From: Bacteroides sp.
GTDB taxonomy: Bacteria; Bacteroidota; Bacteroidia; Bacteroidales; Bacteroidaceae
NCBI GenBank assembly: GCA_021201335.1
Contig: JAJQFD010000037.1
Span: 1-64,000 of the forward strand
Direction: 5' to 3'
Length of the DNA: 64,000 nt
The notes beneath the pieces are model-generated. The model saw only the letters and a list, made by a program, of their open reading frames with translations. It made no database searches and had not been told where the DNA came from. Positions within the stretch are counted from its first letter, which is position 1. Every line of letters starts with the position of its first letter. Both the position numbers and the translations under genes were made by a program. Positions 1-64,000 of this stretch are shown piece by piece.

Positions 1-57
1 GACCTATTATGCTATTCTTTTTATTGTTTTATTATATCGAACTCACGTTAAAATAAG

Positions 58-696
58 ATGAAATACTTTATAATATTATTTATATTACTCCTTTCTGCTA
101 ATTGTATGGCACAAAACTTTCAGTTAAAAAATGGTGATCTGATATTTCAGGAAGCCTGTCCGACGGATACAGAAAATCCCATTAAAGAGGTAACAAACAG
201 TATTGATGATTATCACTTTACCCATGTTGGTATCGTATATATTGATAATAAAGACAGCATTTTTGTTTTGGAAGCAACCACTCCTAAAGTCTCTCTTACT
301 CCACTTGCAGCATATTTATATCCTGAGAAAGCGAAAGGATGTTATCCGAAATCAGTTGTGGGCAGGCTAAAACAGCAATATCAACATCTTATTCCGAGAT
401 CTTTAGATATAGGATTTACTTTGGTAGGAAAAGAATATGATTATGGCTATATATTGGGTAACGATCAATATTATTGTTCGGAACTTGTTTATGAAATATT
501 GAAACAGGCCAATGAAGGAAAAGATGTATTTCCTCTGAATGTTATGACCTTTAAATCCAGCGAAACTGGCCAGACAACCCAGGGATGGATTGAGCATTTC
601 AATAAACATGACCTGCCAATACCTGAAGGTGAATCAGGCATTAATCCGGGGGCTATGTCACGTTGTGATGTAATTGATATTATACATTACTATTAG
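58..696 (+). CDS. YiiX/YebB-like permuted papain (NlpC/P60-type) hydrolase, secreted
   Basis: Signal peptide, GDLIFQ...FTHVGIVY and YYCSELVYE motifs typical of YiiX-like proteins. Confidence 0.75.
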   Translation: MKYFIILFILLLSANCMAQNFQLKNGDLIFQEACPTDTENPIKEVTNSIDDYHFTHVGIVYIDNKDSIFVLEATTPKVSLTPLAAYLYPEKAKGCYPKSVVGRLKQQYQHLIPRSLDIGFTLVGKEYDYGYILGNDQYYCSELVYEILKQANEGKDVFPLNVMTFKSSETGQTTQGWIEHFNKHDLPIPEGESGINPGAMSRCDVIDIIHYY

Positions 697-751
697 TGTT
701 TGTACTATTAGACAGGTTCTGGTTGAATATCAATGAAGAAATGAGTATTAT

Positions 752-1546
752 ATGAAACAGAAAATATACCAGGTAGATGCTTTTGCCAATGAAGCTTTTA
801 GGGGAAACCCTGCTTCTGTCTGTCCCTTAGATAAATGGTTGAAAGATGAAACCCTGCTGAAAATAGCTATGGAAAACAACCTTGCCGAAACTGCCTTTTA
901 TGTAAAAAATGAAAGACAATATGAAATTCGATGGTTTACACCTACTATCGAAGTTGATCTTTGTGGTCATGCAACACTTGCTGCCGCATTTATACTTTTT
1001 AATTATGAAGGTCGTAAAAGTGATACGATCTACTTTCATTCCCCAAGAAGCGGTGAATTAACCGTAACAAGACATGAACCCTACTTAACTCTTAACTTCC
1101 CTGTCGATGTATTTGAAGAGATTGAATTGACCGATGAACTATCTGTCGGATTCAATTTAAAACCTCGTTTAGCATTCAAAGGGAAAACCGACTATTTGTT
1201 TATTTATAACAATGAAGAAGAAATAAAAACAATTAAATATGACCTGGAAGCAATATCCAGATTAAAGGCAAGAGGTGTGATTATTTCTGCAAAAGGAAAT
1301 AAAACCGATTTTGTATCCAGATTCTTTGCTCCCCAGTCTGGAATAAACGAAGATCCTGTTACCGGTTCTGCACATACTACTCTTATACCATACTGGTCAG
1401 AGGTTCTTGGGAAAAAGGAATTAACTGCCATGCAGTTATCAAAACGAACTGGATATCTTCGTTGTAAGAATTTAGGCAATCGGGTAGAGATAAGTGGAGA
1501 ATGTACATTATATATGTTAGGGGAGATCCATTTACCAATTATTTGA
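752..1546 (+). CDS. PhzF-family isomerase/epimerase
   Basis: QVDAFANEAFRGNPASVCPLD N-terminus; DLCGHATLAAA and EDPVTGSAHTTL motifs. Confidence 0.9.
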   Translation: MKQKIYQVDAFANEAFRGNPASVCPLDKWLKDETLLKIAMENNLAETAFYVKNERQYEIRWFTPTIEVDLCGHATLAAAFILFNYEGRKSDTIYFHSPRSGELTVTRHEPYLTLNFPVDVFEEIELTDELSVGFNLKPRLAFKGKTDYLFIYNNEEEIKTIKYDLEAISRLKARGVIISAKGNKTDFVSRFFAPQSGINEDPVTGSAHTTLIPYWSEVLGKKELTAMQLSKRTGYLRCKNLGNRVEISGECTLYMLGEIHLPII

Positions 1547-1590
1547 TCCGTTCTTTTTATGTGCATCTTCGGAAGTTTGCATCTGATATG

Positions 1591-2058
1591 AATAAAAAAA
1601 TAGAGATAATGAGAATAATATCTATTAGAGAAAATCCTGAATATAAGGATAAAGCTGTTAATTACTTCAGTAGTACATGGTCTTCTGTATCCCGAATTAT
1701 TTATGAAGACAGCATGACGCATAGCCTTACTACTTCTAGTCCGTTACCCCAATGGTATTTGCTTGAAAAAGACAATGAAATAATCGGAAGTGCCGGGCTT
1801 ATTACAAATGATTTCATCAGTCGGATGGATTTATATCCTTGGTTGTGCGGTGTTTTTATTGAAGAAAAGCATCGAGGACATGCATATTCTTCCCTTTTAT
1901 TTGAAAAGGCAAAAGAAGATAGTAAAAGTGCCGGATTCAGTCATCTCTATCTTTGTACAGATCATATTGGTTTCTATGAAAAGTATGGATTTCATTATAT
2001 AGGACAAGGATACCATCCCTGGGGAGAAGATTCACGTATTTATCAGATAGAATTATAA
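1591..2058 (+). CDS. GNAT family N-acetyltransferase
   Basis: GVFIEEKHRGHAYSSLLFEKA acetyl-CoA binding motif; track ORF starts at 1501, but an internal ATG near 1588-1612 removes the overlap with the PhzF gene. Confidence 0.8.
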   Translation, partial: NKKIEIMRIISIRENPEYKDKAVNYFSSTWSSVSRIIYEDSMTHSLTTSSPLPQWYLLEKDNEIIGSAGLITNDFISRMDLYPWLCGVFIEEKHRGHAYSSLLFEKAKEDSKSAGFSHLYLCTDHIGFYEKYGFHYIGQGYHPWGEDSRIYQIEL

Positions 2059-2080
2059 ATTTTTTTTTAAGAATTGGAAT

Positions 2081-2938
2081 ATGAGAACGGAAGAAGAGAT
2101 AATGAATTTACTATTCGGAGTCGTTCAGAATGATCAACGCATAAGGGCAGTAGGAATGGAGGGATCTCGTACCAATCCGAATGCTCCTAAAGATCGTTTT
2201 CAGGATTATGATGTTTCTTTTTTCATTACGGAGATGGCTTCTTTTCTGGTAGATGACAAGTGGTTAAATGTTTTCGGGGATCGTATCATTATGCAAAAAC
2301 CGGAGGCGATGACATTATTCCCGCCTGCTTTAGGCGGTTGGTTTTCTTATCTGATGCTATTTACTGATGGCAACCGCATCGATTTGAAGTTAATTCCGCT
2401 CGCTGATATCAAAAAATATATTGAGAGTGAACGGGGACTTGTGAAAGTTTTGATGGACAAAGACGGGCTTTTCCCGAAATTAGCTCCTCCGACGGATAAG
2501 TATTACAATGTTCGTAAGCCTTCTAATAAAGAATTCTCCGATTGTTGTAATGAGTTTTGGTGGGTTTCAACGTATGTGGCAAAAGGACTTGCAAGAAGAG
2601 AAATCTTATATGCTATTGATCATCTTAATTTATATGTCAGACCAGAGCTTTTGCGCATGTTATCTTGGAGAGCTGGAATAGATGCAGGCTTCTCAGTTAG
2701 CATGGGTAAGAATTATAAATATATGGAGCATTATATTGATCTCGCCTTGTGGAATCAGCTCCTTACCACGTACGATGTTTCCTGTTACCAGAAGTGCTGG
2801 GATGCTCTTTTTATGATATCCAGTTTATTTACAGAAATTGCAAAAGAAGTGGCGCATCATCTTGGATATTGTGACCCGGAATCTGAATTCCTTAAGGTAA
2901 AGGATTATCTGCGTCAGATATATAAGGAATTTTACTAG
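2081..2938 (+). CDS. Aminoglycoside 6-adenylyltransferase (ANT(6)-like)
   Basis: MEGSRTNPNAPKDRFQDYDVSFFI nucleotidyltransferase motif and overall ANT(6)/AadE-like sequence. Confidence 0.88.
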   Translation: MRTEEEIMNLLFGVVQNDQRIRAVGMEGSRTNPNAPKDRFQDYDVSFFITEMASFLVDDKWLNVFGDRIIMQKPEAMTLFPPALGGWFSYLMLFTDGNRIDLKLIPLADIKKYIESERGLVKVLMDKDGLFPKLAPPTDKYYNVRKPSNKEFSDCCNEFWWVSTYVAKGLARREILYAIDHLNLYVRPELLRMLSWRAGIDAGFSVSMGKNYKYMEHYIDLALWNQLLTTYDVSCYQKCWDALFMISSLFTEIAKEVAHHLGYCDPESEFLKVKDYLRQIYKEFY

Positions 2939-3232
2939 AATCGTATTAACAATTTAACCTCGCATTTACTGCTTTCTTATTTTATATTTATATATCTTTT
3001 AGGCTGGGATGGATTGCCTAAGCATTGTTTACCATATCATAAGCTTCCTGCATAGCGAATTTATCCTTAATTTCGCACGCTTAGCATTTCCGGCGGAGGC
3101 TCATATTCTTTCGTTCCTAGGTCTATCTTGAGATTTTATGCCGCTATAGGTTACCTAAATAAGAACGTGGCCCTCTAAACAAAACCATTTGAGCTTTTAT
3201 TCACCCCGGAAATAAAATATTATTTTTTCATA

Positions 3233-3298
3233 TAGAGATGCAATATTTGCGTCTCTAACGGCGTGCATCTCTAATTGCGTATATCCCAATTATACGCA
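3233..3298. repeat. Palindromic intergenic repeat (TAGAGATGCA / TGCGTCTCTA / TGCATCTCTA, then TGCGTATA / TATACGCA)
   Basis: Arms at 3233-3242, 3248-3257, 3264-3273; second hairpin 3276-3283 / 3291-3298. Confidence 0.75.
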
Positions 3299-3439
3299 TT
3301 TAAATATTTATATATCCCCACCTCCTCCATCTACAAAATCCCCTCTTTTGTATATTTCCTACTCCCTCTCCGTATATATTTCCAAAACCGCATGACCCTC
3401 GTGTTTATCTTTGCCCCATAATCAAAGTAAACACAAAAA

Positions 3440-5827
3440 ATGAAACAAACAACGATCTTTTCCATCCTCTTCTTAGTAATCCTCGCAACCTGCACAATCC
3501 CTCGGAACCTGTTCGCCCAATCTAGCCGGCAATCCGCCAAACAATCCCCTTCGGGCCCCCTCACCCAAACCATCCGCGGCACAGTCATAGACCGCTCCTC
3601 CGGAGAACCCATACCCTACACCACAGTCATCCTTGATAATACCACCAACGGAACAAGCACCGGCGATGCAGGCACATTCACCCTCACCAACGTCCCCATC
3701 GGACGCCATTCCGTCACCGTCAGCTTTATAGGCTATGAAACCACAATTGTAAAAGAAATTCTCGTTACCTCCACCAAAGAAGTGACCCTTGAAATCCCTC
3801 TGACGGAAAAGACCACACAAGTAGACGAAGTCGTGATACGCCCCACCGTCAACAAATCCGAACCCCTCAATAAAATGGCGACCCTTGGCGCGCAAATGTT
3901 TAGCGTGGAAGAAGCCGGACGTTACGCCGGAGGTATGGACGACCCCGCACGCCTCGTCAGCTCCTACGCCGGAGTAGCCACACAAAGCGTATCCGGCAAC
4001 GCCATCTCCATACACGGCAACGCCCCGAGCCTGCTGCAATGGCGGTTGGAAGACGTGGAAATACCCAACCCCAACCACTTTGCCGATGTCAGCGTACTAG
4101 GCGGAGGGTTCCTCTCCGGTATGAGCAGCAACGTACTCGGCAACTCAGATTTCTTCATCGGCGCATTCCCGGCAGAGTACAACAACGCGGTCTCCGGCGT
4201 GTTCGACATGAAACTGCGCAACGGCAACAACCACAAATACCAACATACCTTCCAACTCGGAATCCTCGGTCTCGACTTCGCCTCCGAAGGCCCGATCAGC
4301 AAAAAGCATAATTCCTCCTACATCATCAACTACCGCTATTCCACCACCAGCCTTGCCGAAAAAATAATCGGTAAAGAAGACATGGGGGGCACGCTCGGTT
4401 ATCAAGACCTCAACATCAAACTCAATTTCCCCACTCGCCGCGCAGGCACCTTCTCCCTGTGGGGCATCGGGCTAATTGACGATGTAGTGCCCATCCTCGT
4501 TGACCCTGATGAGTGGGAATACCTCGAAGAAGGAATCCTTACCGGCTCTAAACAAAAATCCGGTGCGGCAGGTCTGTCCCACAGATACCTGTTCCGCAAC
4601 AACAAAACCACCCTGCGCACCACCCTTGCCGCCACCCATATCGACACCAGTGTAGACGAAGAATTTTGTGACCTCGATGAAAGCCGGAGCCCCCGCACCG
4701 ACATGGCATCCAACACCACAAACCTGATCGCTACCACCTCCCTGAACCACAAGTTCAGCCCCCGTCACACCAACAAAACAGGCGTTACATTCACAAATAT
4801 CAACTACGATATGAGCCTCGATTTCACACCACTCTTTGGTCAGCCCCTGGAAAATTACATCAACTCCGAAGGCCATACAAACCTGATCGCCGCCTACACC
4901 AGTTCGCAGGTAAACATCCTGAAGAACTTCACCCTTACCGCCGGACTCAACCTCCAGCACCTTACGCTCAACAGCACCACTACCCTCGAACCCCGCGCCG
5001 GACTCAAATGGTACGCCACCCCCGCACACTCCTTTGCCATTGCTTACGGACTACATAGCCGCATGGAAAAACCCGATATCTATTTCGTGAAAGACGAAAA
5101 TGGAAACCTGCCCAACAAAGAACTCAGCTTCACCAAAAGCCACCACTTCATGTTCTCCTACGTCTACCGCATTTCGGACGATATGAACCTCAAAATTGAA
5201 CCCTACTACCAACACCTCTACGATGTGCCCGTAACGGCAGACGGTTCATACTCCATCCTCAACCGCAAGGACTTCTACATCACCGAAATACTTGTACCCA
5301 AAGGCAAAGGGCGCAACTACGGCGTTGACCTCACTTTCGAAAAATACCTCACCAAAGGCATGTACTACATGGTCACCGCCTCTGTGTTCAGTTCCAAATA
5401 CCTCGGTGGAGACGGCAAATGGTACAACACCCGCTACAACCGCAACTATATCGTCAACGGACTCATCGGCAAAGAGTGGATGTTCGGCCGCGACATGCTC
5501 GGCGTAAACCTCAAACTCACCCTCATGGGCGGACACCGCTACACCCCTGTTGACGAAGCCGCCACCCTTGCCCATCCCGACAAAGAGGCACAATATGACG
5601 AAACCCAAATGTATTCCCGACAATTCTCACCCATGCTCATCGGCGATTTTTCCATCAGCTACCGCATGAACCGGAGACACCTGGCACACGAATTTGCCAT
5701 CAAAAGCGTCAACGCCACCCGCCAAAAAGAGTATGCCGGACACCGTTACAATATCCAGACCAACCAGATAGAACCCTACCGCCCCAATACTGCCATGTTC
5801 AACGTAAGCTACCGGATAGAGTTTTGA
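3440..5827 (+). CDS. TonB-dependent receptor with N-terminal carboxypeptidase-like regulatory (CarboxypepD_reg-like) domain
   Basis: Signal peptide; IRGTVIDRSSGEPIPYTTVILDNTTNGTSTGDAGTFTL; plug and beta-barrel, C-terminal aromatic residue. Confidence 0.9.
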   Translation: MKQTTIFSILFLVILATCTIPRNLFAQSSRQSAKQSPSGPLTQTIRGTVIDRSSGEPIPYTTVILDNTTNGTSTGDAGTFTLTNVPIGRHSVTVSFIGYETTIVKEILVTSTKEVTLEIPLTEKTTQVDEVVIRPTVNKSEPLNKMATLGAQMFSVEEAGRYAGGMDDPARLVSSYAGVATQSVSGNAISIHGNAPSLLQWRLEDVEIPNPNHFADVSVLGGGFLSGMSSNVLGNSDFFIGAFPAEYNNAVSGVFDMKLRNGNNHKYQHTFQLGILGLDFASEGPISKKHNSSYIINYRYSTTSLAEKIIGKEDMGGTLGYQDLNIKLNFPTRRAGTFSLWGIGLIDDVVPILVDPDEWEYLEEGILTGSKQKSGAAGLSHRYLFRNNKTTLRTTLAATHIDTSVDEEFCDLDESRSPRTDMASNTTNLIATTSLNHKFSPRHTNKTGVTFTNINYDMSLDFTPLFGQPLENYINSEGHTNLIAAYTSSQVNILKNFTLTAGLNLQHLTLNSTTTLEPRAGLKWYATPAHSFAIAYGLHSRMEKPDIYFVKDENGNLPNKELSFTKSHHFMFSYVYRISDDMNLKIEPYYQHLYDVPVTADGSYSILNRKDFYITEILVPKGKGRNYGVDLTFEKYLTKGMYYMVTASVFSSKYLGGDGKWYNTRYNRNYIVNGLIGKEWMFGRDMLGVNLKLTLMGGHRYTPVDEAATLAHPDKEAQYDETQMYSRQFSPMLIGDFSISYRMNRRHLAHEFAIKSVNATRQKEYAGHRYNIQTNQIEPYRPNTAMFNVSYRIEF

Positions 5828-5834
5828 TCATGCC

Positions 5835-5880
5835 ACTCTCCTCCTTATCAAGGAGGAATACCCAAAGGGGGAGGTGGTTA
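5835..5880. repeat. Palindromic CCTCCTT..AAGGAGG / CCAC..GGTGG 3' repeat
   Basis: ccactctcctccttatcaaggaggaatacccaaagggggaggtgg directly after the receptor stop. Confidence 0.5.
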
Positions 5881-5953
5881 AATCAAATCACTGTTTTGAC
5901 AACCTATTTATACCCAAAAACACCCATAATATACAAATAATCTATAATTTTGG

Positions 5954-6991
5954 ATGCAGATGATAAGCCGCACACGCAATAATATACTATACGACTTCCT
6001 CATCCAACCCTGGTACAGGATATGGAGACACGTACTCTTTTTCCTCACCTTCACCTTTATCTTCATCGGGCAGTCGCTGTTTGTCTTTGGCGACCAACTG
6101 GAAGCAATCGGCAATAAAGTCTACTGGTTCACCGGCGGTAGCGTCCTCACCATGGTAACGGTGCTTTATCTCAATATCTATTACCACGTTCCGCTGTTGC
6201 TGTTAAAAAATAAATACGTGCAGTTTTTCGCAATCTTCCTGGCAGAAACCGCCCTTTACATCATCATCAAAAGCGTAGTCGAAACCCACCTGCTTGCCCA
6301 GATCGGCATCACCCGCAATTTCAACGGCATCACCCTGCTGGACATCATTTCGAACCTCACTCTCTACACCATCTGTATCATCGGAAGTTCCGCCACCGTC
6401 CTGTTCAAACAGTGGATTACCGATAGTGAAAACATAGACGATTTAAAAAACAAACAACTCAAAAACCGTGTAGAAGAGCTAAAGAACCGCATCAACCCCA
6501 AATTCCTGACAAACATACTCGACTATGTATCCGAAAAAGTAAAATCCGATTCCTGCGCAGCCTCCGACATCCTTTTTAGCTTGAGCGATATGTTGCGCTA
6601 CGAGCTCTACGACTGTAAACGCGAAAAAGTATTGCTTGATTCCGACGTCGAATTCATAGACGCATACCTGTCGCTCGAACAGCTCAACCACCCTGGCACA
6701 TTCACCCATACCATAACCACCACCGGAAAGAGCAAACTGTTCGTTCCCCCCTTTACCTACGTACCCATTATCCGTAAAATAATCGAACAACACCCGACAA
6801 GTATACACATCACTTTCGATATCGGCAAACACTCGGTCACATTCCGCTGTACCGTATCGGGCGCGAACCTCGGCCACTGCGACTTCTCCCCCGAAAAACA
6901 AAGGCTCGCAGCGATTCACCACAAGAATATCAACCTCGTAAATACCGCAGACAGCGTAGAACTGCACCACGAAATATGCTGGAAAAAATAA
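5954..6991 (+). CDS. LytS-like membrane sensor, degenerate histidine kinase (pseudokinase)
   Basis: Four TM segments; motif RINPKFLTNILDYVS aligns with QINPHFLFNTLN but has Lys for His; no recognisable N-box or G-box. Confidence 0.8.
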   Translation: MQMISRTRNNILYDFLIQPWYRIWRHVLFFLTFTFIFIGQSLFVFGDQLEAIGNKVYWFTGGSVLTMVTVLYLNIYYHVPLLLLKNKYVQFFAIFLAETALYIIIKSVVETHLLAQIGITRNFNGITLLDIISNLTLYTICIIGSSATVLFKQWITDSENIDDLKNKQLKNRVEELKNRINPKFLTNILDYVSEKVKSDSCAASDILFSLSDMLRYELYDCKREKVLLDSDVEFIDAYLSLEQLNHPGTFTHTITTTGKSKLFVPPFTYVPIIRKIIEQHPTSIHITFDIGKHSVTFRCTVSGANLGHCDFSPEKQRLAAIHHKNINLVNTADSVELHHEICWKK

Positions 6992-8121
6992 ACCATATAA
7001 TCTCTGAAGTACTGCTGGAACCCCGTTACAGGCTTCTCAGACACCTGCTTGTACAAGTAGCCGTCCTTCTTATCACCGTCAACGTGCTATGGGACGAACC
7101 CGACCATATCCAACCCGGACGCCTTGGCGCATGGCTCGCCTACTTTTTGCAGATAAACATCGTGATCTACGTAAACATGTACCTGCTCGTGCCACGACTC
7201 CTGCTCAGAGGTAAAACCCCTTGGTACATCTTTGTATTGATCCTGCTCATCATCTGCACAGTAATTTCCATCGGATTGTTGCAGGAAAATTACACAACCG
7301 ATCCCGCCCATACCCAAGTTGTTAACGATATTCAAACCGATGATCATATCCCCACAGATACCCTTATCGATACCCATAGTTCTATTGGAGGAAATGCCCT
7401 GTTGATCCTTCAACCCATATCCTCCCTCGCCGCCTTCCTCGTTTTTATTGCCGGACTCACCACCATCCATCTTTTCAAATACCGCCTCGGCAACATCCGC
7501 AAGATCAACGAACTCACGAACGCCACCATGGCAATCGAACTAGCGAATCTGCAAAACCAGATCAACCCGCATTTCCTTTTCAACACCCTCAACAACGCCA
7601 ACATACTGGCAGGAAAAGACGCGGAGAAATCATCCTACATACTCCAAAAACTCAACGACCTACTCCGCTATCAAACCGCCGGAGAGTCCAAAGGGATTGT
7701 TAAGCTCACCGATGATATCAACTTCCTGACCGACTACCTCAACCTCGAGAAAACCCGCCGGGACCGTTTTGACTACATCATACACAGCGAAGGCGACTGC
7801 AATGTATCCGTACCCCCGCTGCTGTTTATTCCCTTCGTTGAGAACGCCATCAAACATAATCCGGAGAATGACTCCTATGTGAGTATCGTTTTTCGCGTCA
7901 CCTCACATAAATTGCACTTTGAATGTCAGAATCCTAAAGCCAGGTTGGCTACGCAATCCGGCGCATCCCCCCAGTCTGAATTATCCTCACCACCCAAGCA
8001 AGGAGGTCTCGGACTGAAAAACATACGCAAGCGGCTTGACCTGTTGTTCGGAAAGAACTACACTCTCGACCTGCACAATGAAAAAGAGAACTACACCGTA
8101 ATAATGGAATTTAAAATATGA
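6976..8121 (+). CDS. LytS-like sensor histidine kinase (His_kinase PF06580 type)
   Basis: NQINPHFLFNTLNNANIL; FVENAIKHN; GGLGLKNIRKRL. Confidence 0.9.
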   Translation: MLEKINHIISEVLLEPRYRLLRHLLVQVAVLLITVNVLWDEPDHIQPGRLGAWLAYFLQINIVIYVNMYLLVPRLLLRGKTPWYIFVLILLIICTVISIGLLQENYTTDPAHTQVVNDIQTDDHIPTDTLIDTHSSIGGNALLILQPISSLAAFLVFIAGLTTIHLFKYRLGNIRKINELTNATMAIELANLQNQINPHFLFNTLNNANILAGKDAEKSSYILQKLNDLLRYQTAGESKGIVKLTDDINFLTDYLNLEKTRRDRFDYIIHSEGDCNVSVPPLLFIPFVENAIKHNPENDSYVSIVFRVTSHKLHFECQNPKARLATQSGASPQSELSSPPKQGGLGLKNIRKRLDLLFGKNYTLDLHNEKENYTVIMEFKI

Positions 8122-8134
8122 AATATATCTAAAT

Positions 8135-8857
8135 ATGAAATGTATCATAGTTGACGATGAACCCATCGCCCGTCAGGGAATCAAAGACCTGCTGGACAAT
8201 ATCCAGGCACTCGAACTCTCCGGCAGCTTCGAAAACGCTGAAACCGCCGGAGAATTTATAAAAGACCACCCTGTTGACCTCATTTTTCTGGATATCCAGA
8301 TGTCCGGCATCAACGGACTGGAATTTGCCCGCAGCATATCCAAAACCACCCTTGTGATATTCACCACCGCCTTTGCCGAATTCGCCCTCGACAGCTACGA
8401 AGTGGATGCGGTGGACTATCTCGTAAAACCCATCAAACCCAAACGTTTTGAAAAGGCAGTTGAAAAGGCAATATCCTATCACAACATGCTGCTTTCGGAA
8501 GAGTCACAGAAGGAGACGGAACAGAAAGAGGTAGCGGAACAGCTGGAAGCCGATTCCATTTTTATCAAATCCGAGCGCCGTTTCTTCAGAGTGAACCTAC
8601 GTAACATTCTCTTTATTGAGGGATTAAAAGATTACGTAGTGATACAAACAGAAAAGCAACGCCTCATTACCCACATGAACCTCAAAACGATTCACGATAT
8701 GCTACCCCAAAAGACTTTCCTGCGGGTAAACCGTTCGTATATAATTAATAAGGAGCATGTAGAATCATTCAGCAACAACGATGTCTTCATCGACAAATAC
8801 GAAATCGCCATCGGCAATTTTTACAGAGATTCTTTTTTTGACCTGATGATGGGGTAG
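8135..8857 (+). CDS. LytTR-family response regulator
   Basis: CIIVDDEPIARQGIKDLL receiver, DLIFLDIQM, C-terminal LytTR domain. Confidence 0.93.
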   Translation: MKCIIVDDEPIARQGIKDLLDNIQALELSGSFENAETAGEFIKDHPVDLIFLDIQMSGINGLEFARSISKTTLVIFTTAFAEFALDSYEVDAVDYLVKPIKPKRFEKAVEKAISYHNMLLSEESQKETEQKEVAEQLEADSIFIKSERRFFRVNLRNILFIEGLKDYVVIQTEKQRLITHMNLKTIHDMLPQKTFLRVNRSYIINKEHVESFSNNDVFIDKYEIAIGNFYRDSFFDLMMG

Positions 8858-9161
8858 GAGGGTCTGTCAAAATGGACGTCACTTTTCTGTTAGATTACGA
8901 TCTGTAAGTAATCACCCCGGTAGGGGTGAGATATACATAACCCCGGGTGAGCGAAGCATAACCCGGGGTAGGTATCATACCCCCCCACAAAAACAACCCA
9001 GAAGGGGTTGAACCCGCTTCGGGGCTCACTGAAAGGTTTAGCTATTAACTCCCCGGGTCAGCGTAGTGCAGCCCGTGGTTATACACATTTTACCCCGGGC
9101 GGGGTAATTGCTTATGATTTGTAACTAATTCAAAGAACGACTGGGCTTTTGACGCACCCTC
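8858..9161. mobile_element. MITE-like element with about 15-bp terminal inverted repeats and GC-rich internal palindromes
   Basis: GAGGGTCTGTCAAAA (8858-8872) vs TTTTGACGCACCCTC (9147-9161), 13/15 match; inner imperfect inverted repeat 8890-9128; CCCGGGGT palindromes. Confidence 0.65.
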
Positions 9162-9478
9162 TATTATTTACATATATACGCTTTTGGAGATATATTCCGC
9201 TTATTGCCGAAATTTTTAATGTTACAGTACCGCAAGCCGGATGGGCGGTCAGTGCTTTCATGTTATCCTTATTCCATACTACCACTGGGAAGGTATTTAG
9301 TGAACTTCTATCCATGACTATTTCAATGGAGGATGTGAACAGTAACGAAAAGTTCTATAGACTTTCGCAGAGCCTCCCTGGTGCCACAGCGAATCCGGGG
9401 ACAATTCATACCCGTGACCTGATGGCGTATGAAGGTGACGGTTTGGTGTTATTTTACAAGACATTCTCCACTACCTAG
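9149..9478 (+). pseudogene. Chimeric remnant: MFS transporter N-terminal fragment joined to cyclophilin-like-fold fragment
   Basis: YIPLIAEIFNVTVPQAGWAVSAFML (MFS TM1-2) followed by GKVFSELLSMTISMEDVNSNEKFYRLSQSLPGATANPGTIHTRDLMAYEGDGLVLFYKTFSTT (cyclophilin-like). Confidence 0.65.
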
Positions 9479-9612
9479 CGTTGAAAAGCAAAATAATAAT
9501 ACAAGAAACAATCAGGTATAAACGTTTTAGCCGGGAACTATCTTTACTGCTGAAGTGTTACATCCTATAATCGTATTTAAATTAACAATAACAAATAAAA
9601 AATACAGAAGTT

Positions 9613-9783
9613 ATGGATAATGCAGAAAAAAAAGTAAGAGAAACCATTGAAAATATGCCTGATAAAGACCTTTATAGTATTGGTGATGCACAGATAGCTA
9701 GTGATGAAGCAAAAGAAAAGGCCAACCGCTTGCAAAATGAGGCGAAGGAAAATAATGATAATAACGAAGATAAGAAAGAGTAG
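9613..9783 (+). CDS. Small charged protein (56 aa), conserved-hypothetical type
   Basis: Read manually, below track cutoff: MDNAEKKVRETIENMPDKDLYSIGDAQIASDEAKEKANRLQNEAKENNDNNEDKKE; followed by terminator. Confidence 0.55.
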   Translation: MDNAEKKVRETIENMPDKDLYSIGDAQIASDEAKEKANRLQNEAKENNDNNEDKKE

Positions 9784-9819
9784 AACGTTCTAAAGAATGT
9801 AAATACCTAGCTGATGATT

Positions 9820-9856
9820 GAAGATGCTGATATTTAATGTAGGCATCTTCTTTTTT
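9820..9856 (+). terminator. Rho-independent terminator
   Basis: GAAGATGC...GCATCTTC followed by TTTTTT. Confidence 0.8.
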
Positions 9857-10101
9857 CGACTTTATGCTCGAGTATTGTTTATTTTATGTAATTTCGTTTT
9901 TCTCAAATTGTTTAATGTCTAAAGTTAAGAAGATATCCGTGAAGTAAATAATCTGTAATTCATTTACAGATTATACCCTATACTCAAATCTGGCAATTCC
10001 TTGTCAGAAGATTTTGTTATTGTATTTATTCACATGCATGGTTTTACAACGGGAAGCGTAATGCATTCTGTGTGACTATGATTATCATTAATTTAAGAAA
10101 A

Positions 10102-10671
10102 ATGAAAACAGAAGATATCTTAATCAGAGAGACGACAATCCGTGATTTTAAAGACATAATGGAAGTAGAGACGCTTGCTTTCGGATACGATAAAGAAGCT
10201 AAGTTAGTGGCTGAGCTTTTGGAGGATAAAACAGCTGAACCAATCATCTCGCTTCTTGCTTTTTATAAAGGTAATGCTGTGGGGCATATACTTTTTACCA
10301 GAGCCTATTTTGATGGAGCTGAAGGACAACCCATGATGCATATTCTGGCACCATTAGCGGTTAAACCTGAATATCAACGGCAAGGTATCGGAGGAATGTT
10401 GATAAAAACAGGTATTCAAAATCTTAAGGAAAAAGGATCGAATCTTGTATTTGTATTAGGACATAAGGACTATTATCCTAAGTACGGTTTTTTACCCCAT
10501 GCCTCACATTTAGGTTATCCTGCACCTTACCCGATTCCGGAAGAGTATAGTGATTGCTGGATGGTACAAGCAATTGGTCAAAAAGGGTTTGAAGTTGGTA
10601 AAGGAATGATTAAATGCTCCGATATTCTGAATAGACCCGAACATTGGCGTGACGAAGAATCCGATAGATAA
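10102..10671 (+). CDS. GNAT family N-acetyltransferase (YhbS-like)
   Basis: LAVKPEYQRQGIGGMLIKTGI; VLGHKDYYPKYGFLPH. Confidence 0.85.
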   Translation: MKTEDILIRETTIRDFKDIMEVETLAFGYDKEAKLVAELLEDKTAEPIISLLAFYKGNAVGHILFTRAYFDGAEGQPMMHILAPLAVKPEYQRQGIGGMLIKTGIQNLKEKGSNLVFVLGHKDYYPKYGFLPHASHLGYPAPYPIPEEYSDCWMVQAIGQKGFEVGKGMIKCSDILNRPEHWRDEESDR

Positions 10672-11004
10672 TCTGATTTATAAGTAGATTCTGCCGTTTT
10701 AAAGACAATTATTACTAGGATACTCACGAAGAAGCCTCAACCCATACGTACAATGACGAAGACAGTCTATATTAATGATGGTAGGAAGACTTCAAATAAG
10801 TTCTATCAAATCAAAAAGAAATATATTTTAAATGGATTCGATCATTTTGTTTATAAAAGAATGGTTTTAATAACAAGCGATTTTTAAAGAACAGCCCAAC
10901 TAGGATTTAAATTTTGTTAAACCGGGAGGTTATTCACTTTCTAAAGGGTCATTTTCTACTTTTAGAGTATCTTTTTTGAAGGTTTGAGCGCTTTATTTAT
11001 GAAG

Positions 11005-11086
11005 ACTTGCGCCCGCAAGTACAAATACTTGCGCCTACAAGTATAAACACTTACGGGCGCAAGTATAAAGACTTATAGGCGCAAGT
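11005..11086. repeat. Four-unit array of 16-nt imperfect palindromes, 22-nt period
   Basis: Units at 11005, 11027, 11049, 11071: acttgcgcccgcaagt, acttgcgcctacaagt, acttacgggcgcaagt, acttataggcgcaagt; 6-nt A/T-rich spacers. Confidence 0.9.
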
Positions 11087-11469
11087 ATAAAAAAGGAACT
11101 GAGTAACGCTCAGCTTTATTCCAGAAGGGAAGAAAGATTATTCATTTTAAGATAATCATATAGGTGGAAAAGAATAGTGTAAACAAATAAATAGTCAAAT
11201 TATTAAATGTAAAGCATTTCCTTTTAATCTAAAAATAACCATTTGATCTTCTTTTTGTATTTACTAAAACATCATTTTCTTGCGATTCTTTAGATAGATA
11301 CCAACTAAGCTCCGGAATATCAAATTCTGAGCACACTTTATTTGCAAAATGTCAGATTTGACAAATTGATTATTTAGAAGTCTTTTAAATTTTTCAAATA
11401 AAATATAAAGAATTTCCGTAATAACCAATAGTAGGTGAAACTAACGGAGTCGACAAAGAACCAAAAGAC

Positions 11470-11793
11470 CTATTTACTTTTTACTGAAATCCCAATCATA
11501 ATTGTGGTGGTATCCGCATTATTCCAAATTGAATGTGGAATATTGCCATCAACTAGGAATGATTCATTGGGATTTAAAATTGTTTCCGTATCATTCATTT
11601 TGACTTTAGCCTGTCCTTGAACTACAATGAATAAGTGAGAATGTGCATGGGTATGTAATTCTGTTGGTCCACCACCAGTGGGTTCAAGATAAGCGATGGA
11701 GCCATCTATAATCTCGCCACATTCGTCGAACAGTTTTTTCGCCAGAAAATTTACATGGTTGGGCGGGGTTAGAAAGTCTTTCATGGTTTCCAT
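11470..11793 (-). CDS. Cupin-domain protein
   Basis: GGGPTELHTHAHSHLFIVVQGQAKVKM...PNESFLVDGNIPHSIWN. Confidence 0.85.
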   Translation of the reverse strand: METMKDFLTPPNHVNFLAKKLFDECGEIIDGSIAYLEPTGGGPTELHTHAHSHLFIVVQGQAKVKMNDTETILNPNESFLVDGNIPHSIWNNADTTTIMIGISVKSK

Positions 11794-12078
11794 TAATTAA
11801 TGTTTTTAATTTAATAACTCTTCTTTTACTGAAAACTTATATAAATCCTGTTGTATTCATGTGATCTCAATATTAAACTTCTGATATTCTATCCACGGTA
11901 ATGATTCAATGCATATATGAATTGATTGTTATTGGGAGGATCATTCTTTAAACAAGATTATATTTTATGAATTTACAAATCAAAGGTATGAACTTATTGG
12001 TAAACATCTGGATTTTAGGTTGTCGATAATAAAAAAATACCTGATAACGGCACCCAACTAAACAATTGATGGATAAGA

Positions 12079-13599
12079 GTGTTTAAATCTAATAATTCCC
12101 AAATCATAATCAAACCAAACAAAACATTGGAAAAAGTCATAATTATAGGCTCAGGATTCTCCGGTCTTTCAGCTGCCTGTTATCTGGCAAAAGAGGGTTA
12201 CGATGTAACTATCTATGAGAAAAACACATCCATAGGGGGAAGGGCCCGGCAATTGAAGACTGAGGGATTTACCTTTGATATTGGCCCCACCTTTTATTGG
12301 ATGCCCGATGTCTTTGAAAAGTTCTTTGGAGATTTCGGAACTTTACCCTCTCGGTATTATGGGTTAACTCGTTTAGACCCGGGATATGAAGTTTATTTTG
12401 ATAAAAAGAAATCCGTTAAACTGTCTTCAGACTTTGAGAAGATAGCCGCTACATTCGATAAAATAGAGCCGGGAAGTAGTAACTTCCTAAGGAAGTTTGT
12501 CAGAGATGCCGGGTACAATTATAATGTTGCCATGAATAAGGTGGTCTACAAGCCTGGTAAATCACCCTTTGAGTTAGTTATGCCGGCTACAATTAAAAGA
12601 TTACCTCAATTCTTTTCCAGCCTCAGCCATACCGTCAGGGAGAACATTCAAAATCCCATGCTGCAACAGATTTTGGAATTCCCAGTGTTGTTTTTAGGAG
12701 CAAAACCATCGGATATTCCTTCCTTTTACTGTTTCATGAATTATGCTGATATGAAACTAGGCACATGGCACATACAAGGAGGAATGTTCGAACTAGTAAA
12801 GGGCATGCAACAATTAGCCGAAAGTTTAGGCGTAAAGATTGAAATAGATGCTCCGGTAGAAAGAATTACAATTGAGGGTAATAAGATTAAAGGGGTTATC
12901 ATTAACAACCAAATTCACAAAGCAGATTTAGTGATTTCGGGTGCTGATTACCACCATACGGAATCGTTAATTGAAGAGGAGTACCGTAATTATTCAGAGA
13001 AATACTGGAACAGCCGTGTCCTCGCACCGTCGGCACTCTTATACTATATCGGTTTTAATAAAAAGCTGGATCATGTTTCACACCATACGCTTTTCTTCGA
13101 TACGGCTTTTGATGAACATGCGGATAAGATTTATAACGATCCCGACTGGCCGGAGAAACCACTGTTTTATGCTAGTTTCCCTACCAAAACAGATTCTGAA
13201 CTGGCACCAGAAGGACACGAAGCTGGCATCATATTAATTCCGGTTGCTGCCGGACTAAAGGATTCTGAGAAAATGCGGGCATATTACTTTCAGCAGATTA
13301 TTGAAAGGATGGAGCGGCTGACCGATCAATCTTTAAAAGACAATGTCTTGTTTTATAAATCGTATGGATTAAATGATTTTGTAACCGATTATAACGCTTA
13401 TAAAGGAAATGCCTACGGTCTGTCAAATATTTTATTGCAAACAGCCTTTCTAAAGCCTAAAGTTCAAAACAAGAAAGTTAAAAATCTGTTTTATACAGGG
13501 CAACTTACAGTTCCTGGTCCCGGAGTACCCACAACCATTATCTCGGGGAAGGTTGTAGCTAATATGGCTCTTGATTATTTGCGTAAAGTAAACAATTAA
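12079..13599 (+). CDS. crtI: Phytoene desaturase (CrtI family)
   Basis: VIIIGSGFSGLSAACYLAKEGYDVTIYEKN dinucleotide motif; GPTFYWMPDVFEKFF; C-terminal GPGVPTTIISGKV. Confidence 0.9.
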   Translation: MFKSNNSQIIIKPNKTLEKVIIIGSGFSGLSAACYLAKEGYDVTIYEKNTSIGGRARQLKTEGFTFDIGPTFYWMPDVFEKFFGDFGTLPSRYYGLTRLDPGYEVYFDKKKSVKLSSDFEKIAATFDKIEPGSSNFLRKFVRDAGYNYNVAMNKVVYKPGKSPFELVMPATIKRLPQFFSSLSHTVRENIQNPMLQQILEFPVLFLGAKPSDIPSFYCFMNYADMKLGTWHIQGGMFELVKGMQQLAESLGVKIEIDAPVERITIEGNKIKGVIINNQIHKADLVISGADYHHTESLIEEEYRNYSEKYWNSRVLAPSALLYYIGFNKKLDHVSHHTLFFDTAFDEHADKIYNDPDWPEKPLFYASFPTKTDSELAPEGHEAGIILIPVAAGLKDSEKMRAYYFQQIIERMERLTDQSLKDNVLFYKSYGLNDFVTDYNAYKGNAYGLSNILLQTAFLKPKVQNKKVKNLFYTGQLTVPGPGVPTTIISGKVVANMALDYLRKVNN

Positions 13600-13610
13600 A
13601 TTATCTGGAT

Positions 13611-14441
13611 ATGGATGCGTTATTTAATGAAGTTTCTTTCAGAACAAGCCGGTTGGTGACAAATGCATATAGCACATCGTTCTCTATTGGGGCCAGATGC
13701 CTGCATTCATCCATCAGAGATGCAATATACAGTATTTATGGCTTTGTGCGCTTTGCCGACGAGATAGTTGATAGTTTTCATGGATATAATAGGCAGTATT
13801 TATTAGAAGAATTCGAATACCAGTACTATAAAGCCTTAGACGAAGGAATAAGTCTAAATCCGGTTATAAACTCTTTTCAATCTACCGTTCGTAAATATCA
13901 AATAATGGATGAGCTAATACAGTCTTTTTTATCTAGTATGAAGAGCGATTTGCATATGAAAAGGTTCGAAGAAGAAGAAATTAGGCACTATATATATGGA
14001 TCGGCAGAAGTAGTAGGGTTGATGTGCCTCAAAGTATTTGTCAACGGAGATCATCAGGAATACAGCAGGCTGAAACCTTACGCTATGCGGTTAGGTTCGG
14101 CGTTTCAGAAAATAAATTTCCTTCGTGATTTAAAGCATGATACACTCAATTTGCACCGTGTGTATTTCCCGATTTTAAAGAAAAAAACTTTCGATGAAAG
14201 TACAAAGCGTTATATCCTGGATGACATTTACGAAGATTACCGTATTGCCCTTATAGGAATTGAACAACTTCCCGAATGTGCCCGGCTAGGGGTATATACA
14301 GCCTACTTGTATTACAAATCGCTCACGAAGAAAATTGAATCCATACCTGCTGATAAACTTATCCATACACGCATACGCATACCGAATGCTAAGAAAATAA
14401 TGTTATTTGGGCGGGCTTATCTAACTATAAAATTTAATTGA
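13611..14441 (+). CDS. crtB: Phytoene/squalene synthase family (phytoene synthase)
   Basis: GFVRFADEIVDSFHG Asp-rich motif; RLGSAFQKINFLRDLKHD. Confidence 0.9.
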   Translation: MDALFNEVSFRTSRLVTNAYSTSFSIGARCLHSSIRDAIYSIYGFVRFADEIVDSFHGYNRQYLLEEFEYQYYKALDEGISLNPVINSFQSTVRKYQIMDELIQSFLSSMKSDLHMKRFEEEEIRHYIYGSAEVVGLMCLKVFVNGDHQEYSRLKPYAMRLGSAFQKINFLRDLKHDTLNLHRVYFPILKKKTFDESTKRYILDDIYEDYRIALIGIEQLPECARLGVYTAYLYYKSLTKKIESIPADKLIHTRIRIPNAKKIMLFGRAYLTIKFN

Positions 14442-14965
14442 TGATGGTTATTCTGGTTGATGAAAACGATACTGCAATAGGCGCAATGGATAAATTAGAG
14501 GCTCATGAGAAAGCTTGTTTGCACCGTGCCTTTTCTGTTTTTATATTTAATTCGGATGGGAAACTGTTGCTGCAAAAAAGAGCTGACAGTAAATACCACT
14601 CGGGTGGGTTGTGGACAAACACTTGTTGTAGCCATCCTGCTCCCGGTCAGGATACCGTTGAGGCTGCCCATCAGCGCTTGATGATGGAGATGGGAATGGA
14701 TACGGAACTGGAATATGTTTTGAAATTCAAATACAGGTCGGCCTATGAAAATGGATTAACCGAACATGAAATAGATCATGTCTTCATCGGGCATACGGAT
14801 GATATACCGGATGTAAACCCCGAGGAAGTTTCCGCATATAAATACGTATCTTTAGAGGATTTGCAGGTAGATATTGATCTTCATCCGGAAATCTACACTA
14901 CCTGGTTTCGTATTATATCCAAAGATTTCTTACCCCAGATATTAACGTATACCATAGACCAATAA
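14438..14965 (+). CDS. idi: Isopentenyl-diphosphate delta-isomerase, type 1 (Nudix)
   Basis: LHRAFSVFIFNSDGKLLLQKRADSKYHSGGLWTNTCCSHP; EHEIDHVFIG. Confidence 0.93.
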   Translation: MMMVILVDENDTAIGAMDKLEAHEKACLHRAFSVFIFNSDGKLLLQKRADSKYHSGGLWTNTCCSHPAPGQDTVEAAHQRLMMEMGMDTELEYVLKFKYRSAYENGLTEHEIDHVFIGHTDDIPDVNPEEVSAYKYVSLEDLQVDIDLHPEIYTTWFRIISKDFLPQILTYTIDQ

Positions 14966-14966
14966 T

Positions 14967-16439
14967 ATGGAAATAGGCATAATCGGAGCAGGGATAGGAG
15001 GATTGGCTACGGCTATTCGATTGGCAGTAAAAGGGCATGAGGTCACCGTTTACGAAAAGAACAGTAAACCCGGAGGTAAAATATCGGAATTACATTTCAA
15101 TAATTACCGCTTCGATACAGGCCCCTCTTTATTTACTCTGCCTGAGCTCGTTGACGAATTATTCGCTCTGTGTGGAGAAAGCGTAGACAAATGGTTACCA
15201 TACGAGAGTTTATCAAACAATTGCAAATATTTCTTTTCCGATGGTACGGTGTTTAATTTTTATCAGGATAAAAAGCTATTAGCACACGAAGTAGCAACAA
15301 AAACCAGCGATACTATTGAATCTCTAAAAAAAAGGCTGGATAAATCTCAGGAAGTATATGAGTTAAGTGCTCCTGTATTCATATTCCGTCCGTTTGCCCG
15401 TAAACTTTCCGATTTTAATACTCCACCTTACAAGAAGATAGCAACCCAACTTTATAAGTTAGATTTTCTCCGGACAATGAATCAGGCTAATAAGAGCGAT
15501 TTTAAAGATCAGAATCTTGTGCAATTATTTAACAGGTATGCAACTTATAACGGATCTAATCCATACAAAGCCCCTGCTACGCTTAATATGATTGCGCATC
15601 TGGAAAATAATATCGGAGCTTACTTCCCACTAAAAGGAATGTATTCCATTGTAGAGAGCTTATATAAACTGGCAATGAAGAAAGGAATTCAGTTCCATTT
15701 GGAAACACCTGTTCAAAGCATTGAAATTGAGAATAAAGAAGCCGTCGGAGTAATTGTAAATAACGAATTAAAAAGATATGATATTGTAATATCCGATGCC
15801 GATGTGCGATATATAGCCAATAACCTAATAAGCGATTATCCTTTGAGGAAACGACTGAACCGCAGTGAGCTCTCTTCTTCCGCACTGATATTTTATTGGG
15901 GAATCAATAAAACATTTGATGAATTGGAGTTACATAACATCTTATTCTCGGGTGATTATAAAACTGAATTTAAGAAGTTGTTTAAAGATAAGATCATTTA
16001 CGATGATCCTACTGTCTACATTTTCATTAGTTCCAAACTGGTAAAGGGCGATGCACCGAAAGGGTGTGAAAACTGGTTTGTAATGATAAATGCCCCGGCT
16101 AATAATGGTCAGTATACAGAGGAATTTATCTCCAAGGTCCGCCGAAACATTATTAATAAAATAAATCATCACCTGCATACTGATATTGAGAAATATATAG
16201 TTGGAGGTAAAGTTGTCTCTCCGCTTTCAATTGAAGCCAATACCAATAGTTTGGACGGTGCCCTTTATGGGGTTTCATCCAATTCTATGTTCTCGGCATT
16301 TCGGCGCCATCTTAATTCATTAAAGAAGATCCAGAATCTGTATTTTGTGGGAGGCAGCGTACATCCGGGCGGCGGTATCCCTCTCTGTTTGGCAAGCGCC
16401 AAAATAGTTGATGATGAAATAACGGCAGCTTATGAATAA
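14967..16439 (+). CDS. Second CrtI-family desaturase (CrtD-like)
   Basis: IGIIGAGIGGLATAIRLAVKGHEVTVYEKN; FDTGPSLFTLPELVDELF; GGSVHPGGGIPLCLASAKI. Confidence 0.87.
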   Translation: MEIGIIGAGIGGLATAIRLAVKGHEVTVYEKNSKPGGKISELHFNNYRFDTGPSLFTLPELVDELFALCGESVDKWLPYESLSNNCKYFFSDGTVFNFYQDKKLLAHEVATKTSDTIESLKKRLDKSQEVYELSAPVFIFRPFARKLSDFNTPPYKKIATQLYKLDFLRTMNQANKSDFKDQNLVQLFNRYATYNGSNPYKAPATLNMIAHLENNIGAYFPLKGMYSIVESLYKLAMKKGIQFHLETPVQSIEIENKEAVGVIVNNELKRYDIVISDADVRYIANNLISDYPLRKRLNRSELSSSALIFYWGINKTFDELELHNILFSGDYKTEFKKLFKDKIIYDDPTVYIFISSKLVKGDAPKGCENWFVMINAPANNGQYTEEFISKVRRNIINKINHHLHTDIEKYIVGGKVVSPLSIEANTNSLDGALYGVSSNSMFSAFRRHLNSLKKIQNLYFVGGSVHPGGGIPLCLASAKIVDDEITAAYE

Positions 16440-17094
16440 TAGCTGGACAAAATTAATATCGGAAAAAGAAATTCCAATGAATTTCGTACGGTTCTATACA
16501 GTGGGCTTGCTGTTGTTTATGCTACCATTCACGCGGGAACTGTTTATATCCATGACAGCACTTTCTTTATTGCTGGTCATTGGTGTTATTCTTTATTTTC
16601 ACAAGGAATGGAATATAAAGACAGTATTTTATTTTGCCTTTATCGTAGTTTCATCTTTTCTTTTAGAGATGCAGGGTACCACTACAGGAGAAATCTTTGG
16701 AGCATATAATTATCAAAGAGGATTGGGATTACAAATAAACCATACGCCTGTTATAATCGGTCTTAACTGGTTGTTTCTGGTATATGCTTCGCATGATATT
16801 GCTAATCGTATAACGAGCCATGCGTTGCAACGTATCTTAACAGGTACTTTATTAATGATCATTTACGATCTTCTTTTAGAATGGGTTGCCCCGTTTATGC
16901 GGATGTGGAGTTTTAATTCTGGCTACCCGCCTTTGCGGAATTTTGTAGCGTGGTTTATTGCGTCTTTTATCTTTCATAGCGGTTTAGAGTTATTAAATAT
17001 TCATACCCATAATAAACCCGCCCGGATGCTTTTCATTATACAAGCCGGTTTTTTTCTGGTTTTAGGTATTTACAGTTCCACATTCATTAGATGA
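16432..17094 (+). CDS. Carotenoid biosynthesis membrane protein (CruF-like / DUF422)
   Basis: Multi-TM; TTTGEIFGAYNYQRGLGLQINHTPVIIGLNW; LLEWVAP. Confidence 0.82.
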   Translation: MNNSWTKLISEKEIPMNFVRFYTVGLLLFMLPFTRELFISMTALSLLLVIGVILYFHKEWNIKTVFYFAFIVVSSFLLEMQGTTTGEIFGAYNYQRGLGLQINHTPVIIGLNWLFLVYASHDIANRITSHALQRILTGTLLMIIYDLLLEWVAPFMRMWSFNSGYPPLRNFVAWFIASFIFHSGLELLNIHTHNKPARMLFIIQAGFFLVLGIYSSTFIR

Positions 17095-17708
17095 TACAAG
17101 CGCGTCATACATATACAGGAACCCGGGTCAGCAATTTCTTTTCAGGATATATGTTGGATAAAGCTTTCAGAACCATCACCTTATCAGGAATTGAAAATGA
17201 CGATCATTTGCCTGTTTTGATGATCGCAAATCATTTTTCATGGTGGGATGGTTTCATTCAGTATCGGCTTAATAAGTATCTATATAAGCGGAAATTTCAT
17301 GTTATGATGCTGGAAGAACAATTATCGAGGCACATGATATTGAATAAAGCGGGTGCATTCTCAATCAGGAAACAGTCGAGGGATATTATTGAGAGCTTAC
17401 AGTATTGCATGGAACTGTTGAATGACAAAAACAATCTGGTACTAATCTTTCCCCAGGGTAAGATTGAGAGTATTTATACGCCATATCTTTATTTTGAGAA
17501 AGGATTGAATTATTTAATCCAGCATATTAAAAACAATATACAAGTCATCTTCAATGTAAACCTAATTGATTATTTCTCGCACAAACAGCCTTCGCTCACT
17601 ATTTATTTTCAGAAATATAATTTTCTACATTCTCCGGATATTAGGAATATAGAGAAAGATTTCAACGATTATTTTCATCAATGTAAATGTTTGCAAGGCA
17701 AGATATGA
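17091..17708 (+). CDS. Lysophospholipid/1-acylglycerol-3-phosphate-type acyltransferase
   Basis: VLMIANHFSWWDGFI (NHxxxxD) and VLIFPQGKIES motifs. Confidence 0.82.
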   Translation: MIQARHTYTGTRVSNFFSGYMLDKAFRTITLSGIENDDHLPVLMIANHFSWWDGFIQYRLNKYLYKRKFHVMMLEEQLSRHMILNKAGAFSIRKQSRDIIESLQYCMELLNDKNNLVLIFPQGKIESIYTPYLYFEKGLNYLIQHIKNNIQVIFNVNLIDYFSHKQPSLTIYFQKYNFLHSPDIRNIEKDFNDYFHQCKCLQGKI

Positions 17709-18808
17709 TTTATATAGGTTACGCAATATTTGTTTTTGGTCTGATCCGTTTGATGGTCAGTTTTATCAATTGGATCTCTCATTCTTACCTTCCTGAGCAA
17801 TTTACATTAGATAATAAACCAATGGTTTCTATTCTTATACCCGCAAGAAATGAAGAAACAAATATCACAAATTTATTGAACGACTTGATAACGATAAAGT
17901 ATAGGCCGTTAGAAATAGTAGTTTATGATGACTCTTCAACAGATAACACAGCTGCAATCGTTAATGAATTTGCAGCTGTCCATCATCACATCCGGTTAAT
18001 TGAAGGAACATCTTTACAGGTAGGATGGCTGGGAAAGAACTTTGGCTGTCACCAATTGGCATTAGTATCCAAAGGAGATAAACTGTTATTTCTGGATGCA
18101 GATGTACGTTTAAATTCACAGATAATAGACAAAATGTTGACTTACACCGATAATTATAAACTGAAACTCTTATCCATTTTCCCTACTCAGATTATGCCTA
18201 CGAGGGGTAGTCGGTTGGTTGTTCCGATAATGAACTGGATATTGTTGAGCCTGCTCCCACTTCCGCTTATCCGCTTGTCAGGAAGAGGCTCTCTTTCGGC
18301 TGCAAACGGACAATGTATGTTTTTTAATGCAGCCGAGTATAATATGATATTACCGCACGAATTATATAAAAGTAATCAGGTTGAAGACATCGCTATATTA
18401 CGTGAATATAAAAAAAGAAAAATAAAGGTTGCAACCTTATTAGGAGCAGATGATATCTACTGTAAAATGTATTCAAGCTTACAGGATGGTATCGATGGTT
18501 TCTCTAAAAATGTATTCCAGTTTTTCGGGGGGAGTCGTTTTCTTACGCTTTTGTTTGCCATAGTTACCACTATAGCACCATTTTATTTATTCCTTTTTAA
18601 TAATAGCATTTATGGTTTTACTTATTTGCTAATGATAATTTGTATGCATGTACTGGTATCATTATCAAGCAGGCAGCCTGTTATCAGCAATATACTTTTA
18701 ATTATACCTCAACATCTGGTATTATGGAGAATCATAATTTCAGCATTCGTTAAGTCAAAAAACAAGTCATTAACATGGAAAGGTCGAAATATATCATCAG
18801 TTTTTTAA
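17687..18808 (+). CDS. Glycosyltransferase family 2 (CruC/CrtQ-like)
   Basis: VSILIPARNEETNITNLLNDL; VVYDDSSTDNT; LLFLDADVRL; C-terminal TM helices. Confidence 0.85.
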   Translation: MFARQDMIYIGYAIFVFGLIRLMVSFINWISHSYLPEQFTLDNKPMVSILIPARNEETNITNLLNDLITIKYRPLEIVVYDDSSTDNTAAIVNEFAAVHHHIRLIEGTSLQVGWLGKNFGCHQLALVSKGDKLLFLDADVRLNSQIIDKMLTYTDNYKLKLLSIFPTQIMPTRGSRLVVPIMNWILLSLLPLPLIRLSGRGSLSAANGQCMFFNAAEYNMILPHELYKSNQVEDIAILREYKKRKIKVATLLGADDIYCKMYSSLQDGIDGFSKNVFQFFGGSRFLTLLFAIVTTIAPFYLFLFNNSIYGFTYLLMIICMHVLVSLSSRQPVISNILLIIPQHLVLWRIIISAFVKSKNKSLTWKGRNISSVF

Positions 18809-19506
18809 TCTTTTTATTGGTGGGTAAAGTAGTATGCTTTAGTCAGTCTTCTTACAAACAAGCCATATATAATGCGTATGTAAATGGAGATATGTCCAAA
18901 TGGAAAGTTACTCTTAATAAAATGGAAAGCGATAGCCTTTCCGTAGAAGGCACCCTTGAATTATTAAACTATTATTATGGCTATATAGGCTATATGATTG
19001 GAATAGATAAATCAAAAACAGCTACCTTATACATCAAGAAGGGCGAAAAACTCATTGATGAAATACTAAAAAATGATCCTCAAAACCCAACCGCCAATGC
19101 TTATAAAGGATCTTTTATTGCTTTTAAAATAGCCATAAGTAAATTAAAAGCCGTGACAATGGGACCGCAAAGCATGAAGTATATCAATAAAGCCAATAAA
19201 CTTGATTATACGAATGTGCAAGCTCTTACCGATAAAGGAAATATGCTTTATTATGCCCCAAGCATGTTTGGTGGAAATAAAAAAGAAGCCATCATCTATT
19301 TCGAGAAGGCAATTAAACAGATGGAAATCAATAACGAAAACAACAATTGGTTTTATTTATACCTGCTTACTTCGTTAGCCCAATACAATCAGGAAATGGG
19401 GAATAAAGAAGATGCTTTGTCTGTATATGAAAAAATACTGGCAAAAGAGCCGAATCTCAAATGGGTGAGGGATGAGTTTTATCAAGCGTTGTTAGAGAGT
19501 ATGTAA
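18775..19506 (+). CDS. Secreted TPR-repeat protein at end of carotenoid operon
   Basis: Signal peptide; repeated TPR-like helices (ALSVYEKILAKEPN); start overlaps preceding gene. Confidence 0.65.
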   Translation: MERSKYIISFLIFLLVGKVVCFSQSSYKQAIYNAYVNGDMSKWKVTLNKMESDSLSVEGTLELLNYYYGYIGYMIGIDKSKTATLYIKKGEKLIDEILKNDPQNPTANAYKGSFIAFKIAISKLKAVTMGPQSMKYINKANKLDYTNVQALTDKGNMLYYAPSMFGGNKKEAIIYFEKAIKQMEINNENNNWFYLYLLTSLAQYNQEMGNKEDALSVYEKILAKEPNLKWVRDEFYQALLESM

Positions 19507-19716
19507 GATTATTCAGTTGCTTATAGGAAACTCTAATTATAATTCCTTTTTGATCAGTAGACTGTCTGGCACTGATAAATTGCTGAAAGATATTTTTATT
19601 ATTCTAAGCTAATAAATAAGAACGAGAGAAGAAATAAAAGAAAGGTACACAAAATAAAACGCGCCTAGTTTATATACTGACGCGTCTTTATATTGAATAA
19701 TATTTATTGGGTTGGT

Positions 19717-19945
19717 TTATTGTTTCGCAGCTTTGATTTTTAGTAGAATCTTTACTGCCTGACATAATAGCTCAGCAGTTTCCCCATCCCAAGATGTTAT
19801 TTTATACTTCAAGAACAATTTCCCATCAACGTATGTAGTTACAGTTTTACCGACTGCCTGATATGTACCAGAACCATTCAGATTAAACTTTTCATCTTTG
19901 GTGGCTTTAGTAAGCAGTACCAGATTGTTTTTCAGGGGATTTCCA
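19717..19945 (-). pseudogene. C-terminal fragment of an unidentified protein
   Basis: Minus-strand reading NNLVLLTKATKDEKFNLNGSGTYQAVGKTVTTYVDGKLFLKYKITSWDGETAELLCQAVKILLKIKAAKQ* without start. Confidence 0.5.
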
Positions 19946-20070
19946 TCCCTCCTCAGATGAGAAAATTCTGTTAGTCAGAACCTTTTTTCCCCTAAAAAAA
20001 AGAAAAGTCGCGGACGGTCCTTGTAAGGTACTATCATTCTAACAAAAAAATAATACCACAATTTCCTACT

Positions 20071-20106
20071 TACATACAGTTGTCAAAAAGAAAAAGTATA
20101 TTTGTC
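20071..20106 (+). promoter_or_regulatory. Bacteroidetes-type promoter with ACATACAGTTGTCAAA-AGAAAAAGTAT-TTTG block
   Basis: Near-identical to 23347-23380; TAnnTTTG -7 element. Confidence 0.6.
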
Positions 20107-20122
20107 CATAAACATAATCAAC

Positions 20123-20593
20123 ATGGATAAACCATTAATAGATAAAGATTACCTATTAATAAAAATAGGGGGTGAATGCGCATGGACCTTTGCCGAAATC
20201 CCGGAAATTCCCATGTCTAAGAAATCATTCGAAATGATGAAAGTAAAAGGAAAAATCGATGATTACGAATTCTCCAACGCTCATCTGATGCCCCTCGGTA
20301 ACGGACATATAGGTTTGCCTGTAAAGGCTGCGATAAGAAAGAAACTAAAAAAGCAGGCTGGAGATATAGTGCATATTACCCTCTATGAAGATAAAGCACC
20401 GCTAATAATCCCCGAAGATTTACTTCTGTGCATGCAGGATGAAGACGGCGTTTTAGAGAAATTTGAAAAATACGCCGATGGTCAGAAAAAAGCATTTATA
20501 GACTGGATTAATTCTGCTAAAAACGAACTGTCTCAGGCTGAACGGATAGCCCAAACTATCGATATGGTACAGAGTGGAAAGAAATTTTATTAA
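20123..20593 (+). CDS. DUF1905/YdeI-OmpD-associated-like protein
   Basis: GHIGLPVKAAIRKKLKKQAGDIVHITLYED; C-terminal KFEKYADGQKKAFIDWINSAKNELSQAERIAQTIDMVQSGKKFY; ATG at 20123 preferred over the track start at 20102. Confidence 0.8.
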   Translation: MDKPLIDKDYLLIKIGGECAWTFAEIPEIPMSKKSFEMMKVKGKIDDYEFSNAHLMPLGNGHIGLPVKAAIRKKLKKQAGDIVHITLYEDKAPLIIPEDLLLCMQDEDGVLEKFEKYADGQKKAFIDWINSAKNELSQAERIAQTIDMVQSGKKFY

Positions 20594-20814
20594 ATAATAC
20601 ACTCTGTTATGTACCATTTAGACATGCAAAAGACTCCGTTTTGTACTTTTAAATGCTTCGGCTCCTGTATTTCACCATTCCCAAATGACCAATTCTGACT
20701 ACCATCATTTTCGAGCAATACAATAATGATATTATTTTTAGTAACACTTGTTGACGCAGTTAAAAAGGTAACAGCAGGAAATGTACAAATAGCATCTCTC
20801 GCTGCCTTAAACTA

Positions 20815-20862
20815 TTATTCAATCGTACAAGATACTCATCAGTATCTTGTACGATTGAATAA
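20815..20862. repeat. Perfect 22-bp inverted repeat with 4-nt loop
   Basis: TTATTCAATCGTACAAGATACT-CATC-AGTATCTTGTACGATTGAATAA. Confidence 0.95.
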
Positions 20863-20920
20863 GATGCGGAATTTGCACAAAGTTACGGATAGTCCCTCGA
20901 ATTAACTTCTATGACCTTTT

Positions 20921-21437
20921 CCCATAAAACTCTTTCAGCAGAGCGATATAACCTTCCAAATACTCAATTTTCGGGTTACGGAGTTCAAACGCAACGCGTG
21001 AACATTTTTCGATCTTCTTTCCGCTAAGGATATATGTTTTCCTGAAGGAGCAAACTTCCTTATAATGATTACATGTTCCGTGTTCGTTTATAAACGGTTC
21101 TTTGGTGTATGACGGAGCATTCTCTATATAGGACGCATGTTTGTCTATGTTGGAGAAAACAGCCTCAAAACAATGCCGTTAGCGAAATTGATTTCTTTTC
21201 CGCTATGTGTTATAATCTCATTATCCCGAATATAGATTCGGGCGATTATTTTTTTAGACTTGACACCAGTTTGGGAGTAAATAGCCATATACCTGCCCCA
21301 GCAATATCCATTGCAATTTTTCCGTCAAAATCATAACCGAGAGTCTTTATACTCTCGGTAAAACGGACTATAAAAGTCTTATTTTCCGTTGAAACAAAAC
21401 CGAACCTGACTTCGTTCAGGAGTGCTCCGATGCTCAT
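20921..21437 (-). pseudogene. Frameshifted gene of a small uncharacterised protein
   Basis: MSIGALLNEVRFGFVSTENKTFIVRFTESIKTLGYDFDGKI...LVSSLKK* then continues out of frame: IITHSGKEINFANGI...NAPSYTKEPFINEHGTCNHYKEVCSFRKTYILSGKKIEKCSRVAFELRNPKIEYLEGYIALLKEFYGK. Confidence 0.7.
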
Positions 21438-21447
21438 ATTTTCCCAG

Positions 21448-21891
21448 TTACGAGAACTTCTTAATCTCTTCTGTCAGTTCTTCACTGAATTGTTCCGGGG
21501 CCAACGGTGAAAAAAGTTCAATCAGATTATCTTCGGGATCGCGCAGATGTACTGTCCGCATACCCCAATCGGCCATATCGGTAGGCTCATTTACGAATTT
21601 CACCCCCTTTGCTTTCAAAGCAGCATAAGCGTCATCCACATTATCCACACTAAAGCATACGAGTGACTTTTCCCGAAATCCCGCAGGCAGTTCCTTATCC
21701 GCATTACCTACCGCCGGAGCCATCCAATCGGATACAAAAAGAGCAAAACCTTCTATCCCGTCTGCTACTTTAAAACTGGCGTATCCACTGTTCTCGTCAC
21801 CCCAGGCAGGTTCTAATCCAAGTTGCTCCGTGTAAAACTTAAAACACGTGGCAAAATCTTTAACTAATAATCTTACGTTACTAAATTTCAT
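21448..21891 (-). CDS. VOC/glyoxalase-family protein
   Basis: FSNVRLLVKDFATCFKFYTEQLGLEPAW; RTVHLRDPEDNLIELF. Confidence 0.9.
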   Translation of the reverse strand: MKFSNVRLLVKDFATCFKFYTEQLGLEPAWGDENSGYASFKVADGIEGFALFVSDWMAPAVGNADKELPAGFREKSLVCFSVDNVDDAYAALKAKGVKFVNEPTDMADWGMRTVHLRDPEDNLIELFSPLAPEQFSEELTEEIKKFS

Positions 21892-21915
21892 GGTTTTATA
21901 ATTTTTATGGTTATC

Positions 21916-22518
21916 TTATTTTTCCGGGCTTAACCCGTTTTTATAATACTGGTAACTTTCCTCTATTATTTCCGGTGCGTCTGCTTCCAAAGCATACAGC
22001 ACTTCACGGCAGAATTCCAGCGGTGCTGTTCCATTGGCGGTAACTATCTTTCCGTCTCTTACGGCATCTTTTTTAATATAGTTCGATTCTCCGGTATAGT
22101 TCTCTCCCGCATATTGTTTCAGGTAGTCGAGTCCGTTGCTTGTATGCTTCACGTTGTTAAAAAATCCGTTCATACCGAGGTATACCGACCCGTTGCAGAT
22201 TCCGGCAACCAGTTTATTGTCTTTAATTGCTTTTTCCACAAGCGGACGAATCGCTTGGGCTTCAGCCGAGAACAAATTCATACCTCCGATTATTATTAAT
22301 CCTGCATGATCCTCCGGCAAATCGTTCAGATCATAATCGGGCAATACGGTGAATCCACCTATCGAGGTAATCGGATCTTTGGTAACGGACAGCGTTTTTA
22401 CGGTATATTTAACGGGGCTTCCGGGTTTAACACCGATGTTCAGACAGGTAGAGATATAAGCGCCTTCCCAGTCGGCAAACCCGTTTAATAGTACAAAAAT
22501 TACTTCTTTCTTGTTCAT
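21916..22518 (-). CDS. DJ-1/PfpI family protein
   Basis: GLIIIGGMNLFSAEAQAIRPLVEKAIKDNKLVAGICNGSVYLG. Confidence 0.9.
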   Translation of the reverse strand: MNKKEVIFVLLNGFADWEGAYISTCLNIGVKPGSPVKYTVKTLSVTKDPITSIGGFTVLPDYDLNDLPEDHAGLIIIGGMNLFSAEAQAIRPLVEKAIKDNKLVAGICNGSVYLGMNGFFNNVKHTSNGLDYLKQYAGENYTGESNYIKKDAVRDGKIVTANGTAPLEFCREVLYALEADAPEIIEESYQYYKNGLSPEK

Positions 22519-22524
22519 AATGTT

Positions 22525-23220
22525 TTATATAATCGTTTTTTCTAACCAATTTCTCAAATAATCCAACTGCTTCTCTGTATGAAAATAATGTTCGCCACCG
22601 GGCATAATATTCACTGTGCAGTTATACTTTACAGAGAATGCATCGAGTACAGACCTTTCCGTCAAGTTATCATTTTCTCCATACAAAATCCATGTCGGGC
22701 TATCCCATTTCTTAACCCGATGATTCCGTACATATTCATAATAATCCCATGATAGCGTTTCGCCGAAAGTGGTTTCATATTCTCCCTTCCTTTTTAATTC
22801 TTCTTCTGATAGGCCGGCCCACTTCATCATATGTTGAATAAGCCGTTCCATATCCAACACTGGAGAAAGGAAAAGACATCTCTCGAGTTTTATATCTTGA
22901 TAGGCCAGCAAACAGAAATAAGCCCCTAAACTACAGGCATATAAAGATATATGGCTGTATTTATCTTTAACAAACGAATAAACCTCTTTTAAATCATATA
23001 CGCTATTCTGAACAGTGCAGGGATATGGCTCCTGAATCCGTTCTCCATGCTCCGGCAAATCAAAACTCAGCACCTGGAAACCCGATTTTTCTGCAATGCA
23101 CGCCAATTGATCAGCTTCTTCTTTTCTCGCATGTTTACCATGTATATACAAATATAACTTATCTGAAGCTGAACCATAAAGGATTGCCGGAATATTGTTG
23201 ATTTGTATTTTTTGTTTCAT
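22525..23220 (-). CDS. Alpha/beta hydrolase
   Basis: LYACSLGAYFCLLAY nucleophile elbow-like motif; GGEHYFH catalytic His. Confidence 0.8.
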   Translation of the reverse strand: MKQKIQINNIPAILYGSASDKLYLYIHGKHARKEEADQLACIAEKSGFQVLSFDLPEHGERIQEPYPCTVQNSVYDLKEVYSFVKDKYSHISLYACSLGAYFCLLAYQDIKLERCLFLSPVLDMERLIQHMMKWAGLSEEELKRKGEYETTFGETLSWDYYEYVRNHRVKKWDSPTWILYGENDNLTERSVLDAFSVKYNCTVNIMPGGEHYFHTEKQLDYLRNWLEKTII

Positions 23221-23346
23221 GAATCAGAGTTTTATTTTAGCGTTTGCAAACATACGGATTATCTCTCGCAAAAAGGCTACCCAATGTTGCTAATTTTGGG
23301 ATCGGAATTATATTGAGATTTTCAGCTGATTTTATGATTCATACTG

Positions 23347-23380
23347 ACATACAGTTGTCAAACAGAAAAAGTATCTTTGC
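23347..23380 (+). promoter_or_regulatory. Promoter block shared with 20071-20106, containing dyad TGACA-TACAGT-TGTCA
   Basis: acatacagttgtcaaacagaaaaagtatctttg. Confidence 0.6.
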
Positions 23381-23423
23381 ATATTTAATTATAAATCGAA
23401 ACTATATTATAAAAACGAAAAAC

Positions 23424-23768
23424 ATGGAAAACCGGAAAACATCTAAGTTTCTGATAATATATCAGGATATAAATACCGAAGATACCTTTACCAGCGAAGA
23501 AGTTATAGACGCTACAAAGGCACATGTAGAGCATTGCAGGGATCTGGATGAAAGAGGAATTCTTTTCCTATGCGGTCCGTTAATCGGTAAAGAAGAAAAA
23601 GGCATGTTCATTCTGAATGCCAAATCTTATGAAGAAGCTGAGGGCTATGTACTGCGTGATCCGCTTATTGCCCGCAAAGGTTATAAAACTTATCTTATTC
23701 AGCAGATACAGGAAGCTAATGCGGAAAACAATTACCTGCTGGAATTTTATACGAATATGGAAATGTAA
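23424..23768 (+). CDS. YciI-like protein
   Basis: RDLDERGILFLCGPLIGKEEKGMFILNAKSYEEAEGYVLRDPLIARKGYKTYLIQQ; ATG at 23424. Confidence 0.75.
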   Translation: MENRKTSKFLIIYQDINTEDTFTSEEVIDATKAHVEHCRDLDERGILFLCGPLIGKEEKGMFILNAKSYEEAEGYVLRDPLIARKGYKTYLIQQIQEANAENNYLLEFYTNMEM

Positions 23769-23839
23769 TAAGAATTGGGTGATTGATTAATGAAATTTCT
23801 AAACGGAGACTAATTTTAATACATAGCTTTTTAAATAAA

Positions 23840-24452
23840 TCAACATGGAGAAGAAACGACAACAAAAAATACACAGGAAAATCAACTCCCTTTTCAGCGT
23901 CCTAAACACGGAATTAATGCCGGCAGAAAACAATGGCAAATGGGAGATTTGGATGTGACAGCGGGTGAGGAGGTTGTGCCATTCAAATATGATTATGCGC
24001 ATATTTTTTCTGTAAGGATGGCATTGGTTTAATTGAATGGCTGGTGGGGTATGTAGACCAGAGATGGAAGGAGGTGATTTCGTGTATATATAACCCTGCG
24101 TGGTCGTTTACCAAAACGGGACTAGCGGCGGTATGTATAGATGGCAAGCATGGTTTTATCGACTAGACGGGAAAGGTAGTGATCCCGCTTTCGAGCATAA
24201 ACTGGAAGGTAAAAAGAGCTCGAAGATTACTATAACACTGTCCGGGGAAAAATTAAAATCAATGAATATAAGATGATAAATCCTGTTGTACAGCTATCAT
24301 CAGAAGTTGCCGTGTTAATATACAATTATGAGGCACAGAGGGATGGAATGACATTCAAAATGAATTGCACGGAAGTTTACAGGCTAAATTCAGCTTATCA
24401 ATGGAAAATCACACATACCCATTGGTCTTTTTTTCAGCCTGCTCATGCGTAA
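23840..24452 (+). pseudogene. Decayed gene(s): WG-repeat-like fragment and SnoaL/DUF4440-like C-terminus
   Basis: AVCIDGKHGFID*TGKVVIP (WG-repeat-like, interrupted) and NPVVQLSSEVAVLIYNYEAQRDG...YQWKITHTHWSFFQPAHA*. Confidence 0.55.
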
Positions 24453-24461
24453 CTAAGTGAT

Positions 24462-24866
24462 ATGGAAATTCAATACGCAAAAGAATATGATTTAGAAGCC
24501 ATTAGTGGCTGCGACGAACATATATCCAAAGAAGAACTCTTAAAATCTATTTTAGATAACAGGGTAGTTGTCGTCAAAGACGGGGATAAACTCTGTGGTT
24601 GGTTCAGGTATAATCTTTTCTGGGATAATACTCCTTTCTTAAATATGATTTTCCTACTGGATGAATACCGGCATAAAGGGCTGGGATACAGATTAATGAT
24701 ATTCTGGGAAAAAGAAATGGAAAAGAAAAATTACAACCTCTTAATGACCTCATCACTGAGTAATGAAGATGCACAGCATTTCTACAGGAAACTTGGATAT
24801 AAAGATTCGGGATGCTTATTGTTGAAATCTGAACCATTGGAGATTCTATTTACGAAAGAGATTTGA
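24462..24866 (+). CDS. GNAT family N-acetyltransferase
   Basis: FLLDEYRHKGLGYRLMIFWEKEMEKK; HFYRKLGYKDSG. Confidence 0.85.
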   Translation: MEIQYAKEYDLEAISGCDEHISKEELLKSILDNRVVVVKDGDKLCGWFRYNLFWDNTPFLNMIFLLDEYRHKGLGYRLMIFWEKEMEKKNYNLLMTSSLSNEDAQHFYRKLGYKDSGCLLLKSEPLEILFTKEI

Positions 24867-25088
24867 AACAATTGCTATAGTACGTAAGCTGAAAATATTG
24901 CGCTGATTAATTGCATCGGGGTGACTATATTGAATAGTTCCTTATTGTTTTGTTTCTTAATAATAAAAGCAACTCTTTTTCAAAGAAATGGCATATATGG
25001 TGCCAAGGATATTTATATAAGTAAGAAATAATTCTTATCCCATATTATCATAAATGAATTCAATAGTAAGGTTTTGTTATACTTAATA

Positions 25089-25847
25089 TCATATTTCGTT
25101 CACCACCCAGGCTTTGAATTCGGCAGCTTTGTTTTTGCTAATATAAATTCGTTCGGGAGTTTCGACATCGAGGGTGAGTAGCAGGCGGTTGTCGAACCAG
25201 ATTGTGATATTTTGCACGCTGTCGCGGGCGATGATATATTGTTTGTTGGCCCGGAAAAACTCGTTGGGATTGAGGTTGGCAGATATCTGTTCCAGTGTTT
25301 TGGTGTAGGGATAGTATGTGCCGTTTTTCATACAAACGCGGGTATTCTTATCAGTGGTATAGAAGCAGGACACATCCCGCAGGTCTACGGGAATAAGCTT
25401 ATCTTTGACCGGAATAAGCAGACGGTCTTTATAACGGGGGGCTGACGGGTGGAACGGGGTGATCCGGCTTAGGTATTGCACCACTTCCGTGCGGGTCTAT
25501 TTACCGAATTTGTAGAGGGCGCGTTTCAGTTCTTCCGGTTTGATAGGTTTGAGCAGGTAGTCGATGCTGTTCACTTTGAAGGCTTCAATGGCATGTTCGT
25601 CGTAAGCCGTTGTGAAGATAATCGGCGTCTCAATCTGGATCGTATCAAAGATGGAAAAGGCCGAACCATCTGACAGGTGTATATCCATCAGTATCAGTTC
25701 GGGCGCAGGATGAACCTGCAACCAGTGTACAGTCTGACTGATACTTTCAGTATTGCCTACCACTTCCATCGACGGGTCTATTTCGTGAAGGATATTTATC
25801 AGGTTCTCATAAGCAACTGTTTCGTCTTCAACTATCAGTATTTTCAT
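25089..25847 (-). pseudogene. LytTR response regulator split by in-frame TAG between receiver and LytTR domains
   Basis: 25497-25847 receiver (MKILIVEDETVAYENL...LKRALYKFGK*), same frame continues TRTEVVQYLSRI...LytTR (25089-25484). Confidence 0.85.
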
Positions 25848-25852
25848 GGGAA

Positions 25853-26863
25853 TTATTTTAATGGTAAATAGACTGCGAAAGTTTTGCCGTCGTTTTCCAC
25901 CCGTATCTGTTTGTTCATCAACAGTAGAAAGCGATTTTCGAGGTTCTTAATACCCGTGCCGTTGGTTTGCGCAGGAACAAGTTTGAGATAAATAAGATTG
26001 GTGACCACCAGTTCCGATTGTTCATTCAACCGGATGGTAACTTCCATCTTGTGCTGGCTGTCGATGGTGTTATGTACCACGATATTATCAATCAATGGCA
26101 GCAGGGAGAGAACAGGGATTTTCAGGTTTAGTTTATCTTTGTCTACCTCGATATTGAATTCCAGCTTATTGGCAAAGCGTACTTCCATCATATAGCGGAA
26201 AGCTTCTACGAATTGGAGTTCTTCATCCAGGGTGACCAATCCTTTTTTATCGCTTTGCAGGATATAGCGGAATACATCGGATAGTTTGTTGACGAATGCC
26301 AGCGTGTTTTCGTCTTCTTTTTTGCGGATAAGCGCCGTGAGGCTGTTGAGCGAATTGAAGAAGAAATGGGGGTTTATCTGGTTGGCCAACGCATCACAAC
26401 GGCTTTGCAGGTTTTCAATTCTCAATTGTTCTATTTCCTGTTCTTTTTTTCGTTGTTCATTATACAACATAAAGACATGGCCCACAAAGGTGGAGAGAAT
26501 AAAGACAACAAAATACTGGAAGAGTACGACGCTGCCGTAACCATGTATTTTTCCGTTCCACAGGTACATTATACCGACGAATATAATGTAGGCTATGGTT
26601 GTAATCAGGAAAGTCCGGATAGCCCGTCTCTCAAATGTGAGGTCTTTTATTGTCCGCAGGTTATATATCAGCAACCCCCAAATCAGCACAATAAAGTATG
26701 CGTACCGGATAAAGAAAAATGTGAGGTGGTGTGCATGTTTCGACTTATCCAGAAAACTTAGTTCCCAGGGTAAGCAGGATATATTGGGATAGACAATAAA
26801 TATCGCGCTTACCATACTTATTAGTAAGAGTTTGAGCGAGCTATAGTCTTCTAATATTTTCAT
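25853..26863 (-). CDS. LytS-like sensor histidine kinase
   Basis: NQINPHFFFNSLNSLTALI; LIDNIVVHN; GTGIKNLENRF. Confidence 0.9.
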   Translation of the reverse strand: MKILEDYSSLKLLLISMVSAIFIVYPNISCLPWELSFLDKSKHAHHLTFFFIRYAYFIVLIWGLLIYNLRTIKDLTFERRAIRTFLITTIAYIIFVGIMYLWNGKIHGYGSVVLFQYFVVFILSTFVGHVFMLYNEQRKKEQEIEQLRIENLQSRCDALANQINPHFFFNSLNSLTALIRKKEDENTLAFVNKLSDVFRYILQSDKKGLVTLDEELQFVEAFRYMMEVRFANKLEFNIEVDKDKLNLKIPVLSLLPLIDNIVVHNTIDSQHKMEVTIRLNEQSELVVTNLIYLKLVPAQTNGTGIKNLENRFLLLMNKQIRVENDGKTFAVYLPLK

Positions 26864-26996
26864 TAATAGTAGTTTTTACAAATATACAAAATTTGAACGT
26901 TATTAAACGACTGCTACCGAACCGCAGCCAAATAATACAAGGATAAAGGTTTCCTACTAATTCTCCGGTAAATTCTTTCATGGATGTGCTTTTTAA

Positions 26997-28333
26997 TTAT
27001 TCCACCACTTTCAGGCAATACATTTTAGCCTGGTCACGAATCAGTAGTTTGCCGTCGGCGAGGGCAAGAGGTGCCCAGTTTTGTCCATTTCCAAGCATTT
27101 CAACTTTCGAGATTTGCTTGAAAGCTGTAGGGTCGGGTTCGATCAGGTAGAGACCTCTTAAACCATCAGAAGCTAAAATTAATCCGTCAGCAAGAATCAT
27201 GCTGCCGCGGTCGAAGTTTGGATTACGGCTGGTTTTCCATTTGATATTGCCCTCCATATCCATACATATCATGCCGTCGCGTTTCTGATTGGTGCGGAAC
27301 ATGGCGTAAAAATGCCCGTCATGGAAGAGTGGCGGTTTGGTTTGGTCGCCAAACTCAAGGGTGGTGAAAAGTTCAGTGGTATCGAATGTGCCGTCGGTTT
27401 TCTTGTTCACCTGTATCATGGTTGCTCCGCGGTCGTACCCCCCCCTGTAATAAGCAGTTTATTATTACCGGCATCAACGGGACAAGGCACGGAAATAACG
27501 CATTCCCAATTAGAATAGGTCCATAATCTTTTCCCTGTACGTGGGTCAATACCTACTACATTGCCTTTCGTTTTCGGCGCGTCGGGGTCTGTATACGAAT
27601 TGGTTGATGATGCTACCCATACAATTTGGTCTTCACCGTGTATTTTCAAGACTTTCGGACTTACATAGCTGGTATTACCAAGGTTTGGAGTTTTCCATAC
27701 CACGTCTCCGGTAGATTTATTATAGGCGACTACGCCTGCGTCGGGTGCTTGTGAGGCGATAATAAGTAAATCATTGTAAATTACCGGACACTGGGAAATG
27801 GCCCACGTGGGAATCTTCTTTCCACCGAAATCGGTCCATACATTTTTCTTCCAAACGACTTGTTGTGTATGGACATCAAAACAGTATAAATCGCCATAAG
27901 GGCCACAGGAATAGACGTGTTTATCATCTACCACCGGCACGCTTCGCGAACCCGGGTAGGAGACTTCTCCGGGAGCATTATAATTGAATTTCCAGAGTTC
28001 CTCACCTGTTTGCAGGTTAAAGCACCGCATTATATCGCCTGCTTCGTCGTCTCTGTCGAGCAGATATACTTTGCCGTTTTTGACAACAGGACCACCGAAT
28101 CCTTTCCCGACTTCTGCTGTCCATAACACTTCGGGGCCTGCTTCGGGCCAGCTTCTTAATAAGCCTTTCTGTGGGGAAGTATGGTTCCGGTCCGGACCAA
28201 GGAATTGAGGCCAGTCCTGCGCACTGATCGTCGGGCAATAAAGCGTGACGATGGTAATGACTGCTATAAAAAGGTACTTTGTTTTCATATATTGTTTATT
28301 TAAATCATTTATTCTCGGGTGAGAAATAGCCAA
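26997..28333 (-). pseudogene. PQQ-like beta-propeller protein, frameshifted in a G8 tract
   Basis: ORFs 27416-28333 (QDWPQFLGPDRNHTSPQKGLLRSWPEAGPEVLWTAEVGKGF...) and 26997-27419 join at C8 (+ strand, 27438-27445). Confidence 0.85.
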
Positions 28334-29273
28334 ACTCTGCCATCATCTGCCATGCGGCAGCTGGATTGAATCCGCGGTTTTGTTCCGTATGGCTGTCGGT
28401 ATCGCGCGGATTGGCTCCTACTTCGGCATATAACTGGTTTACTCCCGCCACCAGGGCTACCTGAATGGGTTCGTGTACATTCATTGCCCGGGAAGGGTTG
28501 ACTGCGATGTTGGTGACTGCTACTATTTTGGATAATTCCAGTGCGGATATTTGTCCCCGGTGATAGAGAGGTGTTCCCGGAACGGCTACTCTTCGCATGG
28601 CTGCCATGACGCCGATATCCAGGTCACGGGCACGAAGGATTTCTTTTGTCAGTTCTTCGTAGGTATGTTCCGGACCGATGGGTTCGATACAGTAATATAA
28701 TTCGAGGCCTGCTTCTTTGATTGCATCGAGTGTTTCCTCGCGCGCTTTGGGATTGGCTTCGGTGTCGATGCCTTCCCGCAGGCGGTTAATATGATACGCT
28801 CCGGTAAATCCGGCTTCCTTTAATTTTCGTGCGGTGGATAAATCAAAGTCACCGATGTTGGCTACTAATTTCTGGCCATCCCGTAGGTTGGGTTTGACAG
28901 CCTGGCCTATGGAGATGAATTGTTCCTGCGGATAGTCGGCTGTTGTCATCAGGAAAAAGTCATCAAAATAACCTCTTTGCAGAAAGGTCAGTTCTTCATT
29001 AATTTCCTCCGCCGTTTTATCCCATTGTGAATCCATTGAATAGTGCGACGAGGCCATGGAACAGAATTTGCAGTTAATAGAACAGGGTTCTGCATTGATG
29101 CCTATCTGGGTAAATACATATCCGCGGTTTCCGAATTTGCGTCTTGACAGGGCGTTTGATACGGCCAGCAGTTCATAGAACTGATAGCTTTGATTGTCGA
29201 TGTTCAGAAGGTCGATAATATCATTTTCAGATAATGTGAACTCGTTCTTTTTTATTTTCTCAAGTGCTTCCAT
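28305..29273 (-). CDS. Radical SAM protein, biotin-synthase-like fold
   Basis: GINAEPCSINCKFCSM (CxxxCxxC); EPIGPEHTYEELTKEIL; RRVAVPGTPL. Confidence 0.85.
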   Translation of the reverse strand: MEALEKIKKNEFTLSENDIIDLLNIDNQSYQFYELLAVSNALSRRKFGNRGYVFTQIGINAEPCSINCKFCSMASSHYSMDSQWDKTAEEINEELTFLQRGYFDDFFLMTTADYPQEQFISIGQAVKPNLRDGQKLVANIGDFDLSTARKLKEAGFTGAYHINRLREGIDTEANPKAREETLDAIKEAGLELYYCIEPIGPEHTYEELTKEILRARDLDIGVMAAMRRVAVPGTPLYHRGQISALELSKIVAVTNIAVNPSRAMNVHEPIQVALVAGVNQLYAEVGANPRDTDSHTEQNRGFNPAAAWQMMAEFGYFSPENK

Positions 29274-29400
29274 GCTGATGAATATGTGGTAATCATTTTA
29301 TTTGCTTATGTCAGTGACCTGACAAATATGTTAAAATCTTTATTTCCCTACTGTGCTTTTTTCAGCAAAAGGAAAAAAAAGGATGTAAAAACGAATCGTA

Positions 29401-30669
29401 TCATTTAATTTTATACGCCATCATAGCGTTTCCATGGCGTATGTAAAGGATCCCATCTGCAATGGCCGGATGTGACCAATGTGGTCCGTCTCCTTTATTT
29501 ACCCGGAATTGGCTTATGATTTCAAATTTATCCGGATTGGGTGCCAGCATCGCTACTATTCCCCGCCTTTCTTCATAGCAAAACACTTTATTGTCGGCAG
29601 CGATTACCGAGCCTTTACTATGTCCCTGCCAGGCGCTTTTATAACGGGTTTTACCTGTTTCCCAGTCAAGCGCTACCCAGTCGCCGTTATTGTTATTGTG
29701 CCAGTTTGAACCGTATATTATCCCGTTTACCAGTACCATTCCTCCGGTATGTACGCTCATATCATCATTTCTCCAGAGGAGGGTTACTCCGGTTGCTTTT
29801 TCATTGAGTTCCAGCATATGGGAACGCATTTCATATGCATTGCTGACGAATAGTTTTCCATTATGATATAAAGGAGTATTAATGCAGATTCCGTCCATTC
29901 CACGCTTCGGGATAAAGTCCCAGTCTTTAAATGTCCAGGCTATTTCTCCGGTTTCCGGGTGGACACCGTAGAGATATGCCTCCGTGAAACCGATAATTTG
30001 CTTGATTCCCTTATGGTTGATTAATAACGGAGATACATGCGAACAGGGATCATTCAGTGATCGAGTTGTCCAGATTGTTTTCCCCGTCTGGGCATCGAGG
30101 GCAACCATGGTGGTCTGTTCACCACCGGGTGTAAATATAACTTTGTTATCGAATACAAGCGGTGATTCGGATACTCCCCAGACGTTTGTCTTCACTCCGA
30201 ATTGTTTTTCTCCGTTTACCGACCATTTAATTTTTCCATCCGAAGCATTCAGGCAGACGATTTGTCCCGTACCGCTGATCACAAAAATATTATCTCCGTC
30301 AACGGTGGGTGTTGTTCGGGTGTCCGGATAAGATTTACTCCAGGCAGGGCCGTACTTTACCTGATAAATCTTTTTCCCGTCAAATGTATAGGCTGTGATG
30401 ATTTCGTTCTTTTCTTCCTCATCCATTCCGGTTACAAATACTTTACCACCGGAAATGACCGGGCTGGAATATCCTTTGCCTGCGTCGTCAACCGCCCATA
30501 AGAGTTCCGGGCCATCGGCAGTCCATGTTTTAAGCAGTCCCGTTTCCTGATAGATACCATCCCGCGTGGGGCCTCTCCAGCCTTTCTGGTTCTGGGCATC
30601 TGTTCCTGTAGTTGACAAAATGACTAGTGCCCATCCTAAAACAATTATTTTACTTTGTCTTGAAATCAT
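29401..30669 (-). CDS. PQQ-like beta-propeller, secreted
   Basis: QKGWRGPTRDGIYQETGLLKTWTADGPELLWAVDDAGKGYSSPVISGGKVFVTG; repeated W blades. Confidence 0.9.
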   Translation of the reverse strand: MISRQSKIIVLGWALVILSTTGTDAQNQKGWRGPTRDGIYQETGLLKTWTADGPELLWAVDDAGKGYSSPVISGGKVFVTGMDEEEKNEIITAYTFDGKKIYQVKYGPAWSKSYPDTRTTPTVDGDNIFVISGTGQIVCLNASDGKIKWSVNGEKQFGVKTNVWGVSESPLVFDNKVIFTPGGEQTTMVALDAQTGKTIWTTRSLNDPCSHVSPLLINHKGIKQIIGFTEAYLYGVHPETGEIAWTFKDWDFIPKRGMDGICINTPLYHNGKLFVSNAYEMRSHMLELNEKATGVTLLWRNDDMSVHTGGMVLVNGIIYGSNWHNNNNGDWVALDWETGKTRYKSAWQGHSKGSVIAADNKVFCYEERRGIVAMLAPNPDKFEIISQFRVNKGDGPHWSHPAIADGILYIRHGNAMMAYKIK

Positions 30670-30689
30670 TGTGCTCTATCATTATTGGG

Positions 30690-33600
30690 TTATATATTGC
30701 TTAAATCAGCCTTCATAACGTTTCTTACTGATTTCCTGACAAAAACAATGACGCAGCCCACAAAGAAGATGGCAAAAAGGAAAGCTGTGAGCCATACCCA
30801 TAAGCCCGTATTCATAAAGCTAAGGCTGACACCGACTAGTGAACTGACTACACCGGTAAAAATAGCGTAGAGTGGAACCAACAGGTTTTCCTGGTACAAG
30901 GCCTGTTCAATTTTATGATCTTCGAAACCTAAGATGCGGTAAAGATTGATTTCGCTGTGGCGCATCAACAGGTTTTTCCGGATGACGATAATGAAACCCA
31001 TGATTCCCAGAAGCAATCCCAATCCGCCCAATGTGAGGAAGATTGTCAGGTAGGTATCGGTTACCGTGTTAAATTGCCGGAGCCGTTCATTGGTGGTTGT
31101 TACGGTTAAGCCATATTCGCTCAAGGCTTGTGAGAGAAGGTTTTTAACTTCTTCTTTTTCCGTTTCATTTACTTTCAGCAGGAAGACTTCGCTTCCGGTG
31201 GTTTCTTCCCATATTTCGGAGAATAGATTCCGGTCGATTAATATATGTCCCTGGAAAACAGAGTTGGAAAGGGTTCCTATCAGTTGTATGGCAATCCTTC
31301 GTCCGCGGTCGCCTTCATAATAGAGCGTATCGCCCAGGCTCATTCCGAGGCTCCAGGTCAGTACGGTAGCATCGACCAGCGCGGGGTAAACCGTATCTTT
31401 TTTTGTTTTCATCTCCTCGAAAACGGCCTCTCGTCCAGAAGTATTCAGTCCTTGTTCGATTTGGAAATTACTTGTCAGCAGTGCATCCATGTCTACGCCT
31501 AATACGGTAGGGGTCGTCACCTTATTCAGATTAAGGCAACTTGCTTCATCGGCACTGTAACGAAGACATTGCATAATAACGGCATTGGCAGGAAGGTCGG
31601 TCAGGGATAGTTTTTCCTGTCCGGCACGGGTACTCATATTATGATATATAGGGACACTGCTTTCGCACCAGAGAGAATATCCTCCGGTTCCGGTGAGTAA
31701 TTGTGAACTGTCGGAGAAACCTTTCCGGTTTAGCCCGACGGAGAAAACAATAAATACTCCCAGCGTTAAGGTAAAGAAAGATAGCATGGCCTGTTTGCGG
31801 TTGGCATAGAGGCTACTCCAGATAATTTTGCCGGAATTGAAAGTTCCATTGTAAGCCGAACCATTCCGGTGTATCAGATAATTACCCCATATAGCAGCTG
31901 TTCCAATCAATACAATCCCAACCATTACAAAAAGAGTGACTGAACGAATAAACAAAAGGTTTAATGCAATAACAGCGACAGTCAGAACACTCGCAAGTAT
32001 AGGCCAAAACAAACCCATTGTTTTCGAACCTTGAACTTTAAACTTTAAGCCTTGAACTTTGAACTTCGAACTTTCAACTTTAAACGCTTTCCCTATCGTC
32101 CGCCGCAACAGCAATAACGAAAGTCCGATACCCACAATCAACCCGCCAAGGATAGTGATATAATGGGGATAAACGGCAAAGCCGTCGGTATGGGTTGCTC
32201 CTTTCCAGACACTTCCTAATAACCACATGATAATAGTGGTATAAAGCAAGCCGGCAATAATACCGACAACCGAAGAGACTAAGACTACCGGGGCAGATTC
32301 CCGCCATAACATGTTGATAATCCGTTTCCGGGTATATCCCAGCGCCTGCATCAGGCTGATCTCATGCCGCCGTTGGTAGAACATTTCCGACAATGGAATA
32401 AGCATCAGCAACATAGCGGAAACAATAATGAAAAATCCCAATGCAAGGAAAAGGCTGGAGAAGTCCACACCGTTTCGTGCGGCATAAAGTCCGGCCTCAC
32501 GGGGATGGATAACCTGTATCCCGAACATCTCTGCACGGAGTTCCGATAAATCAGGAACCACATCCGTTACCCGCACCGCTGTTGCATTTCCATAGGCATT
32601 CCCCCAGTCGGGAGCAACGGCATTGTAGGAAATAATCGCTTTCGGAGTACTTTTGTAAAGTTCCCAATAACGTTCGTCTTCATCCGTGATCAAGTCCATA
32701 TGAATAGGCAGGTCGCTGTCCCAATCGGTACATCTTTCTACGTCGGAAAGGCCGGGGAAGTCCGCACTCAAGGTTTTGTCTTCCTGTAAACGGGAAAGAG
32801 GTACAATGTCCTTTACCCGGAGTTCGAGTGACTTTGCTTTGAGGGTTTTCAGATCCTGCGAAACGAAATAACTTATATTAATCCGGTCACCGGTTTTAGC
32901 TTGTAAACGTTTTGCCGCATAATCCGAAAGGATAATATCTTCTTTTTGCAGTGGTTCACCTTCAAAACGGTCGATTGCCGTTACGAAAGAATAAGGAATG
33001 GAAGCCTCTTCCCGTTCAATAGAGTTGGCGAGATAGGAAAATAAACGGTTCGGCTGCTGATTATTGCGGCAAATTGTTTCTGTTACTTCTTTCTGTAAGA
33101 AAACCCGGTCGGACAGGATTTCCGTAAAACCGTTACCCGGCTGAACGGTTATTCCGGATGCTTGGTAATTCCAGGTTGTATTCAGCTCATCGGATGTAAT
33201 TATTTTATCCGTTAGTATCAGGTTTATTTTTCCTTCCGTTTCAAGGGTTTCCGCCAGTTCTTCCCGGTTCACAAAAATGTTGTAAGGGATAACCTGTTCA
33301 TTTTTCATGCTCATATTACCACCGTCCTGTACTTCGACGATTCCTTCAAAGGAAAGACGCAGGCTGGTCGTATAATTCTCGGTTACGAAAAGTGAACCCG
33401 AAGGAACCAGGCCGGAAGCGGGTAAGCGGAGAACCATATCGTCGGAACCCAATTGCCGGAGCTCTTTGGCAAGCGTGGGATTAATCTTCGCCGCTCCTTT
33501 GGGAATCGACATATCATCGGTTCCCCATACAAATACAGGGATTAGTTTCCCGCTTTGAGAAATAAAACCATTCGTCAGCAATATACCCCTTGCCGACTCC

Positions 33601-33836
33601 CCCAAAAGAGGTGCCTTTAGTAATTCATTAGAGATAAATGAGTTACGTGAAAAGATTATCGTTTCGGTATTGCCCAGCCGTTCTGATACCCTTCTGACGA
33701 GCGTGGTACGTACCGAATCACCCACCACCAGGCTACCGACAATCACTGCGACCGTAATAAGGACGGCGACAGAAACCAACCGGTAATACCGTTTGAACCA
33801 AAGAATGTTTTTATGTATCAGTTCCTTGAAACCCAT
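30690..33836 (-). CDS. ABC transporter permease (FtsX/MacB/LolC-E-like, large)
   Basis: N-terminal TM, FtsX-type segments (LPLSEMFYQRRHEISLMQALGYTRKRI; NLLMRHSEINLYRILGFEDHKI); abuts ATPase gene. Confidence 0.87.
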   Translation of the reverse strand: MGFKELIHKNILWFKRYYRLVSVAVLITVAVIVGSLVVGDSVRTTLVRRVSERLGNTETIIFSRNSFISNELLKAPLLGESARGILLTNGFISQSGKLIPVFVWGTDDMSIPKGAAKINPTLAKELRQLGSDDMVLRLPASGLVPSGSLFVTENYTTSLRLSFEGIVEVQDGGNMSMKNEQVIPYNIFVNREELAETLETEGKINLILTDKIITSDELNTTWNYQASGITVQPGNGFTEILSDRVFLQKEVTETICRNNQQPNRLFSYLANSIEREEASIPYSFVTAIDRFEGEPLQKEDIILSDYAAKRLQAKTGDRINISYFVSQDLKTLKAKSLELRVKDIVPLSRLQEDKTLSADFPGLSDVERCTDWDSDLPIHMDLITDEDERYWELYKSTPKAIISYNAVAPDWGNAYGNATAVRVTDVVPDLSELRAEMFGIQVIHPREAGLYAARNGVDFSSLFLALGFFIIVSAMLLMLIPLSEMFYQRRHEISLMQALGYTRKRIINMLWRESAPVVLVSSVVGIIAGLLYTTIIMWLLGSVWKGATHTDGFAVYPHYITILGGLIVGIGLSLLLLRRTIGKAFKVESSKFKVQGLKFKVQGSKTMGLFWPILASVLTVAVIALNLLFIRSVTLFVMVGIVLIGTAAIWGNYLIHRNGSAYNGTFNSGKIIWSSLYANRKQAMLSFFTLTLGVFIVFSVGLNRKGFSDSSQLLTGTGGYSLWCESSVPIYHNMSTRAGQEKLSLTDLPANAVIMQCLRYSADEASCLNLNKVTTPTVLGVDMDALLTSNFQIEQGLNTSGREAVFEEMKTKKDTVYPALVDATVLTWSLGMSLGDTLYYEGDRGRRIAIQLIGTLSNSVFQGHILIDRNLFSEIWEETTGSEVFLLKVNETEKEEVKNLLSQALSEYGLTVTTTNERLRQFNTVTDTYLTIFLTLGGLGLLLGIMGFIIVIRKNLLMRHSEINLYRILGFEDHKIEQALYQENLLVPLYAIFTGVVSSLVGVSLSFMNTGLWVWLTAFLFAIFFVGCVIVFVRKSVRNVMKADLSNI
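32025..32085. repeat. Heptanucleotide-type (TTGAACY) repeat inside the permease ORF, in frame
   Basis: Encodes KVESSKFKVQGLKFKVQGSK. Confidence 0.85.
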
Positions 33837-34498
33837 TGTAGTAGTCCTTCATTTAGCGTCAGAATACGGTCTGCGACAGCCGATGTTTCCTCCGAATGAG
33901 TTACCATCAGAATGGTCGTGTGCAAATTCTTATTTATCTCATTCAACAGCAGGGCTATATTCCGGGCGTTTTCCGCATCCAACTGTCCGGTAGGTTCGTC
34001 GGCCAGTAATAACAACGGTTTCATAATCAAAGCCCTGCAAACAGCCACCCGGCTTGCTTCTCCTCCTGATAAAGTATGTGGATATTGATTAGCCACACCA
34101 GAGATACGGGTAAGTTCCATTAAATGATAGGCATAATCAATTTGATCTTGGGTTGATTTTGCATTATAGGCAAGGGTAGGCAGCAGGATATTTTCCAAAG
34201 CAGTAAACTGCGGCATCAGGCGGTGGTCCTGAAATACGAAACCGATTTGTTTATTCCTTATTTCCGAATGGTCGATTGTACCCGACGCCATCTCTGCACC
34301 ATTTAAAAGATAACTCCCCGAATCCGGTGGAAGCAGTGTCCCCAGGATGGATAAAAGGGTCGTTTTACCTGAACCTGAACGTCCTTTAATAGCTACGAAC
34401 TCACCTTTGTTTATTTCCATATTGATTCCCCGGAGCACGTGATTCTGTTGGTTTTCACCATCCCGGTAGCTTTTGTGTATATCTTTTAGTTGTATCAT
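33818..34498 (-). CDS. ABC transporter ATP-binding protein (LolD/MacB-like)
   Basis: GRSGSGKTTLL Walker A; LSGGEASRVAVCRALIMKPLLLLADEPTGQLD. Confidence 0.95.
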   Translation of the reverse strand: MIQLKDIHKSYRDGENQQNHVLRGINMEINKGEFVAIKGRSGSGKTTLLSILGTLLPPDSGSYLLNGAEMASGTIDHSEIRNKQIGFVFQDHRLMPQFTALENILLPTLAYNAKSTQDQIDYAYHLMELTRISGVANQYPHTLSGGEASRVAVCRALIMKPLLLLADEPTGQLDAENARNIALLLNEINKNLHTTILMVTHSEETSAVADRILTLNEGLLQWVSRN

Positions 34499-34544
34499 TT
34501 TGGTTTAAAGTTCAATGTTCAAAGTTTAATGTTCGAAATTCGGT

Positions 34545-35722
34545 TTATTCTTTTCCAAAGCAAAAGAGTGTCCCTTTTGCTGTTAAAATCATAAAATGGT
34601 CTTTTATTATGGCTGGAGAACCAACGATTTGTTCCCCGGTATCATACTCCCAAAGTAATTTGCCCGAGTCACAATCCAAAATGGAAACGACACCGGTTTT
34701 TGTACATACGATAATTTTATCATTACATACCACCGGAGAGCTTTCGCCTACATTACCTTTAAGCATGTATTTCCAGTTCAGTTTACCATTGATGCGGCTG
34801 ATGGCGTGGAGGTTTCTTTCGCCGGAATAAAAGTAAAATGCATCACTGGAAATGGCAGGAACAGATACAAATGATCCATTTTCATTATTTTCGGAAACTA
34901 TTTTTTATGACGGATGATTTTACCGTTTTCAAGCATCAACTTATAGATATTACCCGAATAGTCGCCAATGTAACAGTAGTCGCCCATAACAGCCGGAGAT
35001 GCCGGCACATAGGCATCCAATATTAAGGAATCTGTCTGAATACCTGTTTTACAATCAATAATACGTACACAGGCATCGCAACCGCCGAAAATGACATGCC
35101 CATTCCACAACGCAGCCGCACCGTTTAAATAGTAGCCCGACTCAAACTGGCTTAGTTCTTCTCCGTTTTCGGCATTCAGGCAATAAAGGATATTATCATA
35201 GCTGCCAAATACGATAGCTTTACGGCCTCCGAATTTCATCAGGTTGGGTGAAGCCGATATTTGCCCCATTGTCTCATAATTCCAGACCGTGTCTTTACGA
35301 GCCAGAGAAATGGCTGTCATAAAACCATCGATGCGTCCGATATAAAGCGTTGAGTCGTAAATCATCGGGGTTGCCTCCACGGCTGTTTGAAGGTCGTATT
35401 CGAAAGCTAATTCTCCTCTAATATCAACACCCCTGACACGTCCTCTTTTATCACACCAGTAAGTCGTACCGTTATCAACGATTGGGGAAGATACGGTGCG
35501 GTTTTCTCCTTTATACGTCCATTTAAGGATAGGATTGTTAGGGAGATTTTTATCCGTGTATCCACTCAATGAGGGGTCACCGCGGAAAAGTTTCCAGTCC
35601 ATAGTGCCGGAATATACCGAAGCGTCGGAATTTCCGCGACAGGCGGTAAATGCCATTATGATCCCTATAATTATTATAATTTGTTTCATTGTGAGGCTAT
35701 ATAAATGGCTCCGGTAGGACAA
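34545..35722 (-). pseudogene. PQQ-like beta-propeller lipoprotein/secreted protein, frameshifted in an A6 tract
   Basis: ORF 34898-35722 ends IIRHKK*; shifted frame continues IVSENNENGSFVSVPAISSDAFYFYSGERNLHAISRINGKLNWKYMLKGNVGESSPVVC... (34545-34766). Confidence 0.82.
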
Positions 35723-36657
35723 AGGCCTGCCAGTTCTTCTGCAACATTATTGCGGTTTTCTTCCGGGAGGATAACCTGCATACCGAATCCGCGGTCTTTA
35801 AAGGTGAAACCGTTGTTGCTGTTGTAGACGCAAAGTCCGCATCGGATACATTTGGCTTGTTCGAACCAGAGTTTGCCTCGGATATGTTGTCTGTCCATAA
35901 CCGGAAGGGTGGACGATGCCTCATAACGCGGGCGTCTGATTCCCTGTGCAGTTGCATATAGGCGGAGTTTACAATCACTTCGTCCGGCACAGGCGCAATG
36001 GAGGCAACGGGACGGAGTATCGACTGTTTGCTTCAACCGTGCCTTTTCCTTGTCGGTGAACCTGCCCAGGTGGGAATGGTAAATATTTTTGTCGTTCTTA
36101 CGGATTTGTGTTTCTTTATTGGAAGGAATAGAATCAAACCGGACAACCATTTCTTTGATGATCTCGCGTATGGAAACTGATTTATCGATAGTACCACGGC
36201 GGCAGGCTTTTTCGCAGGGGGCCTTACAAGTGTCACAAGCGATTTCGGGCAGATCGAAAACATTGGCGATGGTTTGACAGGCTTGCACGTGATCCCCGCT
36301 ATCGTAGTAACCCAACATCTTTTCAACGTCCAGTCCTTTCGGGCAAACCATGGAACAGGGAGCTTCGCAGTCGGCTTTGTGGTCGCTTAACAATAGTTCG
36401 AGCGATAGGGAGCGTATCAGTTTCACTTCTTCGCTTTCCGTGTCAATCTGCATGCCGTCGGTAGGAAAGGTAGTACAGGAAGGGATTACTTGTCCGTTTG
36501 TATTGTTCCTCACGGCACATACCATACAGGATGATTTATGCCGTGCTCCTTTGGCGTAGCACAAAGAGGGGATAGTATATCCCATGCGCCGCGCAGCTTC
36601 GAGGATGGTTTCGCCTTCCAGAATTTCAATGGGTGTATTGTTTATTGTTATCTGCAT
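35686..36657 (-). CDS. 2Fe-2S/4Fe-4S protein (NuoG/HndD-N-terminal-like)
   Basis: 2Fe-2S motif CYAKGARHKSSCMVC; PCSMVCPKGLDVEKML...ACDTCKAPCEKACRRG; KCIRCGLCVYNS. Confidence 0.82.
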   Translation of the reverse strand: MQITINNTPIEILEGETILEAARRMGYTIPSLCYAKGARHKSSCMVCAVRNNTNGQVIPSCTTFPTDGMQIDTESEEVKLIRSLSLELLLSDHKADCEAPCSMVCPKGLDVEKMLGYYDSGDHVQACQTIANVFDLPEIACDTCKAPCEKACRRGTIDKSVSIREIIKEMVVRFDSIPSNKETQIRKNDKNIYHSHLGRFTDKEKARLKQTVDTPSRCLHCACAGRSDCKLRLYATAQGIRRPRYEASSTLPVMDRQHIRGKLWFEQAKCIRCGLCVYNSNNGFTFKDRGFGMQVILPEENRNNVAEELAGLCPTGAIYIASQ

Positions 36658-36677
36658 ATCCTTTTTGTTTTTTATCC

Positions 36678-37592
36678 CTACCGGAACGTTCCTTCACAAG
36701 TGCATATAAGGGAAAAAACATATCCTTTGCTACTTTCTCCATGGATATTTCCTATTCCCGGGTATTCGATGTGCATGCCTGCAATTCTTATCTTATTTTC
36801 CGAAACAAACTTCAGAACTTTCTGACGTGATTCAATTGCCTGTACAGGGTCAACATCGTATGTGACAGCCACCTGCGGATAGGGAGTCTGAATATCCATG
36901 GCATGGGTTAGGTCTCCCCAGACAAGCAGTTGCTCGCCGTCGGAATCAAACAAGTATGCCGTATGTCCGGGTGTATGGCCATAGGCGGCAATTGTCCGTA
37001 CGCCCGGCAATAGTTCTTCACCCGTATCTCCCGTTTCTCCCGGAACAAACAGGTGTAGATTGTCTTTATAGGCAGTCATAACTTCACGCACATGGCGAAA
37101 ACTTTGCTGTCTGTTTTCCGGCTGGGCGGACATATTTTCGTCGCTCATCCAGTAATTATATTCGGCTTGGGAAACATATAACGTTGCTCGCGGAAAACTC
37201 TTTTTACCTTCTTGCAGCAGACCGCCGATATGATCGCCATGCATGTGGGTAAGCAGTATTATATCAATGTCTTCCGCTTTTTTTTCACATGTCTGCAGGT
37301 GGGTGAATAGTTTCATGCCCAGCCCGGCATCAATCAGTATGGTGTTTTCGGGAGTTTCAACCATAAATGCATTAATGGCTGTGGGGTATATTCCATCGGG
37401 GATATATTTTTTCAACATATCGTCTGTTGCTCCTATCAGAATGTCCTTACTTCCTTTTTGCTGCATTTCGGGAAGGACTGTGATAAAGAAAGAGCCTATT
37501 TCATACATGGAGGGAAATTCTTCTTCTTGTGCCGTGGCAGTACGAAAAGACAGCAGCAGCAACATCAGTAATATAAGTTTATCTTTTTTCAT
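36678..37592 (-). CDS. Secreted MBL-fold metallo-hydrolase
   Basis: Signal peptide; LLTHMHGDHIGGL; GHTPGHTAYLFDSDGEQLLVWGDLTH. Confidence 0.92.
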   Translation of the reverse strand: MKKDKLILLMLLLLSFRTATAQEEEFPSMYEIGSFFITVLPEMQQKGSKDILIGATDDMLKKYIPDGIYPTAINAFMVETPENTILIDAGLGMKLFTHLQTCEKKAEDIDIILLTHMHGDHIGGLLQEGKKSFPRATLYVSQAEYNYWMSDENMSAQPENRQQSFRHVREVMTAYKDNLHLFVPGETGDTGEELLPGVRTIAAYGHTPGHTAYLFDSDGEQLLVWGDLTHAMDIQTPYPQVAVTYDVDPVQAIESRQKVLKFVSENKIRIAGMHIEYPGIGNIHGESSKGYVFSLICTCEGTFR

Positions 37593-40001
37593 AATAAAGC
37601 AGCTTTCATTTCTTTTTCTTTCAGAGATACTCTTTTTATTGCATTATAACCGCATTCGTCGATACAAAGTCCACACAATACGCAATCCTCTACATGGATT
37701 GTATGGATTTCGTACGGAGTGTAGGGAATGGCGTCAACCGGACAGGCCTTGGCACATTTAGTGCAGCCGATGCAGTCGTCGGTAACTATGAATTTTACCA
37801 TTTCCTTGCAGGTCCCGGTTTTGCATTCGCCGTTTACATGTTCTTCGTATTCATGGCGGAAGTACTTGAGGGTGGTAAGAACGGGGTTCGGAGCTGTTTT
37901 ACCCAATCCGCAAAGCGAAGATTTCTTTATGTTGAGTGCCAGTTCTTCCAGTTTGTCGATGTCTTCCATAGATGCTTTTCCGCTGCATATTTTATCGAGT
38001 ATATCCAGCATCCGGCGTATGCCTACACGGCAGAAGGTACATTTACCACAGGATTGGTCGCAGGTGAAACTTAGAAAGTAACGGGCAACATCTACCATAC
38101 AATCGCTTTCGCTCAAGACTACCAGTCCGCCCGAACCCATCATGGCGCCCATCTGATTGAAAGCGTCGAAGTCGACTTGTACGTCGCATAGATGTGCAGG
38201 AATGCAACCGCCCGATGGTCCGCCTATTTGTACGGCTTTCAGTTTTTCGCCTCCTTCCACGCCGCCGCCAATATCTTCAATAATCTGGTTGAGGGTGATA
38301 CCCATCGGAACCTCAATTAATCCGCCGTGACGAATCTTTCCGGCCAGGGCGAACACTTTCGTGCCTTTACTGCCTTCGGTTCCTATTTTATTATAATTGT
38401 CGGCACCATTACGGATGATATAGGGTATCTGGCTAAGTGTTTCCACGTTATTCACCAGTGTGGGTTTACCGTTCAGCCCTTCTACAGCAGGGTATGGCGG
38501 GCGTTGTTTGGGGAATCCGCGTTCGCCTTCAATGGAGGCGATCAGGGCGGTTTCTTCGCCGCAGACAAAAGCTCCGGCGCCCTCGAATATGGAAATGTCG
38601 AACGAAAAGCCGCTTCCGGCAATGTTTTCGCCAAGCAGGTTCCGTTCGCGGCATAGTTCAATAGCGGAACGGATTCGTATTACGGCCAACGGATACTCGG
38701 CGCGGATATAGAATATTCCTTTATCGGCCCCTACGGCATACCCGGCTATAATCATTCCTTCGATGACACGGAAAGGGTAAGATTCCAGCATCATACGATC
38801 CATAAACGCTCCCGGGTCGCCTTCATCCCCGTTGCATATCATGTATTTTTCTTTCTTAGGAGATGCGGCAACGATTTCCCATTTCTTTCCGGTGGGGAAT
38901 CCGCCTCCGCCACGACCACGGATGCCGCTGGTCAGGATGTTGTTTACCACTTCCTGCCTGTTGGGGATAGCCAGTGCTTTTTTTCAGTCCTTCGAAACCG
39001 TCGTGCGCGATATATTCATCAATATTCAGCGGGGCGAGGAAGCCATAGCCTTCCGTGGATATATGTTTCTGTCCGGCAAGGAAACTGTCGATTACGCCCG
39101 TGCGTTCGTTTTCCGGTTTCCAGATCACATTGTCCCACGTAATATCTGTATGGAAAGTATCAATATGGTTAAATAGGCTGTTCTTCAGCCGTTTGAGCCG
39201 TCCGGCGGGTTTGAAGTGATGATGCAGTATTTCTTTTATTTCCGCAGCTTTTACGTGGGGATAGCGGGTGATGTTTCCGTCGGGCAGCACTACATCTATC
39301 AGCGGTACTTTATTGCACACGCCTACACAGCCTACGGGCTTAATGTTGACGTCGATTGCCAGTTCGGAAGAAGACTTTACCAGTTCGGTATAAATATCGG
39401 ATGAACCGCTTGCCTGGCAGCAGGAACCCATACCAAGGCGTATTTCGCCCTGTACTTTCCGCATGGAAACCGGACTGCCGGGCTTCCCGTCAACTTCCTG
39501 TGTGGCAAGGAAATCTTCGATAACTTCATTTACCTTGCCGGGAAGTACATGGCCATATATTTTTTCGTCTATTTGCACGACGGGAGCCAGTGTGCAACAT
39601 CCCAGACAGGCTATCTTTTCAATGGAGAAAAGCTGGTCGGAGGTGGTAATGGAATCGTCTTCCATTTTCAGTTCGCGCCGGAATGAGTCGTATACATTTC
39701 CTGCGCCTTTCACGTGACATGCCGTTCCGGTGCAGACTTTAATCAGGTACTTGCCGTAAGGGATATGCCGGAACTGGGAATAGAAAGTGGAGACGCTGAT
39801 CAGCTGCGCCCGGTCTATCTCCGTCTGTTCGTATATACGTTCGACAGCTTCGGACGGCAGGTAGCTGAACTCCTCCTGCAATGCTTGTAACAGAGGAATA
39901 ATGATCTGCCGTGATGTGCCGATACGGTCGATGATGGCATCCACCCGGGCAATCATTGCCTCGCGTGACTCAACTATATTATTTTCGCAATTACATGACA
40001 T
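37589..40001 (-). pseudogene. NuoE-NuoF-like fusion (NADH dehydrogenase/bifurcating hydrogenase beta-like), frameshifted at A7
   Basis: ORF 38856-40001 (NuoE thioredoxin-fold plus second 2Fe-2S) runs into 37589-38950 (GIRGRGGGGFPTGKKWE, CNGDEGDPGAFMDR, ESCGKCTFCR-like, C-terminal 2x4Fe-4S); join at T7 (+) 38978-38984. Confidence 0.85.
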
Positions 40002-40002
40002 A

Positions 40003-41829
40003 TTAATTAGCTGCTACACAATAAATACTCTTTTCTGTTCTAACTACGATCTTGCCATCCGTAAATGCGGGGGTGGCAAAGGTCTTTTCCCCGGTTTCAA
40101 ACGAATTGATGAGGTTGAAATTGTTATTGGCGGAGAATATATACATCTTTCCGTCGTTGCTGAACAAGTATACTTTACCTTCGGCTATAACCGGTGAAGA
40201 ATAGAACTCGGTGTTCAGTTCGTGTTCTTTACGCAGTTCCCCTGTTTGGGTATCAAAGGAGGCCACTACGCCGTAACTGGTGGCAAGGTACAGGTTGTCT
40301 TTAGTGGCAACGGGGCTGGATACTTCGGGCAGATAATCAGTGCTTTCCCAGAGTACGCTTCCGTCGGCTCCGTTAATGGCTATAAGTTTAGCATATTCGC
40401 TTGCTCCGAAGATAATGCCGTTGGAACTGCATGCACTGGAACCTACTTCGCCTGTCAGACACTCTACACGCCAAAGTTGCTCGCCATTGTTAGGGTTATA
40501 TCCTGTGATGGCGGGGTTCCCCATTAATATAAGTTGCGGTGTGCCACCCACGGATGCGATGATCGGTGAACTCCATGTCACTTTTTCCGTGCGGCTTTTG
40601 CTCCAGCGTTCGTTGCCGGTAGCGAGGTCGAGTGCTACTACTTTCGGGGCATTCTGGTTATCGTATTGTACGATAACTATATTGCCGAAAATGAGAAGGG
40701 AAGATGCATATCCGTAATGATTATCAGGAACACCCAGGTTTTTAGCCCAAAGCCGTTTGCCTTCCATATCGGCACAGATAATATCTCCGGTGGCAAATAT
40801 GGCGCATACCTGCTTGCCGTTAGTCGCTACGGAAGATGCGGCAAGTCCGGTGTCTTGCGTTGTCTGGGGCATTTGTGCGGGAGAACCCGGAATATTGGTT
40901 GCGGCAAGCGTCCATAGCTTTTCGCCTGTGGTAAGGTCGTAGCAATAGAGCTCGCGTGCCTGGTCGTCGGCGCCGGAGAAGAACACGCGGTTTCCGTTTA
41001 TTACAGGCGAATTGTATCCCTTACGAGGAATGTCCTGTTTCCACGCGATATTGGTTCCGTTGCTCAGATTCCAACTCACGGGCACTCCTTTTGCTGATGA
41101 GATACCGTTAGAGTTATTTCCGCGGAATGCATTGTGTGTTGCTTTAGATACAACTGGCTGCGGTACGGCTTCGGTAACGGGTGTTTCCGTCTTAACTTCG
41201 GTTTCCACATTATTAGCAGTTGTGTCTTGTGAAATAACCTGTTCTTCTTCCTTTGGCGGAACATCGGTTATTGCTTCTTCTACGGCTGTTTCTTGCGGAA
41301 GTACATTCTCGGTTGCATCGTCTGTCTGGGCGATCATTTCTGTCTCTATGCTTTCTTCCGCGGTTTTCGGTTGTCGGAAATAGGGCGATGTCATGACAAC
41401 AAATATAAGTGCGACTGCCGCCAGTCCGGTAGCTCCCCAAGTGAGGTATTTCCGGGCTTGTGTTTTGATAGCCCATTCGTCTATCGGGTCGATTTCTTTG
41501 TCGGGAATATCTTTCTCATGGGCAAAGTAAAGCCGGGTACAGATAATAAACACGGCCAGCATTCCTAAAAGGATATATACACCGCCCATCAGATGATCCA
41601 TTCGAACGAAATAGGCTTTCCGCGCCAGTAGGTCGAGCTGGCGGATTTGTTCCTGAAGGGCAGGATTATCGGCATTCTGGTTGTTCAACTCCTTTAATGT
41701 TTCAATCACCTCTGTTTGCAGGGGTGTAGTGCCTCTTACCTGGAAATAATTGGTGATAAGCATTATTGAGAATGTGACAATAAAGATTGCCGAAACGATG
41801 GCTATATTTCTGAGAATCGCTTTCTTCAT
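40003..41829 (-). CDS. Membrane-anchored PQQ-like beta-propeller
   Basis: Three N-terminal TM segments, acidic linker, then WNLSNGTNIAWKQDIPRKGYNSPVINGNRVFFSG blades. Confidence 0.88.
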   Translation of the reverse strand: MKKAILRNIAIVSAIFIVTFSIMLITNYFQVRGTTPLQTEVIETLKELNNQNADNPALQEQIRQLDLLARKAYFVRMDHLMGGVYILLGMLAVFIICTRLYFAHEKDIPDKEIDPIDEWAIKTQARKYLTWGATGLAAVALIFVVMTSPYFRQPKTAEESIETEMIAQTDDATENVLPQETAVEEAITDVPPKEEEQVISQDTTANNVETEVKTETPVTEAVPQPVVSKATHNAFRGNNSNGISSAKGVPVSWNLSNGTNIAWKQDIPRKGYNSPVINGNRVFFSGADDQARELYCYDLTTGEKLWTLAATNIPGSPAQMPQTTQDTGLAASSVATNGKQVCAIFATGDIICADMEGKRLWAKNLGVPDNHYGYASSLLIFGNIVIVQYDNQNAPKVVALDLATGNERWSKSRTEKVTWSSPIIASVGGTPQLILMGNPAITGYNPNNGEQLWRVECLTGEVGSSACSSNGIIFGASEYAKLIAINGADGSVLWESTDYLPEVSSPVATKDNLYLATSYGVVASFDTQTGELRKEHELNTEFYSSPVIAEGKVYLFSNDGKMYIFSANNNFNLINSFETGEKTFATPAFTDGKIVVRTEKSIYCVAAN

Positions 41830-41830
41830 C

Positions 41831-43144
41831 TTATTCCTGTATATTGTATTTTAAATTTTCTGCTTTCAAACCTGAACCTTTAGGAGTTTGCCCAATATTT
41901 TGCGGACAATAACTGAAACACCTTGCGCACCCCACACAGGCGGCGTGATCTATCTCGTATTGACGGCGCGTTCGTTTGACAGACAAACCTATCAGTGTAA
42001 GGCCAATCACCAAACCGATAAGCGCTCCGGCAAGGGTGGAATATAGTTTGAAATCGGCTTGTATGGTTTCGTATCTTCCGGTCAATTCTTCCACCGTACC
42101 ACCTTGTCCGTAAAAGGCTTCGAGTTCTACGGAAAGGATATCCTGCGGGTCTGCTTCGTGCTGCATCACCATATCGTAGAGGCGTACATCTTTATGGGCC
42201 CGGCTGAGTTGAGCGCTTACCGAACGCAACAGGATAGCTCCGGCTACAATCATCAAAGGCAGGATTACGAAATAATTGACAATGCGTTTGACACCTTGCA
42301 GGCGGCTTTCTTTCACTTTATTATCGTAGGGCGGTTTAATAGCATCAACCGGACAAGCGTTGTGGCAAAGTTCACAGTTGATACAAGGCTTTTGGGTAAG
42401 TTCTACTTTCCAGATGGAGACACGCGAAAAGAGGCTCAACAAGGCTCCGTAAGGGCAAAGGAAACGACAGAAGGGTCGTCCGATAAAAATGGAAGCCACG
42501 AGTAGCAAAGCACCGAAAGTAATCAGTCCGATATCGCCGCCCAGTCGGAATATTCCGATAAAAGGGTCGAAACGGCATATAATAAAGCTGCTGCGTGTTA
42601 CAGAATAAAGTACTGCGAAGATGAGGTAGAGCCACGGAATCAAACCGAGCACGGTAGTGACTGCTTTGGATAACTTATAATTCTTTACGTTGACCAATTC
42701 CTGTAGTGCGCCGAACGGACACACACCGGCGCAGAACACTCTTCCAAACAGGAATGCGAAGATTACGGGTAGTATAAAGAAAAGCAGAACAGATAGCGGC
42801 AAGATGTAGGTATTGTCTACCAACGCCAGGGATACGTTCTGAATGGAACCGATACTGCATACACATCCACTACGGAAAAAACCGAAATATGCAACTGAAA
42901 TAATGGATACCCAGATGACGGGTTTGCGGGTTCGTCTTTTAAGGACTGCTCATGCTACGATGCCCATCAATACGACAAGCAGAAAAATATCAATCGCCGT
43001 CCACAGGGTTTCGTCTGGCACCGGATAGGTCAGGTCGGGGTATTGGTAGCCTGACTCAAAATCGGGTTTGGGAAACCTGTTCTGGGCGCTTACCTTTAAA
43101 GGCAGTAACAGCGTCATACATATATATAACAGTTTCTTCATCAT
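41831..43144 (-). pseudogene. NapH/CcoG-like polytopic 4Fe-4S membrane protein interrupted by in-frame TGA
   Basis: 42950-43144 (signal peptide, TM, ...MGIVA*) in same frame with AVLKRRTRKPVIWVSIISVAYFGFFRSGCVCSIGSIQNVSLALVDNTYILPL... (41831-42823), FCAGVCPFG; CINCELCHNACPVDAI; CVGCARCFSYCP. Confidence 0.82.
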
Positions 43145-43713
43145 CAGTCTTTCAGTTTATAGGCAAAGTCCAGGGGCACACGTGTGATGGCATTCGATGC
43201 ACATACAGTCGCAATCTTACATTCGTTGCAGTCTTTACACAGGTCACGTTTGATTTGCAGATAGAGCGAGCCGTTCCCAAACGAACTGCATCCCTTCACA
43301 CACTTTCCGCAGCCGTTGCAGAGGTCTTCGTTGATGGTATATTCAAAGTACGGGTCTTCCACATACTTCCGTTCGATAGCGCCTGTAGGACACATCAGGT
43401 TTTCGGCCGCCGTATTGAGCTCCTTGACATTGGAACGGTAATAGCCGCCGCACAAGTCGCAGTATCCGCATACTTTATTAGCATGGATGCACTTCACAGC
43501 CGATATAGGCAGTACGCAGTGGGTCTCGCAACGTCCGCACTGGGTACATTTCTGCGGATCTATCTGCCAGTAATGGCTTGCTTCCTGTCCCTTTACTTTC
43601 CATACCAGTCCGCCGGTAAGCGCAAGGATGCTTCCTCCCGCCACGGCCGACCCGAGTATGCGGAGAAATTTCCGGCGTGCTATGGGGCTGTTTTTATTTT
43701 CGTTCTTTTCCAT
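43144..43713 (-). CDS. Ferredoxin-type 4Fe-4S protein with Tat-like signal
   Basis: ARRKFLRILGSAVAGGSI; CTQCGRCETHCVL, CGYCDLCGG, CNGCGKCVKGC, CKDCNECKIATVC. Confidence 0.87.
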   Translation of the reverse strand: MEKNENKNSPIARRKFLRILGSAVAGGSILALTGGLVWKVKGQEASHYWQIDPQKCTQCGRCETHCVLPISAVKCIHANKVCGYCDLCGGYYRSNVKELNTAAENLMCPTGAIERKYVEDPYFEYTINEDLCNGCGKCVKGCSSFGNGSLYLQIKRDLCKDCNECKIATVCASNAITRVPLDFAYKLKD

Positions 43714-43839
43714 TTGTATCGCTAACTATCTACAGTATATTCACTTTATTTCCCGATACACCAAAGTGTATTGGCTGTACGGATCACCAATTGTTTTCCG
43801 GCAATTGCCATAGATGCCCTGGTTAGTTCGTTGTTCAAT

Positions 43840-45021
43840 TCATTTTTTTGCAATGATTTCAGCAGGCGTTGCCGGGTCGGCAGAAGGTTTTAACACCGTT
43901 GTTATTCCTTTTTCCGACAGAACGTAGATTTTTCCGTCGGCATAGACCGGAGAAGGGTTCAACGGTCCGGTTCCTAACCGGAGTTGCCAAAGAAACTCAC
44001 CGGTAGACGCATTCAAACAGCAAATCCGGTTGTCCGGGCAGGTATACAGATACGGTTTCACATACAGATAGGATGACATCATGGGCGTATAGCCACTTTG
44101 TTCCCAGGCGATATGGGTTTTGGTACAGTCTCCCTGACCATCGGGGCGAACCGCCTGCACGGGCGCACGATTAGTGTGCGATGAATACACCAGCCCGTCG
44201 CCGATAACAGGCGAGGGTACGCACGGTTCACCGGGGCTGGCTATCGTCCAGATAAGTCGGCCGTCAACCGGATCGAAGCCTTGGATAACATCGCCGGCGG
44301 TGCTGATGATCTGGTCTTTTCCGTTGACTTGCATTACAATAGGAGTAGAATGTGCTATGCGAGACATGCCACGCATTCCCCGCCAACGCTCTTTGCCGGT
44401 ATTTTTGTCCAGGGCAAGCAGATACGATTTGTCCCATGGCTCCGAAAAACCGAGACTCTTCGGTTCTTCTCGATTACTGTGATTAATAGGTAAAATCAAT
44501 AAATCCTTATACAGAATTGGGGAGCAACCCATACCGTGGTGAGAATAAAAATCCAGGTCGGTATTGATCCATCGAACATTACCTTCGAAATCTAAAGCTG
44601 CAAAACCGCCGCCACTGAAAACTGCAAAAACAGTTTTGCCGTCTGTAACAGGTGTTGGCGTGGCATAAGAATTCATTTGATGCCTGTGTTGTTGTGGCTT
44701 TTGCGTAAACACGGTTTTGTTCCAAAGCATTTTTCCGGATTTACGATCCACAGCTATAATATGGCAGTTTTTACCCTCTTCTGTTGCCGTAGTAAGAAAA
44801 ATATGATCATTCCAGACAATTGGCGAAGACCAGCTTTCACCTGGAATATCTGTTTTCCATGCGATGTTTTCTTCGGAACTCCAACGTTCCGGAAGATCTT
44901 TCGCCGTGGAAATTCCCTGACCATTCGTACCCCGGAATTGAACCCAGTTTTCTGTTTCTTGGGCTGACGCTGTAAAAGCTGCCAAAACAAAGCAAATACT
45001 AAGAAAAATTGCGTTTTTCAT
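43840..45021 (-). CDS. PQQ-like beta-propeller, secreted
   Basis: ENWVQFRGTNGQGISTAKDLPERWSSEENIAWKTDIPGESWSSPIVW. Confidence 0.9.
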   Translation of the reverse strand: MKNAIFLSICFVLAAFTASAQETENWVQFRGTNGQGISTAKDLPERWSSEENIAWKTDIPGESWSSPIVWNDHIFLTTATEEGKNCHIIAVDRKSGKMLWNKTVFTQKPQQHRHQMNSYATPTPVTDGKTVFAVFSGGGFAALDFEGNVRWINTDLDFYSHHGMGCSPILYKDLLILPINHSNREEPKSLGFSEPWDKSYLLALDKNTGKERWRGMRGMSRIAHSTPIVMQVNGKDQIISTAGDVIQGFDPVDGRLIWTIASPGEPCVPSPVIGDGLVYSSHTNRAPVQAVRPDGQGDCTKTHIAWEQSGYTPMMSSYLYVKPYLYTCPDNRICCLNASTGEFLWQLRLGTGPLNPSPVYADGKIYVLSEKGITTVLKPSADPATPAEIIAKK

Positions 45022-45083
45022 GATGGATTTCTGATTATATGATTTTCAACTAATATTATTCCTTATCTATAAGCGTACATATT

Positions 45084-46139
45084 CTATATCGTTATCCCTT
45101 TCCGCAGTGGGCAGGCGCTTACTCCGCAGGAGGAGCAGGCGGTGGATGCGGCCAGTACTTTATCATACTGGTAGGTGCTGACTATGTTTTGGCCGGTTAC
45201 GAATATTTTGTCGCTTTGGACTTTTATGTCGTAGGCCGTATTGCCGCCGCCGAGGGTTTTCTTGTCGAGCAGCAGACTGCGAAATTCGCCATCGGGGCTA
45301 TAGCAGCTGATACGCGGATTTCCTTTTTCCGAAGTGATAATTTCACCGGTACCGGTATAGGCCAGGTGAACCGGATTACAGCATCCGCAGAACATACCGG
45401 TGGCTCCTCCGGCTTTTCCAAAGGAACCCATATATTCGCCATTGGCAGTATATTTCTCTACTCTATGCCTTCCGGGATTGGAGCAGTACAGTATTCCATC
45501 GGTGTAGGTGACGCCAAAAGAATAGCTTGGTATTACAAAACCGTCGGGACTTTGAACGAAGCGGACGAAATTACCTTCCGTGGTGTATTGACAGATATTT
45601 TTATGGGCTGCATCGGTTACGAACAGGCTACCCGGCGCTAACGCCATGGAACAGTAGTCGGACTGGTCGCTGCATGCCTCCCAGTCGCGGAGCCATTCGC
45701 CTTCCTGATTATAAACCTCGATACGGGTAGGAAAGAGGAGGTATATGTTTTTGTTGTCGGAAGCTATATCGCGCAGGTTGCTGCCAACAGCAAAATTGTT
45801 GACCAGGCCGCCCATGCGGTCATAGATCAATATATTGTTGGAAGCGGCAACGATAATATGATCACCTGCCAGTTCAAAGGCTTCTATAGGATCGGGAACA
45901 CTGAACGAAGACACCAGTTTGTAGGGCGAAGTGAAGTGGTCTTTCCCCAGTCCGCCTGTATTACCCCCGGTAGCGCTTTTCACGCTTGTATCAGGAATGG
46001 CAAAGTTTTTACTGAGCAAAACCCCCGATACTCCTACAATGCTTGCCCCGGCAAGAAACGAACCACACATTTGCAGGAACTTTCTGCGTGATACCTTTGG
46101 CTTTTTATCAGAGTTTGGTTCCATATTTTTTAAGTTCAA
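45084..46139 (-). CDS. NHL-repeat protein with Tat-like signal and Cys-rich C-terminus
   Basis: SRRKFLQMCGSFLAGAS; MFCGCCNPVHLAYTGTGEIITSEKGNPRIS; C-terminal CSSCGVSACPLRKG. Confidence 0.82.
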   Translation of the reverse strand: MNLKNMEPNSDKKPKVSRRKFLQMCGSFLAGASIVGVSGVLLSKNFAIPDTSVKSATGGNTGGLGKDHFTSPYKLVSSFSVPDPIEAFELAGDHIIVAASNNILIYDRMGGLVNNFAVGSNLRDIASDNKNIYLLFPTRIEVYNQEGEWLRDWEACSDQSDYCSMALAPGSLFVTDAAHKNICQYTTEGNFVRFVQSPDGFVIPSYSFGVTYTDGILYCSNPGRHRVEKYTANGEYMGSFGKAGGATGMFCGCCNPVHLAYTGTGEIITSEKGNPRISCYSPDGEFRSLLLDKKTLGGGNTAYDIKVQSDKIFVTGQNIVSTYQYDKVLAASTACSSCGVSACPLRKGITI

Positions 46140-46190
46140 TGTTCAATGTTCAAAGTTTAAAGAAACAAGTTCAACGTTCAATGTTTGACT
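46131..46190. repeat. Heptanucleotide-type (GTTCAAN) intergenic repeat
   Basis: taagttcaatgttcaatgttcaaagtttaaagaaacaagttcaacgttcaatg. Confidence 0.8.
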
Positions 46191-47140
46191 TATTGTATAC
46201 CGTCGGGTAAAGCCGTCGGTAATTGAAATATATTTATGGTCTTTTTCCCGGCGGCAAACAGTTGGCTACCGTCTGTCTGTACTTCGTAAGCCTTATTACC
46301 ACCTCCCAGAAGACGGCTGTTCAGGATAACTTCCCTGAATGTTCCGTTGCGCTCAAAGCTGCTGACACGGGGATTACCTTTTTCGGAGGTAATCATTTCA
46401 CCATTCGGTGTAAAGGTTATGTATGCAGGGTTGCAGCATCCGGCAAAGAAGCCGGCTTCGCCACCCGGTCCTCCGAATGCGGCTATAAATTTGCCGTCCA
46501 GCGTATAGGATTCCACCAGATGCCTGCCCGAATTGACACAGTAGATGGTATCGTTCCGGCTTTCAATATCAAAGGAATAGCTGGGAATGATAAAGTCGCG
46601 CGGGCTTTTGATAAAGCGGACAAAATTGCCTTCCGTGGTGTATTGGCAGATGTTTTTGTTTTCGGCATCGGTGACAAATACAAAGTCTCCTGCCAGGGCA
46701 AAAGAACAATAATCCGAAAGTTCGCTACAGGCTTCCCATTCGTGAACCAAGACACCTTCTTCCGAGTAAGCTTCGATGAAAGTAGGGTATAACACATAAA
46801 TGCGATTGTTTCCAACCGTAATATCGCGTACACCTTCTTTGACCGTAAAGGAAGCAAGTTGATTGCCTCCGCTATCACAGATATAAACCGATTGCCCGGT
46901 GGAGATATATAATTTACCGTTGTGCAGTTCAAAGCGGTTAATATCCTGTGGCAAATCAAAAGACGATATTTTTTTATAGCGGCTGTTGAACGGGGTTTCC
47001 TGCCGGGTTTCCGCATAGGTCGTTTCGTCCTTATTGACAGAACGTACCATGTACCAGATAAATCCGGCTACCACCAGCAGTATGGCTATATTGATAAGTA
47101 TTTTCAGGCTCTTGTTCATGATCATCCGATTTTTAGGCAT
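46190..47140 (-). CDS. NHL-repeat protein with N-terminal TM, paralogue of previous gene
   Basis: FFAGCCNPAYITFTPNGEMITSEKGNPRVS; same blade order as 45084-46139. Confidence 0.82.
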   Translation of the reverse strand: MPKNRMIMNKSLKILINIAILLVVAGFIWYMVRSVNKDETTYAETRQETPFNSRYKKISSFDLPQDINRFELHNGKLYISTGQSVYICDSGGNQLASFTVKEGVRDITVGNNRIYVLYPTFIEAYSEEGVLVHEWEACSELSDYCSFALAGDFVFVTDAENKNICQYTTEGNFVRFIKSPRDFIIPSYSFDIESRNDTIYCVNSGRHLVESYTLDGKFIAAFGGPGGEAGFFAGCCNPAYITFTPNGEMITSEKGNPRVSSFERNGTFREVILNSRLLGGGNKAYEVQTDGSQLFAAGKKTINIFQLPTALPDGIQ

Positions 47141-48549
47141 TTCACAATATGGGCATCCCGGACGATAAGCATTCCGTCAGCATAAGCCAAAGGCCCCCAG
47201 GCGTCGGCTCCGTCCATGACGCGTTGTTTCTTGAGTAGCTTCATCTCATTCTGGCCCACTTCATAAACATAGAGTTCACCATCGTCTTTGAACACGAACA
47301 GGTTATTGTTTATCAGCAGGTAAGGGCCGAGGCCAAAACGCTCATCGGCAGCCGATGTCCATACGGGCGAGCGCAGATTGGAGGGAGAATAACAGACGAG
47401 TTTCCCCCGGTGTCCACCTCCGTCTTTCGGCATCACGCTGATAATCATATTATTGTGGAATATCGGTGTCTGCTGTTCGCTCGAGAGGCCTTCGCTCGGT
47501 TTATACTGGTCGGTAACGGTTGCTGTCCATTGGTTTCCTGAACGGTCGACCTGTAAAAGTGCGCCTCCCGTACCGTAACCGGCTACCATAAATATCTGGT
47601 TCGGCGATATCTGTAGAGGAGACGGAGCGACTACCGACGGCTGCCACTTGGAGGCGTTCCACAAAAGGGTACCCCGGTCGTTTTCTTCTGCTGATACACC
47701 ACAAACGCCACCTACGCCAATATATACATAAGTTTTTTTGCCTCCGATAGTCATAGGCATGACGGAGGAATGCGACATTTTATAGTTCAACGTATTAGGT
47801 GTTGTCCAGAGGACTTCCCCTGTAAGGCAATTAAGTCCGGCCAGAAGGGTTTCTTCCCCGGCGGGAGCAAGTATGAGGATTCCGTTATCTACACGTGGAC
47901 ATTGCCCGGTGTACCAGAAAGGAACTTCCGTCTTATATTCTTTCTGCATATCGAGCGACCATTTCATATCGCCTGTTACAGGGTCGCAACACATCACATG
48001 TCCTTCGGGGCCGATGGTGATAATATAGTCATCGCCGATTGCCGGAACCGTACGGGAGAATCCGTGATTGCGTTTGATCGGTACACGGTACCAGCGGCGC
48101 CATAACTCTTTACCCGTTTCAAGCGAAAAGCAACGCAGGGCATCTGAACTCAACTGTTCGTTATAATCGAGCAGGTAAACCCTGCCGTTGTAGATAACGG
48201 GTGCTGCATGCCCTTCTCCTGTTTCTACACTCCATATCTCGGGATATTCATCATCGCCTGTATGGATTGTTTCCGGGGTACGGATGATATTGGTGGTCTG
48301 CTCTCCCCGGAAACTATTCCATTTCCCGGACAGAGAACTACCTTCATTAAGGTCTTCATACTTCATGAAAAATTCGCCTATCAAAACATCGTCGGCTTTA
48401 CGTGCTGTTCCTTCGGGACGGTTGTCGGCGCCGGGAGCCTGGATAGTAAGGTCTTCATAAGGGGCATAGAGATGCCACCCGACGATAAGAACGGTGTAAA
48501 GAAGTACCGTAAAAACGGTTGTGTACATTACTATCCTGTTATTTTTCAT
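47122..48549 (-). CDS. PQQ-like beta-propeller, membrane anchored
   Basis: N-terminal TM; GKWNSFRGEQTTNIIRTPETIHTGDDEYPEIWSVETGEGHAAPVIYNGRVYLLDY. Confidence 0.88.
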   Translation of the reverse strand: MKNNRIVMYTTVFTVLLYTVLIVGWHLYAPYEDLTIQAPGADNRPEGTARKADDVLIGEFFMKYEDLNEGSSLSGKWNSFRGEQTTNIIRTPETIHTGDDEYPEIWSVETGEGHAAPVIYNGRVYLLDYNEQLSSDALRCFSLETGKELWRRWYRVPIKRNHGFSRTVPAIGDDYIITIGPEGHVMCCDPVTGDMKWSLDMQKEYKTEVPFWYTGQCPRVDNGILILAPAGEETLLAGLNCLTGEVLWTTPNTLNYKMSHSSVMPMTIGGKKTYVYIGVGGVCGVSAEENDRGTLLWNASKWQPSVVAPSPLQISPNQIFMVAGYGTGGALLQVDRSGNQWTATVTDQYKPSEGLSSEQQTPIFHNNMIISVMPKDGGGHRGKLVCYSPSNLRSPVWTSAADERFGLGPYLLINNNLFVFKDDGELYVYEVGQNEMKLLKKQRVMDGADAWGPLAYADGMLIVRDAHIVKCLKIG

Positions 48550-48692
48550 ATTGAATTAAGTACTGTAAGCATATTACAAATATGGTCAGAATCTTATTTT
48601 TAACGATTAATAGCATGCGCTAAATAGAAAAATTAGCGGGTTAACACGAATAATCTCTTAACACTTTGCGTAAGCATTCCTTGAAGAGATTT

Positions 48693-48776
48693 GTGCCAAG
48701 CCTGTGGCACTGTGGTGCCAAGCTCGTTGCACTGTGGTGCCAAGCCCGTGGCACTATTGTGCCATGCCTTTGGCAC
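48693..48776. repeat. Four-unit array of 18-nt imperfect palindromes (GTGCCA-N6-TGGCAC-like), 22-nt period
   Basis: Units at 48693, 48715, 48737, 48759: gtgccaagcctgtggcac, gtgccaagctcgttgcac, gtgccaagcccgtggcac, gtgccatgcctttggcac. Confidence 0.92.
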
Positions 48777-48823
48777 TAGCTTCTTGCTTATTGCTCTTTG
48801 AACTTTAAACATCGGACCTTATA

Positions 48824-50032
48824 TTATTTCACCTTATACGCCATTAACGTATTCCCATGCCGCACGTACATCACGCCTTTGTAGAGCACAGGATGTGCCC
48901 AGTGTTGTTCCGTTCCGAGGGTAATGGGAAATTTGCTGATTAATTCGAATTTCTCCGGTGTTGCTTTTACGAGTGCCATTTCTCCTTTGTCGGAATAGCA
49001 GTAGAGCATTCCGTCGGCATCGGCAATAACGTTGCCGACAGCTATCGAACGGTCTTTATACTGTTGCTCGCCCGTTTTCCAGTCCAGACAGAACCAGTAT
49101 TTATGATTATCGCCGGAACCGTATACATAGTTGCCTACTTTTACTGCTCCGCCTGTTTTCGAATCGAATTCTTTGTTTTCCCAGACCTGCTCTACTTTCC
49201 GTCCACCATCTGTTAGCCGCAACATCACGGAACCTTTACCGTAACCGAATATACATAACAACATGTTGTCATGATATAGTGGGGTGTTGGGATGGATATT
49301 GCGCATATTATTATAGGGGAAAGACCAGAGCATTTTGCCCGTTGCGGCTTCTATTCCCAGAATATGATTGGCCGTAATGGTAACGATTTGCGGGATTTGT
49401 TGAGTGCTTATATACAAAGGGGAGCAATAGGCCGGAATGTCACCCTCTCCGGCGCAACTCCAGATTATATCGCCCGTATTTTTATGAAGCGCTACTACAT
49501 TGTTTTTTTCCCCGCCGGGCGTGATGATTACTTTTTCACCAATAATTAGTGGGGATTCATTAACTCCCCAGCGGATATTAGAACCCTGAAAGTCATTTAC
49601 AATATGTTTTTGCCACAGGATATTCAGGTTATTTTCATCCATGCAGACCAGAGCCCCGGTTCCGCTGTATATGTAAAGCTTTCCGTTGTCAACGGTGACA
49701 GTTCCTCTCGCTCCGTTGTAGTTGGTGTCCCATTCCGGACCGTAAGCTTTTTTATTGAGCAATTTACCGCTCAGGTCGAATACAAAGAGGTGGCCGTTTC
49801 CGTCGACCAGTCCGGTAATATAGATTTTATTGTTGGCTATGGCAGCGGAAGAATGCCCTTCACCCAGTCCGTTGTAATGCCATAACATCTGCGGCCCTTC
49901 CGTCAGCCACGATTTCATTAATCCGGTTTCCTTATAAATTCCGGTACGGTCTGGTCCTCTCCATTGGATTACATCCTGGGCGGAAAGGTTCAGGGAAGAG
50001 AAAATAATAAAAAGAATGGTTAACCTTTTCAT
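48824..50032 (-). CDS. PQQ-like beta-propeller, secreted
   Basis: QDVIQWRGPDRTGIYKETGLMKSWLTEGPQMLWHYNGLGEGHSSAAIANNKIYITG. Confidence 0.9.
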   Translation of the reverse strand: MKRLTILFIIFSSLNLSAQDVIQWRGPDRTGIYKETGLMKSWLTEGPQMLWHYNGLGEGHSSAAIANNKIYITGLVDGNGHLFVFDLSGKLLNKKAYGPEWDTNYNGARGTVTVDNGKLYIYSGTGALVCMDENNLNILWQKHIVNDFQGSNIRWGVNESPLIIGEKVIITPGGEKNNVVALHKNTGDIIWSCAGEGDIPAYCSPLYISTQQIPQIVTITANHILGIEAATGKMLWSFPYNNMRNIHPNTPLYHDNMLLCIFGYGKGSVMLRLTDGGRKVEQVWENKEFDSKTGGAVKVGNYVYGSGDNHKYWFCLDWKTGEQQYKDRSIAVGNVIADADGMLYCYSDKGEMALVKATPEKFELISKFPITLGTEQHWAHPVLYKGVMYVRHGNTLMAYKVK

Positions 50033-50046
50033 ACAACAATGATTTT

Positions 50047-51273
50047 CTATTTCATCTTATACGCCATTAACGTATCTCCATGCCGCACATACATTACGCC
50101 TTTATAGAGGACGGGATGTGCCCAGTGTTGTTCCGTTCCCATAGTAATCGAATACTTGCTAACGATATCCAGCTTTTCGGGAGTGGCTTTCGCAAGTACA
50201 ATTTCACCGCGGTCAGTATAGCAATAGAGCATGCCATCGTTGGCAATGATATTCCCCATAGCCAGTCCCCGTTCTTGCCATTTGATTTCTCCTGTATTCC
50301 AATCCACACAGAACCAAAAACGGTTACTATCGCCCGAGCCGTAAGCATAATTGCCGACTTTCACCATAGCACCGATGCGGTTATCCAGTTCTTTGGAAAA
50401 CCATACTTCCTCGATACTTCTGCCTCCGTTGAGAAGGCGTAACATCGTGGAACCTCTACCGTATCCACTGGTAAATAAAATCATATTGTTACTATATACA
50501 GGGGTATTTGCGTGTACAGAATGACGGTTGGTATTCGGGTGCGACCAAAGTTTCTTTCCGGTATTGGCATCTATACCAATGATATGGCTGGCAGTCATTG
50601 TCGTGATCAGAGGAACCTGCTGGTCACTGATATATAATGGAGAACAATAGGCCGACAGGTCTCCTTCGCCCGGGCTGCTCCATATTAACGCACCGGTATT
50701 TTTGTTCAGTGCAACCATATTGTGCTGTTTCCCGCCTGGTGTTGCAATTACTTTATCGTTAATGATCAATGGTGCTTCGCATATTCCCCATTCAATATTG
50801 GAAGAGTTGTATTCTTGTAGCAAATTCTTTTTCCAGATTACATTCAGGTTGTTCTGGTCGAAACAATAGATGTCGCCCAAACCACTGATAAGGTATAATT
50901 TACCACCATTAACGGTTATGGTTCCGCGAGGGCCATTGTAACTCTTTGTCCATTCCGGGCCATATTCTTTTTTAGACAGTAATTTGCCAGCCATATCGAA
51001 TACATAGATAAACCCTTTTCCATCCGATAATCCGGTCACATAAATCTTATCCGAATCAATGGCCACTGACGAATGTCCTTCTCCCAATCCGTCATAATGC
51101 CATAAAAGGTCGGGGCCTTTCTCCGGCCATGATTTAAGCAATCCCGGTTCGTTATAAATTCCAGATCGATCGGTTCCCCGCCATTGAATATTATCCTGTG
51201 CAGATAAGGATAAGGTAAGAAGTGATAAGCATAAGATAAATACCTTTTTCATGATTATATTTTTTAAGTTCAA
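50047..51273 (-). CDS. PQQ-like beta-propeller, tandem paralogue of 48824-50032
   Basis: QDNIQWRGTDRSGIYNEPGLLKSWPEKGPDLLWHYDGLGEGHSSVAIDSDKIYVTG; near-identical C-termini. Confidence 0.9.
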   Translation of the reverse strand: MNLKNIIMKKVFILCLSLLTLSLSAQDNIQWRGTDRSGIYNEPGLLKSWPEKGPDLLWHYDGLGEGHSSVAIDSDKIYVTGLSDGKGFIYVFDMAGKLLSKKEYGPEWTKSYNGPRGTITVNGGKLYLISGLGDIYCFDQNNLNVIWKKNLLQEYNSSNIEWGICEAPLIINDKVIATPGGKQHNMVALNKNTGALIWSSPGEGDLSAYCSPLYISDQQVPLITTMTASHIIGIDANTGKKLWSHPNTNRHSVHANTPVYSNNMILFTSGYGRGSTMLRLLNGGRSIEEVWFSKELDNRIGAMVKVGNYAYGSGDSNRFWFCVDWNTGEIKWQERGLAMGNIIANDGMLYCYTDRGEIVLAKATPEKLDIVSKYSITMGTEQHWAHPVLYKGVMYVRHGDTLMAYKMK

Positions 51274-51352
51274 AGTTCTAAGTTCAAAGTTTAATGTTCA
51301 AGGTTCAAGGTTTCGGGTGTCAAATTGAACTTTGAACCTTGAACCTTGAACT
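51266..51352. repeat. Heptanucleotide-type repeats in inverted arrangement (GTTCAAN ... TTGAACY)
   Basis: ttaagttcaaagttctaagttcaaagtttaatgttcaaggttcaagg ... ttgaactttgaaccttgaaccttgaac. Confidence 0.85.
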
Positions 51353-53066
51353 TCTTTACGGCATTTAAAACAAATGTGATATTATACATTTCTTCCGAAT
51401 ACCATAACCGCGAGAAATAAAGCCCTATCGGTTCGGCACGGAATAATTCGTCAGCCTGAAACATACCATAGAGATAATCGAAGGCTTTATTTATTACTGT
51501 TTCATCCGGGTCGGGACTGGATGCCATAGCGCTTAACGCACGGGCAGTCAGCGTAACCTTGGAAGGAACATTTTTGGCGCCTCCCCAGCCACCATCGCTA
51601 TTTTGTGCGGATAAGAGGTAGTTTAACCCTTTTGAAGCCATTTCATGGGCAATAGGTTCGGCAGAGCCGGACAAGTATTCGACTGTCATGGCTGTACCGT
51701 AAACCGGCGATTTCTCGTCAGAAGCATCCTGATCGCCAAACCATAAGGGAGTCCAGGAACCATCGGCCGCCTGTATTTTTTGCATCCATTTCAACATACG
51801 GAGCATACTTGCTTTACACCTTTTCTGCAAACCCGGCGGCAAAACATCCATCCACAACTGAAAAGCCAGAATGGAATGGGCGGATATATCCGGGCTGCTC
51901 CGGTCGAACGGCAGTTTCCCCCATCCCTTACAGAAAGTAGGCATTCCGCCGTCTTTGTTTTGCAAATCCAATAACCATTCGATACCTTTTCCAACTTCGG
52001 GACAGTAAACACCATCCAGAAGAATATGTAGCGCTACCAATGCGCCGGATGTATCATCGGCATCGGGGGCAGCGCCGGGCAGGTCGGTCCATCCCCAGCC
52101 ACCTTCTTTTGCTCCGGTAAATGGATGTTTATGGGTAAAAGCGTTTTTCCGGATAAGGTCGGCTAACTCCTTTTTGTTTTCAATATCGTCTCCCAAAGCC
52201 CTCACACTTAATGCTGTCATCCAGCTTGCCAGGTCGGTATCGATTGGCCATGAACCGTCTTCGCGAACCGTATCCGTGAGGAAACCGACACCTTTTTGTG
52301 TGGAAACATGCTCCCGGTATCCCGCGCCACTCATACACATAGCCACAAAAGCCGTGAGAGGAGCTGCTTCCAGAAAGCCGCCGTTTACCGGTTGCAATCT
52401 TTCAAGTACTCTTAATGATTTGTTTACAAAGGACTCGCGTATGGGCGAGAATATATTCTTCTTCCCTTTCCTGTAGCGAAGAATACCTACGGCAATTAAC
52501 GCCGGAATAGCATAACTGACAACCGGAAGCTGTAAAAAGCGGAAAAACCTTTGCGGCATGACGGCCAGTTCGAAAGGCAATTGCGGTATTTTATCCCAAC
52601 TGGAAATAATCCCGGCCAAGGCGCACATCACTAATATCGGGGCGGAGAATGTAAGGTCAGTCCCGTAATAATCGAGCACACCTTTAATAATATGTTGGTC
52701 AGTATAGCCGCCAAACTTTGCCGTCAGGTAATCTTTTGCCTTTTGAGGAGCCTGACCTATGGCACAAAGGGAAGCGTAAGTAAGCAGTGTCGCGGTCATA
52801 TTCGACGGACTTTCAAGAGTGTCGCCCCACGAACCGTCTTCGTGCATTGTCCCCTTCAGCCATTGCGTTCCCTTCTGAATATAGGAAGCGTATTTGTTCT
52901 TATCAACCATATACAAAGCAAATACGGAAACGGAGGTAGAGATAGCACTGGATGATAGTTTACCTCTCCATATTTTCCCGGGAGTACGCTTTGCCAACAG
53001 CTGTTCGCGTAAAACTCCAATCATTTCTTCCGCTTGCTTGTTTCTCATTATATTTTTAATGTTCAA
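51291..53066 (-). CDS. Squalene-hopene-cyclase-like class II terpene cyclase
   Basis: PGAAPDADDTSGAL (DxDDT motif); QW-type motifs QAADGSWTPLWFGDQ, QNSDGGWGGA, QNKDGGMPTF. Confidence 0.82.
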   Translation of the reverse strand: MNIKNIMRNKQAEEMIGVLREQLLAKRTPGKIWRGKLSSSAISTSVSVFALYMVDKNKYASYIQKGTQWLKGTMHEDGSWGDTLESPSNMTATLLTYASLCAIGQAPQKAKDYLTAKFGGYTDQHIIKGVLDYYGTDLTFSAPILVMCALAGIISSWDKIPQLPFELAVMPQRFFRFLQLPVVSYAIPALIAVGILRYRKGKKNIFSPIRESFVNKSLRVLERLQPVNGGFLEAAPLTAFVAMCMSGAGYREHVSTQKGVGFLTDTVREDGSWPIDTDLASWMTALSVRALGDDIENKKELADLIRKNAFTHKHPFTGAKEGGWGWTDLPGAAPDADDTSGALVALHILLDGVYCPEVGKGIEWLLDLQNKDGGMPTFCKGWGKLPFDRSSPDISAHSILAFQLWMDVLPPGLQKRCKASMLRMLKWMQKIQAADGSWTPLWFGDQDASDEKSPVYGTAMTVEYLSGSAEPIAHEMASKGLNYLLSAQNSDGGWGGAKNVPSKVTLTARALSAMASSPDPDETVINKAFDYLYGMFQADELFRAEPIGLYFSRLWYSEEMYNITFVLNAVKKFKVQGSKFNLTPETLNLEH

Positions 53067-53997
53067 AGTTTAAAGTTCCTAACCCTAACAGCCCATAAAA
53101 CGTATATTCAACATCGCTTTTGTCATCCAGCAGGGTGGCTGCGAAACCTCCCGAATCCAGCCAGTGAGCCTCGATAAAATCGCGGGCTGCATATTTCGGC
53201 TTTATCCCATAACAATTCAACATAAAGAGCGAAGTTGCTGTAGATAAAAGGTCAGGTAAAGGAGATGCTTTGGCTGCCGCAAACCCACCCGATGATTCCT
53301 GTAAATTATAAAGGAAACGTATGTCGACATTATCCTTATACCCCTCCATTTGCCCTTTTACAGCTAAAGCGGCAACGGTTGCATTTGTGGTCGCCGTTAA
53401 GCCATCAGTCGTATTCATATATCCGCCCCCGGGAGCGTGATAAAGTTCAAGGTTCAACGTTCGAGGTTCAGTGTTCAGTTTTTCGGGTTCAAAGCGGTCA
53501 CTTTGCCTTTGATTCAAACGTTGAACTTTAAACTTTTTTCCCGTATCCTCCAACAACGCCAGCCAGATAAATTGCGAATAGGGCGATTGCGGATCGTTAT
53601 GCGGTAATCCGTTGAAATCCTTTAGTGAAGGGGAAGGGATTGAGGTAGAAAAGAATGATTTAATAAATAACCCCAGCTTCCCCTTTTCAAAGAGTTGCTG
53701 TATCATGCGGCAGCGTACATAGGCCGCATAATGGATTAAATCCATCCGGTCGGTATCCAGGGTCGCCAGGTAATCGTTCATCTTCCGTGAATCCGACGGT
53801 ATTCCCAAAACATAAGATAACATCCAGCCGAAAGCCGTATAATAAAGATCGGCTTTACCGCTTTTATCCGTAAACGAACCTTCGTCAGTGCGTTGTGAAA
53901 GGACAAAACGGGAAACCCGTTCGACAGCCTGTTCGGAAAGCTGCTCTTTACCTTTTAAAAGGGTCTTGAATAACCGTATGGATATTGTCTCTTTCAT
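53056..53997 (-). CDS. Prenyltransferase/squalene-oxidase-repeat protein (protein-prenyltransferase-beta-like alpha/alpha barrel)
   Basis: FVLSQRTDEGSFTDKSGKADLYYTAFG; LQESSGGFAAAKASPLPDLLSTATSLFMLNCYG; SDVEYTFYGLLGLG. Confidence 0.75.
   Translation of the reverse strand: MKETISIRLFKTLLKGKEQLSEQAVERVSRFVLSQRTDEGSFTDKSGKADLYYTAFGWMLSYVLGIPSDSRKMNDYLATLDTDRMDLIHYAAYVRCRMIQQLFEKGKLGLFIKSFFSTSIPSPSLKDFNGLPHNDPQSPYSQFIWLALLEDTGKKFKVQRLNQRQSDRFEPEKLNTEPRTLNLELYHAPGGGYMNTTDGLTATTNATVAALAVKGQMEGYKDNVDIRFLYNLQESSGGFAAAKASPLPDLLSTATSLFMLNCYGIKPKYAARDFIEAHWLDSGGFAATLLDDKSDVEYTFYGLLGLGTLNFEH
53443..53538. repeat. Heptanucleotide-type repeat in frame inside the prenyltransferase-fold gene
   Basis: Encodes KKFKVQRLNQRQSDRFEPEKLNTEPRTLNLEL. 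Confidence 0.8.
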
Positions 53998-54009
53998 CCT
54001 TTTAGCCGA

Positions 54010-55571
54010 TTACTTCAGAATACGTTTGGTCACACGGAAAAGCAAACGTTTCAGTTCGGTGTTCGTAATCTCATGCAAAGCATCCAGCGCTTCGCGATGA
54101 TATTGTTCTGTCATCTGCCTGACCCTTGTAAGAGCCTCTTCCAGATAAGGCTTATTCTTCGGGAGAGTAAGGAACGTTTTCGGATTATCACACTGCAAAA
54201 GGGAAGAGATAAAATCTTCATCCGCAGCATGTTGCTCACAAACAGCAGCCAATACCGCCGAAGGACGCAAAGCAAGCGGACCATCCGTTTCAAAATCTTC
54301 CAGATCATCCTGCAACTGATAGGCAATGCCCAGTGCACGCGAATAATTATGCAGTGTAACCTGCAATATAGCATCGCCACCGGCACAAATCACTCCCATA
54401 ATCAATGAGACGTCGAACGCCGGAACAGTCTTATTACAAAAAATATCCAGTACAAAATCCATCGTTAACGGACGGGGCGAAACGCTCCATTCCAGTTCCA
54501 TTCCCTGACCTTTGCAAAGGGAAATATGCGCTTCGGAAGCCACCTTCAATAACTCCATATTATTGCAACCCGTTAGTAAGCGATAACCTTCGCCCAGAAG
54601 CATATCACCTACATTAATGGCAATCGGAACACCATACAGAGCGTTGACCGTTTTTTTGCCGTAACGCATGGAGTCATTGTCCTGTATATTATCATGAACA
54701 AGAGATGCTTTATGGAAACATTCAACCGCTATGGCAGCCAGTTCGACCTCTTTGGGTATATCCTTATCGCCACTCAAAGCCATATAGGTAGCAGTCAACA
54801 GGTAAGGGCGCCAACGTTTTCCGTCGCCCCCCCCAACCATTCTTTAGTGATTGTGGAAGTAAGGTCAGTGTAACCCGTAAGAAGAGCAGACAGGTTTTCG
54901 TATGAAAACCAACTTTTTAAAGTGGATTTCAAATGGTCGTAGTCTAAAAGGTGTATTTCCTTTTCCGACAGCATACTAATCATCCGGTTTACGTAACCGT
55001 AATCCACATTCGTATCTTTACAGCCCGATATATTCAGCGGAATAGCCAGCCCGGGCACAGCATTATTTATCAGTAAAGGAAAAGCTCTCTCTAACGAATC
55101 CAGGCATCCGACGCCGATAACCGTATCGACAACCCGGTTCTCTATCAATCCGATAACCGAAGTAAATCCTTCGGCAACAATGCTCATCATCCCGAGATCA
55201 TCTGCCTTATCCTGCAAATCCGGTATCGAACAGAGGCTACACCGGTGACACAGAAGGCCCAGTTCATCAACATCGGCTTTACATTTGGTCGAATGGCTCA
55301 GACACTTCGGCAACAGAAGGATACGTTTGTCGTAAGGAATTGAAGCAACTGTCTCGCGCCATACGCAGTTATTGACCTCTACCATTATCCAACCTTTCAT
55401 CTCCGGTTCAAGCGTATTGTCACTAATCAACCGGTCGGATAAACCAGACAGGTCATCCATGGAAAGGGGAGGTCCTAACAGCTGGCTACTTACGAATTCG
55501 TCAATCAGATTCCGTAAACGCGTCCTCTCTTCGTAGGTTTGCGGGACATTATATATCTGTTTATTATCCAT
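54010..55571 (-). pseudogene. DUF116-polyprenyl synthetase fusion, frameshifted at G8
   Basis: 54795-55571 DUF116-like (CLSHSTKCKADVDELGLLCHRCSLCSIPDL) reads ...ITKEWLGG, then 54010-54840 GDGKRWRPYLLTATYMAL...HKASLVHDNIQDND; join at C8 (+) 54827-54834. Confidence 0.83.
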
Positions 55572-55589
55572 AAATTACCTTTACTGCCA

Positions 55590-56816
55590 TTAACCGTATG
55601 CGCCGAAACCAAAGAAATACCTTTTCTTTACCATCTTATAGAAAACATTCTGTTCGGGAATTTTCTGTCCCTGCTGGTTATGCCCTGCTGTCGGCAACAT
55701 ATCTTTATATTCTTTCAGCACACAGCCCCGGCTTGTCGTGTCCGTTGCCTGGTGTTTTTCCAGAAATTCCACCATCTTCTGGGGGTCTTCCAACAAAATG
55801 CATCCCCGTGAACTCTCCGCTGTCATCTTACGGAATTCGGCAAGGAACCCGGAATTTTCGAATAATTCCGCCAGATTGGAACCATCTTCATTGATATAAT
55901 CTTTTGCCATCTGGATGGGAGGACAAAACTCCAGTGCTCCCGAAGGCGATATGTGGTGGCTCATGCCTGTCGCGCCGGGACAAAGGGCGTTCCCCTTATC
56001 ATCCCAATATGTTTCGATGAGAAACAAAGGCGCATTTTTACGTTGTTCCACAATAAACTTACGGAACGCCAATACCTGTTCTTTATCCAGTGCATTGGAA
56101 CTCTTCGGGTCGGCACCTGCCGGACGGTACAGGTAATACCAAAGATAATGAGCACCTTCTTTGGCGATCATTTCAATATAATCCCGGTTCACCAGGTCAT
56201 TATAATTACTCTTACCAATACTGGCCGCAGCACCGAAAATCAGTTTCGCTTTCCGGCAGGCACGCACTCCGGCCAACGTCTTTTCGAACACGTCAGGCCT
56301 GCCGCGTCGGGCAGCGCTTTCTTCTTTCAGCCCTTCAATGCTGATCAATGGGGTAACATTCCCTATTTTTTTCAACCGCATTGCCACCTCTTCAGTAAGA
56401 AGCACACCATTTGTAAACAACTGGAAATAACATTCCCGGTGTTTCTCCATTATATCCAGCAGCCCTTTATACATCAATGGTTCTCCACCCAGGATACCAA
56501 AGAAGAAAGAACCCTTTTTCTTGCAACTCGTAATAATGCCGTCCAACTGTTCGGGCGACAAAGACTTCTTTCCGCCGCTGGTGACCCAGCAACCGCTACA
56601 AGCCAGATTACAACTCTCCGTCACCGAAATCATCACAAAAGCCGGAAAGAAAGGTTCACCCTTCGCCTGCCTTTTCTCGAACCGGCTGATATTGCGCATA
56701 CTCTGCCATCCGAAATTATACATGAACTTCCATACCAGTCTCGGAGAACATTCTCCCGGCACCCGGAAGGCGGCTTTTGCTGTAGCGATATAGTCTTTTG
56801 TTTTCAAAGTTTTCAA
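55590..56816 (-). CDS. Radical SAM protein (HpnH/SPASM-like)
   Basis: MISVTESCNLACSGCWVTSG (CxxxCxxC); GILGGEPLMYKGLL; downstream Cys residues. Confidence 0.88.
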   Translation of the reverse strand: MKTLKTKDYIATAKAAFRVPGECSPRLVWKFMYNFGWQSMRNISRFEKRQAKGEPFFPAFVMISVTESCNLACSGCWVTSGGKKSLSPEQLDGIITSCKKKGSFFFGILGGEPLMYKGLLDIMEKHRECYFQLFTNGVLLTEEVAMRLKKIGNVTPLISIEGLKEESAARRGRPDVFEKTLAGVRACRKAKLIFGAAASIGKSNYNDLVNRDYIEMIAKEGAHYLWYYLYRPAGADPKSSNALDKEQVLAFRKFIVEQRKNAPLFLIETYWDDKGNALCPGATGMSHHISPSGALEFCPPIQMAKDYINEDGSNLAELFENSGFLAEFRKMTAESSRGCILLEDPQKMVEFLEKHQATDTTSRGCVLKEYKDMLPTAGHNQQGQKIPEQNVFYKMVKKRYFFGFGAYG

Positions 56817-56848
56817 AGTTTAAAGTTTAATGTTCAAGGTTCAAATTT

Positions 56849-57562
56849 TCACTCCTTCTTAAGGAGGGGAATGCTTGCTCTGCGTTGCTGTAATTTGTTA
56901 CGTAGCCGTTCTTTATACATGATATCCATTTGTTCCGGATTGAAAGATTCTTCCATTTCAGTTCCTCCATTGATAGGAGATTTCTCATATTTCGGGAATA
57001 TGACCGCTTTATTGGGACACATCCGTGCACAAGCCGGACAGTTATTCTTACAGTTTTGCGGCTTTACCACGCTGACCTGTTTATTTTCTACCGTATAAAC
57101 CCCGAACAAACAGAAGTCATGGCATTTACCACATTCACTGCACTGTGTTTTGTCGAGCACCGGATACCAAGCATCCGTTCCGTTTTCAACAGGAAACTCA
57201 CGAACCTCCTGCCTGATAGCAGCAAAGTCTGGAAAATCCTTTCCTGATGAAAATGAAATGGAAATATTGAGCTGCGAAAGAACTTCCGTTGTAGTATTAT
57301 TTCGTATGTCGATGATTTGTCGGGCTTCCAGTCCTTTCCAGTGAAGAAGCGACTGTACCGCCCGCGTATGGCAAGCCACAATCGTTCCGGCTGCCATCTC
57401 CCTGATATCGGGAGAACTATCCATAACTTTCCGGCATAAATCAGGCTCCAGATTTACATCGTACCCCTCATATTTTAATGCCGCCGCGACTTCTGCTATT
57501 TTATCTTTATCAACAAAAGACCTCGAAGCACATGCGCAAATCGTTACTCTGTTATTCTGCAT
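56849..57562 (-). CDS. 4Fe-4S ferredoxin-domain protein (HdrA-like N-terminus)
   Basis: CSECGKCHDFCLFG and CKNNCPACARMCP; C-terminal SIPLLKKE derived from palindromic repeat. Confidence 0.78.
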   Translation of the reverse strand: MQNNRVTICACASRSFVDKDKIAEVAAALKYEGYDVNLEPDLCRKVMDSSPDIREMAAGTIVACHTRAVQSLLHWKGLEARQIIDIRNNTTTEVLSQLNISISFSSGKDFPDFAAIRQEVREFPVENGTDAWYPVLDKTQCSECGKCHDFCLFGVYTVENKQVSVVKPQNCKNNCPACARMCPNKAVIFPKYEKSPINGGTEMEESFNPEQMDIMYKERLRNKLQQRRASIPLLKKE

Positions 57563-57926
57563 TTATTGTCACTTTGTAAATATCAAATGGTACATAGTAT
57601 TAAGATAATCCGCATCAGCCTCGCTGAGTTTCAATGCATAAAGATGTTGAAATTAATAGGTTAATCAAGTATTAATTTCCTTAAAGCGAAAAAAAGGTTT
57701 AAACACGAAAATGCATTTATCTGAAAAGAGCCTTTCTAAAATTGGAGAATAAGATATTAAATGATGGTTTTATTCTAATTATTCTATTTCATATCAAACT
57801 TTATACTACCACCCTAACGCCAAACACTTCTACCCCCTTCTAAACCCATTCCATCCTACAATTAAGTCCTACTTTAGCCCCATCCAAAATGAATCAGAGC
57901 TATGCCCTTCCATTAATTATCCAAAA

Positions 57927-59278
57927 ATGAACTATAAATTGAAAGACTAAGATGTTCTGCTGGTCACAGAAAAAGACAATAACAAACTCAGTGTTGTTAC
58001 CGGAATGAACGAAGACGGTACACCTAAGACCGTCAGTCCGAAACAGGAAAAGGAACCGGATTTCCTGAAAATCGATAAGCACGGCGATATGCTGTTCATG
58101 TCCAATTTTATGCGCCAATCCAAAGACCCGACACATTTCCATTTTTTCAAAGTTCCTATGACGCAGGTTGAAAACTTTGTAGCCGTATTACAGGAAATGC
58201 TCGAAGCCCCGGACAATCCATCCAATAAAGAAATGTTGGATACGCACCGGGTACCACCCGAAGCATTTGCACGGGAAGCCTATCAGGCCATTGATGAAAC
58301 CCGTATCGACTGGGTGCAATTTGAGAAGCTGGGTGTAACCAAAGAAATGCTGGAACGGACAAATTCTCTTGACAGGATGCTTAACTGGCAAAAAACTCCG
58401 GTACTATTTCCGATACGGGTTGAAATAGGTGAGACAGTTATTCGCACCGATGCCCGTTTATCCTTGCGGGAAACACCCGAAGGAAAACTCAATCTGTACG
58501 TTCATACATCCGCAAGGAACCGGAACTCGACAGCCCCTTCATGGCTGCCCGCTTTACCGATGAAGACAAACAGAACTTTCTTCAAACCGGCAATGCAGGC
58601 AGATTAATTGAGATTGAACCCGTGAAAGACCAAAAGATGATGGTTTTCGTCTCTTTAAACAAACTGACAAATGAACTTGTTGCCGTGCGTGCCGACCGCA
58701 TAAGGATACTCGATGAAATTAAAGGTATAAAACTGGATAATCACCAGAAAATAGCTTTAATGCAGGGGAAAGCCATAGACCTGGAAGGCATGACCTCGAA
58801 AATCGGAAAACCTTTTGATGCAACCATTCAGGTGAATGCCGACCACAGGGGACTGGAATTTAAGTTCAACAATACCAATCAACTGGACAGGCAGCAAAAT
58901 CAGGGAACCACTCAGGAATAAACCTCAAACCAGCAGTTCCGTATTCTTACCCGTCTTTTAGGAGTAGATCTTTCTGCCGACCAGCAAAATAAGCTCAAAG
59001 AAAACCAAACCATTTACGTTGGAGGAATGACCGACAGAAAAGGCGAACCATTCAATGCTTATTTCAAAGTAAACGAGGAAAAAGGCAAACACGACTTTTT
59101 CAGGTGGAATCCTTACAAAGTAAAACAGGTTACACCAGATAATGACAGTAAAACCCAAGTAACCGTCAATTCTAAAGGGAAAACAAATGAACCTACCAAA
59201 AATGTAAACGAACCCCTGAAACAAGGACAAACAAATCCTACCGAGAAACAAGAGGAAAAGAAAGAAGGAATCGTTTAA
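57927..59278 (+). pseudogene. DUF4099/DUF3945 protein of a conjugative element, multiply disrupted
   Basis: MNYKLKD*DVLLVTEKDNNKLSVVTGMNEDGTPK; frameshift near 58510; in-frame TAA at 58919-58921; C-terminal DUF3945-like repeats. Confidence 0.82.
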
Positions 59279-59405
59279 TATTCCTTTTGACTGCCTGTCT
59301 TAAAACTTTAGTTTTTACTCCGTATAATTCAGCCAAATCGAAGTCAAGCATAACATTCAATCCCCGAATCTGATATATCTTGTTTTGTATTGTTTGTAGT
59401 TCCAT
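59272..59405 (-). pseudogene. Truncated ORF6N-domain protein (N-terminus only)
   Basis: [46 protein letters not shown] then non-homologous sequence. Confidence 0.75.
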
Positions 59406-59411
59406 GATTAG

Positions 59412-59710
59412 CTAAGATTTAATTGAAAATTTAATTTAACTTTATTCATATCGTCCATAATTGAATGGTCTAATACTCTGGTACAATGTTGTGTCATTCG
59501 GGTAGAAGTATGTCCAAGTATTCTAGATACATTTTCTAATGAAACTTTATTCGCAAGCGTTACAGTGGTTGCGAATGTGTATCGTCAGCAATCAGTCGTC
59601 AGTTTCTTTTTTATTCCACATATTGCTGCGATCTCCTTCAGATAGCAATACTTTTGAGATTTATCCCTTATTTTCAGCAAATTAGGATAACGTTTGTTTG
59701 GGCAGGTAAC
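59412..59710 (-). pseudogene. Tyrosine recombinase C-terminal remnant
   Basis: CPNKRYPNLLKIRDKSQKYCYLKEIAAICGIKKKLTTDC*RYTFATTVTLANKVSLENVSRILGHTSTRMTQHCTRVLDHSIMDDMNKV, in-frame stop. Confidence 0.78.
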
Positions 59711-59802
59711 GAGTTAATAACGGTTCTTTTAGCTTATGTTTACACCATTTTACACAGTACCAAATAACTTAATACAAAAGTAGTGAAAGGTATTCTTATG
59801 AT

Positions 59803-60828
59803 TTATGCAATAGAATACTGATATATTTTTTGATATGTTTGATTTCTTTTAATAACGGCAAACATTCTATGTATAAGTTTACCTCTAACAGCGTTTATCA
59901 CAGACATTTTATTCTTTCCCTGTGCTACCTTATTGAGATAATATTCATTTAATTCCCCTTTCATGCGGGTAGCCACCACCAATGCTGCCATATGTAAAAG
60001 AGTTTTAATACTTTTGTCGGCCCTGTGTGAGACTCTGTTCTGTGATCTTATACTACTACCTGAGGTATAAGCAAAGGATGCTACCCCGGCATGACAACAG
60101 AATTTACGTGCATCTTTAAAATCGCGGAACCCATTTGTTTCTACCATCATCTTTACGGCTATTCTTTCTCCAATACCATCTACAGAACATAGTAACCGAT
60201 GCTGATTGGATAATTCCGGATCAGATTCTATGATGAAAAGAATCTTTGTGTCTATTTCTTTGAGAGATAAATTGATTTCTTTGATTATTCTCTTTAAACG
60301 CTTTTGTTTATCCTTATAATCAGCTGGGTTGATAAAGTCTTTCTGATCGGTAAGCTGTCCCTGGTATTTACCCCGGTCACTCAAATACAGGTCACGCTCA
60401 CTTAGAAGTAATGAAAGGCTATGAAGAGCTGCATCGGGTAGGCTGTAAAAGCGGGCATCTTGCTGGAAACGAAGCGCATAGAAGGCTATTTTGCGGGCGT
60501 CAATCTTGTCATTTTTACCACGTCCAAAGCCACATGAATATTTAATTTGCATCGGATTTTCAAGCCATAAATGAATGTTAAGTTCTGCGCAAGCACAACA
60601 CAGGGGATAGGTATAATGACCGGTATATTCCGCGCAAAGAAGAAGAGATTCTGCACACAGATTATATTCACCAGATAAATTAACAAGAAACTTCTTAACA
60701 GGGTTTAATTTGTTTTCAATGACAATTTCTTGAAGAATCTTTTGGTCAACTATCAGGCAAAAATTTAACTTATTTTTGCTTACATCAATTCCAATTACAA
60801 TTTTTTCCATAACTTTGTTTTTGAGCAA
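59803..60828 (-). mobile_element. IS110-family transposase
   Basis: IGIDVSKNKLNFCLI DEDD start; KNDKIDARKIA; Transposase_20 region LLCSVDGIGERIAVKMMVETNGFRDFKDARKFCCHAGVASFAYTSGSSI. Confidence 0.92.
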
Positions 60829-61084
60829 AAAAGAAAAGAAGGGAACCCTTGGATAATCCTAATAACCTTAACAATACAGGTTAAATTCTTATACAGGTCT
60901 TTATCAAGGGAAAGGCCAATCAGTACTAAATAGAGGGATAAGACACAAGCTTACTCAGGGCTAGAGGTCACTGACTGGTTTCCTTTCTTTTTAATGTTGA
61001 ATTTTTCTATCTAAAAATAATTCATTATTATTTATTGAACAAATCTAAGGTTTTCTTATGGAGAAATCTTATTCGAAAAACCTA

Positions 61085-62072
61085 TCATTTTTTTTTGAGA
61101 GAACAATTGACTATTAAAAAACAATATTGATAATACATTTGCAATTTCCTTTTCATCGGGAATAGTCGTAAGGCTAATTGAGAAAGTTCGTTTTGATATG
61201 TAACTCTTAGCTTTTTCCATAAAGAAGAAAAGTCTGTAATCAAAGGTGATTCACTCACTCGTTTATTTTGCCAGCCTACAGGAATGTCAAATACTTGTTG
61301 GTCATGCATTATTAACTCATTAAAATCCTTTTGAAACGCAACAGACTGAATATAAGTTACACATTCGGAATCATTTGCAAGAAAGTGTAAATCATAAAAA
61401 TGCCGAATTTTAGAAGTAAGTGCTATGAGCGGGTTTTCTTCGAAGGAAAACCGAATAAGTGATACCAATTTCTCAATCAGCGTCCGACGTTTATCTAAAA
61501 TATTTAGTGAGAAAGAATTCAATCCATACAACTCAATAGCTACATAATTGTTTTTTTCGTACAGGAATTCTCCAATAAAAGAATTGATATCCAAACTGAT
61601 AAACGGATATGGATTTGCAAAAGAGTTGATTTCTAAAATAATTCGTTTTTGAAGATTTAAATTCAATCGATTAGTAACTACACTGGGATACTCAAAAACC
61701 GATTTTCCGAAACATGGATCCCTTACTGGTTATTTCTGGTTCAACAATTTCTGATAATTCAGAAGTTATACTTTTCTCAATTGCTCTTATTTTTGTTTTC
61801 AGTGAATTACCAGTCAAGTTTTCATTAATGGTAGCAATATCAATATCTTCCGAGAACCTACTAATCAATCGATAAGCTTTAGATAGTGAAGTCCCACCTT
61901 TGAAAACGACACTTTTTGCATATTCTGACGAAAATAAGCGATTTAGTAAGAGCGTTATCCAATAATCTTTTTCAATAAATTCGGGAGCAATACCTACATG
62001 GATAGAAGTAAGCTTGATAAGTTCGGAAAAGTCATTGCTATCAGTATGTAAAGTTATCATCGGATATTCCAT
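61085..62072 (-). pseudogene. AbiEii-like nucleotidyltransferase toxin, frameshifted
   Basis: IAPEFIEKDYWITLLLNRLF...VVFKGGTSLSKAYRLISRFSEDIDIA; frame changes near 61703-61706 (KSVFEYPSVVTNRLNLNLQ). Confidence 0.8.
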
Positions 62073-62776
62073 TTTTTTTGAGTTGGTAATACTTGAAAAG
62101 ATATATTCAGCTTATATATTGTTATTGGATTCAGCCTTTTGGACAACATTGTTGTATTCTCTTCTGAATTAATGGTTTCAAGTATTGCTCCTAATAATGC
62201 GATAGTTGCCGGATTGTATTTTAAGGACAATCGTTTGATTACAGTGATTTGCTCAGGCAATAACTGGCGGAATAGAATCAACAGTCGACGGCAAGCCATA
62301 TCTGGCATTGTATCAGGTATTTCTTTGAAAAAACGCAGACAGTCAAGAAGCCTAAGCAATGGAATATTCTCTTTAGTGATTACATTTTCTTGTTTTACGA
62401 ATCGCATCTGATAGATATTACGAGTAATAGCTTTTTTCTCTCTTCGTGTACCTATTTGTAATGTTGCCGGAATTTATGTTGTTAAACCTAAGTCGTTGAA
62501 AGCAGTATATCCTGTGAGATAGCCTATTATTTTACCATTCTTCTCAAGTAAATCTTTAACAATCTGATAAGTATCAGGTGGGAGTTCTCCAAATTTACCT
62601 ATCTGAGGTTTATAAAAACGTCCTTTTGAAAGTTTACGCAAACTGCCTTCTGAAACAAGAGCATTAAGAATTTTATTCACTTGCTTAGGATTTTCTACTG
62701 CAGTAGGAAAATCTATTGTAGTGAATACAAAACCTAAGGGAAATTTAGCTATCGTATTTTTAATTTTATTTACCAT
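62057..62776 (-). pseudogene. DUF6088/AbiEi-like antitoxin interrupted by in-frame TAA
   Basis: 62474-62776 (...IIGYLTGYTAFNDLGLTT*) continues in same frame IPATLQIGTRREKKAITRNIYQMRFVKQENVITKENIPLLRLLDCLRFF. Confidence 0.78.
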
Positions 62777-62867
62777 AAATGATTTATTTAAGAGTTTTTG
62801 CCCGTAAAAACTCTTTTTCTTGATTAAAATTTCCTGTGTTGATACGATTTGTGAATACCATCACTTT

Positions 62868-63428
62868 TTACAACTCTTCTATTTCATCATCTGTATTTTG
62901 TGAGGGCTGGACTAAATTCAGAATTAAATCCAAAAAACCTGTATTTTTATAAAAATAATTGGGGTTCTCTTTTAACTTTTCCTCAATAGAATAAAAACCA
63001 TAATTAGTATACTGTTCCATAGTGTTAATGAGAAAATCTACAGCTTTTCGTTCGTTGATTTCTCCTTTTTCAAGAGCAATTAGATCTAACTCATCACTTT
63101 TTGCTACTAGAGCAGTAAAAATATATTCTCTTAATTTAGGATAAGCTTTTCGGAATTTCTTAGAATCCAAATTCCCCCAGTATTGTATGGGTTGACCAAG
63201 ACTTTTAGTGTCTCCAACTAACTCCTTTTTCTTATTTTGATACAACCCAAGAAAAAAAGCATATATGTAAAGCTCGTATCCAGCTCCTAATATCTTTCCT
63301 TTAGTCGACATGGATTCCACGGATCCCCCGCCATATTCTGTATATTGGCGTAATAGTATTTCTTCGAAACGAGTTTCAAACTGAGGATTTCTTCTCGCCC
63401 ATACGTCGTATAATTTTTCCTTTGCCAT
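62868..63428 (-). CDS. Uncharacterised accessory protein paired with SMC/DndD-like ATPase (DndE-like role possible)
   Basis: MAKEKLYDVWARRNPQFETRFEEILLRQYTEYGGGS...; abuts ATPase gene. Confidence 0.45.
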   Translation of the reverse strand: MAKEKLYDVWARRNPQFETRFEEILLRQYTEYGGGSVESMSTKGKILGAGYELYIYAFFLGLYQNKKKELVGDTKSLGQPIQYWGNLDSKKFRKAYPKLREYIFTALVAKSDELDLIALEKGEINERKAVDFLINTMEQYTNYGFYSIEEKLKENPNYFYKNTGFLDLILNLVQPSQNTDDEIEEL

Positions 63429-63430
63429 AA

Positions 63431-64000
63431 TTATTCTTTTACTAATGTTATATTGGTTTGAATAGTTGACAAGTCCTGATTATTAAAAGGACGTTGTTTT
63501 TCCATACGATAGACAGTGCAATTTAGAGGGTCTATTTTGTTATTATCTAACGAACCTTTTTCAGTCAAAAAGCTCTTAGTGAAGATAATGCACTGTTTCT
63601 TTATGTCTGAAATCACATTAAAGAAATCGCTTTCTTTTTGTGAGGCAAAAGAACTGGTCGGTGCATCAAAAATAAGTGGATAGTCATTATCTCTTTTTAT
63701 TGTGGTAAGTTCTGAAACTGCAAATAAAACAGCCATATACATGGTTGTTTTCAATGCTTGATTAGGACTGTTATGAGTGTATCGTTTTTATCCTGCAATG
63801 CAATCCTTGCAGATTCATCATGCATTTTTATAATGTGTATTATTCCATAAAATCCGTCAACATTAAGCTTCTCAAGATATTGATTTGCTTTTTCTTCCAG
63901 AAGAGAGAGAAAATCTTGAGTGTTTTGTTCTTTGGCATTCTTAAACGCATTCTTAATTTTATTAAATGCTGAGTGAACTTTGCTATAAGTATTAGCTACA
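63431..64000 (-). pseudogene. C-terminal part of SMC/RecN/DndD-like ATPase, frameshifted, runs off window end
   Basis: SPNQALKTTMYMAVLFAVSELTTIKRDNDYPLIFDAPTSSFA (ABC-ATPase Walker B/D-loop region); frame change near 63765-63790. Confidence 0.6.

Follow-up and report, generated by a model that had tools for sequence, protein, structure and literature searches.

A class of 22/23-bp tandem arrays in gut Bacteroidales defined by geometry rather than sequence and associated with HU-HIG genes

Pneumococcal BOX elements are modular intergenic repeats in which a tandem core lies between fixed ends (boxA-boxB(n)-boxC), and the BIME/REP elements of Escherichia coli are dispersed intergenic palindromes with IHF or gyrase sites, some of which are bound by IHF, a member of the HU family. 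In the ParB-parS, MatP-matS and Noc systems, one DNA-binding protein is matched to dispersed cognate palindromic sites. BrickBuilt of Porphyromonas gingivalis is a MITE-like element containing a 23-nt minisatellite, with one repeat sequence per genome, present in 1–23 units, and IS5-like terminal inverted repeats (GAGACCTTTGCA) (PMC4596501). No description of a class of 22-bp arrays or of HU-HIG was found in the open-access literature. The window analysed here, a 64,000-nt stretch of DNA from Bacteroides sp., contains two arrays of this kind, and the genome from which it comes is placed near Parabacteroides by one gene whose protein was 83 % identical to that of P. distasonis.

Arrays in the window and in related genomes

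The features of the window that are relevant to the arrays are as follows.

10072..10671, + strand: GNAT-type acetyltransferase gene, assigned by reading the translation; outside the element
10807..11366, + strand: whole non-coding interspersed element (leader, array, tail) of ~545–565 nt; ends approximate, based on eight aligned copies with the same motif and ~40 tail matches in the own genome
11005..11086, no strand assigned: 22-nt-period array of motif family A; units 11005–11020, 11027–11042, 11049–11064 and 11071–11086, with 6-nt spacers
11249..11360, + strand: conserved element tail (model R1: TTTCTTTTTG..ATTTCCTTGCG..TTTGCAAAATGTCA)
11470..11793, − strand: cupin-type protein gene, assigned by reading the translation; convergent; outside the element
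48693..48776, no strand assigned: second 22-nt-period array (GTGCCA agcctg TGGCAC tgtg, 4 units), without the scaffold

The first-pass annotation had described four 16-mers at 11005–11086 with a period of 22 nt and 6-nt spacers, units 1–2 and 3–4 being in opposite orientation so that the whole array formed an inverted repeat between convergent genes, and this description was confirmed throughout. The units, of the form ACTTGC-nnnn-GCAAGT, start at 11005, 11027, 11049 and 11071 (spacing 22/22/22), and 53 of 66 positions matched at a lag of 22. Units 3 and 4 are reverse complements of units 1 and 2, respectively, each with a single change, and the arms of the overall inverted repeat are 38 nt long and 74 % complementary. 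The GNAT gene on the + strand and the cupin gene on the − strand converge on the array, which had a predicted fold of z = −8.1 as single-stranded RNA. The array at 48693–48776 (lag-22 score 55/66) had been noted to share unit number and period with the first while differing in its palindrome, and its sequence is indeed unrelated. Elsewhere in the window, the carotenoid genes crtI and crtB were recognized from their translations at 12079–14441, the nearest CrtI in the searched collection being that of a Paludibacter MAG (67 %), and positions 32013 and 51239 carry AT-rich tandem repeats (AACTTTGAACTTC-like) of ~14 nt that have no relation to the 22-nt class.

It had been proposed that such arrays form a class set by geometry rather than by sequence, and that the genome be searched for a 22-nt period irrespective of sequence. 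Self-match was scored at every lag from 12 to 70 across 853 kb of the own genome, and further arrays were readily found: 30 of the 42 periodic segments had lags of 22/23 nt or multiples of these, compared with none at 22/23 in a locally shuffled control, which gave two matches (lags 19 and 70). The density of arrays was approximately one per 28 kb, which extrapolates to roughly 150–200 arrays per genome. The 22/23 lag was also present in samples of the relatives G003, G012, G014 and G021, and in G005, G009, G011, G016, G018, G020 and G024; the ‘same genus’ label of the compared relatives looks broad, one tRNA-modification protein being 52–59 % identical in the closest matches. Among other families of the order, sampled over ~0.24 Mb, an array was found only in G035, and 1.0 Mb of Flavobacteriia and distant Bacteroidales yielded no lag of 22 or 23. 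For P. distasonis, 458 kb of DNA filed as plasmids but reading as chromosome gave 26 periodic segments, 23 of which had lags of 21–23 nt or multiples. The peak in the own genome, in relatives and in P. distasonis supports the proposed class. Records NZ_OY725757.1, NZ_OY725910.1 and others of TSDC17.2-1.1 in PLSDB contain ribosomal protein operons and rpoB, and their plasmid label is probably wrong.

In refined form, the class is supported by sequence comparison as a common geometry combined with a private sequence in each motif family, which is kept within the family, and it includes a 23-nt variant. Neither unit number (4 in the window array, 4–6 in most others) nor convergent flanking genes is a property of the class. 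The consensus units of the arrays had 6.75 of 11 palindromic pairs, compared with 5.73 in shuffled units (Fisher p ~2e-7), and palindromes were individually significant in only 17 of 56 arrays. By eye, inverted half-sites alternate at a distance of about one helical turn (6+4+6+6 = 22 bp).

A 601-bp query taken around a single array of P. distasonis matched no second strain, and a comparison of argF-dus synteny found that the neighbours were not conserved, although other 22-nt arrays surfaced. In the own genome (contig C19, L213 821–908), the 104-bp gap between an acetylornithine carbamoyltransferase-like gene and the dus-type gene after it is largely filled by a 23-nt array, which begins at the stop codon of the former.

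A scaffold with exchangeable arrays

A DNA search of the own genome (~5.0 Mb, 62 contigs) identified eight loci with motif A (ACTTGCGCCYGCAAGT), each with four units at 22 nt. Alignment of their flanks showed the array to form the core of a non-coding element of 544–565 nt, near-constant in length, whose eight copies were 54–64 % identical apart from one pair at 77 %. Across the motif A family the array was 78 % identical and the flanks 55–57 %. The window copy differed from its closest relative (C58:94222) at only one of 90 array positions (99 % identity) whilst their flanks were 71–73 % identical, which indicates that arrays are homogenized or constrained apart from the scaffold.

With a model built from the tail sequence alone, the own genome gave ~40 matches at E < 1e-3. 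In this way, ~38 dispersed intergenic copies with a common leader and tail were recognized, holding at least eight unrelated array motifs: motif A in eight copies, motif B (GCGCGGCTCAAG) in nine, motif C (ACTTGCGCAGCCCAAGT, 23-nt period) in eight, motif E (GAGAATCTATAGATTC) in eight, and four further motifs as single cases. Individual reading of the matches established that differing motifs occupy the same position within one scaffold. In a blast network of array-masked flanks nearly all scaffold copies were joined, and most other arrays had no common flank. An exact-pattern scan of the genome contigs gave no match and a 111-bp DNA query found none among 40 relatives, matches in the relatives being reached only by the models and the geometry scan.

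The left end of the scaffold reads as TATCAAAAAGAAA-like and its right end as TATCAAAATGTCA-like, and a search for terminal inverted repeats of the scaffold found none. A coding function was considered and rejected, as the tail showed no consistent open frame by eye and the 22-nt period breaks frame. The ~545-bp scaffold would be a non-autonomous and probably formerly mobile carrier.

Arrays at HU-HIG genes

The HU-like DNA-binding proteins of the HU-HIG family (PF18291) gave 29 matches in the own genome, 2–41 in other genomes of the array-bearing family, 12 in G035 and 1–4 in the other families of the order; G005 and G020, with five matches each, nevertheless contain arrays. An array was present within 300 bp in seven of the first 14 HU-HIG loci examined (p = 3e-4), the control being 36 of 334 P. 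distasonis genes (10.8 %), from one species and unmatched for intergenic length. A fresh set of 12 loci, found by protein similarity alone and hand-picked for species spread before their flanks were read, gave eight (p = 6e-6). Combined, 15 of 26 loci had an array within 300 bp, compared with 10.8 % in the control (p about 7e-9), and 11 had none; amongst the 26 are a pseudogene and an unverified phage scaffold. The array lay upstream of the gene in 13 of the 15 array-bearing loci. In B. finegoldii, no array was found in 89 kb holding one HU-HIG locus, and all three further HU-HIG loci had an array directly upstream. Two loci of the own genome (C56 and C58), noticed through repeat matches, are outside the 26, C56 being included among the 14 promoter arrays.

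The -7 element of Bacteroidetes promoters is TAnnTTTG. This box was present within 70 nt before the array in nine of the 14 promoter arrays, compared with 3.5 % of random windows, and the arrays therefore begin about where transcription should start. At C56 (L118, local ~715–860), a long perfect inverted repeat (GCGCAATTACCCGACAGGATG ... CATCCTGTCGGGTAATTGCGC) surrounds the 23-nt array upstream of HU-HIG gene C56:22829.

Some motifs at HU-HIG promoters recurred at distant sites. The own-genome motif GGATGTACATC was found at the C56 HU-HIG promoter and at C30:9849, and the P. massiliensis motif GGACTGTACAGTC at the L375 HU-HIG promoter and at L362:38783. As the scaffold arrays fell together when the clustering threshold was low, only small motif clusters were used; in P. 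distasonis, P. massiliensis and B. finegoldii the promoter arrays grouped with one another and with the window array at 48693–48776. One of the eight motif A elements, which ends at C58:119195, occupies part of the intergenic region that precedes HU-HIG gene C58:119679, which makes that gene the candidate partner of the window motif; the element ends ~480 bp from the gene start, beyond the 300-bp criterion. One motif B member is upstream of HU-HIG gene C19:95155, and no known member of families C and E is beside an HU-HIG gene. In P. distasonis and P. massiliensis (L366 and L374), arrays sharing one motif (GCGTATATACGC-like) were seen ~510 bp upstream of HU-HIG genes, with more arrays of this motif elsewhere in both species.

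Explanations considered and comparison with described systems

What the analysis establishes is the existence of the class and its geometry, a scaffold in which arrays are exchangeable, and a statistical association of arrays with HU-HIG genes and their promoters. From sequence we place at a little better than even the explanation that the arrays are arrays of dimer sites for HU-HIG paralogues, in which preference drifts and geometry stays. The window array would then consist of tandem dimer-type DNA sites, with inverted half-sites alternating at about every helical turn. The HU-HIG proteins, expanded in the array-bearing group, would recognize the 22/23-bp class; each paralogue would control its own promoter via an array close to the start of transcription and, in addition, would occupy those dispersed arrays that carry the matching motif. 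If the HU-like fold fixes the 22-bp geometry whilst the paralogues drift in sequence preference, families would keep their spacing and not their letters. Some arrays would have been spread by the mobile or formerly mobile scaffold. Binding by HU-HIG, autoregulation, the pairing of paralogues with motifs and the mobility of the scaffold are what we infer from these patterns.

The dispersal of the scaffold could instead suggest that the arrays make up a minisatellite inside non-autonomous mobile elements of BrickBuilt or BOX type, with geometry set by the mobilizing machinery and HU-HIG uninvolved. The ~38 leader-array-tail copies are intergenic and occur with all orientations of flanking genes, as would be expected from this explanation, and BrickBuilt has a matching plan of leader, 23-nt repeats and tail. 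However, the search for terminal inverted repeats was negative, many arrays have no common flank, the same geometry occurs at HU-HIG promoters of three named species, and within a family the arrays are more conserved than the scaffold; we consider this explanation unlikely. Were the arrays sites for a different family of dimeric regulators, or the product of mutation alone, such as slippage of a favoured length, HU-HIG would be only correlated with them. The geometry would suit any dimer on one face of the DNA, and the near-identity of the window array to its closest relative points to local homogenization, but slippage alone would yield neither one period in a clade, with none in 1.0 Mb of other Bacteroidota, nor motif families common to unlinked loci. 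The excess at HU-HIG promoters is also large, and alternatives of this kind appear quite improbable.

Arrays might alternatively act as RNA and govern stability, translation or termination through hairpins formed in tandem within leaders or at 3′ ends. The very stable predicted fold of the window array is in keeping with this, as is the position of promoter arrays downstream of the -7 box, where they should be transcribed in HU-HIG 5′ leaders and might act at the RNA level. Folding had no strand bias in 30 arrays, however (12 vs 17, p = 0.44), and no preference for 3′ ends was detected in the own genome, where 6 arrays were convergent, 6 divergent and 16 tandem, compared with 18/26/56 % of intergenic bases, so that flanking-gene orientation tracks intergenic length. 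No Rfam family covered the arrays or the element. Taken together, these results argue against a role of the dispersed copies as a terminator or mRNA end (REP/BIME-like) or as a fixed-strand RNA, and we judge action as RNA very unlikely; a site at the DNA level fits the lack of strand bias and of 3′-end preference. The only significant Rfam match was the Bacteroidetes FopS sRNA (RF04319, 73 bits) at L004 1042–1109 (−), just outside the left end of one motif A element.

The excess of arrays at HU-HIG gene starts suggests a large undescribed set of matched protein/DNA-site pairs. A repeat class that is genome-wide in gut Bacteroidales escapes homology searches because its letters differ, and HU-HIG, a large paralogue family, is named as a testable partner. 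If confirmed, the relationship would supply tens of HU-family regulators per genome with an operator code, and would be an example of a protein conserving the geometry, not the sequence, of its own sites. A broader proposal, which we hold to be possible at somewhat less than even, is a many-lock marking of Bacteroidales chromosomes, in which dozens of HU-HIG paralogues with private 22/23-bp arrays would combine promoter autoregulation, dispersed binding and a rapid turnover of recognition sequences with a geometry fixed by the protein. Such a system, if true, would be a bacterial analogue of diversifying satellite/binder systems.

Amongst known systems, ParB-parS, MatP-matS and Noc are analogous in how the proposed HU-HIG arrays would work, but each has a single conserved site per species, and we know of no multi-paralogue set with private motifs amongst them. 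BIME/REP elements are likewise dispersed intergenic palindromes, but form a sequence-conserved family that prefers transcript ends, with, to our knowledge, neither a private motif per paralogue nor a 22-bp rule. BOX elements resemble the scaffold in being modular and intergenic, with a tandem core between fixed ends, whereas their core sequence is conserved genome-wide and their host is unrelated; we are aware of no link to HU-like genes. BrickBuilt is the nearest described element. Like the elements described here, in their 22- and 23-nt forms, it is a multi-copy intergenic element of Bacteroidales with a leader, tandem units of ~23 nt and a tail, and in our reading its published 23-mer AGAYCATARTATCCTCTCRTRTG forms a palindrome, TCTCATATGAGA, across the unit junction. 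It differs in its IS5-like ends (GAGACCTTTGCA), which are unlike the scaffold ends (TATCAAAAAGAAA/TATCAAAATGTCA), and in having one repeat per genome, compared with at least eight unrelated motifs in one scaffold here. BrickBuilt may thus be one member of a wider class.
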